Assembly (NCBI GenBank): GCA_020532085.1
Contig: JAJBAV010000027.1
Location: forward strand, 1-40,076
Length of the DNA stretch: 40,076 bases
Origin: Candidatus Cloacimonadota bacterium
GTDB lineage: Bacteria; Cloacimonadota; Cloacimonadia; Cloacimonadales; Cloacimonadaceae
Reading direction: 5' to 3'
Both the position numbers and the translations under genes were made by a program. Shown here piece after piece: positions 1-40,076 of the stretch. The first letter of the stretch is position 1. Each line of letters starts with the position of its first letter. The notes below the pieces were generated by a model. That model ran no database searches, was not told the origin of the DNA, and saw only the letters and a program-made list of their open reading frames with translations.

Positions 1-283
1 TCCACAGGGCGTAGTTGGTGGGCGGAAGCTGCGTTTTGGGCACGTTTTCCATGCCGTTGCGCTGGCTGTACTCTTTCAGGTCCGCCTTGTACTCCGCCGA
101 AGCGTTGGACCACAGCTCGGCCAGGTTTTTGCCCACGCTGCCCACAAGGGCGTTGTTGGCGGTCAGCCGCGGATACACGTAATCCCGACCGATGCACAGC
201 TTGTCGTCGCGGTAGCTGCCATAGACCATCTCGTCGATGGTGCCGCTGTAGGTGGCGATGCCGTATTTGAATCTTACCTTCAT
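1..283 (-). CDS. Small unknown protein, partial (C-terminus beyond window); paralogue of the 8480-8926 protein
   Basis: Read leftward from an ATG at 281-283 preceded by a strong Shine-Dalgarno (AAGGAGG, about 8 bases upstream); 94 codons are open to the window edge without a stop. The product starts MKVRFKYGIATYSGTIDEMV and contains the patterns YSGT-x-D, a V-x-PR-L motif, NN, a G-x3-NL motif and YKADLK. The same spaced pattern (MK-x-K/R-FK, Y-T/S-GT-x-D, VxPR, NN, NL, Y-x-DLK) occurs in the complete 148-residue protein at 8480-8926, so the two are homologous. No signal peptide or membrane segment is seen. The function is unknown. The good ribosome site and conserved start make it a real gene, but its length cannot be determined here. 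Confidence 0.75.
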   Translation of the reverse strand, partial: MKVRFKYGIATYSGTIDEMVYGSYRDDKLCIGRDYVYPRLTANNALVGSVGKNLAELWSNASAEYKADLKEYSQRNGMENVPKTQLPPTNYALW

Positions 284-486
284 GGCTTTGTCCTCCTTGT
301 TTGGATTCGGGGTCCGCTTTTTCGCTCCGCGCGCGAGTAAAAAAACTTCCCTCTATAAACGTGCGTATGAGAAAAACAGGGGTACGCAAGGGGAATATCG
401 CCACCAAGGGGGATCATCGGGATCAAGAGGGGTTCACGCTGATGGCACGGATGGCGCGGATGGGTTGTAGGGGTTCAAACCAGCCT

Positions 487-743
487 GTCATTCCGGGGTG
501 GCGTTTTAACGCTGGGGTCCCGGAATCCAGACGGTCTATCCGCCCAGCCTCAGCCTGTCATTCCGGGGTGGCGTTTTAACGCCGGGGCCCAGGAATCCAG
601 ACGGTTTGGCTAATGCCCTGGGAAGGTGTCGATGCAGACTGCGTCTGGATCGACCCCGCATTGGCCTGTGTCTAGGATGGGCTATTCCCGCCAGGGCTGG
701 ATTCCGGGTCTTCGCGTGCTGTCGCGCGCGTCCCCGGAATGAC
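487..743. repeat. Palindromic dispersed repeat: one half copy plus one full copy
   Basis: A half unit starts with GTCATTCCGG at 487 and runs to CCGGAATCCAGACGG. A second unit starts at 557 with the same arm. It is followed by an inner palindrome near 625-660 (GTCGA...CAGACTGCGTCTG...TCGAC) and by an inverted arm ending CCCCGGAATGAC at 743. The same architecture recurs at 26683-26848, and half copies occur at 2145-2191 and 39835-39901. All copies are intergenic. No transposase gene is linked, so this is a non-autonomous (MITE- or REP-like) element; that label is inference. Confidence 0.85.
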
Positions 744-974
744 ACTCCGAGGCTAAGTGGCGACGTTTACATCCGTACAATCCGTTGAATCCGTCGCATC
801 CGTAGGAAAAAACAACTGCCTGGCTGTGGTCACATCCGGCGATATTTCCCCAAACATTTGCGGAATAGTGTTTTGCGCCGCAAGCACCCCGATCCCGTTC
901 CAACCGGCTTGATTCCTATCTCCAAAGCCTTAAAGGGGTTCCGGAAAAAAAGCTGAAAAACACCCGGAAATAGC

Positions 975-1002
975 TTGACAGGGTATTCAGCGAAAATATT
1001 TT
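975..1002 (+). promoter_or_regulatory. Putative sigma-70 promoter
   Basis: TTGACA at 975-980 and TATTTT at 997-1002 are separated by 16 bases. This is a perfect -35 and a four-of-six -10. It points toward the 1289-1943 genes, leaving a long leader of about 280-390 bases. Confidence 0.45.
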
Positions 1003-1075
1003 GGCGACGGCAGAACGATTTTGCCCCGGCCTTTCCGGCAAGCCGCTGCCACGGTTTCGGATAGCCAACCAGGGC

Positions 1076-1098
1076 AAAAAAAAAGCCCCTCAGGGGGC
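1076..1098 (-). terminator. Short GC hairpin with T-tract on the minus strand
   Basis: Read on the minus strand, a GCCCC/GGGGC stem with a three-base loop is followed by nine T residues, the layout of an intrinsic terminator for a leftward transcript. No leftward gene lies immediately to its right. It may end an unseen RNA or be fortuitous. Confidence 0.35.
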
Positions 1099-1288
1099 GC
1101 GAAATTTACAAAAGCCGGCAGTGCTGCCACACCACCGGCAGAGCTTGTTACCGTTATAAGGCAGTAGCTTTTGTCTTTCTATGGCGGTTCTGGTTTCTGT
1201 CAAGGAAAATTGTGGAAGGATGTGGATGGATGTGGATAACTTTCCACCCCCAGCTTCCGCAAGCGGCACGCTCCGGCGGGGAGTAACG

Positions 1289-1417
1289 ATGCTGAAACCG
1301 GCATTATCTCAAATGTTCAGGCCGGACGCCAGTTTAACCGGAGCGTCCAACCCCGGCGACAACGCCGACCCCGACCCCAGCCCTCAAAGGAGAGGCGATG
1401 ACCCCCAGGCAATCTGA
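1289..1417 (+). CDS. Possible 42-residue small protein overlapping the next gene
   Basis: An ATG at 1289 follows a plausible ribosome site (GGCGGGGAG, 5 bases away) and opens 42 codons ending at TGA 1417, overlapping the start of the 1398 gene by 20 bases. The peptide has a hydrophobic start (MLKPALSQMF) and a Pro/Asp/Gly-rich tail. Such an overlap would allow translational coupling. The tail composition mirrors the ribosome-site region of the next gene, so the frame could be incidental. No family is recognised. Confidence 0.3.
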   Translation: MLKPALSQMFRPDASLTGASNPGDNADPDPSPQRRGDDPQAI

Positions 1418-1943
1418 ACAAGGTCTGGAGAACTATGAACTGAACCGCGCCCTGGCCTGGCTCAAGGCCAGACGGCGCAAACTGCTGGGCGCCAGATTGG
1501 CGCTGAGCGCTTTTTACACGCGCGAGCCGGCCAACCGCGAATTCCAGGCTCCTTTGGCGGAAGATGATTGCGATTGGAACGGCTACTCCCACGGCGTGAT
1601 CCGCGAACAGCTGGTCCCGATGACGGATAACCGGGCCCTTTACGAATGCCGGAAGCGCGCCAGACAGTTGCTTAAAGCGATTGCCGCCCACCTCGATCTC
1701 GGCCATCAGGACCAGGCCGACGCCTGCGCCGGCGAGCTGCGGGCCATCCGCGCCTTCCTGGCTGAGGTCAACACCCCCCAAGGACGCATCAGGAGCTTCG
1801 TTACCACCCGCGTGAAAAACTACCAGGCGAACATGCAGGCCTGGTACTATCTCCTGGCCAAAGCGGAAAAAGAAGCCCCGGAGGTGTTCAAATTCCTCCT
1901 GGCCCACGTCCGGCCGGGAGATCCCTTCCTCTGGCTGGAATGA
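1398..1943 (+). CDS. Hypothetical protein, 181 aa
   Basis: The ATG at 1398 has a clear ribosome site (AAGGAG, 6 bases upstream), and the gene ends before a strong intrinsic terminator (2003-2034), so it is a credible transcription unit. The product is Arg/Ala/Leu-rich, mostly predicted helical, without signal peptide or membrane segments. It starts MTPRQSEQGLENYELNRALA and ends with a conserved-looking GDPFLWLE. I do not recognise the family. The neighbours (the small-protein family at 1-283, the primase-like gene further right) suggest accessory or mobile DNA, but nothing in the protein itself shows a DNA-processing motif. Confidence 0.7.
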   Translation: MTPRQSEQGLENYELNRALAWLKARRRKLLGARLALSAFYTREPANREFQAPLAEDDCDWNGYSHGVIREQLVPMTDNRALYECRKRARQLLKAIAAHLDLGHQDQADACAGELRAIRAFLAEVNTPQGRIRSFVTTRVKNYQANMQAWYYLLAKAEKEAPEVFKFLLAHVRPGDPFLWLE

Positions 1944-1967
1944 ATCCAGCGGCGGAGGATGAAAACT

Positions 1968-1991
1968 GGCCGCCACTGACCAATGGCGGCC
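1968..1991 (+). other. Perfect 8-bp hairpin downstream of the 1398 gene
   Basis: GGCCGCCA (1968-1975) pairs with TGGCGGCC (1984-1991) around an 8-base loop, 25 bases after the stop codon. Only a short T-poor tail follows, so it may act with the stronger terminator immediately downstream. Confidence 0.55.
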
Positions 1992-2002
1992 TCTAAAGAA
2001 TT

Positions 2003-2034
2003 AGCGGACGGATCAACACCCCGTCCGCTTTTTC
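2003..2034 (+). terminator. Strong rho-independent terminator
   Basis: AGCGGACGG (2003-2011) and CCGTCCGCT (2021-2029) form a perfect 9-bp stem with a 9-base loop, followed by TTTTTCGTTT. It terminates the rightward 1398-1943 unit. Confidence 0.85.
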
Positions 2035-2091
2035 GTTTGTACCATAAGCTTCAGCTTGTTGGGTGCCCGGAATTCATTCCGAGGCACAAAA

Positions 2092-2191
2092 GATTTATCA
2101 AAACAGAGGGACAGAGAGACAGAGAAAAGCCATGCTCCGCCGTGTCATTCCGGGGTGGGGGCCCCGGAATCCAGGCCACGCGGGAATAGCC
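2092..2191. repeat. Purine-rich ACAGAG repeat followed by a half copy of the palindromic element
   Basis: 2092-2128 is a purine-rich run built on ACAGAGGGACAGAGAGACAG, related to 8934-8990 and, inverted, to 7580-7634 inside the primase-like gene. 2145-2191 is a half copy of the GTCATTCCGG...CCGGAATCCAG element, ending CGGGAATAGCC. Both are intergenic here. Confidence 0.7.
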
Positions 2192-2252
2192 AAAAAGAAT
2201 GGGTCGCGGAATAGCACGGAACCAGAGAAGATGCTTGAAAAAAGATCACCCC

Positions 2253-2603
2253 TCACTTGGACGGTTTGAACCCCACCTCTTTCTGTCTTGGGGCGGGCGG
2301 CTCCATCAGTTGCCGAATGGCGCCCACTATCTCCAGGATGGCGGTGTCGTGTTCGCCCAGCCTTGCTTCGATCTGTGCCAGCTTACGGGTGAGTTCCTTA
2401 TACTGCATCGCCAGGGCGCGGAGTTTGATGAAAGCCCGCACCACAAAGACGCTCATTTCCACAGCCTTGGGAGTATTCAGCACCGAAGCCGCCATGATCG
2501 CCCCGTGTTCCGTGAAGGCGTAGGTGCTGTCCGTCGTCCTCCCCAACTTGAGGTTGCAAATTGCGACTTCAAGATTGGTGGGATGGCTGTCAACATCCGG
2601 CAC
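2253..2603 (-). pseudogene. ORF6N-domain (KilA-N/Bro-type) protein remnant, N-terminus missing
   Basis: The 116 codons from a GTG at 2601-2603 encode the C-terminal half of the ORF6N family. A TYAFTEHGAIMAASVLNTPK block (residues about 27-46) is followed by SVFVVRAFIKLR, a coiled-coil (roughly residues 55-95) and a short tail. Family members normally start about 70-90 residues earlier with the DNA-binding ORF6N domain. Here the frame opens directly before the conserved block and meets a stop upstream, so the DNA-binding part is lost. Such genes are typical of phages and mobile islands. It lies just downstream of the leftward GTPase cassette but has ordinary base composition, so it is probably an older remnant. 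Confidence 0.7.
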
Positions 2604-2691
2604 TCGGGAGTTGAAAGATATCTCAGTGTTTGATTTCCAACAAGATAGCGCTCACTTCTACTAAACAGATATAGACATAATCATTGATAGA

Positions 2692-3447
2692 CTAAAATTC
2701 TACGGCGTATGTAACTATCAAAGCAGTTTTCCTGATTTCTTCTGTTTTTGTGTCTCCCTTGAGTTTCAAGAAAGCAGGGATATCCACGCTTAGATGGTGC
2801 TCAGCCATGTGCTTTGTTTCTTCTGATAGCGTGACCTTGAAGTCAAACTTTTCGAGTCTGTTATCAGCATTTAGCCGTTGATTGATCCAAGAATTCAGAA
2901 TGAAATCCTTAGCTAGTTTGTTGCGTACCAACAGCTCTCGCGCTTTCTCTATGTTGGGTTTTCCGCTGGGGTACTCCGCTTCAAGACCAATAAACTTGCA
3001 TAGACTTTTCTCATCCAGATTCAGTGATTTATACTTTCCTTTGACTTTTGGATTCTTTGCATCAAACTCTATTTCTCTGGTTTTCTTTTCTTGGACCACA
3101 TCGAGTTGGCTCAGGTGTATTTTCCGACAACCTAATAGCTGCAATAACTCAGCTACTATCATGTGCTTGGCAATAGAAAAGGTGTATAAAGCCTGGGATG
3201 TTGTCTCGTACATGACTTCGGAATAGGGGCTTTGCATTAAAACTGTGTCTGGCGCAATGAGTTCACCAAGTAAATTCACATAATCGGGATCCGATCTTAT
3301 CTGATCATAATCGGAAACTAATATACTCGAGTTTGCGCGCAGTCCTCCGTCTCCTTTGTTTAGCATCCTAAGGTATTCAGGGTGCGATAAGATCATAATT
3401 ATCTTTCTACTTCCCGGCTCCGCTACCAGATAATTTTTGTCAGACAT
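2692..3447 (-). CDS. Third gene of AT-rich cassette: soluble unknown protein, 251 aa
   Basis: Start ATG 3445-3447 has a strong ribosome site (AAAGGAGGT, 7 bases upstream). The 251-residue product has no signal peptide or membrane segment. It begins MSDKNYLVAEPGSRKIIMIL, has a possible alpha/beta start, an acidic central SDYDQIRSDPDYV segment and a Lys-rich region around residues 125-145. I do not recognise the family. It follows the tail-anchored protein gene by 58 bases on the same strand and shares its low GC and AAA/ATT-rich codon use, unlike the surrounding genes, so it is probably part of the same acquired operon. An effector or cargo role is only a guess. Confidence 0.75.
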   Translation of the reverse strand: MSDKNYLVAEPGSRKIIMILSHPEYLRMLNKGDGGLRANSSILVSDYDQIRSDPDYVNLLGELIAPDTVLMQSPYSEVMYETTSQALYTFSIAKHMIVAELLQLLGCRKIHLSQLDVVQEKKTREIEFDAKNPKVKGKYKSLNLDEKSLCKFIGLEAEYPSGKPNIEKARELLVRNKLAKDFILNSWINQRLNADNRLEKFDFKVTLSEETKHMAEHHLSVDIPAFLKLKGDTKTEEIRKTALIVTYAVEF

Positions 3448-3505
3448 TTTTTTACCTCCTTTCTTACTGATTCCAATAGACTTAGTAAAGGTTTTCGTAT
3501 GGGCT

Positions 3506-4012
3506 TTACCTTTTGTTTAGATAGATTATAACCAACAACAAGACTATTAACAATGCCAGTGTCGATACTAAGATCACCCGTATGAAGCGTTTTTTTTTTT
3601 GATTCTGGATAGTTTGGAATACTGTATGAAATTCTTTGAGGGTGTTCTCAGGAAAAGTCCTTGATAGTGACTTCGCAAAATCTTCCAGTTTAGTTCTTAG
3701 GTTATCCCATTCATTTTCAGCGTATGAAAACACATTCTCTACAAACATCGTGATGATGGCATACCTGTTCGCGGGATCAGTCTCATTATTTCTGACATTC
3801 AAGACCGCGTCGTTTTTATGTATGTACAAGTCTACATTGCCATCGGTGCCACGAATATTTCGACCTTCTGTCGTTACCCGGGACGCGGACACGATTACTT
3901 CTTGAATGCCAGATTCGATCGTGATGTATTCACCCTTTTCCGTTGCGTCATAGAACAGATCCCTGGTCATATGGCCGAGATCCTTGGTCCAGAAATAAAT
4001 ACGTGATTTCAT
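3506..4012 (-). CDS. Second gene of AT-rich cassette: C-terminal tail-anchored protein, 168 aa
   Basis: The start ATG (4010-4012) overlaps the TGA stop of the upstream GTPase gene by one base (TGATG), so translation is probably coupled. Residues 1-140 are soluble and polar, with a strand-rich N-terminal part and a helical segment around residues 95-135. Residues about 145-165 form a single hydrophobic helix rich in Leu, Ile and Val, preceded by KKKRF and ending NKR, so the bulk should face the cytoplasm. No family is recognised. The tight coupling to a membrane-anchored GTPase suggests a partner or regulator at the same membrane, which is inference. Confidence 0.78.
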   Translation of the reverse strand: MKSRIYFWTKDLGHMTRDLFYDATEKGEYITIESGIQEVIVSASRVTTEGRNIRGTDGNVDLYIHKNDAVLNVRNNETDPANRYAIITMFVENVFSYAENEWDNLRTKLEDFAKSLSRTFPENTLKEFHTVFQTIQNQKKKRFIRVILVSTLALLIVLLLVIIYLNKR

Positions 4013-4851
4013 CAGTTCTCCTTTAAAAGTTTCAAAGCTTGGATAACTACTGATTCCGTCTCATCGAACCCATCCAGTCCTCCAATCACTAGTCTGTTCG
4101 CCATCTGTCTGCTGATCTCTGGAACCTTTGTAAGTAACTCATCTTTGAATCTGTCAAACATGTCTCTTCCTTTCAGCATCGATCCCTTTTCGTGCCAAGG
4201 TATCCAATCAGCATGGGTTCCTACCAGTACTATCTTTTTCGGAGATTTCTTTATCCAATCATTGATCTGGCAAAAATCATCCCGTATTCTTCTAACTGAT
4301 CTTTTCTTATAGTTATCGTAAAACATAGATAGCTTCTCGAATTGCTCTCCATTGATGTCGAAATCAGGGTGTTCATAAGGAAATCCTGTATCTTTCAGAT
4401 ACATGCCAAAATAAATTGTGAATTGCTTGAATTTCTTCTTAAGGCTGATGTCATCGACATTAAAATATCTGATAATATCCTTAAGCTCCATGCCATATAT
4501 TAGATCTGCGCGAAATAGGTACATAGCAAAATCAGAATCTTTAAGTCTTATCTCCCAGAGATTTATTTGGTCGTCAGCTCCTGATTCATCATAGAGATAT
4601 TTTACAAATATTTTTGCATCTTTGAATTTCTTTGACACTTTGAGCTTTCTTTCTGAATTTACGCGATTGTATTCCTCTTGGTATAAGCCTGTTTGTATGA
4701 AATTGGCAATGACAGATTTCCCCACAAATCTCTCACCCATTATACAGATGGTTTTACCGTGGAAGTATTTCCATATTTTTCTCCATAAAATAGCGTACAA
4801 AATGGGTCCACCAATTATAATAACAAAAGGCACCGCTAAGGGTATTGGCAT
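4012..4851 (-). CDS. First gene of AT-rich cassette: membrane-anchored small GTPase, 279 aa
   Basis: The ATG at 4849-4851 has a ribosome site GGGAGGTG. Residues 5-23 are a hydrophobic anchor followed by a basic WRKIWKYFHGK. The GTPase core then shows G1 GERFVGKS (39-46), a likely G3 DESG (88-91) followed by a hydrophobic LKDSDFAMYLFRAD strand as in Ras/Arf-like proteins, and G4 THAD in VLVGTHAD (212-215). The length and order fit a single GTPase domain with insertions. It leads the three-gene cassette. Upstream on its strand a TTGACA (4934-4929) is present but no good -10. GC is far below that of the neighbours. GTPases paired with membrane proteins and an unknown third gene resemble bacterial conflict-system architectures; this assignment is inference. 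Confidence 0.82.
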   Translation of the reverse strand: MPIPLAVPFVIIIGGPILYAILWRKIWKYFHGKTICIMGERFVGKSVIANFIQTGLYQEEYNRVNSERKLKVSKKFKDAKIFVKYLYDESGADDQINLWEIRLKDSDFAMYLFRADLIYGMELKDIIRYFNVDDISLKKKFKQFTIYFGMYLKDTGFPYEHPDFDINGEQFEKLSMFYDNYKKRSVRRIRDDFCQINDWIKKSPKKIVLVGTHADWIPWHEKGSMLKGRDMFDRFKDELLTKVPEISRQMANRLVIGGLDGFDETESVVIQALKLLKEN

Positions 4852-5040
4852 ATAACACCTCCCATATCTTCCAGAATTAGCTTATGTCCTAAAACACTAA
4901 AATTACACCTAAATGAAACCAACAATCTTGTCAATTGTTTTCTGTTTAAACTCTGATACTCGGTTTTGGGACATGATTGTAAAGATGTCCCCTGCCTGCA
5001 CGCGGAGCCAAATCATAATGGCTTTACCTCAATGGATATC

Positions 5041-5449
5041 GCCCTGTTAACCCATTTCATTTTGTCTAATTTTTCATTAATTCCCTGCCTGGCGCCCGGA
5101 ACACATCATAAACCCGGAATCCCCGAATCGGCAGCCGCCATTTTAATATTTCTAATTTTTTAATAGTTCCCTGTCTGGTGGCCTTTTCACTCACCGGCTC
5201 CAGAACCAGGACGAGGAACATGTAAGATACTGATATATATACTATATAGATATAATATATACTAATATAGTAGGTATTAGTAGTTATATAGGTATATATA
5301 TGTTATATATAGTCTTATCTTGAACAACTGTCACTTATCCACATCCGGCATCGACCTCCGGCTCCGAGACAGGGAACTATTAAAAAATTAGAAAAATTAA
5401 AACGCCCTGTGAGGGTGTAAAAGCCAGGGAAATGTTAGAACAATTAGAA
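5041..5449. other. AT-rich, inverted-repeat-framed region resembling a replication origin or control locus
   Basis: No gene is visible. Two 35-base arms, 5141-5175 and 5368-5402, are inverted repeats matching at 34 of 35 positions; each contains AGGGAACTATTAAAAAATTA or its complement. They frame an extremely AT-rich core of alternating TA (about 5228-5325) and a perfect DnaA-box sequence TTATCCACA at 5335-5343. A looser outer pair lies at about 5079-5101 and 5427-5470, and the motif ATTAGAAA-N-ATTAAAA occurs three times (once inverted). It sits directly downstream of the leftward primase/helicase-like gene. An origin is plausible; an operator or recombination site is the alternative. Confidence 0.5.
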
Positions 5450-5488
5450 ACATTAAAACAGAGGCAGGGCAACTTTCGCCACCCTGCC
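5450..5488 (-). terminator. Intrinsic terminator of the primase/helicase-like gene
   Basis: On the minus strand GGCAGGG (5488-5482) pairs with CCCTGCC (5469-5463) around a 12-base loop, followed by TCTGTTTTAATGTTTC. It starts 13 bases after the stop codon at 5501. Confidence 0.55.
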
Positions 5489-5500
5489 TTCCTTGCTTGG

Positions 5501-8212
5501 TCAGGAGATATCCACGTCGTTCAATACGGGATTGAGGCTGTAAACCATGCTGACTCTGTTTCGGTACCCCGAATCTCTTTCATGGAAGATTATCGCCTGC
5601 CGCTCCACCAGGCTCTCCACACACTTGCGGAAATCCCGGGAGGGCATCCTTGATTTGCAGAGCAGGCGGGAATGCCCCAGTTCCTGCCCCGGCGCTTTTT
5701 GGAGGATCTTCAACAGGTGGCGTTCCTCATCCAGCTTGCTTCCTTCGGTTAGCTGCTTCAGGAAGGGCCGGGTGTTCTCGTAGTAATACTGGCAGAGATA
5801 CCAGGCCTCTTTGGCGGTGCGGGTGTCCACTTTGTTGTGCAGGAACCAGGTTTGCAGGTGGTCGTTGTCCCTGGCTTCGCGCAGGTCCCGCCAGTTTTTC
5901 AGCAGGAAGATGAGGATGCAGAAGCGCCAGAAGTAGTTGTCGAAGATGCGCGCGCAGTAGGCCGCCTGAGGGTCGTTGGCGTTGAGGGCGATGGCCTTCA
6001 TCAGGTCCGCGTAGATGGCGTCGCGGAAGTCCCCGGCCTCCTCGGAGGCCAGCAGCCGCCGGGAATCGGGCAGGCTCCGGAACACCGCCAGCATCTCGTC
6101 CCAGGCCGCCAGTTCGCGGTCGCAGTCGGAGGCGTCCACGCTGGCCAGGCGCAGTTCGTTGACGTCGATGTTTTGGATGATGCAGATGATGAAGCGCTGG
6201 AGGAAGCCGCCGCGCTGGTCCGCCACCTCGCGCAGTTCCTGGAAGAACCAGTCCTCGGTGGTGGCGCCCACGATGCTGAAGGCGGGTTTGGCGATGTGTT
6301 CGTCGATCTCCATCTTGGCTATCGAGCGGTCCTTGCCGTCGAACATGTCGGTGATCTCCTGCTTCATCCCGGCGTTGTAGGATTTGCCCATTTCGCGCAT
6401 CCAGGCGCTGAGTTCCATCTGCAGGATGAGGCGGTTGGGGTTGATGGCGAGGAGGTTGTAAAGCCGCGCCTGGGTCACCCTGCTGAGCTCGATGTCCTGT
6501 TCGTTGCGTTCTTTGGGTGAAAGCTCGCGCAGGGTTTCCTTGAAGGGCTGCAGCATCTTCATCGCCTGGTTGATGACGGTGGTTTTGCGGGAAACGGTGG
6601 AGGGCCCGATGATGGCGGCCCAGATGTTGCAGTAATGCCGCGTTCCGGCGTTGTACATGAACACCTTGTTGCCGATGGTGGCCGCCACCACGGGCAGGAA
6701 GGCTGTGAGCTTGGCGCCGTCCTGGGCGTCGGTGATGCGGCCCACGAGGTCCAGGTAGCCCACGATCTCGCGCGGCAGTTGGTCGCGGTCCAGATGGATG
6801 TTTTGGGGGCGGCGGAAGAGATCGAGGAGTTCGGGGAAATCGGCGAGGGTGGGTTTCGGAAGGTTGACGTCCCCGTCAACCTCGCTCCGCAGGAGCGACC
6901 CTTTCGCCTTTCCACAAAGCCCTGCGGGCTTTTGGTCGACGGGGACGTCGACCTTCCGGGTGTTTTCGCCTGAAGAGCCGGAGCGGATGTCAGAGGAGCC
7001 GCAAACGTCCCCCGCGTTACAGGAGCCGCAAACGTCCCCGTTTGCGAAACCCCGCAGGGGTTTGTCTTTTGGTCCTGAAAGGCCCTCCGGGCCTTGACCG
7101 ACGGGGACGTCGGTCGCTCCTGTGGTTATGGCATTTACCCAGCCATTTTGTTCCGCGATGTAGAACAGCGTGCCGATATTGACGCCGGGGTATTTCTTCA
7201 GCCGTTCCCAAACCTTGCGCAGGTCCTCCGGGGTGTCGCTGTAATTCGGATTATAGGCGAACTGGAGCCAGTAAACGATGCCGTCCTCCCCGAAATGGTT
7301 ATAGAGGGCGATGCCGCAGCGGATCCACTCGCGCCGGTCCAGCTTGCGCTGGGCGAGGTATTCCACGGCTGATTTGGCCTGCACTTCGTCGAGTGTGATC
7401 GTGGAGCCGCAAACGTCCGCCGCGTTACAGGAGCCGCAAACGTCCCCGTTTGCGAAACCCCGCAGGGGTTTGTCTTTTGGTCCTGAAAGGCCCTCCGGGC
7501 CTTGACCGACGGGGACGTCGGTCGCTCCTGTTATCTGGTTGACGGGGACGTCAACCTTCCGTCCAACACCGTCCGCAACCTTTTCTCCTTTTCCCTGTTT
7601 CTCCCCGTCTCTGCGCCTCTGTGACTCTGTGTTATGCTCGCGCAGCCACTCGTCCAGGTCCAGAAGCCACTCTTCCGGGCAGGTGATCACGTCGTCGTCC
7701 CAGCTCAGGAAGCAGGCGCGGCAGAGGTCGGGGGTGTTGTCGGCCTGGAAGCCGCTTTTGGCCTCGATCTCGGCTTTCAGCAGGTTCCAGATCAGCAGGT
7801 ATTCCGCCTTGTCGGTCACGGGCCGGCTGAAGGGAATCATCAGCTTCAATCCGTCCACGGGGCTGCGGAACAGCCAGCGGAACCAGGGCGCGGCGCCCAT
7901 CAGCTTTTGTTTGGCCGGGATGATCTCGCCCACGTGGTCGAAGTCGAAAACGATGCCGTTCACCTGGCGCACGTTCTCTTCGCTGCGGCTGCCTTCCAGC
8001 ACGCCATAGACGAAGTAGGGCAGGCGCAGCTTCATTTCCTTTTGCAGGATGGGGTTTTTCTCTTTACGGATGGCCTCGATGGGCTTGCGCCACTGGCCGG
8101 CTTGCAGCATCGCCATCAGGTTGACGGCGGGCATGGTCTCGATCGCTTCCGGACGGGTGATGGATTTGCCGAAAGTGATGAGGTTCAGGGGATTGATTTG
8201 TGTTTGTTCCAT
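5501..8212 (-). CDS. Primase/helicase-like replication protein (BT4734-like N-terminus, PriCT-2-like, DUF3987), linkers invaded by repeats
   Basis: 903 codons from ATG 8210-8212 (weak ribosome site GGAG). Residues 1-195 resemble the VirE-N/BT4734-like domain of mobile-element primases (VNGIVFDFDHV, LKLMIPFSRPV, CRACFLSWDDD). Residues about 272-360 resemble a primase C-terminal helical domain (YLAQRKLDRREWIRCGIALY). Residues about 447-780 match DUF3987 helicase-like proteins, with an atypical P-loop GPSTVSRKTT near residue 540. Both interdomain linkers consist of in-frame repeats: a purine-rich repeat (residues about 193-211) and three four-hairpin elements (about 228-270, 364-406, 419-452). 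Two of these give the near-identical peptide GATDVPVGQGPEGLSGPKDK. Such proteins replicate plasmids, phages or integrative elements. The origin-like region lies just downstream. Domain names come from recall and need a profile search. Confidence 0.85.
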   Translation of the reverse strand: MEQTQINPLNLITFGKSITRPEAIETMPAVNLMAMLQAGQWRKPIEAIRKEKNPILQKEMKLRLPYFVYGVLEGSRSEENVRQVNGIVFDFDHVGEIIPAKQKLMGAAPWFRWLFRSPVDGLKLMIPFSRPVTDKAEYLLIWNLLKAEIEAKSGFQADNTPDLCRACFLSWDDDVITCPEEWLLDLDEWLREHNTESQRRRDGEKQGKGEKVADGVGRKVDVPVNQITGATDVPVGQGPEGLSGPKDKPLRGFANGDVCGSCNAADVCGSTITLDEVQAKSAVEYLAQRKLDRREWIRCGIALYNHFGEDGIVYWLQFAYNPNYSDTPEDLRKVWERLKKYPGVNIGTLFYIAEQNGWVNAITTGATDVPVGQGPEGLSGPKDKPLRGFANGDVCGSCNAGDVCGSSDIRSGSSGENTRKVDVPVDQKPAGLCGKAKGSLLRSEVDGDVNLPKPTLADFPELLDLFRRPQNIHLDRDQLPREIVGYLDLVGRITDAQDGAKLTAFLPVVAATIGNKVFMYNAGTRHYCNIWAAIIGPSTVSRKTTVINQAMKMLQPFKETLRELSPKERNEQDIELSRVTQARLYNLLAINPNRLILQMELSAWMREMGKSYNAGMKQEITDMFDGKDRSIAKMEIDEHIAKPAFSIVGATTEDWFFQELREVADQRGGFLQRFIICIIQNIDVNELRLASVDASDCDRELAAWDEMLAVFRSLPDSRRLLASEEAGDFRDAIYADLMKAIALNANDPQAAYCARIFDNYFWRFCILIFLLKNWRDLREARDNDHLQTWFLHNKVDTRTAKEAWYLCQYYYENTRPFLKQLTEGSKLDEERHLLKILQKAPGQELGHSRLLCKSRMPSRDFRKCVESLVERQAIIFHERDSGYRNRVSMVYSLNPVLNDVDIS
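6857..6958. repeat. In-frame four-hairpin element A (diverged copy)
   Basis: Outer arms CGGAAGGT (6857-6864) and ACCTTCCG (6951-6958) enclose four hairpins: GTTGACG-TCCC-CGTCAAC (6863-6880), TCGCTCC-GCA-GGAGCGA (6882-6898), AAAGCCC-TGC-GGGCTTT (6916-6932) and GTCGACG-GGGA-CGTCGAC (6936-6952). The element lies inside the primase-like coding sequence and is translated without a stop. Copies B and C have the same order and loop types, but every stem has a different sequence. Confidence 0.85.
6995..7123. repeat. In-frame repeat unit B, 129 bp, containing a four-hairpin element (7021-7121)
   Basis: The unit differs from unit C (7403-7531) by one base in 129, and 129 is a multiple of three, so the reading frame is kept. 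Its core is bounded by AGGAGC (7021) and GCTCCT (7121). The core holds hairpins GCAAACG-TCCC-CGTTTGC (7028-7045), AAACCCC-GCA-GGGGTTT (7047-7063), AAGGCCC-TCC-GGGCCTT (7079-7095) and ACCGACG-GGGA-CGTCGGT (7097-7114). Confidence 0.9.
7403..7555. repeat. In-frame repeat unit C (7403-7531) plus a solitary hairpin (7538-7555)
   Basis: Unit C is 129 bp and matches unit B except for G in place of C at one position, which changes one residue (NAADVCGS against NAGDVCGS). Next to it a single hairpin, GTTGACGGGGACGTCAAC, followed by ACCTTCCG, looks like the remaining right end of another A-type element. Confidence 0.9.
7580..7634 (-). repeat. Purine-rich ACAGAGGCGCAGAGAC repeat inside the primase-like gene
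   Basis: Read on the minus strand, this is a purine-rich run with CACAGAGGCGCAGAGACGGG, translated as part of the first linker (about residues 193-211, TESQRRRDGEKQ). Close relatives lie between genes at 8934-8990 and 2092-2128, so this repeat was apparently inserted into the coding sequence in frame. Confidence 0.75.
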
Positions 8213-8245
8213 GGTTTGAGGTCTCCAAATTCATTATTTTGGAGG

Positions 8246-8377
8246 GGCCCCTCATAAGATAAGGGGTCAGAAAACGGCCAAAAGTCAAGTAAGTTATTTT
8301 CAAAGCCTGTAATTCGCCCGGTTGAATATTTGTTCTTGACTAAACCCATTTTTCTGACCCCTTATATATAGAGGGAC
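8246..8377. promoter_or_regulatory. Mirror-symmetric divergent control region
   Basis: Arms 8246-8290 and 8334-8377 are inverted relatives. Each reads outward as TTGACT, eight to nine variable bases, TTTTCTGACCCCTTAT, then a GAGGG stretch. The exact 16-base core is at 8259-8274 and 8350-8365. The left arm faces the primase-like gene and the right arm the small-protein gene at 8480, so both genes appear to share one duplicated control element. TTGACT could be a -35 box, but the spacing to the TATA-like sequence (about 20 bases) is too long for a classic promoter, so an operator or activator site is also possible. Confidence 0.55.
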
Positions 8378-8479
8378 ATGTTTCCACGGTCGAACAAAAC
8401 CCTCCTCTCTCTCCAATGATTCCCGCACTGCAGGCGGGAGGCATTCGGGAGGTACCTTTCAAACTACAAGGAGTTTCTA

Positions 8480-8926
8480 ATGAAAGCAAAATTCAAGAAC
8501 ATGCTGCTGGGCTACACCGGCACCTGCGACGGCCTGGTGTACTACTTCAACCGCCGCCTGAACCGGGTGATCGTGCGCCTGCACGTGAAACCCCGCTCCA
8601 ACGAGAACAACCGCCGCTTCGGGCGCATCGCCACCAACCTCAAACGCCTCAACCTTTCCGACGGCTACCGCCAGGACCTGAAGATCTATGTCAGCCTCTT
8701 CAATGGCAGCATGGCCAACGAAGACTTCATCCTGCAAAGCTGGTACAACGCCTTTTCCAAGCTGATGTGGAACCTGGTGAAACTCTACCCCGGACTGGAC
8801 CTGGAATTCGTTACCCGCGCCCAGATTGAAGCCGGCGACCTGCCTTGCCGCAGCGTGAAAAGCGCCGTGGAAGCGGGTCTGTTGCCTTCCGTGAACGGAG
8901 CTGAGCTGCTGGACAGGCTGATGTGA
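8480..8926 (+). CDS. Small unknown protein, 148 aa; complete member of the family seen at 1-283
   Basis: ATG 8480 follows AAGGAG at 6 bases. The protein begins MKAKFKNMLLGYTGTCDGLV and has an Arg-rich middle (NRRLNRVIVR, VKPRSNENNRRFGR), YRQDLK and a Trp/aromatic C-terminal half (ILQSWYNAFSKLMWNLV). There is no signal peptide or membrane helix. It shares the spaced pattern MK-x-K/R-FK, Y-T/S-GT-x-D, VxPR, NN, NL, DLK with the partial gene at 1-283. It is divergent from the primase-like gene and shares its mirror-image control region. The basic character would suit nucleic-acid binding, but no known domain is recognised. Confidence 0.82.
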   Translation: MKAKFKNMLLGYTGTCDGLVYYFNRRLNRVIVRLHVKPRSNENNRRFGRIATNLKRLNLSDGYRQDLKIYVSLFNGSMANEDFILQSWYNAFSKLMWNLVKLYPGLDLEFVTRAQIEAGDLPCRSVKSAVEAGLLPSVNGAELLDRLM

Positions 8927-8933
8927 GGGTTGT

Positions 8934-8990
8934 AACACAGAGGCGCAGAGACACAGAGATGGAGAGACAGGGAGAAAGAGTGAAAGAGTT
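8934..8990 (+). repeat. Purine-rich ACAGAG repeat, intergenic copy
   Basis: AACACAGAGGCGCAGAGACA and the following GAGATGGAGAGACAGGGAGAAAG form a nearly pure purine run. It is the intergenic counterpart of the copy inside the primase-like gene. It lies in the convergent gap between the small-protein gene and the TPR lipoprotein gene. Confidence 0.7.
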
Positions 8991-9047
8991 GGCGTGATTA
9001 CGTGTTGGCGTGGTGGAGCGGTGGCGGCCCAGCCTCCGGCGAGAGTT

Positions 9048-10772
9048 TCAGGGCAGCAGTTCCAGCGCTTCGCGGGCCTCCTGTTCGGCGGTGGGGTCGT
9101 TTCCGGTGTCCAGGCATTTTTGCAGCCAGACGCGGGCGTCTGCATAGTCCTCCAAGGCGAGGTAAATGGCGCCGATGTGCCAGGCGATCTCGGCGGGGAG
9201 TTCGTCCTGCCTTTGGGGCAGGTCCATCAGGCGCAGGGCTTCCTCAAACTCGCCCACCAGGTAGTGGTACCAGGCCAGGCTGTCCAGGAAATAGATGTTG
9301 TCGGGCTCGAAGACGAGGGCGTGGCGGATGAGCGCGGCGGCGGATTCCGGATCCTCTCCGGCCAGCAGCATGCGGTAGCCCATGTCGTTGCAATAGTTGG
9401 GGTTGTCCGGCCACTGGCGCAGCGCTTCGGCGAGGATATCCAGATAGAGGCCCTCCCGGCGGTTTAGCTGGTAATAGCTCATGAGGAAGGAATAATCGTC
9501 TTCGGAGAGGTTGTGGCTTTCCCGCAGGTTGAGGATGAGGGCGTGTTTGGCGTCGATGAGCCCGGCATAGGCGCTGTCGCGGATGGTTTGTACGAAGGCA
9601 TTGAGATAGCCGGCGGCGGGGCCGGGAGGGAAACGGCGGACCAGTTCAGCTTGAAAAGCGGGCCAGGCCGCGGGGTCTTCCAGTTCCCAGCTTTCGGGGG
9701 GGCGGGAAGTGAGGCCGCAGATGTAGTAGCTGACGATGGCGTCGAAATATCCGCTTTCGCCCAGCCGGGCCACGCTGCGGGGAGAGATCTCGCCCTCCGG
9801 CTGGAGCAGGGCCTGGGCGATGAGCATCGCGTGGAGGTCCTGTTTGTCTCTGTCCGGGGCGGAAAGCGTATCCAGAGCGGCGGCGATCCCCTCCAGGAGC
9901 TCCGGCCGGTTTTCCATCAGGGCGGCGAAAGCGAGGGGGTTGATCAGCTCCAGATCGCCGGTGGCCAGCAGGGTGGGGGCCAGCTCGACGAGCAGGGGGT
10001 TGCGTTCGGTCACCCAGTCGGAGCCGGCCAGATAGAGCATGCGTTCGCGGTCGGCGGGCCAGCTGAGCTCGGAAAAATAGCGGCGGGCGAGCTCCAGATC
10101 GCCGTTGCGCACGCTGTAATCGGCCAGATAGGCGTAGGAACCCTCGTCGGGTTCCAGTTCGTGGGCGCGCAGCAAAGCTTCCTTTTCCCGCAGGGGGTCG
10201 TAGTGGAACCAGATGCCGGCCAGCATCCTCAGGGTGGGGGGATCGTCATCCGCCTTGATCCGGGCGGCCTCAAGCAGCTCCAGCTTGGGTTCGTTTCCGG
10301 CGCGCAGGCCGTGAACGAAGAGCCTCAGATCGGCCCGGGCGGAGGGATAAAGCTCCCTCAGCCGGTTCAGGCAGGCCGCGGCGGCGGGCAGATCGCCCTC
10401 CTCCTCGTGAAGGTCGGCGGCGGCATGCAGCAGCTCCTCATCGAGGCCATAATCCCGCTGATAGGCAAGCAATTCCCGGCGCAGCCCAGCGCTGGAAAGG
10501 TCCTCCCGCTGCCAGCGCCCGATGGCGTTCAGCAGCAGCTGGCGGCTGATGGTTTGGGCGCGGGGGTCCTCAGCGGCGGCTTTGCGCAGCAGGGCGTCCG
10601 CGGTGGCATGGTCGGCGCCGTTCTGGTGGTAGGTTCCCACCAAAAAGTAGTAGATGGAGCGGAAGTTCGGCTGTCCGGATCGGGGCGCGGGGGCGGACCT
10701 GCCCGTGGCGCAGGCTCCCAGCAGCAAGGCGGCCAGACCCGCGGCTATCAGCCTCCGAGAGAGGTTTTTCAC
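9048..10772 (-). CDS. TPR-repeat lipoprotein, 574 aa
   Basis: Starts with GTG at 10770-10772, overlapping the previous stop (GTGA). Residues 1-20 are a lipoprotein signal with lipobox LGAC; Cys20 would be the lipidated residue. The remainder is helical with many tetratricopeptide-like repeats, for example LLRKAAAEDP, ALLRAHELEPDEGSYAYLAD and LIRHALVFEPDNIYFLDSLA near residues 475-495, and ends with QEAREALELLP. TPR lipoproteins of this size are common as scaffolds in envelope assembly of diderm bacteria. The precise role is unknown. It is the last gene of the leftward eleven-gene run. Confidence 0.85.
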   Translation of the reverse strand: MKNLSRRLIAAGLAALLLGACATGRSAPAPRSGQPNFRSIYYFLVGTYHQNGADHATADALLRKAAAEDPRAQTISRQLLLNAIGRWQREDLSSAGLRRELLAYQRDYGLDEELLHAAADLHEEEGDLPAAAACLNRLRELYPSARADLRLFVHGLRAGNEPKLELLEAARIKADDDPPTLRMLAGIWFHYDPLREKEALLRAHELEPDEGSYAYLADYSVRNGDLELARRYFSELSWPADRERMLYLAGSDWVTERNPLLVELAPTLLATGDLELINPLAFAALMENRPELLEGIAAALDTLSAPDRDKQDLHAMLIAQALLQPEGEISPRSVARLGESGYFDAIVSYYICGLTSRPPESWELEDPAAWPAFQAELVRRFPPGPAAGYLNAFVQTIRDSAYAGLIDAKHALILNLRESHNLSEDDYSFLMSYYQLNRREGLYLDILAEALRQWPDNPNYCNDMGYRMLLAGEDPESAAALIRHALVFEPDNIYFLDSLAWYHYLVGEFEEALRLMDLPQRQDELPAEIAWHIGAIYLALEDYADARVWLQKCLDTGNDPTAEQEAREALELLP

Positions 10773-11836
10773 TTCGGTTCGAGGGATTGGGAGATCATCC
10801 CCAGTTCCAGCAGGGCAGGCAGTTTCCAGCCATCCCGGAAGAAAGCGATGTTGTCGATCAGGTATGCCGTTTGGCTGGCCTCGTGCCAGAAAGCCCAGGT
10901 CTGGAAGCCACCGCCGAAGCCGCCGGCGCTTTCATTCACCCAGTGCCCGGTCATGCGCAGGCCCTTGAAGCCGGCGATGCTGTCCGGTTCCGTGCGGTAT
11001 CTGTCTTCCAGGATGTAATCGCCATCCATGAACTTCTTTCCCAGTTCCTGCCTGGTTTTGTAAACCCACTCCGGGGTCACCTGGTTGGCGGCCATGGGCT
11101 CGTGATAGACGGAGATGTATTTGTCCGCCTTGTCGCGGGTGGGTTTGGCGGGCTGGAAGATGAAGGAGAGAAAGCGTCCGGTCTTATCGTCTTTCCAGAG
11201 GCGGTAGATATTGGGGATCTTGATCGAGAAAGGCCTGTCCGCGAAGAACTTGTCCTCGATCACGGCATTCTGGTAAGCGGCCCGGGCCAGGCGCTGGCGA
11301 TAGCGGTCCAGCAGATAGCCGAAGATCTGTTCGCTTCTGTCCGCGGCCAGTTTGGCCAGGGCGGCGGAGTCTTTGGCCAGCAGGTAGAGGATGAGCTGGT
11401 CGCGGGAATAGTGGTTGTTGATCACGAAAAGCTCCGCTCCGCTGGCCTGGGCGGCCTTCACGAGCTCCGGGGCGAGGGTTTTGGTGATGTGCAGGGAAAC
11501 GGGGTCCCGGCCGGCGACGGTGCCACAGTAAACCAGGTTTTTATAGGGCTTGAAGTCGTTGAGCGCGGCCGCCTCCTGAAAGTTGACGGAGAAATACTGT
11601 TCCTCCACCACGATGGTGACCCCGCGGGCGAGGCTGGCCTCCAGGGGTGGCTTCACCGCGGGCAGATTGGCGCCGGCCGCGAACAGGTGGACCTCGTGAT
11701 CCTCCCCGTAGGCGATGGGCTTGGCGGGGTCGATCAGCCCGTCGTATCTTTCAAAGTGGTTCGAAGGGGCGGGTTCCCTTCCGCAACCAGCCAAAGCGAG
11801 CAGCAGCAACGCCATGGGCAATATAAACTTCTTCAT
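10769..11836 (-). CDS. DUF4837-family lipoprotein, 355 aa
   Basis: I chose ATG 11834-11836, which overlaps the pgsA stop (ATGA) and directly begins a lipoprotein signal MKKFILPMALLLLALAGCGR with lipobox LAGC. A longer frame upstream runs only through pgsA and is rejected. The mature part contains segments typical of the DUF4837 family, such as IKIPNIYRLWKDDKTGRFLS and GLRMTGHWVNESAGGFGGGF. Members are exported lipoproteins of unknown function, mainly known from Bacteroidota and relatives. The stop overlaps the TPR lipoprotein start by four bases, so the two are translationally coupled. Confidence 0.82.
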   Translation of the reverse strand: MKKFILPMALLLLALAGCGREPAPSNHFERYDGLIDPAKPIAYGEDHEVHLFAAGANLPAVKPPLEASLARGVTIVVEEQYFSVNFQEAAALNDFKPYKNLVYCGTVAGRDPVSLHITKTLAPELVKAAQASGAELFVINNHYSRDQLILYLLAKDSAALAKLAADRSEQIFGYLLDRYRQRLARAAYQNAVIEDKFFADRPFSIKIPNIYRLWKDDKTGRFLSFIFQPAKPTRDKADKYISVYHEPMAANQVTPEWVYKTRQELGKKFMDGDYILEDRYRTEPDSIAGFKGLRMTGHWVNESAGGFGGGFQTWAFWHEASQTAYLIDNIAFFRDGWKLPALLELGMISQSLEPK

Positions 11837-12405
11837 TTTGCCTCCTGGGCCGGAGTGAATTTCTTCGGCCTCAGATAATTTAATCCGCTGGCCAGGGTAA
11901 GCAAAGTGACCGCCCCAAACCAGAGGTGGGCGGCGGTCCGGGCGGCGGCAGAGGCGGCAGCACCGGGTTTCCAGGCCCAGAGGGCGAGGGCGAGGATGAT
12001 ACCGGCCATCTGCAACACGGTTTTCAGCTTGCCCAGCTTGTCCGCGGGCATGATGATCCCGCGGCGCTTGTAAACCTCGCGCAGGATGGTGATGCCCAGT
12101 TCGCGCAGGGCGATGAGGGCGAAGATGGGCCAGACGAGGCGATAGGGATCCAGCCAGGTGAGCGCGGCGAGGGCGGACAGCACCAAAAGCTTGTCCGCCA
12201 AAGGGTCGGCGATCTTGCCGAAATCGCTGATCACCTGCCATTTTCTGGCCAGATGGCCATCCAGCCAATCCGTGAAGGAAGCCGCGGCAAAAACCAGCAG
12301 GGCCCAGGCCACGCGGTTGGGGACGGCGCTGAAGAAGACCAGCCATGCGAACACGGGGATCAGCAGCACCCGCAGCAAGGTGAGCAGGTTTGGCAGATTA
12401 CGCAT
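11833..12405 (-). CDS. pgsA: CDP-diacylglycerol-glycerol-3-phosphate 3-phosphatidyltransferase
   Basis: This inner-membrane enzyme makes phosphatidylglycerol phosphate from CDP-diacylglycerol and glycerol 3-phosphate. The 190-residue product starts MRNLPNLLTLLRVLLIPVFA and has the CDP-alcohol phosphotransferase signature D-G-x2-A-R-x8-G-x3-D-x3-D (residues about 48-70, DGHLARKWQVISDFGKIADP). Further hydrophobic helices follow to the C-terminus, and length is normal for PgsA. It overlaps the preceding FtsX-like gene by 8 bases and the following lipoprotein gene by 4 bases, inside the leftward run. Confidence 0.93.
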   Translation of the reverse strand: MRNLPNLLTLLRVLLIPVFAWLVFFSAVPNRVAWALLVFAAASFTDWLDGHLARKWQVISDFGKIADPLADKLLVLSALAALTWLDPYRLVWPIFALIALRELGITILREVYKRRGIIMPADKLGKLKTVLQMAGIILALALWAWKPGAAASAAARTAAHLWFGAVTLLTLASGLNYLRPKKFTPAQEAK

Positions 12406-13231
12406 GAGGCGGCGTGGAAACTGTGATGCCGTGGGTTCCGGGGCTTTCCGGCTCGCGCATGCCGTTGATCAGCATGGCCACCACGACCGCGGCCAGCACG
12501 GAGGCAAACTGCACCGCGAAGAATGTCCAGTGCAGCTGTTGGTCGATCGCGCCCAAAGCCAGCAGCAGATGGTAGAGCCCCAGGGACACCAGCACCGGCG
12601 CCGCGATCAGGATGCCGTTTTGCCATCTGGCGGTTTCCCCGGCCTTGATGTTTTCCAGCACGGTGGCGCGCATCCCGCGGTTGGCGGCGGCTTCCGAAAG
12701 ATAGAGGAAGAGGCGGGCGTAAACCAGCATCAGAAAGACCACCAGCGCCACGAAAAGGGTGGAATTGCTCCAGCGGGAGCTGAGCGCGTCCAATTCCTGC
12801 CGGGCCAGTCCCCAGGCCAGTTCCTGGCTATCGACGTCCTCTCCGCTGAGGCCTTTGGCGGTGAGTATCTGCAGCACTTTTTCGCGGCCCCGGAAAGCGG
12901 CGTCCGAGGGCTGGAACCAAAGGGTGAGGATGTTGGGCAATTCCTGCTGGGCGTTGGCCGGAATACCCAGGTCGGGATAGCTTTGCAGCAGTTCCTCCGC
13001 GGCCTGGAGCCCGGTTTCGCGGGCCAGGGAGTCGATCTCCGGCACCTCGCGCTGCAGCTGGAAATAGAGGCTGTCCAGGCGCTCCGGTTCGTTCATGTAA
13101 ATGTAGACCGGCAGCTCCGCGAGCTGTTCCAGCCGGGCTTGGCGGCTGCTAAGATATTGGTGGTGGACGAAAGCCCAACCCAGCAGGGTCAGGATCGCCA
13201 ACAGCAGGATCAGCAGGAATCTGGAGTTCAT
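12398..13231 (-). CDS. FtsX-like polytopic membrane protein, 277 aa
   Basis: ATG 13229-13231 lies one base after the methyltransferase stop. The topology is one N-terminal membrane helix (residues about 5-24), an exported domain (about 25-155) and three further hydrophobic helices (about 160-180, 208-230, 235-258). This is the layout of FtsX. The exported part (LPVYIYMNEPERLDSLYFQL ... LPNILTLWFQPSD) resembles the FtsX extracellular domain, which in turn influences peptidoglycan hydrolases. No FtsE ATPase gene is adjacent, which is unusual. The M23 peptidase with the same topology of interest lies further upstream in the run. The assignment is moderate. Confidence 0.6.
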   Translation of the reverse strand: MNSRFLLILLLAILTLLGWAFVHHQYLSSRQARLEQLAELPVYIYMNEPERLDSLYFQLQREVPEIDSLARETGLQAAEELLQSYPDLGIPANAQQELPNILTLWFQPSDAAFRGREKVLQILTAKGLSGEDVDSQELAWGLARQELDALSSRWSNSTLFVALVVFLMLVYARLFLYLSEAAANRGMRATVLENIKAGETARWQNGILIAAPVLVSLGLYHLLLALGAIDQQLHWTFFAVQFASVLAAVVVAMLINGMREPESPGTHGITVSTPPHA

Positions 13232-13232
13232 T

Positions 13233-13835
13233 TCATTGTCCTTTATGCCGGATATGGCAGATGGTGTGTTCTTGCAAACCAGAGGCGGGAAAGAGGGAAA
13301 TTATGTCAAGCAAAGTCTTGGGAGCGCCCTTCGAAAGCCCTGCCACCCGCGCTTCCGGATAGAGCAGGAGGGCCTCGCCGGCCGGGGCCAGATTGCGCTT
13401 CACGCAGGCCAGCACGTCGTCCAGCCCGCCCAGCAACTCAAAGCGGCTGAGATTGCGGGCTTGGCTGGGACTGGTTTTCCCGCTGCCGGGCAGCAGCCAG
13501 GGCGGGTTCGAAATGATGAGGTCAAAGGGCTCGGAGGCGGTGAAAAAGCGCAGATCGCCGGGGTGGAAAAGGATGTCCGCTCCGCAGAGGATGGCGTTGG
13601 CCCGGGCCAGGGAGACAAGACCCGGCTGCACCTCCAGGCCTTCGAGCCGCCAGAGGGGACGGCGCAGCGCCAGCATCAGGGCCACGATCCCGCAGCCGCT
13701 GCCCAGATCGAGCACCCGCCGCGGACCGGGACCAAAGAGTTCCAGCGCTGCCTGCTGCAGCGCGACGGCAGCGTGGGAAACCGGCTGCGCCTGCGAATGC
13801 TGGTTGATCCGGGGTCCGCCCGGCCACAGCTCCAC
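13233..13835 (-). CDS. N6-adenine methyltransferase, TrmN6-like, 200 aa
   Basis: A class I SAM-dependent methyltransferase. The glycine-rich motif I VLDLGSGCGI is at residues 41-50, an acidic motif II (LEGLEVQ) follows, and the catalytic NPPW of N6-adenine or glutamine methyltransferases is at 110-113. The closest characterised group is TrmN6 (YfiC), which modifies A37 of tRNA1(Val). This protein is shorter than the usual about 240 residues. GTG 13833-13835 is used because the frame has no better start; it lies 14 bases after nadA. HemK/PrmC-type enzymes are the main alternative, but the extra N-terminal domain of PrmC is absent. Confidence 0.75.
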   Translation of the reverse strand: MELWPGGPRINQHSQAQPVSHAAVALQQAALELFGPGPRRVLDLGSGCGIVALMLALRRPLWRLEGLEVQPGLVSLARANAILCGADILFHPGDLRFFTASEPFDLIISNPPWLLPGSGKTSPSQARNLSRFELLGGLDDVLACVKRNLAPAGEALLLYPEARVAGLSKGAPKTLLDIISLFPASGLQEHTICHIRHKGQ

Positions 13836-13849
13836 CTGCCGGGAAAGGC

Positions 13850-14752
13850 TCAGACGGAGAGCTCCAGCATGCGGTCCAGGCAGTGTTTCGCCCGCCGGGC
13901 CACCTCTTCCGGCACCCGCACCTCGAACTGCTCTTCCTCCAGCGCCAGCAGCAGATCGTGCAGGGTGATCTTGAGCATGTTGCGGCAGCGGGCGCGATGG
14001 TTCAGGGCCACCAGTTCCTTGGCTGGGTAAATGTGGTTCAGGTAAGCGGTGAAAGTGGCGTCCGTGGCGATGATCAACTTGTCGTTTTCCGCCACGAAGC
14101 GCATCATCTGCCCGGTGGAGAGCACCTCGTCGGCCTGCTGCACGATGTCTTCATCGCACTCCGGATGGGCGATCAGCCGGTATCCGGGATGGGCGGCGCG
14201 GAGGTGGTCCAGATTGCGCATGGTGAAACCCCACTGATGCACGGGGCAATAGCCCGGCCAGACGATCACCTTGCGTTTGGCCTGTTTGGCCGCCCAGGTG
14301 CCCAGATTCTGGTCTGGAACGAAGAGGATGGTTTCATCCTGGGGAAAAGAGGAGAGGATCTTCACGGCGTTCGAGGAGGTGCAGCAAACGTCGCTCTCCG
14401 CCTTGACGGCGGCGCTGGAATTCACGTAGCAGACGACCTTCGCGCCGGGATACTGGGCCTTGAAGGCGATCAGCTGTTCGGCCGTGATCATGTCCGCCAT
14501 GGGGCAGCCGGCATCGGCCACCGGCAGCAGCACTTTCGCCTCCGGATTGAGGATGGCGGCGGTTTCCGCCATGAAACGCACGCCACAAAAAACGATAAGC
14601 TTGCTTTGGGCCTCTTTGGCCAGCACGGAGAGCTGCAACGAATCCCCCCGGTGGTCGGCCAGGTCTTGGATGGGAGCGATCTGATAGTTGTGCGCCAGGA
14701 TGAGGGCCCCTTTCTCCCTGCGCAGTTTGTCGATCTTTTCCTCGATCTTCAC
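13850..14752 (-). CDS. nadA: Quinolinate synthase
   Basis: NadA condenses iminoaspartate with dihydroxyacetone phosphate to quinolinate, the precursor of NAD, using a [4Fe-4S] cluster. The sequence shows ALILAHNYQ, FCGVRFMAETA, DAGCPMAD, CCTSSNAV, GYCPVHQWG, HPECDEDI and the C-terminal NHRARCRNMLK, with the expected cluster cysteines. I use GTG 14750-14752 (VKIEEKIDKLRREK), which follows GGGAG. A longer in-frame start at 14836 would overlap dut and add a 28-residue low-similarity stretch. No nadB is present in the window. It lies 16 bases after dut in the leftward run. Confidence 0.95.
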   Translation of the reverse strand: MKIEEKIDKLRREKGALILAHNYQIAPIQDLADHRGDSLQLSVLAKEAQSKLIVFCGVRFMAETAAILNPEAKVLLPVADAGCPMADMITAEQLIAFKAQYPGAKVVCYVNSSAAVKAESDVCCTSSNAVKILSSFPQDETILFVPDQNLGTWAAKQAKRKVIVWPGYCPVHQWGFTMRNLDHLRAAHPGYRLIAHPECDEDIVQQADEVLSTGQMMRFVAENDKLIIATDATFTAYLNHIYPAKELVALNHRARCRNMLKITLHDLLLALEEEQFEVRVPEEVARRAKHCLDRMLELSV

Positions 14753-14768
14753 CGTTTCTCCCTTGCCT

Positions 14769-15203
14769 TCAGTGTCCCGTGTGTCCGAAGCCTCCGTCGG
14801 ACCTGCCGCTGTCTCCGAGTTCCTCACATTCCACAAAGCCTGCCTCCGCCACCGGACAGATCACCAGCTGCGCCACGCGCATGCAGGGCTGGATGATCAC
14901 CGTTTCGGCGGAGCTGTTGATCAGGATCACTTTCACCTCGCCGCGGTAATCGGCATCGATGGTGCCGGGGCTGTTCAAAACGCCCAGGCCCTGATGCAGG
15001 GCGAGACCGCTGCGGGGCCGCACCTGGCCTTCATAGCCGCGGGGGATTTCCACGGCGATGCCGGTGGGGATGGCCGCCCGGTCGCCCGGCTCCAAGATTT
15101 CGGGTTCGCGCAGGTCCGCGCTCAGATCCCAGCCCGCGCTGTTTTCCGTCATGCGCCGGGGCGGCAGGGCGGTGAGGCTGAGCAGTTTATAGCGGATCTT
15201 CAT
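14769..15203 (-). CDS. dut: dUTP diphosphatase
   Basis: Hydrolyses dUTP to dUMP, keeping uracil out of DNA. All five trimeric dUTPase motifs are present in 144 residues: AGWDLSAD (23-30), RPRSGLALHQ (about 62-71), the uracil-pocket GTIDADYRGEV (about 80-90), RVAQLV (about 109-114) and the C-terminal GRSDGGFGHTGH. Motif 5 carries SDGGFG rather than the usual RGxGGFG, a mild variation. Its start overlaps the prenyl synthase stop by 4 bases (ATGA). Confidence 0.95.
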   Translation of the reverse strand: MKIRYKLLSLTALPPRRMTENSAGWDLSADLREPEILEPGDRAAIPTGIAVEIPRGYEGQVRPRSGLALHQGLGVLNSPGTIDADYRGEVKVILINSSAETVIIQPCMRVAQLVICPVAEAGFVECEELGDSGRSDGGFGHTGH

Positions 15204-16090
15204 GATTTGCGGGTGAGCATGTATTCGGCCAAAGTGTCCAGGATCTCCGCTTTTTCACCCAGCGGGGCGATGGCCTCGCGGGCTTGGGAGATCAGTTCCT
15301 GAGCCTTGCGGCGGGATTCCGCCATGCCGTGCACGGAGGGCCAGGTGGCTTTTTGAACGTGGGCGTCCTTGCCCACGGTTTTGCCCATTTCGTCGGGATC
15401 GCCCTCGATATCCAGCAGGTCGTCGATGATCTGGAAAGCCAGGCCGATCTTGTGGCCGTATTCTTCCAGGGCCTTCTGTTCGTCGGCCGGAGCGCCACCG
15501 GCCAGAGCGCCGAAACGCAGGCAGAGTTTGATCAGTTTGGCGGTCTTGTTTTCGTGGATGTAGCCGATGGTCTTTTTGTCCACCTTCCTGCCTTCAGACT
15601 CGATGTCCACCATCTGGCCGCCGATGAGGCCGGCCACCCCGGTTTCCCGGGCAAGTTCGCGCACCATCTGCACACGGATCTTGGGCTTGATCTCGGCGTA
15701 GGTGATCAGCTCGAAAGCGCCCACCAGCAAGGCGTCTCCCGCCAGCAGGGCCTCCCCCTCGCCAAAGAGGGCGTGGGTGGCTTTCTTGCCGCGGCGGTAT
15801 TCGTCGTTGTCGAGGTCAGGCATGTCGTCGTGGATCAGGGAAAAAGTGTGCAGCATCTCGATGGCGGCGGCCACGGGGGTGATCTTTTCCACCTCCGGCT
15901 CATAGATCTGAAAGGCGCACATGGCCAGGTAGGGCCGCAGGCGCTTTCCTCCGGCGAAAACGCTGTAGCGCAGGGCTTTGTGGATGCTCTTGGGGTACTC
16001 GTCCTTGCGGGGCAGATAACGGTCCAGGATGATGTTCACCAGTTCCTGTTTCTCTTTCATGTCCTTTTTCAGGCGCACTTTCCTATCCAT
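15200..16090 (-). CDS. ispA: Polyprenyl (farnesyl/geranylgeranyl) diphosphate synthase
   Basis: A trans-prenyltransferase that chains isopentenyl diphosphate onto allylic diphosphates. It has GGKRLRPYL, the first Asp-rich motif IHDDMPDLDND (residues about 90-100), GGQMVDI, KTAKL and the second Asp-rich motif DDLLDIEGD (about 225-233). Length (296 aa) is normal for short-chain synthases. The residue before the first Asp motif region (MLHTFSLIHDD) fits farnesyl or geranylgeranyl rather than long-chain products. It overlaps xseB by 8 bases, the classic xseB-ispA pairing. The other isoprenoid gene, dxs, is in the rightward operon. Confidence 0.92.
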   Translation of the reverse strand: MDRKVRLKKDMKEKQELVNIILDRYLPRKDEYPKSIHKALRYSVFAGGKRLRPYLAMCAFQIYEPEVEKITPVAAAIEMLHTFSLIHDDMPDLDNDEYRRGKKATHALFGEGEALLAGDALLVGAFELITYAEIKPKIRVQMVRELARETGVAGLIGGQMVDIESEGRKVDKKTIGYIHENKTAKLIKLCLRFGALAGGAPADEQKALEEYGHKIGLAFQIIDDLLDIEGDPDEMGKTVGKDAHVQKATWPSVHGMAESRRKAQELISQAREAIAPLGEKAEILDTLAEYMLTRKS

Positions 16091-16322
16091 TTTCGCTTCC
16101 TTCGTTCTCGCCGGCCTTGATCCTGGTGTTCAGCTGCCGGATCCTGAGCTCAGCCCCTTCCAGCGCTTTCTGGCAGGCCTCCAGATGCTCGATGCCCTCT
16201 TCGTACAGCTTCACCATCAGGTCCAGGTCAAGTTGTTCCTGCTGCAAACGCTCCACCGTGGCCTCCAGAGAACGCAGCGACTTCTCGAAACTCAGAAGCG
16301 GGCTATCGTTGCTTTCATTCAT
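16083..16322 (-). CDS. xseB: Exodeoxyribonuclease VII small subunit
   Basis: XseB is the helical small subunit of exonuclease VII, which degrades single-stranded DNA together with XseA. The 79-residue product has the family core SFEKSLRSLEATVERLQQEQ, then LDLMVKLYEEGIEHLEACQK, and is nearly all helix. I start at ATG 16320-16322, which has GGAG nine bases upstream. A TTG further upstream would add five residues. No xseA is in the window. It is directly followed by ispA with an 8-base overlap. Confidence 0.92.
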   Translation of the reverse strand: MNESNDSPLLSFEKSLRSLEATVERLQQEQLDLDLMVKLYEEGIEHLEACQKALEGAELRIRQLNTRIKAGENEGSENG

Positions 16323-16376
16323 GTCTTTTTTCTCCAATGGTTCTTCCGTCCAACCGTATCTTAGGATAATTTTGGC

Positions 16377-17021
16377 TTATTTAGTCAATATAGCCAGAAT
16401 TATTCCGCTGGCAAGTCTGACCGTTGCTGTATCAGCTTCGATCCGGTTGCTCACTCCGCGCGCTTTTTGGGGAAAGAGGGTCAGCCCGGCCAGGGGATAT
16501 TGCAGGCCCTCGGAGCTTGTTAAATCCGCTTCTGAACCCCAGGCCAGCAGGGAAAGCAGGCAGCCCCGGCATCCGCTGATCAGCGTTTCAGGCTTCAGGA
16601 ACCAGACCTTCTGCCGGGCGGATTCGATCCGGGCGGGCAGACCCTGGGCGCGCAGGAAATCCAGATTTTGCAGCAAGGCCAGGCTGTGGTCGAAACGCCC
16701 TTCCAGGCCGTTGCAGATAACCACCTCGGCCACTCCGGCTTCCAGGCACCAAAGCAGCGCGAGTTCGGTATCGGTCTCGTTCTTGTGGGCGGGATGGCGC
16801 AGCTGCTCGCAGGCGGAATGGCGGTCCAGCAGTTCCGCGTCCACCGAATCCATGTCCCCGATGATCAGGCCGGGAGTCAGCCCCAGGGCGTGAACCCGCT
16901 CCAAACCGGCATCCACGGCGATCACCAGGTCCCGGCCTGGATCGATGGAGGCATAGCCGCCAAAGATCTCCTCCGGGCTGGTGGCTGTGAACAGCCAGGC
17001 GGTGCGGGCCCCTGATCTCAT
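16377..17021 (-). CDS. thiN: Thiamine pyrophosphokinase
   Basis: Transfers pyrophosphate from ATP to thiamine to give thiamine diphosphate. Conserved family features are VIAVDAGLERVHALGLTPGL followed by IIGDMDSVD (about residues 50-60), the HKNETDTELALLW block and GLEGRFDHSLALLQNL (GGRxDH type). The C-terminal beta domain has GLTLFPQ and GVSNRI. At 214 residues the length is typical. Its start overlaps the M23 peptidase stop by four bases, and 54 bases separate it from xseB. Dxs, encoded in this window, needs thiamine diphosphate. Confidence 0.92.
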   Translation of the reverse strand: MRSGARTAWLFTATSPEEIFGGYASIDPGRDLVIAVDAGLERVHALGLTPGLIIGDMDSVDAELLDRHSACEQLRHPAHKNETDTELALLWCLEAGVAEVVICNGLEGRFDHSLALLQNLDFLRAQGLPARIESARQKVWFLKPETLISGCRGCLLSLLAWGSEADLTSSEGLQYPLAGLTLFPQKARGVSNRIEADTATVRLASGIILAILTK

Positions 17022-17956
17022 CTGCCGTTGGAGGCGTAGGTGCTGGTGTCCAGGCGGTTCAGGTAATAAACCGGGTCCACGGACTTGTCGTCGCGGTACA
17101 CCCCGTAATGCAGATGGGGACCGGTGGACATTCCCGTGCTGCCCATCAGGCCGATGATCTGGCCTTTGCTCACCACATCGCCCACCCTCACCTTGATGCT
17201 GTGCAGATGCGCGTAAAGGGTTCTGTAACCGTCGGTGTGGTTGATGTTTATCACCTTGCCCCAGCCGTTTTCCGTCTGGGCGCGTTCCACCACCCCGTCG
17301 GCGGTGGCATAGACGGGCGTGCCGATCTTGTTCGCGATGTCGATGCCCTGATGGAAGCGGTATCCGCCCAAAACCGGGTGCCTGCGGGTGCCCCAGCCGC
17401 TCACGATCTCGCCGAAAGTGGGCTGGATGGAGGGAATGCCGTCTCCGTGACGGTCAAAACCGAAGGGAAGCTTGAAATCCCCCCTGCTTTCCTCGAGGGC
17501 AAAGCCCAGGCGCTGCTTGATGTTGGCCAGCTTGACCTCGATGCCGATGAGTTTCTTTTCCAGCCCGGGATGCACCTGCAGCTTGTTTTCGGGGCCAAAG
17601 GGTTCCTCGCTGTAGGAGGGATAGGACAGCGTGTCCGAGGGCACATTGATGTTCAGGGTGTCCAGGGTGGCCATCACGGAATCCAGTTCCGCTTCGTAGC
17701 CGCCCACCTTTTCCTGCAGGAACTTGTTTTCCTTTTCCAGCTTGGCCAGCAGCTCCGCATCCGCGGCGCCGGGTCCCCTGCCGGCAAATATCGCCAGCAG
17801 CGCCAGGCCGGTGAGCAGCAGCGCCGCCACCAGCACCAGCACCCAGGGGCGCAGGGCCAGGCTGTGTTTGCTGCCCATGTTGTCCACCGTGAACTTGATC
17901 CGGCGGTCCGGATAAAGCTCCGGCTGCAGCTCGCGCAGTTTCTTATCTTCCTTCAT
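17018..17956 (-). CDS. M23-family (LytM-type) metallopeptidase, membrane anchored, 312 aa
   Basis: Has a single membrane helix (residues about 36-58), a coiled-coil (about 70-100 and 125-145), and a C-terminal M23 domain with GWGTRRHPVLGGYRFHQGID (zinc His and Asp), NHTDGYRTLYAHLHS and STGPHLHYGVY (HLH). The full set of zinc ligands H-x3-D ... H-x-H is present, so an active peptidoglycan endopeptidase is expected, although many relatives act only as activators. The ATG at 17954-17956 is the first good start. It opens the leftward run and lies 110 bases downstream of the tRNA genes. Confidence 0.88.
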   Translation of the reverse strand: MKEDKKLRELQPELYPDRRIKFTVDNMGSKHSLALRPWVLVLVAALLLTGLALLAIFAGRGPGAADAELLAKLEKENKFLQEKVGGYEAELDSVMATLDTLNINVPSDTLSYPSYSEEPFGPENKLQVHPGLEKKLIGIEVKLANIKQRLGFALEESRGDFKLPFGFDRHGDGIPSIQPTFGEIVSGWGTRRHPVLGGYRFHQGIDIANKIGTPVYATADGVVERAQTENGWGKVININHTDGYRTLYAHLHSIKVRVGDVVSKGQIIGLMGSTGMSTGPHLHYGVYRDDKSVDPVYYLNRLDTSTYASNGR

Positions 17957-18066
17957 TATTTGCGATCTCTCTCTGTTTTATTATTTTCTGAGCAGGATTC
18001 CGGCGGCAAATACGATCAGGAGGAGGTTTTTGAGGGAGAGGGAGATGTCGGTCGGAGGCCAAAAAA

Positions 18067-18142
18067 TGGCATCCCGTAGGGGAATCGAACCCCTGTTGCG
18101 TGACTGAGAATCACGAGTCCTAGGCCACTAGACGAACGGGAC
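18067..18142 (-). tRNA. tRNA-Glu (CTC)
   Basis: The minus strand folds as a complete cloverleaf of 76 bases: acceptor GTCCCGT/ACGGGAT, anticodon stem CGTGA/TCACG around loop TTCTCAG, T arm AGGGG-TTCGATT-CCCCT, discriminator G, encoded CCA. The acceptor and D arm match other glutamate tRNAs. Confidence 0.95.
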
Positions 18143-18175
18143 ACTCTATATATCGCGGCTTACCAGCTCAGAATT

Positions 18176-18250
18176 TGGCGACCCCTAGGGGAATCGAACC
18201 CCTCTTACAAGAATGAAAATCTTGTGTCCTAACCGATAGACGAAGGGGTC
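18176..18250 (-). tRNA. tRNA-Glu (TTC)
   Basis: 75 bases on the minus strand: acceptor GACCCCT/AGGGGTC, anticodon stem CAAGA/TCTTG around loop TTTTCAT, T arm with GGTTCGATT, discriminator G and encoded CCA. Together with the CTC isoacceptor it covers both glutamate codons. Confidence 0.95.
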
Positions 18251-18255
18251 GCAGC

Positions 18256-18330
18256 TGGTGATCCAGGTTGGACTCGAACCAACGACTCTCTGCTTAAAAG
18301 GCAGATACTCTACCACTGAGTTACTGGACC
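18256..18330 (-). tRNA. tRNA-Lys (TTT)
   Basis: 75 bases on the minus strand: acceptor GGTCCAG pairs with CTGGATC (one G-T pair), anticodon stem TCTGC/GCAGA around loop CTTTTAA, T arm with GTTCGAGTC, discriminator A and encoded CCA. It is first in the three-tRNA cluster. Confidence 0.95.
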
Positions 18331-18352
18331 AAAATTTTGCTTAGGTTTTGCC

Positions 18353-18381
18353 ACAGAATTTTTACTCCCCCTATCTGTCAA
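18353..18381 (-). promoter_or_regulatory. Putative promoter of the tRNA cluster
   Basis: On the minus strand TTGACA (18381-18376) and TTCTGT (18358-18353) are 17 bases apart. The expected start is about 15 bases before tRNA-Lys. The -35 is perfect and the -10 weak. Confidence 0.45.
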
Positions 18382-18532
18382 GCGAAAAATGCCCAAGCGG
18401 GGGCATAAATAACTTCATCTTGCTGTGTGCCAATACCATGGACGCTTCACTTGAAACAGGACAGACCGGGATCCGCCTCTGGCCGCCAAAGCTGTTTTTC
18501 CCGGTCCCTCAGCTTGTAAATCCTGCCCGGCT

Positions 18533-18604
18533 CCCAATATCAATACGGTATCAATACGGAATCAATACGGATTTCATCCGTATTGATACCGTATTGATAT
18601 TGGG
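18533..18604. repeat. Perfect 28-bp inverted repeat built of TCAATACGG units
   Basis: 18533-18560 and 18577-18604 are exact inverted repeats with a 16-base loop. The left arm holds two TCAATACGG units eleven bases apart, the loop a third, and the right arm their complements. It lies between the tRNA cluster and the kinase gene, without a T-tract, so it is not an ordinary terminator. Confidence 0.9.
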
Positions 18605-18710
18605 GGCCATGTCTGGTCCTAAAAAAGTTGACACATCCATCAACCAATAGAAATGAGAAAAAGGAAAGATGGAACACAGCCAATTCGCATTCGGCTGCTC
18701 TGGCTGCTCA

Positions 18711-18862
18711 CCGGAACACCGGATTTATCCGGTCGGACCGCTGGATTCATCCGGCGCAATCCTAATTTCTCAGAGACAGACATAATACCTATACATGACA
18801 ACCTCACTTTCTCAAAAACCAGATAATTCTGATGGACCGACCGGATGATTCCGGTGTTCCGG
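18711..18862. repeat. Spaced 26-bp inverted repeat with inner CCGG palindromes
   Basis: Arms 18711-18736 (CCGGAACACCGG...) and 18837-18862 (...CCGGTGTTCCGG) match at 24 of 26 positions in inverted orientation, about 100 bases apart. The interval 18331-18926 otherwise shows no gene. Confidence 0.75.
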
Positions 18863-18926
18863 TCGCCTCGGATCTTCTTATCTTCGCTTTGTTGCCTGCA
18901 GAAGGCGCAAGGGTAATTGGAAACAA

Positions 18927-20747
18927 TTATCGGGCAGCTCTACAAACCCGAAAGCCGATGTATTTGTAGCTTTCGTGCGGGGCTTTGGCGTTGCGTTTGA
19001 AAACCGTGCAATAGCTGGGGTCCTGATTGATGGTGGAACCCCCGCGCATCACGCGCAGGGAATCGTTGTCCGCGCCGCGGGGATCGGTGCCTTTCAGAAA
19101 ACGGTAGCCGTTGCCCCGATGCCAGTCCCAGCACCATTCCCAAACGTTTCCGGTCATGTCGTGGATGCCCAGTTCATTGGCGCTTTTACCACCCACGGGG
19201 CGGGTTTTGGCCGAGGTTTTGCCATACCAGCCCACGTCGTTCAGGGAGTTTGAGCCGCTGTAGAGGTATCCCCGGGAGAGATTTCCGCCGCGGGCGGCGA
19301 ATTCCCATTCCGTTTCAGTGGGCAGGCGATATCCGGAGGCATCCCAGTCCACTACAACCGTCCAGCGGTAGGGATCTTCCGGATTCAGATTGCCGGGGTC
19401 CGGCGAGGTGGAAATCCGGTAGCAGGGAGTGAGGCCCTCCTGTTCGCTGCGACGGAGGCAATATTCCACCGCGCCGTACCAGGAAACCGTTTCCACGGGA
19501 TGGTCCAAACCCTCATAGGTGGAGGGATTGCCGCCCATCACGGCGATCCATTCCGCTTGGGTGACCTCATGTTTGCCGATCAGAAAGCTGGAGACTTTCA
19601 CCTTTGCCGGCAGATTGGAGACCGTATTTTCCTGACCGGTGCCGATCTGGAACGAGCCGCCTTTCACCAGCACCATGCCTTCCGGGAGGGTGGCTTCGGA
19701 CCACTCCGGGTCTTCCGAAAGGTCCCAGCCGTCGTCCCCGCCGCCCACAAAATTGGTGACGCCGAAGACCTCCAGCAGGGCCAGGCCCAGCAGCAAAGCC
19801 AGCAGAGCCACGGCCAGCCAGAGCCAGGGGCCGCGTTTTTGGGGGGCCGGGTCCGGCGGGGAAGGACTAACCTGTTCCCCGGCTGAGGGTGGAGTCCAGT
19901 CCGGAAGCGGTTCCGCGGGTCCGAAAGTGGTGGCGGCGGAAGGCAGGATCAGCTTGAAGGGACGGTCATTGCGGTCCTTGGCGGTGAGGCGTCGCAGCAG
20001 GTCGACCGTGGCCTGGCTGATGTGGGGATATTTTTCGCGGGGATCGGGAAAAGACTGCTCCAGCACGCGCCGTTTCAGCTCATACTCGCTATCCGCGCCG
20101 CCGGCATAGGGCAGGCTGCCGCTGAGCAACTCGTAGAGCAGCACTCCGGCGGAATAGATGTCGGTGCGGTGATCGACGTCCGGCTGGCCCAACAGCTGTT
20201 CCGGGCTCATGTAGAGAGGCGTGCCCACATAGTTACCCTGCCGGGTGAGATGGGCGTCGCCAAGGATGCGGGCGATGCCGAAATCCAGGATCTTCACCAG
20301 ATCGCCGTTGGCGGGGTCCACCATGATATTTTGGGCTTTGATGTCGCGGTGGATCACGCCCAGGGAATGGGCATAATTCAGCGCGGATGCCAGCTGTTCG
20401 AAAATGCGCAGGCAGCGCCGCTCGGGGATGGGGCCAGTGTTGCCGCTCAGTTCCAGCAAGGTGATGCCGGGGAAGTATTCCAGCACCATGAAGTAGTCGC
20501 CATCCTGCTCGAAAAAGTTAAAAAGCTGGATGATATTGGGATGCTTGAGCTGGGCTTGGATGCGGGCTTCATTCACAAACCGGCGGTAAAATTCCTCCTG
20601 GCTGGTAAGGCCGGACTGCAGCCGTTTGAGCACCACCTGGCGGTTGAGCAATTCCTCCCGCGCCAGAAAAATCTCGCCCATGCCGCCCCGGGCGATCAGA
20701 CTGATCACCACGTAATCGCGGATCTTCGTGCCTGTGCCTATCTGCAT
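18927..20747 (-). CDS. Membrane Ser/Thr protein kinase fused to a formylglycine-enzyme-like domain, 606 aa
   Basis: The Hanks-type kinase occupies residues about 12-265, with glycine loop RGGMGEIF (20-27), Lys41, catalytic HRDIKAQN (133-140), DFG (155-157) and SPE. A Pro-rich linker (about 280-305) leads to one membrane helix (about 308-328). Residues about 355-604 are an FGE-sulfatase/SUMF1-type domain (GGSFQIGTG, GKHEVTQAEWIAVMG, YRLPTETEWEFAARGG, TGNVWEWCWDW, GFRVCR). At the site where formylglycine enzymes carry two cysteines, RGGST-INQDPSYC keeps only the second, so true sulfatase activation is doubtful. A binding role outside the membrane, as in PknL- or Pkn1-like proteins, is more likely. 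ATG 20745-20747 is the first start. The gene is alone on its unit. Confidence 0.88.
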   Translation of the reverse strand: MQIGTGTKIRDYVVISLIARGGMGEIFLAREELLNRQVVLKRLQSGLTSQEEFYRRFVNEARIQAQLKHPNIIQLFNFFEQDGDYFMVLEYFPGITLLELSGNTGPIPERRCLRIFEQLASALNYAHSLGVIHRDIKAQNIMVDPANGDLVKILDFGIARILGDAHLTRQGNYVGTPLYMSPEQLLGQPDVDHRTDIYSAGVLLYELLSGSLPYAGGADSEYELKRRVLEQSFPDPREKYPHISQATVDLLRRLTAKDRNDRPFKLILPSAATTFGPAEPLPDWTPPSAGEQVSPSPPDPAPQKRGPWLWLAVALLALLLGLALLEVFGVTNFVGGGDDGWDLSEDPEWSEATLPEGMVLVKGGSFQIGTGQENTVSNLPAKVKVSSFLIGKHEVTQAEWIAVMGGNPSTYEGLDHPVETVSWYGAVEYCLRRSEQEGLTPCYRISTSPDPGNLNPEDPYRWTVVVDWDASGYRLPTETEWEFAARGGNLSRGYLYSGSNSLNDVGWYGKTSAKTRPVGGKSANELGIHDMTGNVWEWCWDWHRGNGYRFLKGTDPRGADNDSLRVMRGGSTINQDPSYCTVFKRNAKAPHESYKYIGFRVCRAAR

Positions 20748-20870
20748 GATGGTTCCCTCTTGGGTTTATTTATGATCTGTCAGAGCTTGTTTCGCGTTGC
20801 ATCCTTTTGGTCAGCTAAATCTGTAACATCCTTGGAAATCGATCACATCCTGCCATCCACGCTCACACGC

Positions 20871-20909
20871 TGGCGTCGAGCGAGGAACGAGCATCGACGG
20901 CAGCGAAAC
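20871..20909. repeat. GTCGAGCGAG dispersed repeat, copy 1
   Basis: A 39-base segment with GTCGAGCGAG, ACGAGCATCGAC and CAGC is shared with 39716-39754 at about 32 of 39 positions. It has an imperfect self-complementary core (GTCGA...TCGAC). It lies in the spacer between the kinase gene and the lipoprotein gene, which shows no other feature. Confidence 0.6.
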
Positions 20910-20963
20910 CGTTCATCATTCCTGTCGTCCCTGCTGGCAAATCCGCTGGACGCCAGGATACCC

Positions 20964-21386
20964 TCAGCGCCAGGTCTGGTCGCCGTGAAGCTGCCAGGAA
21001 CCTCCTTCATAAATGAAATAGGAGGCGTCGCCGGAGGTTTCGGGTTCCGGATAGCTGTAGGTGGCATCGGCCGCCTGGAAGGTCATGGTCATGAACACGA
21101 TGGCGCGGTCGTAATTGACCTCCACTTCGCTGATCTCGCAATCCAGCAGCTGGTATTGGCCGCGGCGGTTCAGCCAGAGTTGGCGCAGTTCCGCGCTGTA
21201 CATGCCCCTGTGGCGGAAATCCGGATGGACATGGGCCATGATGCCATCCACCTCGCCCCAGCTGAAATCGCGGGAGATGTCGTAGATGATGTTGCGGATC
21301 TCGTATTCATCGGCCGCGGTGGGGTCGGGATCACAGGAGGCAAGGAAGAGGGCGAAAAACAGCAGCAACGCGCTGAAATATCTCAC
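20964..21386 (-). CDS. Small lipoprotein, possible NTF2-like fold, 140 aa
   Basis: Starts with GTG at 21384-21386, overlapping the methyltransferase stop (GTGA). Residues 1-18 form a lipoprotein signal ending LASC, with Cys18 as the lipid site. The mature part, beginning DPDPTAADEYEIRNIIYDIS, with DGIMAHVHPDFRHRG and YEGGSWQLHGDQTW, has the helix-then-curved-sheet pattern of SnoaL/DUF4440-like proteins. No catalytic residues can be assigned. It is the last gene of the htpX group. Confidence 0.75.
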   Translation of the reverse strand: MRYFSALLLFFALFLASCDPDPTAADEYEIRNIIYDISRDFSWGEVDGIMAHVHPDFRHRGMYSAELRQLWLNRRGQYQLLDCEISEVEVNYDRAIVFMTMTFQAADATYSYPEPETSGDASYFIYEGGSWQLHGDQTWR

Positions 21387-22759
21387 TTTGCCTCCGAGGG
21401 AACGAGGGCCAGCTCCGCCAGGGTTTCCACGTGCCAGGTGTGGGGAAACATGTCGAAGGATTGCAGCTGCTTCAGGCGGTAAAAGCCGCTGGCCAGGAGG
21501 ATCTTGAGGTCGCGGTGCAGGGTGATGGGCGAGCAGCTGAGGTAGAAGATCCGGGGGATCCGGGCCTCGATCAGCGCTGTCAGGGCGGGTTGGCGCACAC
21601 CGGCGCGGGGCGGGTCCAGAATGATCACGCCGGGCCGGGCCTGGGCTTCACCCTGGCTGGGCGCAAGCAAAGCCGGCAGGGCATCTTCCACCCGGGCGCA
21701 GAGAAACCCGGCGTTGGCGATCTGGTTTTGATGCCGGTTGAGTTCGCCGTCGGCCACCGCGCTGGGGTTTTCCTCGATGCAGAGGACGTTTTGGGCTTCC
21801 CCGGCCAGGGAGAGGCCCAAAGCGCCGAGCCCGGAAAAGGCGTCGTAGATGTTTTCGCCCGGCGGGATCCTGCTTTTCAGGTGGGCGATGATCAGTTCCA
21901 GGGTGGCCGTGTTCACCTGCCAGAAAGAGCGGTAATGCACGCGGAAACGCAGACCCCCCAGCTCCTCCTGCAGCCAGGGCTCGCCGAAAAGCAGCTTTTC
22001 TTCCGAGCCGAGGATCACGTTGCCGCGCTCGCGGTTGATGTTCTGCACGATGCCGGTGATGGCCGGAAATTCGGCGGTGAGCTGTTTCACCAGAAGCTGG
22101 GTGAAGGGCAGCTTGCCGGAGCGGGTCACCAAGACCAAGATCACGCGCTGGCGGTCCCGCGAACAGCGGAAACCCACGTGCCGCAGGGTGCCGGTGTGGT
22201 TCACCTCGTCATATGGCTTCACCCCTGTCTGGTCCATGATCTGCAGGCAGCGGCGGGCGATGGCGTCGAAAACGGGGGGATGAAGCTGGCAGGACTCGTG
22301 AGGCACTATCTGATGTGACCAGCGGGCGTAGATGCCAAAGCTGAGGCCGCCAGCCCCGGCGCCCACGGGCATGAAGGCCTTGTTGCGGTAATGGCGGGTG
22401 TCCGGAGAAGCTATGGTCATGGGGATATCCAGTTCTGGCGCCAGGGGTTGGAGCAATTCGCGGAGCAGGTCGCCCTTGTATTTCAGCTGGATGGGATAGT
22501 CGATGTTGAGCCAGTCGCAGCCGCCACAGGGCAGCTCAGAGGCGAAGGAGGAGCAGGACGAGGGTATCACTCCCTCTCCGCGGCGCAGATATTCTTTCAC
22601 CCGGGCGAAGGCCACATCCTTGCGCTCGCGCAGCAGCTCGGCTTCGATCTCGTCGCCGGCGGCCGTGTAGGGCACAAAAACGGCCTTGCCCTCGCTGAAC
22701 CCGATCCCGTGGCCTTCAAGGGCCAGCTTGGTGATCGTGAGCTGGAAGTTTTTCTTCAC
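21383..22759 (-). CDS. rlmD: RNA (uracil-5-)-methyltransferase, RlmD/RlmCD type, 458 aa
   Basis: An N-terminal TRAM domain (residues about 1-60) is followed by an iron-sulfur cysteine cluster (CSSFASELPCGGCDW, then HESCQ) and the Rossmann methyltransferase (YDAFSGLGALGLSLAGEAQN, IILDPPRAGV). The catalytic Cys is in FYLSCSP (near 400). This architecture is that of 23S rRNA m5U methyltransferases RlmC, RlmD or the dual-specific RlmCD, and of TrmA-related enzymes; sequence alone does not settle the target site. GTG 22757-22759 overlaps the htpX stop by four bases (GTGA), so the two are coupled. Confidence 0.85.
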   Translation of the reverse strand: MKKNFQLTITKLALEGHGIGFSEGKAVFVPYTAAGDEIEAELLRERKDVAFARVKEYLRRGEGVIPSSCSSFASELPCGGCDWLNIDYPIQLKYKGDLLRELLQPLAPELDIPMTIASPDTRHYRNKAFMPVGAGAGGLSFGIYARWSHQIVPHESCQLHPPVFDAIARRCLQIMDQTGVKPYDEVNHTGTLRHVGFRCSRDRQRVILVLVTRSGKLPFTQLLVKQLTAEFPAITGIVQNINRERGNVILGSEEKLLFGEPWLQEELGGLRFRVHYRSFWQVNTATLELIIAHLKSRIPPGENIYDAFSGLGALGLSLAGEAQNVLCIEENPSAVADGELNRHQNQIANAGFLCARVEDALPALLAPSQGEAQARPGVIILDPPRAGVRQPALTALIEARIPRIFYLSCSPITLHRDLKILLASGFYRLKQLQSFDMFPHTWHVETLAELALVPSEAK

Positions 22760-23646
22760 ACCATCAACTTGCGCAGGGCCGCGATGCGTTTTTCAATGGG
22801 GGGATGGGTGGCGAAGAGCGACATGATCTGGCTGCTGTTGATCTTGGCGATGGCGAAGGCGTCCTTGCGGGCAGTGTGCACGTGAGCGCCGCTGATCTTT
22901 TCCAGGGCGGTGATCATGTGTCCCGGGCTGGTGAGCTGTGCGGAGCCGGCATCAGCGACGAATTCGCGGCGGCGGGAATGAGCTGCCATCACGATGTTGG
23001 CCAGGATCATCAGCACGTTTTGCAGGATCATAGCGATGGCGGATTGGCCGGCATTGTTCATGATGCCGGCGCTGCCGTTTTGTTCATCCCGCTGGCCCCG
23101 GCGGGCGCTGAGGATGGAGGCGATCACGTTTGCCAAAAACAGCACGAAGGTGTTCATGGTGCCCATCAACAGGGTGGTGGTAACCATGTCGCCTTCGGTG
23201 ATGTGGGTCATTTCGTGTCCGGCCACCGCGGCCAGCTCTTCCTCGTCCAGGTTTTGCATGATGCCGCTGGAAAAGGCGATGAGCGATTTATCCTTGGAAG
23301 CGCCGGTGGCGAAGGCGTTGTTGTCCGGAGATTGGTAGATGCCGAATTCCGGCATGACAATGCCCTTGTGGGCGGCCATTTTTTCGATAGTGTCATAGAG
23401 GTGGAGGGCCTTGCCGGAAGCGTTTTCGCGGGTGAGGGGGGTGATCTTGTAGGACGATTTGGCCAGCGCTTTGCTGGAAAACAGCGAGATCACCGACCCG
23501 GCAAAACCGAACACGGCGCACATTATCAGCAGTTGGACCCAGCTTTCTGTGGGAACGCCCACCAGCCGCATGATTACACCCAACACGGCCAGGACCAGGA
23601 AGTTGACGGTGAGGAAGAGTCCCCAGCGTTTGATCAATGCTTTCAT
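22756..23646 (-). CDS. htpX: Membrane zinc metalloprotease HtpX
   Basis: An M48 protease of the inner membrane that degrades misfolded membrane proteins. Two N-terminal membrane helices (residues about 8-30 and 35-55) precede FATGASKDKSLIAFSSGIM and the zinc motif HEMTH (near 134-138). Two more helices follow (about 150-175 and 200-220), then the third zinc ligand in RREFVADAGS, and SLFATHPPIEKRIAALRKL at the C-terminus. I use ATG 23644-23646, preceded by AAGGAGGA at 11 bases. An in-frame start 11 codons earlier is possible. Confidence 0.92.
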   Translation of the reverse strand: MKALIKRWGLFLTVNFLVLAVLGVIMRLVGVPTESWVQLLIMCAVFGFAGSVISLFSSKALAKSSYKITPLTRENASGKALHLYDTIEKMAAHKGIVMPEFGIYQSPDNNAFATGASKDKSLIAFSSGIMQNLDEEELAAVAGHEMTHITEGDMVTTTLLMGTMNTFVLFLANVIASILSARRGQRDEQNGSAGIMNNAGQSAIAMILQNVLMILANIVMAAHSRRREFVADAGSAQLTSPGHMITALEKISGAHVHTARKDAFAIAKINSSQIMSLFATHPPIEKRIAALRKLMV

Positions 23647-24073
23647 GAGTTGATTTTCCTCCTTAATGGGCATGAGCATTTCACGATGCGCGACAAGCTT
23701 CCGCTGGCGGACGGACTGGAAATGCTTTTACACAAACAGGTTCCGCGGCATGTTTTCATCTCATCGCTCCTTGACGCAAAAGTTAGCTGCCCCAAGGCCA
23801 TGCGAAACGCCGGGCTTGCAACAGCTGTCATATTTTTCATTATTCTGAAAGGCGAAAAAATGGCAAGGAAAATTTTCGCAAACGGGATGCGGAGCAGGCA
23901 TCCCGCGCCTCTTTGGACAGCCAATACCTTGATGGGATGCGGGCCGGCGGGCCGGCGGGAACGGAAGCGGCTCACCTTTGGCCTTGACAAATACCTGTGT
24001 CTGGAAAAATCAGCCAACAAATGCTGTTACAAGGCCCAGGGCCTCAAAACTGCCCAGGCCGGAAGGAGACATG
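23647..24073. other. Divergent spacer between htpX and leuS
   Basis: 427 bases without a convincing gene. A TTGACA at 23984-23989 points toward leuS but has no good -10. A hairpin CGGGATGC/GCATCCCG (23883-23905) and the GC repeat CCGGCGGGCCGGCGGG (about 23944-23959) are present. I find no T-box consensus or other known leader. Confidence 0.45.
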
Positions 24074-26557
24074 ATGGAATATCCCTTTTCAAAAATAGAG
24101 CAAAAGTGGCAGAAGATCTGGCGGGAAAAGCGGATCTTCAACCCCGGCGACGCCGCCGTCAAGCCCAAATATTACGTGCTGGCAATGTTTCCCTATCCTT
24201 CCGGGGTGCTGCATTGCGGGCACGCTTCCAACTATTCCATCAGCGACGCCATCGCCCGCCTCAAAATGATGGAGGGTTACTCTGTGATGCAGCCCATGGG
24301 TTACGACTCCTTCGGCATGCCGGCCGAAAACTTTGCCATCCAGCACAATTCCCATCCGCGCCTCACCACCGAGGAAAACATCGCCGCCATGCGCGGGCAG
24401 TTTGACGCCATGGGCTTCGGCCTGGACTGGGACCGCGAGGTGAGCACCTGCCGTCCGGACTACTACGTCTGGGGCCAGTATCTCTTCAAAAAGCTTTACG
24501 AAAAAGGCCTGGTCTATCGCAAAAAATCCTGGCAGAACTGGTGCGACAACTGCCAGACCGTGCTGGCCAACGAGCAGGTGGAAAACGGCCTCTGCTGGCG
24601 CTGCCACGGCGATGTGGACCAAAAGGAACTGGAGCAGTGGTTTTTCCGCATCACCGCCTACGCCGAGGAATTGCTCGATTTTTCCAAGCTGATCGACTGG
24701 CCGGAACGCGTGATCACCATGCAAAAGAACTGGATCGGCAAAAGCGCCGGCACCCTGATCGATTTCCCGCTGGAAGACGGCTCCGAGGCCATCAGCGTGT
24801 TCACCACGCGCCCGGATACCGTTTACGGAGTTACTTTCATGGCCCTGCCGCCGGAACATCCGCTGGTGCAGGCCTGGCTGGCGGAAGAGCCGGCCAACCA
24901 CGCCCTGCACGATTTTTGCCGCAAGGTGATCAATGCCGACAAGATCCAGCGCGGCGCCGAGGACACCACCAAAGAGGGCGTTTTCAGCGGCCGGCATTGC
25001 CTCAACCCCCTCAACGGCAACAAGGTGCAGATCTGGATAACCAACTATGTGCTGATGGATTATGGCACCGGCGCGGTGATGGCCGTGCCAGCCCACGACC
25101 AGCGTGACTTCGAATTTGCCCAAAAATACGGCATCCCCATGCTGCTGGTGATCCAGAACCCCCAGCAAAGCCTGGTGTTGGAAAAGATGAGCGAAGCCTA
25201 CGTCGAGCCCGGGATCATGGCGAATTCCGCGCCCTTCGACGGCCGCGACAGCGAAGAGGCCAAAGCGGCCATCTCCGCCCTGATCGAGGAGAAAGGCTGC
25301 GGCAAGGTGACGCACACCTACCGTCTGCGCGATTGGGGAATTTCCCGCCAGCGCTACTGGGGCAACCCCATCCCGGTGATCCACTGCTCCCGCTGCGGGG
25401 TTGTGCTGGTGCCGGATGAAGACCTGCCGGTGCTGCTTCCGGAAAACGTTCAGGTGGGCCGCACCACCAGCAATCCGCTGCTTTCGGTGCCGGAATGGTA
25501 CAGCGTGGCCTGTCCGCAGTGCGGAGCCGAGGCCAGGCGCGAAACCGACACCATGGACACCTTTGTGGACAGCTCCTGGTATTATGCCCGCTATGCTGAT
25601 CCCAAGAACGATTCAGTCCCCTTCGACCCTCCCAAAGCCAAATACTGGCTGCCGGTGGACCAATACATCGGCGGCATCGAGCACGCCGTGATGCATCTGC
25701 TCTACGCGCGCTTCATCGGCAAATTCATGCGCGACCTGGGCTGGCTGGACTGCGACGAGCCTTTCGCCAGATTGCTCACCCAGGGCATGGTTACCAAGGA
25801 CGGCGCCAAGATGAGCAAATCCAAAGGCAACGTGGTGGATCCTGGCTATATCATCGACCGCTTTGGGGCCGACACCCTGCGTACCTTCCTGCTTTTCGCC
25901 TCCCCGCCGGACAAGGATTCCGAGTGGAGCGACGATGGCGTGATGGGCGCTTTCAGGTTCCTGAACCGCGTTTGGCGCCTGATCGAAAGCAATCTGGACA
26001 CCCTGAAACGAGGCCTGCAGCTTTGTGCTGAATTTGAAGACATCTCCGCCCCGCTGCGCGAACTGCTGTACAGCTCGCACAGCACAGTGAAAAAGTGGCT
26101 GGAGGACTGCCAGCACCGCCTGCAGTACAACACAGCCATCGCCGCCGTGATGGAGCATCTGAACCACTGCGCGTCCGTGAAGGACCCCGCCGGGCTCTCC
26201 GACGCCGATCTGGCCGTTTATGCCGAAGCCTGCGGGATCATTCCGCAAATGCTCTACCCCTTCGCGCCCCACATCGCCGAAGAACTCTGGCAAATGCTGG
26301 GATTCACGGAGCTATTGCACGAATCCGGCCTGCCCGGTTATGAGGAAAAATACCTCGTGCGCGACCTCATCACCTACGTGGTGCAGATCAACGGCAAGCT
26401 GCGCGGCAAACTGGAAGTGGCCCCGGATATCGATCCGGAGGAACTGAAAGCCCTGGCCCTGGAGGTGGAAAACGTGAAGCGCAGCCTCGCAGGCTGGGTG
26501 GTGAAAAAAGTGATCGTGGTGCCCGGCAAGATGGTCTCCATCGCCGCGGGCAAATAG
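24074..26557 (+). CDS. leuS: Leucyl-tRNA synthetase
   Basis: A class I synthetase charging tRNA-Leu. The HIGH motif is HCGH (47-50) in PYPSGVLHCGH, followed by YDSFGMPAENFA. An editing domain with TTRPDTVYGVTFM, a zinc-type Cys pattern (CSRCG, CPQCG), DSSWYYARYADP and KMSKSKGNVVDP (about 578-589) follow, then the anticodon-binding helices and a C-terminal YVVQINGKLRGKLE. With 827 residues the length is typical for bacteria. Tandem ATGs at 24071 and 24074 follow AAGGAG; I use the second, at five-base spacing. A longer frame to 23978 lacks a ribosome site and similarity. Confidence 0.96.
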   Translation: MEYPFSKIEQKWQKIWREKRIFNPGDAAVKPKYYVLAMFPYPSGVLHCGHASNYSISDAIARLKMMEGYSVMQPMGYDSFGMPAENFAIQHNSHPRLTTEENIAAMRGQFDAMGFGLDWDREVSTCRPDYYVWGQYLFKKLYEKGLVYRKKSWQNWCDNCQTVLANEQVENGLCWRCHGDVDQKELEQWFFRITAYAEELLDFSKLIDWPERVITMQKNWIGKSAGTLIDFPLEDGSEAISVFTTRPDTVYGVTFMALPPEHPLVQAWLAEEPANHALHDFCRKVINADKIQRGAEDTTKEGVFSGRHCLNPLNGNKVQIWITNYVLMDYGTGAVMAVPAHDQRDFEFAQKYGIPMLLVIQNPQQSLVLEKMSEAYVEPGIMANSAPFDGRDSEEAKAAISALIEEKGCGKVTHTYRLRDWGISRQRYWGNPIPVIHCSRCGVVLVPDEDLPVLLPENVQVGRTTSNPLLSVPEWYSVACPQCGAEARRETDTMDTFVDSSWYYARYADPKNDSVPFDPPKAKYWLPVDQYIGGIEHAVMHLLYARFIGKFMRDLGWLDCDEPFARLLTQGMVTKDGAKMSKSKGNVVDPGYIIDRFGADTLRTFLLFASPPDKDSEWSDDGVMGAFRFLNRVWRLIESNLDTLKRGLQLCAEFEDISAPLRELLYSSHSTVKKWLEDCQHRLQYNTAIAAVMEHLNHCASVKDPAGLSDADLAVYAEACGIIPQMLYPFAPHIAEELWQMLGFTELLHESGLPGYEEKYLVRDLITYVVQINGKLRGKLEVAPDIDPEELKALALEVENVKRSLAGWVVKKVIVVPGKMVSIAAGK

Positions 26558-26574
26558 AACCCCCACATATATTT

Positions 26575-26610
26575 ACAGGCGGGGGTGGCTGCGGCTGCCC
26601 CTGTTTTTTT
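26575..26610 (+). terminator. Likely intrinsic terminator of leuS
   Basis: ACAGG/GGGG pairs with CCCC/TGT around a 12-base loop (two bases bulged), followed by seven T. It starts 18 bases after the leuS stop codon. Confidence 0.6.
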
Positions 26611-26611
26611 G

Positions 26612-26919
26612 GGCTCTCGTGCAAACCGAGTGGGTGGGGTGACAAAATGACTGATGAACTTTATACCAACAAGTCTCGATTCGTCATTCCGGACGCAGGT
26701 GCTTTAGCGCCGGAGATCCGGAATCCAGACCTTGCGGGAATAGCAAGTCCAAGCGGGGTCGAAACAGACGCAGTCTGTATCGACACCCTCTGAGGGCATT
26801 ACCTGGACCGTCTGGATTCCGGGCCCGACTGCGTCGTCCCGGAATGACAATCCGATGCCGGCCGGTTGAAAGTTCTGTATCCAGCCGATCCCTCCACCCA
26901 CTCGGTTTGAAAGAGAGCC
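26612..26919. repeat. Element with 29-bp terminal inverted repeats and flanking T-tracts, enclosing a full palindromic repeat
   Basis: 26612-26640 and 26891-26919 are inverted repeats matching at about 25 of 29 positions, including AAACCGAGTGGGTGG and its complement. T-tracts flank both ends (26604-26610 and 26920-26927). Between them, 26683-26848 is a complete copy of the GTCATTCCGG...CCGGAATGAC palindromic element, with inner CAGACGCAGTCTG hairpin. No protein is encoded. Confidence 0.75.
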
Positions 26920-26970
26920 TTTTTTTTCGCCTGCGCCCTTAGCTCCTTCCCGTCCGCCCCCCAATCGCCT

Positions 26971-27009
26971 CCCGCACAGTTCCCGCCCGACAGGCGGGAA
27001 GTCTGCGGG
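26971..27009. repeat. Nested hairpin in spacer
   Basis: An inner stem TTCCCGCC/GGCGGGAA (26980-26987 with 26993-27000) sits within an outer stem CCCGCA/TGCGGG (26971-26976 with 27004-27009). A related, less complete sequence occurs at about 8419-8455. The spacer 26558-27085 shows no gene. Confidence 0.6.
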
Positions 27010-27085
27010 AAGTGGGCAAGGGGTGGATGCGAGGGGGCTCAGGGCGGGTCAACTGAGAAATTGGTGGGAATGAAGGGGTGGCGGC

Positions 27086-28426
27086 TCAGGCGTGCAGGTC
27101 CAGACCCAGGGTGTGTATCCTCTTGCTGAGGTTGGATTTGTCCATGCCCAATTGTTTCGCCGCCCGGGTTACGTTGTAGTCGTTGGCCCGCAGGTATTGG
27201 CTGATGATGCGGGCTTCGCACTGCCTCAGGTGTTCGCGCAGGGAACTCTGGTAGAGCTCGGCCGCCTCCAGCTCATCCGGCTGCGCCACAAGATCTTCCG
27301 GGTTTAAAACATCGCCTGAGGCAAAGATCACGGCGCGCTCCACACAGCTGCGGAGCTCGCGCACGTTTCCCTCCCATTTCTGTTCGCCCATCCAGTCCAG
27401 CGCCCGGCGCGATATCTCTTTGGGGGCCTGTTGGTTGCGCCGGCAAAAATCAGCCACGAAATGCCTGGCCAGGGGCGCGATGTCGCAGATCCGCTGGCGC
27501 AGGGGCGGGATGTGGATGTGGATGGCATTGAGGCGATAAAAGAGGTCTTCGCGGAACGTTCCGGCGCGGATGGCGTCCTGCAGGTCCTGGTTGGAGGCAC
27601 TGAGGATGCGGGCGTTGGAGCTTCCCACCTTGCCGCCTATCCTTTGGATCTCGCCTTCGGAAAGGACGCGGAGCAGTTTGGCCTGCACTCCGGCGGGCAA
27701 TTCCCCCACCTCATCCAGGAAGAGGGAGGTGTTTTGGGCAAATTCAAAATAACCTTTGAATGCTGAAACAGCGCCGGTGAAAGCGCCTTTTTCATAGCCA
27801 AAGAGCTCCGCTTCAAAGAGTTCCCGCGGCACAGAGGCGCAATTGATGCTTACCAGTTCGCGGGTGCCAAACTTGCCCAGGCGGTGAATGGCGCGCACGG
27901 CCAGTTCCTTGCCCACGCCGGTTTCGCCGGTAACGAGGACGGGGGTGTCAAATTTGGCCGCGGCGCTGATGGCGGTAAAGACCTTTTCCATTTGGGCGGA
28001 AACCCCCACCATGCCGATGGCGGCCTGTTCCAGGTGGCGCAATTGCCTTTCCTGCAATATCTTGTTGTTCAGATTGGCGATCCGCAGCAGCAGATGTTCC
28101 GGCTCGACGGGCTTTTCGATGAAATCCGTGGCACCCTGCCTGATGGCGCGCACCACATCAGGGATGTGGCCGGATCCTGAGATCATCAGAATGGTCATGC
28201 GGGGATATTTTTCCCGCACCTCGTCCAGCAGGTTGAAACCATCCATGAGCGCGGGAAAACAGAGGTCGAGCATCATGATGTCGAAACCGCTTTGCTGCAA
28301 GGCCTGGCGCGCCCCCAGGGTATCGAGGGCGAGGGCGACCTCGTAGCCATTTTGGCGCAGAAGATCACCCACCAGCCGGCAAAAGACGGAATCGTCATCC
28401 GCCAGCAGGATCCTGGCCCTATCCAT
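27086..28426 (-). CDS. NtrC-family sigma-54-dependent response regulator, 446 aa
   Basis: Receiver domain (residues 1-120) with LLADDDSV and phospho-acceptor Asp in MMLDLCFP. AAA+ domain (about 135-365) with Walker A GETGVGKE, the sigma-54-contacting GAFTGA loop, Walker B SLFLDEVGE and the arginine-finger region FREDLFYRLN. C-terminal Fis-type helix-turn-helix (about 405-446), YNVTRAAKQLGMDKSNLSKR. It therefore activates sigma-54 promoters when phosphorylated, most likely by the overlapping kinase. ATG 28424-28426 is chosen; a GTG three codons earlier is possible. The gene overlaps the kinase stop by 8 bases. Confidence 0.93.
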   Translation of the reverse strand: MDRARILLADDDSVFCRLVGDLLRQNGYEVALALDTLGARQALQQSGFDIMMLDLCFPALMDGFNLLDEVREKYPRMTILMISGSGHIPDVVRAIRQGATDFIEKPVEPEHLLLRIANLNNKILQERQLRHLEQAAIGMVGVSAQMEKVFTAISAAAKFDTPVLVTGETGVGKELAVRAIHRLGKFGTRELVSINCASVPRELFEAELFGYEKGAFTGAVSAFKGYFEFAQNTSLFLDEVGELPAGVQAKLLRVLSEGEIQRIGGKVGSSNARILSASNQDLQDAIRAGTFREDLFYRLNAIHIHIPPLRQRICDIAPLARHFVADFCRRNQQAPKEISRRALDWMGEQKWEGNVRELRSCVERAVIFASGDVLNPEDLVAQPDELEAAELYQSSLREHLRQCEARIISQYLRANDYNVTRAAKQLGMDKSNLSKRIHTLGLDLHA

Positions 28427-30890
28427 CCGCTTCACCCTTCAACCAAAAAGTCACCACAGTGCCCACCCCTTCCTCGCTCTGAACAAGGATGGAGCCGCCC
28501 ATCGAGGCGATGATCTTTTTGGTTTCGGGCAGTCCGATGCCGGTGCCGCTGTCCTTGGTGGTGAAAAAGGGTTGCCAAATCTCTTCCAAATACTTGGCCG
28601 GTATGCCTTTGCCGCTGTCCTCCACTTCGATCATCACGCTCTGTTTGCCGCTCGGGCCGGAGTGGTTGGGAAATCTTTTCACACTGAGGTGCAGGGTCCC
28701 ACCCTCCGGCATGGCGTCAAGGGCGTTGTTGATCCCGTTGCCCAGCGCTTCTTCGAAACGGATCGGCTCGATCCAGGCTTCCACGGAGGAGAGGTCCCAG
28801 TTTTTGATCAGCTTGATCTTCGCCGGGATGGTGAGGCGCTCCAGGCAGTGTTCCACAGAGGGGATGATGTCCTGCAGCTTGAGCTCATAATCCTTGAGCT
28901 CGGTGAAGCGCTGGAAGGCGTGGGTGAAGATGCGGATCTGTTCTATTTCGCTGCGGATGATATCCGTATATTTCAGCTGGTTGTCGTCCAGCCCATCCGC
29001 CTGTAACGGCTTCAGGGCCAGAATGATGTTGGTGATGTGACGTCTTACGTTGTGGGAGAGCCTGCGGGCGGTATCAGCCCAGGCCAGGGTGGCCGAGGCG
29101 TCTTCAGGCGCGGGGAGGTCAGGTTGGGCTGTGATCAGAAACCTGGTGCTCAGGCCCCGCAATTTCTGAACCTGAATGTTGTGTTGAAGCTTTTCGCGGC
29201 CCAACTGCAGAGGGCGGTTCAGAACCGCGGCGCCGTGGGCTGAAAAATCAGGCAACAAGGCGGCCAACTCTGGATAGAGGCGGGAAAGCGACTTCAGGTC
29301 TCCGGGCGGCAGATTGCCGTTTTCATCTTTCACCAGGCCTAGCAAATAGTCATTCATGTGGATGATCCTATCCTGTGAAGCCATCAGGATCGCGCCCTGG
29401 CTGAGGTTGTTGATGGCCATCAGGAATACGCGGCGGCGGTGATAGATGTGGATGAGCAGCAGGATCAGCGTTAGCAGCAGCAATAACGTGAGATAGGCCA
29501 GATTCGCCTGGATGAAGCGCGCGAACAGCTGCCCCAGAGGCAGGCGCCGGTATTGGTAATAGCGGACCTCAGCCCCGATGGTCAGCGCGATCTGCGGCGC
29601 TTTGCCAAAACCGGCGTTCACGATGTGGACACGGAAACTTTCATCCGGATTGAAAGGGTTGGCCAGCTCGGCCCGGGACTTGAGATCGCTGTTCAGGACC
29701 ACAAAACGGTTGTCCAGGGTTTGCACCAGGATCTCCTTGTTCCCGTCCAGATCGAGGTCCTCCACACCCCAAACGAAGCTGACGGGATCGCGGAAATTGT
29801 GGCGGACCTCCCGGAACTGCTCGTCGAGAACGATGAGCGGGGAATTCAAGGCGGCCAGCAGAATCAGTTTGCGGCCCCTGCCGTCCATCAAATTGTATAT
29901 GGCTTCCGGGTTGTTGGCTTCCAGATTGCCGTTCAGCGACCAGGTTGACCTCTGCGTGAACCTGGTCCCGGTCCAGTTCAGCCATTTCACGCAATTTTGC
30001 ACCTCGGCGTTGCCTTTGGTGGAACAAACGGCCAGGATCTCTTTTGTGCCGTCCTCGTCCACGTCGTCGGAGGCCAGCAACACCTGGCTGTACCCTTCGT
30101 TAACCAGTTCATGGTGAAGCAGTTGGCCCCTGGCATCGAGCACCATCAACCAGGAATGGGAGTCGTCCATGCCCCGCAGTTCGCGGTTGGTGTTTTTATA
30201 GGCGATGGTGCCGCAGACCAGTTCCTTGTCGCCATCCCCGTCAAAATCGTCACAGAGCAGGGATGCGATGCTGGTTGTGATGTCAAAGCGCCATTTCACA
30301 GCGCCGCTGTCAAAATCGTAGACCACCAGGCCGCGGGGGTTCACGGTGTAGGCATCCTGGGCCAGACAGACCAATTCGGGCCTGCCATCGTTGTCGATGT
30401 CCTCCAGCAGATTGGGAAAGAGGGTCCCGTACCATTCGAAGTCCGGGCGGTTGATCAGCGAATCCGTGCGGGCTATGGCCGCGAAGGCCTTGTCCTCGCG
30501 TTTGAGCATGTTTTCCCAGATGTAGTGATAGCCGTGGACGGTGGTGGCTTTTTGGTCGTTGACGCTGAGGAACATCCACCTGTTTTGGTTGCGGGGATCG
30601 GTGAGCACCGTGACGCCGCGCAGAGGTTGGGAGAAGTTGATCTGGGAAATGTCTTTGCCGATCTGGTCGCGCACCAGCAGCATGTGGATATTGGTGCCCT
30701 GCGGCGCGGCGGAGAGCAGATGGTCGTAGTTGTTGCCGGAGAGGTCGCCAAAGGCCCAGTTGTAGGACACATCCCTCCTGGGGGTTACTTGGCCGGGACC
30801 CAGCTCGTGAGTATTGAAACTGCGGCTGTAACGGCAGCTCGGGATGCCCAGAGCAACCAATCCGGCCACCAGTACCAAAAACTTTTTCAT
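28419..30890 (-). CDS. Sensor histidine kinase with FG-GAP/VCBS sensor domain, 823 aa
   Basis: A signal peptide (residues 1-19) ends in SC, possibly a lipobox. A large exported part (about 20-460) carries four Ca-type FG-GAP motifs, DIDNDGRPEL (165), DFDGDGDKEL (213), DVDEDGTKEI (275) and DLDLDGNKEI (382), as in integrin-like beta-propellers. A membrane helix (about 464-484) follows, then a PAS-like region, the H box ARRLSHNVRRHIT (about 610), N box EALGNGINNALDAM (about 718), G1 VEDSGKGIP, and G2 DSGTGIGLPE. A beta-propeller as kinase sensor is uncommon and suggests detection of a polymer or surface ligand. It is co-transcribed with, and overlaps, the NtrC-type regulator. Confidence 0.9.
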   Translation of the reverse strand: MKKFLVLVAGLVALGIPSCRYSRSFNTHELGPGQVTPRRDVSYNWAFGDLSGNNYDHLLSAAPQGTNIHMLLVRDQIGKDISQINFSQPLRGVTVLTDPRNQNRWMFLSVNDQKATTVHGYHYIWENMLKREDKAFAAIARTDSLINRPDFEWYGTLFPNLLEDIDNDGRPELVCLAQDAYTVNPRGLVVYDFDSGAVKWRFDITTSIASLLCDDFDGDGDKELVCGTIAYKNTNRELRGMDDSHSWLMVLDARGQLLHHELVNEGYSQVLLASDDVDEDGTKEILAVCSTKGNAEVQNCVKWLNWTGTRFTQRSTWSLNGNLEANNPEAIYNLMDGRGRKLILLAALNSPLIVLDEQFREVRHNFRDPVSFVWGVEDLDLDGNKEILVQTLDNRFVVLNSDLKSRAELANPFNPDESFRVHIVNAGFGKAPQIALTIGAEVRYYQYRRLPLGQLFARFIQANLAYLTLLLLLTLILLLIHIYHRRRVFLMAINNLSQGAILMASQDRIIHMNDYLLGLVKDENGNLPPGDLKSLSRLYPELAALLPDFSAHGAAVLNRPLQLGREKLQHNIQVQKLRGLSTRFLITAQPDLPAPEDASATLAWADTARRLSHNVRRHITNIILALKPLQADGLDDNQLKYTDIIRSEIEQIRIFTHAFQRFTELKDYELKLQDIIPSVEHCLERLTIPAKIKLIKNWDLSSVEAWIEPIRFEEALGNGINNALDAMPEGGTLHLSVKRFPNHSGPSGKQSVMIEVEDSGKGIPAKYLEEIWQPFFTTKDSGTGIGLPETKKIIASMGGSILVQSEEGVGTVVTFWLKGEADG

Positions 30891-30918
30891 ACTTCCCCAA
30901 ATTAATTTTATTGAGGCC

Positions 30919-30945
30919 AGTCTAATTCACTTCCCCGCCTGTCAA
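30919..30945 (-). promoter_or_regulatory. Putative promoter of the two-component pair
   Basis: On the minus strand TTGACA (30945-30940) and TAGACT (30924-30919) are 15 bases apart, 29 bases before the kinase ATG. The spacing is short, so confidence is limited. Confidence 0.35.
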
Positions 30946-31123
30946 GCAAAATAATCGGCTGATTTCCCGGTTCGGGCACGGCCGGGAGATTCTGCTTGAC
31001 AGAGATGCGATGCGGCAAAAATGGGAAAGTCGGTCCGGATGCGCGCTGGAACTATTCCCCGGTTGAATTTGGGGACGCCTTCGGGCTGTTGATAAAAATA
31101 CACAAAAGAAATTAGGAGCCTTG

Positions 31124-31834
31124 ATGCCCTCCATCGCGGATAATCTGAACAGGGAGCGGAAAAAGATAGAGCAAACGCTGCAGAGATGCGGCCGGACGGC
31201 CTCGGAGGTGACTCTTGTGGCCGTCACCAAGACCCATCCGGTGGAGGTGGTGGAAGAGGCTTTGCGCCTGGGCATCCGCCATATCGGCGAAAACAAGGTG
31301 CAGGAAGCCCTGCGCAAGATACCCCTGCTGAGCGTGCCGCCACAGGGATTTCACTTCATCGGCCACCTGCAATCCAACAAGATCAACAACCTCCTGAGCC
31401 TGAATCCCTTGCTGATCCATTCTGTGGACAGCCTGCACATCGCCCGGGAACTGAACCGCTCGCTGGGCCGCAAAAACCTGATTCAGGACATCCTGGTGCA
31501 GGTGAACACCACGGCCGAAACCAGCAAAAGCGGTGTGAGCCTGGCCAACGCGGAGGAAATGATCTGGCAGATCGCGGCCCTGCCCTGCCTGCGCGTGCGA
31601 GGCCTGATGACCATCGGTTTGATGAGCATCGACGCGGAACGAACCCGGCCCTATTTCCGCCAACTGCGGGAACTTTTCGACCAGCTCAGCCGCCAAAACA
31701 TCCCCGGGGTGGAACTTAAACACCTCTCCATGGGCATGAGCGACGATTTCGAGGTGGCGCTGGAAGAAGGCTCAAACATGCTGCGGCTGGGTTCCGCGCT
31801 GTTTGGCCAAAGGACCCCCGGAGGCGCGCAGTGA
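31124..31834 (+). CDS. yggS: Pyridoxal-phosphate homeostasis protein (YggS/PROSC family)
   Basis: A PLP-binding TIM-barrel protein that buffers free pyridoxal phosphate. The PLP-lysine motif is LVAVTKTHP (residues 31-39). Further family features are GENKVQEAL, FHFIGHLQSNKI, HSVDSLHIA, VNTTAETSKSGVS, RGLMTIG, LSMGMSDDFEVALEEGSNML and RLGSALFG. The length of 236 residues is normal. I use ATG 31124 with AGGAG five bases upstream. It opens the rightward operon and overlaps the next gene by four bases. Confidence 0.94.
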   Translation: MPSIADNLNRERKKIEQTLQRCGRTASEVTLVAVTKTHPVEVVEEALRLGIRHIGENKVQEALRKIPLLSVPPQGFHFIGHLQSNKINNLLSLNPLLIHSVDSLHIARELNRSLGRKNLIQDILVQVNTTAETSKSGVSLANAEEMIWQIAALPCLRVRGLMTIGLMSIDAERTRPYFRQLRELFDQLSRQNIPGVELKHLSMGMSDDFEVALEEGSNMLRLGSALFGQRTPGGAQ

Positions 31835-32475
31835 ACTTTCTGATCATCGCCCTGATCATCGTTTTGGCCTATTTCTACGGCTGCTTTTCCACCGCGCGGA
31901 TGCTCACCAAAACCTTTCGCTCGCTCAACATCCACAAAGTGGGCACCGGCCTGGCCGACACCGAAAACATCTACACCCACGTGAGCCGCCCCATGGGCGT
32001 TCTGGTGGGCGCGCTGGACATCATGAAAGCCCTGCTTTTCCTGCTGGTGGCAGAGCTGCTGTTGAAACTGCTGGATGCCTACAGCCCCATCGCCGGCGGA
32101 GAACTGCTGTATCACAGAAACGTGATGCTGCTCTATGGACTGGCGATGCTGGTGGGACACTGTTTGCCGGTAACCCACAGATTCAAGGGCGGGCGCGGGA
32201 TCTTCACCTACACCGGCTATCTGCTCTATTTCACGCCCTGGCCCATGCTGATCGCGCTTGTTTTGGCCTGGTTGATCGTGGTTATCTGGAAGCAGATCCG
32301 CTTCGCCCAATATGTGATCGTGATCCTGCCGGTGCTGCTCACCCACGTTTTCTACGCCTTTTTCCCCGGCATCCGGGAAGAACTGCCCGGCTCCTTTGTG
32401 GCCATCATTTGGGGCATCGCCATCCTGATGGGGGCGCTGAACTTCGCCGTCTCCAAAAAACTGGGGGAATTGTAA
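31831..32475 (+). CDS. PlsY-like glycerol-3-phosphate acyltransferase, diverged, 214 aa
   Basis: A polytopic membrane protein with five or six hydrophobic helices. The third PlsY motif is clear, GHCLPVTHRFKGGRGI (near residues 105-120), corresponding to the canonical GH..PVF..FKGGKG-type site. The first motif (usually GSGNxGATN, here VGTGLADTENIY) is strongly altered, and the second has no counterpart. Classical PlsY transfers acyl from acyl phosphate to glycerol 3-phosphate. With the altered first motif its substrate may differ. It overlaps yggS by four bases (ATGA) and the PAP2 gene by one (TAATG). Confidence 0.75.
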   Translation: MNFLIIALIIVLAYFYGCFSTARMLTKTFRSLNIHKVGTGLADTENIYTHVSRPMGVLVGALDIMKALLFLLVAELLLKLLDAYSPIAGGELLYHRNVMLLYGLAMLVGHCLPVTHRFKGGRGIFTYTGYLLYFTPWPMLIALVLAWLIVVIWKQIRFAQYVIVILPVLLTHVFYAFFPGIREELPGSFVAIIWGIAILMGALNFAVSKKLGEL

Positions 32476-33428
32476 TGCCCGCCAGGCCCCGGCAAAACAA
32501 GATCCCTCAACCGGTCCGCAGCGTCCCGGGGCCGCGCCCGCTGCTGAGCGCGATCGACAAGATCACCCTGGCCTACTGCGCCTGGATCGTTATCTACATG
32601 ACGTTCGGCATCTTTCTGGGCCGGGCCAGCCAACCCGGGATCCATTTGCCCCGGCATCTGCTGATCGCGGGGCTGGTGGTGCTGCTGGCCTGGACCGAGA
32701 GCAGGATGGAGCTCTCAGCCAAACCCATGCTGCTCAAGGCCTTGCGCTTCTTCCACGGCATCTACCCGGTGGTCCTGTTCACCTATTTTTACAGCTCGCT
32801 GCACTCCGTTAGCCTGATCATCTTTCCCGAATGGCTGGATCCTTGGTTCATGGACCTGGACAGCAGGATCTGGGGTTACCTGCCTTCCCTGGAATGGGGA
32901 CGGAGGTACAGCCAGCCGTTCTTTCAGGAACTGTTCCACTTCGCCTATTTCTGCTACTACCCCATGATCGGCGGCCTGCCCCTGTACCTCTATCTCAAAA
33001 ACAGGCCTGCTTTCCGGGAGCTGATCTTCAACCTCACCTTCGTGTTTTACGCCTGTTACGTTTTCTACAGCCTCTTCCCTGTGGTGGGAGGCCGTTTCCA
33101 CACCGAATCCTACCAACTTTCCCAGTCCTTCCGGGGCGGGCTGTTCACCCACATCATGGCTTTCATTTACAACCGCAGCAGCCATTGGGGCGGCGCTTTT
33201 CCCAGTTCCCACGTGGCCATCGCCGTCGTGCTCACCATCGCGGCGCTGAAATTCACCCGCAGATGGGGATACGTGTTTGCCGTGGTCTCCGTTTTCCTCT
33301 CCGTCGCCACCGTCTATTGCCACTATCACTGGTTCGTGGACGCCGTGGCCGGATTGTTCACCGGAATTCTGGGCTATTTTGCCGCAAACTGGACCCGCCA
33401 CCAACTGGAGGTTGACCAAGTATCATGA
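32475..33428 (+). CDS. PAP2-superfamily membrane phosphatase/phosphotransferase, 317 aa
   Basis: Six or so hydrophobic helices. The PAP2 signature appears as GGAFPSSHVAIAVV (the PSGH-type motif, near residue 240) and CHYHWFVDAVAG (the H-x3-D motif, near 280), in the style of the PAP2_3/Aur1-type subgroup. The first, K-x6-RP motif is not evident; GRRYSQPF near residue 140 may be its counterpart. These enzymes remove phosphate from or transfer head groups on lipids such as phosphatidate or prenyl diphosphates. Placement after a PlsY-like gene fits a lipid role. ATG 32475 overlaps the plsY-like stop, and the end overlaps the PorV-like start by four bases. Confidence 0.82.
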   Translation: MPARPRQNKIPQPVRSVPGPRPLLSAIDKITLAYCAWIVIYMTFGIFLGRASQPGIHLPRHLLIAGLVVLLAWTESRMELSAKPMLLKALRFFHGIYPVVLFTYFYSSLHSVSLIIFPEWLDPWFMDLDSRIWGYLPSLEWGRRYSQPFFQELFHFAYFCYYPMIGGLPLYLYLKNRPAFRELIFNLTFVFYACYVFYSLFPVVGGRFHTESYQLSQSFRGGLFTHIMAFIYNRSSHWGGAFPSSHVAIAVVLTIAALKFTRRWGYVFAVVSVFLSVATVYCHYHWFVDAVAGLFTGILGYFAANWTRHQLEVDQVS

Positions 33429-34465
33429 AAATCCTGCTCATTTTTGCCATAACCTTAATCTGCGCGGAACTTGCAGCCTACGGGGAAGCTCTGCCCATCA
33501 CCTCCTTCGACTACGGAACCCCGGAAAACAGCGTCTCCCCCACCGCCATCGGCATGGGCTGCCTGAATGTGACCAACGCCAGCGATTTCTATGCCAGCTA
33601 CTCCAATCCCGCGCTGCTGGGCGCCAACGACTACAGCCTGGTCTCGGCTTCGTTCCGGGTGAAGGGCGACGAGGACATGACGATCGCGGAGGCGGCCCAG
33701 TTCAGCAACGTGCTGCGGCCCAGCCAGTTCAAATACGTCACCGTGGTGGCCAAACAAACTGCCTGGACCTATCAGCCCGTGGCCGCCCTCAATATCATAG
33801 AAAACCCTGATCCAGCCTGGCCGCACAACCCGTCCGGTTACCGCTATCTGGACTATCAGCTGGACAAGTGGCAGATCACCCTCGCCAGCAGCGACGATTC
33901 CTGGCGCCCCATCCGCTTTGGCCTCAACGCCAAATACCTCACCGGCCGGCTGGTGTACCTGCGATCCGCTCGGCCGGACACCACTTTCATCGACACCAAG
34001 GTGAGGGGTTTTTCCACCGATCTGGGCCTCACCCTGCAAACTGGCAGCTTCACTTTTGGGCTGGTTTCCACCGACCTGCTTTCCCGGCTGTGGTGGGATT
34101 GGGGCTACAACTCGGTGCCCCTGCAAAGCCGCCTGGCCTTTGGCGCCCAATACGGCACGGAATACCTCACCGTGAGCGGGGGAGTTCAGGGCCGGCTTTC
34201 CAAAACCCCGGACACCACCTACCATCTGGGCCTGCAGTACCTTTGGGATTGGCAGGGCGGCGCTTCCGACCAGGGCGACTCCCAGGCCCTCACCGCCAGG
34301 ATCGGCCTTTACAGCCGCGACTTCAGCGGAACGGACAACATCAACTACACCCTCGGCGCCGGTTACAACTACAAGGTCTTCCGCTTCGACTTTGCCCTGA
34401 ACAACAAAGGCCTGAAGCTGAGGGACAGCGAATACCTCTTTTCCCTGGGAGTGGGATTGCCTTAG
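33425..34465 (+). CDS. PorV/PorQ-like outer-membrane beta-barrel protein, 346 aa
   Basis: An N-terminal signal peptide (residues 1-21) is followed by ITSFDYGTPENSVSPTAIGM and NVTNASDFYASYSNPALLGA. This glycine-rich stretch with an xxYxNPAxL motif is the hallmark of PorV/PorQ and related FadL-type barrels. The rest alternates amphipathic strands with aromatic girdles and ends in LFSLGVGLP. In Bacteroidota relatives such proteins act in type IX secretion; no other type IX genes are in this window. The start overlaps the PAP2 stop (ATGA). Confidence 0.8.
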   Translation: MKILLIFAITLICAELAAYGEALPITSFDYGTPENSVSPTAIGMGCLNVTNASDFYASYSNPALLGANDYSLVSASFRVKGDEDMTIAEAAQFSNVLRPSQFKYVTVVAKQTAWTYQPVAALNIIENPDPAWPHNPSGYRYLDYQLDKWQITLASSDDSWRPIRFGLNAKYLTGRLVYLRSARPDTTFIDTKVRGFSTDLGLTLQTGSFTFGLVSTDLLSRLWWDWGYNSVPLQSRLAFGAQYGTEYLTVSGGVQGRLSKTPDTTYHLGLQYLWDWQGGASDQGDSQALTARIGLYSRDFSGTDNINYTLGAGYNYKVFRFDFALNNKGLKLRDSEYLFSLGVGLP

Positions 34466-34468
34466 GCC

Positions 34469-36442
34469 ATGGGCGGGCTCAGCTTCCTCAATTCCGGCCT
34501 GCTGCTCTTCACCGCGGCCACCGTTTTGCCTCTGCTGATCTGGCTGTTGGCCAAAAAGAAGCCCAAACGGGTGGTCTTTCCCTCCCTCCGTTTCATCAAG
34601 GCCGGTCAGGAAGAGGAGAAGAAGCGCACCCGCCTCAAAAACATCCTCCTCCTCATCATCCGCATGCTCATCATCCTGCTGGTAACCCTGGCCACCACCC
34701 GCCCGCTGCTCCGCTCATCCCGCCTCAAACCTTCATCCAACCATCCTCCCACCGCCCTCGCCATCCTGCTGGACACTTCCTACAGCATGGACTATGTGGA
34801 GGATTCCCGCAGCGATCTGGACCGGGCCCGGGACGCCCTCAAAAAGATCGCCGCCCTCTGCGATCCGGAGGACCGAGTGATCCTGGTAACTTCTGAGGAA
34901 AAATGGAACCGCCTGCACGCCCAGATCTATGCCGGCAGGCCGCCTTCCGAACTGATCGACCGGATCTCCACCACCTACACCCCCCTGCCCCTGCAGACCA
35001 TGCTGGAACTGGCAGAAGCCAAGCTGGCCGAAACCCAGCTGGCCAACCGCGAACTATACCTCATCACCGATGGCCAGAAACAGGATTATCCCGCCTCACC
35101 CGAAACCAGGCTGAACGTGATCAACATCGCCCCCGGCCGGGAACCGGCCAACCTGAGCTGTTCCAACGCCCGGGTGCTGCCGCAGTTGGTGGAAAGATCA
35201 CGCCGCCAGAGCATCGAGTTTCAGCTCACCAACCACGGCACCCAGCCCCAAGACGAGGTGCTGGTGAAAGTGGTGCTGGGCGAAGCCAAGGTGGCGGAGA
35301 AATTCGTGGCGCTGCCCGCGCGGCAGACGGTGAATCAGAGCATCTCCATCGACCTGAGGCAGGATGGCTGGCAGAGCGGTTATGTGGAAGTGGTGGACGA
35401 CCGTCTGGAGCAGGACAACCGCAGCTATTTTTCCTTCCCCTTCCAGCTGGCGCCCCGGGTGGCCGTGATCACCGGCGCGCAAGGCCTGCCCCTCTCCCTG
35501 AGGTCGCTGCTAAGCGTCTATGCCGGCAGCGGCGGCAGCGTCGACAGGCTGGATTCCAGCCAACTCAACCTTGCCCTGCTGGACAGCTACCAGACTTTGG
35601 TGTTCGTGGGTTCCGCACCCTACTCACCCAAACTGCGCGACATAGTGGCCAAACTAAGCGCCAGCGGTCGTGGCGCGCTTTTTTGCCTGGACGGAAACCT
35701 TTCGGCGGAATACCGCTCACTGCTGGGCGGGATCTTCGAAGTCAGCTTCGGCGCCTGGCAGAGCGAGCCCAAAACCATCGGCTACGTAAATCCCCAGCAC
35801 TACACCACCTCGCTGCTGGCGGGCAAGAACATCCGCTACAACGCGCTGGCGGAATACTGGAAACTCTCCGGGACCGGCGGGGCCACGCTGCTCAGCGGAG
35901 CCGGCGAGATCTTCGCCCTCGCCAAAAACAACTTTGTGCTCTGGAATTTCGATCCCGGCGACCAGCGCTCCACCTTTCTGCTGGACGCCGCCTTTGCCGT
36001 TTTCGCCTATCGCAGCCTGGAACACGCTGGCACGCTCATGGCCGCCGGTGAAAACCACCTCTTGGGCGATATTGTCAACGCCAGCGAAGTGATCCTCCCC
36101 AGCGGGCAAAACCTACAACTGGCCAGCCGCACCCATCTGCTGGAACAACCGGGCATCCACTCTCTGCTCCAGCCGGACGGTCCCGCCAAAGTGATCGCCG
36201 TGAACGCCCCGCGGCAGGAAAGCGAGTTTGAACCCATGGACTACAAAGGCCTCACCAATATCAGGCTGCTGGGGCCGGACTGGATCAAAACCCTCTTCCA
36301 CACACGCCTGGGCCACGACCTCTGGAAGATCCTCCTGGCCGCCGCGCTGCTGCTGGTGATCCTCGAACTCATCCTCGTGAAAAGCGAGGAACTGCGTCCC
36401 GCCACGGCGGCGCCCAACCCCGCAACTGGAAGTGAGACATGA
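34469..36442 (+). CDS. BatA-like membrane protein with von Willebrand A domain, 657 aa
   Basis: The N-terminus has the BatA two-helix arrangement (helices about 8-28 and 57-78, with KKPKRVVFPSLRFIK between). A vWA domain follows, with the metal-ion site DTSYSM (about 102-107) and LITDGQ (about 197). A long middle part of beta-rich character (about 215-610) and a C-terminal membrane helix (about 615-635) complete it. Bat proteins are linked with stress tolerance and with MoxR-type ATPases in other bacteria. No MoxR gene is adjacent here. The gap from the PorV-like gene is only three bases, and the stop overlaps dxs by four. Confidence 0.8.
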   Translation: MGGLSFLNSGLLLFTAATVLPLLIWLLAKKKPKRVVFPSLRFIKAGQEEEKKRTRLKNILLLIIRMLIILLVTLATTRPLLRSSRLKPSSNHPPTALAILLDTSYSMDYVEDSRSDLDRARDALKKIAALCDPEDRVILVTSEEKWNRLHAQIYAGRPPSELIDRISTTYTPLPLQTMLELAEAKLAETQLANRELYLITDGQKQDYPASPETRLNVINIAPGREPANLSCSNARVLPQLVERSRRQSIEFQLTNHGTQPQDEVLVKVVLGEAKVAEKFVALPARQTVNQSISIDLRQDGWQSGYVEVVDDRLEQDNRSYFSFPFQLAPRVAVITGAQGLPLSLRSLLSVYAGSGGSVDRLDSSQLNLALLDSYQTLVFVGSAPYSPKLRDIVAKLSASGRGALFCLDGNLSAEYRSLLGGIFEVSFGAWQSEPKTIGYVNPQHYTTSLLAGKNIRYNALAEYWKLSGTGGATLLSGAGEIFALAKNNFVLWNFDPGDQRSTFLLDAAFAVFAYRSLEHAGTLMAAGENHLLGDIVNASEVILPSGQNLQLASRTHLLEQPGIHSLLQPDGPAKVIAVNAPRQESEFEPMDYKGLTNIRLLGPDWIKTLFHTRLGHDLWKILLAAALLLVILELILVKSEELRPATAAPNPATGSET

Positions 36443-38301
36443 TCTTGGAAAAACTTAATGACCCCTCCGCCATAAAAAATCTCAGTCCCCAGGAACTCGC
36501 CCTCCTGGCCAAGGAGATCCGCAAACGCATTGTGGATGTGGTTTCCCTCAACGGCGGACACATCGCCCCCAGCTTGGGCACGGTGGAACTCACCCTCGCC
36601 CTGCTCACCGTTTTTGACCCCCTCAAGGACCGTGTGGTCTGGGATGTGGGCCACCAGAGCTATGCCTGGAAGATCCTCACAGGGCGCAACGAGCGCTTCG
36701 GCACCCTGCGCTCCTTTGAGGGCATCAGCGGCTTCACCAACCGCGATGAAAGTCCCTGCGACGCCTTCAGCACAGGCCACAGCAGCACTTCCGTCTCCGC
36801 CGCCCTCGGCCTTGCCTGCGCCCGCGACCTGCAGCGCGAAAGCGGCTTTAGCATAGCCGTGATCGGCGACGGCGCCCTCACCGGCGGCATGAGCTTCGAA
36901 GCCCTCAACCACGCCGGGCATCTGCAGAAAAACAAGTTTCTGGTGATCCTCAACGACAACGCCATGTCCATCTCCCAAAACGTGGGCGGACTGCAGAAAC
37001 ACATGGCCAGGATGATGGCCAGCCGACCCTACAACACCCTCAAACAGCAGATTTGGGACCTCAGCGGCACCCTGCCGGACAACCTCCGACGCCGCTTCAT
37101 CCTCGGCGCCCAAAAGCTGGAGGAATCGATGATGAACATCCTGGTGCCAAACATCATCTTCGAGGACCTCGGCTTCAAATATGTGGGCCCCATCGACGGC
37201 CACGACATCAGTCTCATTTCCAGCATCCTCCGCCGCGTCCAGCGCCACATGGTGGGCCCGGTGCTGCTGCACGTGGTTACCCAGAAAGGCCGCGGCTACG
37301 TTCCCGCGGAGCGGGACGCCTCTTCCTTCCACGGCGTGGGACCCTTCGACGCCAACAGCGGCAAGCAGGCCTGCAGCGGCAGCGAAAGCTGGAGCGAGGT
37401 CTTCGGCAAAAGCCTGGTCCGCCTGGCGGAAGCGGATCCCAAAATCGTGGCCATCACCGCCGCCATGGCTGCCGGAACCGGCCTCACCCCCTTTGAGAAG
37501 AAGTTTCCCAAGCGCTTTTTTGACGTCGGCATCGCCGAACAACACGCCGTTACCCTGGCCGCCGGGATGGCCTGCAAGGGTGTGAAACCTTTTGTGGCCG
37601 TCTACAGCACCTTCCTCCAGCGTGCCATCGACCAGGTGATCCACGACGTCGCCCTACCCCGCCTGCCGGTGGTTTTGTGCATCGACCGTGCCGGACTGGT
37701 GGGCGAAGATGGCTCCACGCATCACGGCGCTTTCGACGTTTCGCTGCTCTCCGCCATCCCCAATCTGACCATCCTTTCGCCTTCCACGGCGGAGGAACTG
37801 GACGCCATGCTCACTTTCGCCGCCCACCATCAGGACGGCCCGATCGCCATCCGCTATCCGCGCGGGACCGCACCCTGCGGGGAAACGCCGCTTACGGAAT
37901 TCGCGCCGGGGCGGGCCGAGGTTCTCCACTCCGGTAAAAAAATCGCCCTCATCACCGACGGCGGGGCCAGAACGGTGGCGGAAAAAACCCACGGTCTGCT
38001 GCTTGAAGCCGGCCTGGACCCCTGGCTGATCAACCTCCGCAGCCTCAAACCGCTGGATGAAGACTTGCTGCTTGAACTGGCCGGAAGCTGCTCCTGGCTT
38101 TTCACCTTTGAAACCAACGCCGTGATCGGCGGCACTGGGGCCCGGATCGCCCAGCTGCTGGCCGCCCAACCTTGCCAGGTGGCCAATTTCGGCTATCCAG
38201 ACAGCTTTGTCACCCACGGCAAGACCGAGCAACTGAACGAACTTATCGGCTTCACGCCAAAGCAGCTCGCAGAACAGATCCTGAACCACCTCAAAGCCTG
38301 A
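36439..38301 (+). CDS. dxs: 1-deoxy-D-xylulose-5-phosphate synthase
   Basis: Thiamine-diphosphate-dependent first enzyme of the MEP isoprenoid pathway, condensing pyruvate and glyceraldehyde 3-phosphate. Seen are VGHQSYAWKILTGR (residues near 74-87), STGHSSTSVSAALGLA, the GDG...N thiamine motif (GDGALTGGMSFEALNHAG) and NDNAMSISQNVG. Later come YVGPIDGHD, VVTQKGRGY, DVGIAEQHAVTLAAGMA and DRAGLVGEDGSTHHGAFD. The 620 residues match the family length. It partners functionally with the prenyl synthase in the leftward run and needs the product of thiN. It ends overlapping mnmE (TGATG). Confidence 0.96.
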   Translation: MILEKLNDPSAIKNLSPQELALLAKEIRKRIVDVVSLNGGHIAPSLGTVELTLALLTVFDPLKDRVVWDVGHQSYAWKILTGRNERFGTLRSFEGISGFTNRDESPCDAFSTGHSSTSVSAALGLACARDLQRESGFSIAVIGDGALTGGMSFEALNHAGHLQKNKFLVILNDNAMSISQNVGGLQKHMARMMASRPYNTLKQQIWDLSGTLPDNLRRRFILGAQKLEESMMNILVPNIIFEDLGFKYVGPIDGHDISLISSILRRVQRHMVGPVLLHVVTQKGRGYVPAERDASSFHGVGPFDANSGKQACSGSESWSEVFGKSLVRLAEADPKIVAITAAMAAGTGLTPFEKKFPKRFFDVGIAEQHAVTLAAGMACKGVKPFVAVYSTFLQRAIDQVIHDVALPRLPVVLCIDRAGLVGEDGSTHHGAFDVSLLSAIPNLTILSPSTAEELDAMLTFAAHHQDGPIAIRYPRGTAPCGETPLTEFAPGRAEVLHSGKKIALITDGGARTVAEKTHGLLLEAGLDPWLINLRSLKPLDEDLLLELAGSCSWLFTFETNAVIGGTGARIAQLLAAQPCQVANFGYPDSFVTHGKTEQLNELIGFTPKQLAEQILNHLKA

Positions 38302-39683
38302 TGCCGCCAACGCTAGAACCCATCTGCGCCCAGATCACCCCCCCGGGCTGCGCCGCCGTCAGCGTCCTGAGGATCAGCGGCAGCGGCAGCATCGGCATCG
38401 TTGCCCAGTTTTTCCGGCCCCGCCGGAAGCTGCTTACCAGCCCCTCTCACCGCGTTGTCTTTGGCACCTTTCACAGCCGGGACGGCCGGCCGCTGGACCA
38501 GGCCCTCTGCACCGTCTTCCGCGCCCCCGCCAGCTACACAGGCGAAGACTGCGTGGAGATATCCTGCCACGGCAACCCCCGCCTGAGCGCCAGGATACTG
38601 GAGAACCTTTTGCTGGAGGCGCGCCTGGCCCATCCGGGGGAATTCACCCTCCGTGCTTTGCTGAACGGCAAACTCGATCTCACCCAGGCCGAGGCCGTGA
38701 ATGACCTCATCTCCGCCACCGGCAGCAAGGCCGAAAACGCCGCCCTGATGCAGGTGCGGGGACTTTTATCCAAACCCCTGCGGGAGGTGCTGGACGCCGT
38801 GAACGACGCCCGCCTGCGCTGCGAACTGGCCATCGATTTTGCCGATCAGGACCTCCCACCTCTCGACACCGCCGACCTGAGGAACAGGATCTCCGCCGCG
38901 CTGGAACATGCCCGGGAACTGCACAGCGAAGGAGCCCGGGGCCGCTTCATCCGCGAAGGGATCCGCGTCTGCCTCGCCGGAGCGCCCAACTCTGGAAAAT
39001 CCTCCCTCTTCAACGCCTTTTTGCGCTACAACCGCGCCATCGTGACCCCCCATCCCGGCACCACCCGCGATTACCTGGAGGAAAGCGTTTCCCTGAGCGG
39101 CTACAACCTCATCCTCTCCGACACCGCCGGATTGCGCGACAACGCCGGTCCCATCGAGCGCGAAGGCATCGACCGCAGCCGGGGGCTGATGAGCTCCGCC
39201 GATCTGATCCTCTTTCTGCTGCCAGTGGATGAATTCACCGCAAACAACGCCGCCGCCTCCCTTTCACCCCATCCGGCCAAAACCCTCTGGCTGGCCAGCA
39301 AATGGGACCTTGGCCAACCCGAAACCCCAGGCTCCGCCCCGGTCGACTGCCGCGACGGCTCCGCTCCCGAACTCGCGCTACCCGTTTCAGCGCTGGCCCC
39401 GGATGGCCTGAACACCCTCCAAAACGCCATCCTGAAACGCTTTGAGCTGCCCCTGGAAAATCCCGACCGGCCCCTGGTCACCAACGCCCGGCACCTGGCC
39501 GCGCTGCAACGCGCCATCACAGCTCTCTCCAGTGCCCTGGTTTCCCTCGACAGCCAGGCCGGCTACGAATTCACAGCCTTCGACCTCATCGCCGCCGCCA
39601 ACGCCCTCGGCGAAATCCTCGGGGTCTCCTCCGATCCCGATCTCCTGGGCCGCATTTTCGCCGATTTCTGCATCGGCAAATGA
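38301..39683 (+). CDS. mnmE: tRNA modification GTPase MnmE
   Basis: Works with MnmG to make 5-carboxymethylaminomethyl uridine at the tRNA wobble base. The N-terminal tetrahydrofolate-binding domain (1-118) has SYTGEDCVEISCHGNP. The G domain (about 216-380) has G1 GAPNSGKSS (about 229), the TTRDYLEE switch and DTAGLRD. The G4 is SKWD, replacing the usual NKxD. The C-terminus ends FCIGK, the conserved C-x-GK zinc-independent cysteine motif. ATG 38301 overlaps the dxs stop by one base; an upstream extension within dxs is rejected. It is last in the rightward operon. Confidence 0.96.
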   Translation: MPPTLEPICAQITPPGCAAVSVLRISGSGSIGIVAQFFRPRRKLLTSPSHRVVFGTFHSRDGRPLDQALCTVFRAPASYTGEDCVEISCHGNPRLSARILENLLLEARLAHPGEFTLRALLNGKLDLTQAEAVNDLISATGSKAENAALMQVRGLLSKPLREVLDAVNDARLRCELAIDFADQDLPPLDTADLRNRISAALEHARELHSEGARGRFIREGIRVCLAGAPNSGKSSLFNAFLRYNRAIVTPHPGTTRDYLEESVSLSGYNLILSDTAGLRDNAGPIEREGIDRSRGLMSSADLILFLLPVDEFTANNAAASLSPHPAKTLWLASKWDLGQPETPGSAPVDCRDGSAPELALPVSALAPDGLNTLQNAILKRFELPLENPDRPLVTNARHLAALQRAITALSSALVSLDSQAGYEFTAFDLIAAANALGEILGVSSDPDLLGRIFADFCIGK

Positions 39684-40076
39684 ATTCTTGGGCCGGTCAG
39701 GCTGGTGTCGAGTGCTGGAGTCGAGCGAGATACGAGCATCGACTACAGCAGAACTCCGGGCATACACATTTTCATATGAGTTAACTGATTGAACGAGTTT
39801 TCGGATTTAAACATCCCCCACACAGCCCCAGAGTGTCAATCCGGGGAAGCGTGCGTTAGCACGCGGGGCCCCGGAATCCAGGCCTTGCGGGAATAGCCAT
39901 CCGTCACCACGCCGCCAGGTCAACACATCCACCCCCACCCAATTCATACCAAGACCTTTGCACATAATCCTCAGGGTCTGGTGAAAAAGTAAGAGCATTT
40001 AGGATCAAAAAGTAGTTTTTGAAATCTGCAAATAATTCTTGACAAAATAGATAGGCTCATATTTTGTCACTCTATC
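39684..40076. other. Spacer after mnmE, holding repeats and a weak promoter
   Basis: No gene is seen up to the window end. 39716-39754 is the second copy of the GTCGAGCGAG repeat. 39835-39901 is a half copy of the palindromic element with an inner GCGTGC/GCACGC hairpin. TTGACA at 40039-40044 and TATTTT at 40060-40065 form a possible promoter pointing right, with a short 15-base spacer. Confidence 0.5.
39835..39901. repeat. Palindromic dispersed repeat, half copy
   Basis: Begins GTCAATCCGGGG, contains GCGTGCGTTAGCACGC, and ends CCCCGGAATCCAGGCC then CGGGAATAGCC, matching the half copy at 2145-2191 and the left half of 26683-26848. Confidence 0.75.

Follow-up and report, generated by a model that had tools for sequence, protein, structure and literature searches.

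The closest described counterparts of the elements analyzed here are the REPIN/BIME systems of E. coli, Pseudomonas and Stenotrophomonas, in which tagged short palindromes form inverted doublets and tandem clusters, the gene of a cognate HUH-tyrosine transposase (group 2/3 RAYT, or TnpAREP) is flanked by the repeats, and paralogous RAYTs each have their own repeat class with complementary stem variation (PMC3116915, PMC2817692, PMC8266576). All of these features are shared by the repeats described below. Selection for complementary mutations in REPs has been published (PMC2817692), as have stem variants with alternative complementary residues and REP dimers inside replication and repair genes (PMC3733652). 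The intragenic GTAG and CGTC REPs (Di Nocera 2013, PMC3733652), such as those in uvrA of O. terrae, are likewise in-frame REP dimers, many of them in replication or repair genes and sometimes twice per gene. Rickettsia palindromic elements (RPE) are also in-frame palindromic insertions with a tolerated peptide; those RPEs treated as REPs are CGTC-tagged, and CGTC repeats are without linkage to transposase genes (PMC3733652).

The window analyzed here, a stretch of 40,076 nucleotides (contig JAJBAV010000027.1, assembly GCA_020532085.1) from a Candidatus Cloacimonadota bacterium, carries several such insertions within one replication gene. We consider it very probable that these elements are REPINs of a Cloacimonadota REP family, that is, inverted doublets apparently spread by cognate RAYTs. 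Contigs of the same genome are denoted below by C numbers, genomes of relatives by G numbers and retrieved loci by L numbers.

Repeat elements within a primase/helicase-like gene

The host gene, located at 5501..8212 on the minus strand, encodes a primase/helicase-like replication protein of 903 aa with Pfam matches above cut-off to BT4734-like_N (aa 61-175), PriCT_2 (aa 280-353) and DUF3987 (aa 579-814). A preliminary description had placed three elements of four hairpins each inside this ORF, and all three were found there, namely a type A REPIN of 102 bp at 6857..6958 and two copies of a type B REPIN at 7021..7121 and 7429..7529; a lone type A unit at 7532..7561 had been overlooked. The type A REPIN encodes about aa 419-452 and consists of units at 6858-6899 (+) and 6915-6957 (-), with covariance model scores of 57.3 and 51.8 bits. 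Its first hairpin, GGTTGACG-TCCC-CGTCAACC (6862..6881, plus strand), was delimited from the sequence and pair counts, and its second, TCGCTCC-GCA-GGAGCGA (6882..6898, plus strand), from the sequence and the covariation test. The type B copies consist of units at 7022-7064 (+) and 7078-7120 (-) and at 7430-7472 (+) and 7486-7528 (-), scoring 65.1 and 65.7 bits in each copy. The lone type A unit, on the minus strand, has the first hairpin only, again GGTTGACG-TCCC-CGTCAACC (30.0 bits; repeat D11), and directly adjoins the second type B copy, forming a mosaic A/B cluster. Folded as single-stranded DNA, the three REPINs gave z values of -8.5, -6.1 and -6.1 in the order of their positions, and 0 of 200 shuffles were as stable.

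As had been reported, a single base difference separates the two 129-bp copies (6995-7123; 7403-7531). The upstream part of this repeat, detected in the sequence and by repeat search, is a partial type B unit GGAGCCGCAAACGTCC followed by the spacer CCGCGTTACA (6995..7020, plus strand), and a like arrangement was found by repeat search at 7403..7428 on the same strand; the partial unit with its spacer at 6995-7020 is a relic of tandem REP amplification. The spacer recurs beside a type B unit at C12:14717, with a similar one at C9:37870. The common flank of the type B copies, shared over 129 bp with one difference and present also beside units elsewhere, suggests that these copies spread as a fragment of a tandem cluster.

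The four-hairpin element is an inverted repeat in which hairpins 4 and 3 mirror hairpins 1 and 2. The building block is therefore not the fixed four-hairpin string previously proposed; it is half an element, a unit of about 43 nt with two hairpins, and two such blocks face each other. Each unit consists of a tag GGA(A/G), zero to one further base, an 8-bp stem with loop TCCC, and then a 7-bp stem with a GNA-type three-base loop, mostly GCA or GGA. The outer stems, previously given as 7 bp, are thus 8 bp long, and their inner three pairs are fixed as ACG/CGT. An inverted pair of these two-hairpin units is a REPIN (REP doublet). Two subfamilies are present in the genome, type A (GGAAGG; pattern GGAAGGTNNACG-TCCC-CGTNNACC) and type B (GGAGN followed by a variable 8-bp stem). 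Units of both types pair in inverted orientation a short distance apart, and they are also seen as single copies, tandem series and mosaic A/B clusters. The tag is GGAA or GGAG in this genome and GGAN, GGGG or GGTG in relatives; the classical REP tag GT(A/G)G was not found on the Cloacimonadota units.

In an alignment with same-genus homologues, the repeat-encoded residues of the 903-aa protein were about 218-271, 365-407 and 419-452, all of them located in the two interdomain linkers. The homologues, of 798-849 aa when measured as stop-to-stop frames, are without the inserts, which bears out the earlier claim of in-frame insertion. The host gene is under purifying selection, with dN/dS of 0.11-0.34 against homologues, a value that mostly reflects the time preceding the insertions. 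Stop codons are absent from four of the six frames in REPINs A and B, and in-frame carriage therefore needs no special explanation. An example of an insert-encoded peptide is TDVPVGQGPEGL.

The closest orthologues of the host gene are 85-88% identical and have rearranged linkers. That of G019 (locus L117) carries different repeats in its second linker, where its frame stops short of DUF3987 within the stretch examined; this linker holds short tandem repeats in a string and a palindromic repeat encoding WIPGQARND. In the orthologue of G022, a linker contains the near-palindrome CCGGTTTTAACCGG, which has one copy in the G022 genome and at most two in each relative tested, and which we do not claim as a repeat family.

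Other repeats were observed in the window. One dispersed family, GGGGCCCCGGAATCCAGGCC.TTGCGGGAATAGCCA, occurs at 584-618, 2158-2192, 26712-26746 and 39865-39899 and is unrelated to the REPINs. Direct repeats of 55 bp at 481-535 and 551-605, 95% identical and carrying the motifs CATTCCGGGG and GGAATCCAG, represent another palindromic repeat family.

Copies across the genome and covariation of the stems

As the preliminary description had proposed, further copies were sought with a covariance model. In the 2.8-Mb genome it recovered 92 units at E<=0.1, of which 88 also passed E<=0.01, consistent with the many-copy short palindromes of REP/REPIN families, while a pattern search of retrieved genome stretches gave 77 after removal of one false match. 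Units were also present in 25 of 50 genomes of the family. Within the window, the GACGTCCCCGTC core was found 14 times with at most two mismatches, against 3.9 expected, and across the genome there are 66 occurrences of the exact 10-mer ACGTCCCCGT, compared with 14 of its reversed control. An Rfam search of 5000-8500 returned no match up to E 1.

Judged by ORF context in the retrieved stretches, the units lie mostly outside recognisable genes, the predominantly extragenic setting of REPs and REPINs, which answers the earlier question about copies outside genes. Among ten other long unit-bearing ORFs of this genome, Pfam searches gave no convincing coding insertion: none had a domain above cut-off except a 510-aa frame on C13, in which the unit lies upstream of the Pfam domains. 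A conserved ORF holds one unit at its 3' end. An ORF on C9 contains three tandem REPINs; its matches within the same genome and in G024 run through repeat-encoded residues, and those in G019 and G022 cover its last 90 residues only. Additionally, the end of C1 (C1:240342-240758, L063) and the start of C23 (C23:1-208, L061) both fall within one 183-bp tandem array of type A units, and the two contigs are probably neighbours broken by this array.

Compensatory change in the stems had first been deduced from the contrast between the window's elements A and B, which is in part a contrast between two subfamilies; over all units the covariation holds. In 30 distinct units of this genome, compared with 500 shuffles, 94.4% of cells were paired against 77.4% when shuffled, 80 cells carried double changes against 21.8, and covariation scored 0.495 against 0.187, a value reached in 0 of the 500 shuffles. 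Pairing fell to 44% when the partners were slid by one column. Relative to the commonest pair, helix 1 had 45 double changes and no one-sided change. When 3' arms were shuffled inside type A and inside type B separately, covariation held for the second hairpin and for type B helix 1; for helix 1 of type A by itself, the observed value did no more than match the highest shuffle (37/40), a weaker test because this helix has few distinct stems. Compensation is therefore genuine within each subfamily as well, although the test has lower power for helix 1 of type A. Mismatches in helix 1 showed no clear excess of G-T over A-C (4 and 4 in this genome, 3 and 1 in relatives), and this spectrum does not favour RNA over DNA.

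A synteny comparison with G024 identified three unit sites common to both genomes. At one of them the stems are unchanged, with one unpaired base and one loop base altered. Another bears on decay versus compensation of stems, which the preliminary description had set against each other, and both occur there: a C-G innermost pair in G024 corresponds to G-C in this genome, where the second hairpin has decayed. Pairs are thus kept across the family while old copies can still decay; selection therefore acts on the family of repeats, not on every single insert. Selection at the family level for a foldable substrate explains the covariation without a function in the host gene.

Cognate transposases and alternative explanations

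A search of the genome with Pfam Y1_Tnp gave seven matches, two of them on C23 in genes amid the repeats. RAYT-B (C23:12326-12985; match at C23:12659) lies inside the type B cluster C23:12040-13300, and RAYT-A (C23:20057-20689; match at C23:20375) inside the type A array C23:19484-21108; each is bordered on either side by units of its own type at distances of up to about 90 bp. The two proteins are 60% identical. With the NCBIfam profile REP_Tyr_transpos (NF047646; cut-off 80 bits), RAYT-A scored 84.7 bits and RAYT-B 79.4 bits, just under the cut-off, and the only PDB match in a search with RAYT-B was TnpArep 4er8. The HUH histidines H126 and H128 and the tyrosine Y191 are invariant in nine relatives; the HUH motif, catalytic tyrosine and family profile together identify these proteins as RAYTs. 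Genes of this kind set amid their own flanking repeats have the organisation of a REPtron.

The same arrangement recurs in relatives, where model-positive units were found within 250 bp of RAYT genes on both sides in G011 and G036 (loci L154 and L161 for flanking on both sides) and on one side in G016 (L156). The units flanking RAYTs in relatives span several genera and match with different stems, and GG-tagged hairpins with other stems also lie near the RAYTs of several additional named Cloacimonadota. In six of 12 other genus members the model detected units, but a search at E 1e-10 gave no relative of RAYT-A; these units may be remnants, or a diverged RAYT may act on them. In viral contigs, RAYT relatives were limited to one weak match. 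Two further RAYT genes of this genome (C30:29901-30509 and C2:78063-78659) are 31-32% identical to RAYT-A, and the R1 model found no units near them.

The selection for structure as DNA or RNA that had been put forward holds as regards structure, and is best explained by the elements being the single-strand DNA substrate of RAYTs from the same genome, not by selection in the host gene. Hairpins would fold when the DNA is single-stranded (e.g., on the lagging-strand template). By analogy with work on E. coli and group 3 TnpAREP (PMC8266576), the cognate RAYT, a HUH single-tyrosine nuclease, most likely reads the tag, the loop and the folded hairpin, and would cut and then copy or move the unit to new sites, with the two paralogous RAYTs serving subfamilies A and B, respectively. 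Elements of this class are known to show such covariation, which arises from the requirement that their hairpins be recognised by the transposase. In-frame copies landing or amplifying in an interdomain linker of the DUF3987 gene would be tolerated because most frames of the element are without stop codons, and the encoded peptides would then be neutral.

Selection of the inserts in place was considered at two levels. Stable hairpins in a transcribed region could act as mRNA structures that regulate or pause translation, or as RNA elements, a role proposed for REPs elsewhere (PMC3733652). We regard this as highly improbable, since homologues keep the gene without the inserts, the covariation is family-wide and mostly outside recognisable genes, helix-1 mismatches lack the G-U tolerance typical of RNA selection, and Rfam gave no match. 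At the protein level, the frame is kept through three REPINs and a lone unit in a gene under purifying selection, and the encoded peptides might be functional extensions of the primase/helicase. This too is very unlikely: homologues do without these residues, the peptides follow from the DNA palindrome, and the different repeats in the second linker of the G019 orthologue are as expected of a permissive site.

Two other classes of mobile palindrome resemble the elements in part. Inverted-repeat ends and a length of about 100 bp recall MITEs that belong to an ordinary IS element and show its terminal inverted repeats along with target duplications, but the occurrence of units singly, in tandem and in mosaic A/B clusters is unlike a fixed-end MITE and the linked transposase is a RAYT, leaving this origin extremely improbable. 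Palindromes of the Rickettsia type, RPE-like or CGTC-tagged and without a transposase, are equally intragenic, in frame and found in similar host genes (PMC3733652). Hardly any probability attaches to this reading, given the 5' tag GGA(A/G) in place of a CGTC terminal tag and RAYT genes flanked by units in at least four genomes, whereas transposase genes are, by published account, not flanked by CGTC repeats (PMC3733652).

About fourteen DUF3987 loci are present in the genome, and of the 30 unit loci left after merging, five are no more than 2 kb away from a DUF3987 gene or gene fragment, a territory of 2.5% of the genome (binomial P 9e-4, or 0.006 without the window gene, in a test that was made after the pattern was seen and that ignores shared intergenic or decayed regions). 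Units near other DUF3987 genes or fragments are at C5:72227-72837, C13:54825-57873, C59:704-4671 and C2:97606-99904. A distinct RAYT recognition class that reads both hairpins and has DUF3987 genes as preferred landing or maintenance sites seems unlikely; if true, it would connect the repeat with a replication protein that encounters this single-stranded DNA as well.

Relation to described REP and RAYT systems

The pairing of REPs with RAYTs, multiple RAYTs each with its own repeat, complementary mutations and intragenic REP dimers are already published. The covariation itself, offered in the preliminary description as the novel part, belongs with these, as complementary REP mutations were reported before (PMC2817692, PMC3733652). 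We found no report of a Cloacimonadota REP family in the literature searched, and what is new is this REP lineage, with its non-GTAG tag and two hairpins per unit.

Compared with the REPIN/BIME systems, the Cloacimonadota units belong to another phylum, carry the tag GGA(A/G) rather than GT(A/G)G, have two consecutive hairpins per unit, and keep a fixed loop TCCC and inner ACG/CGT pairs. The range of REP/RAYT systems thereby widens to include Cloacimonadota, in a form that has a variant tag and doubles the hairpin. The paralogous RAYT-repeat pairs, two in one genome and others across genera, vary in their stems while loop and inner stem stay fixed, which amounts to a natural experiment on what the enzyme reads in a REP. 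Compared with the intragenic GTAG and CGTC REPs, the tag and the phylum again differ, and three REPINs and one further unit are found in a single primase/helicase-like gene. This in-frame triple insertion adds a further case to the reported, unexplained tendency of REPs toward replication and repair genes.
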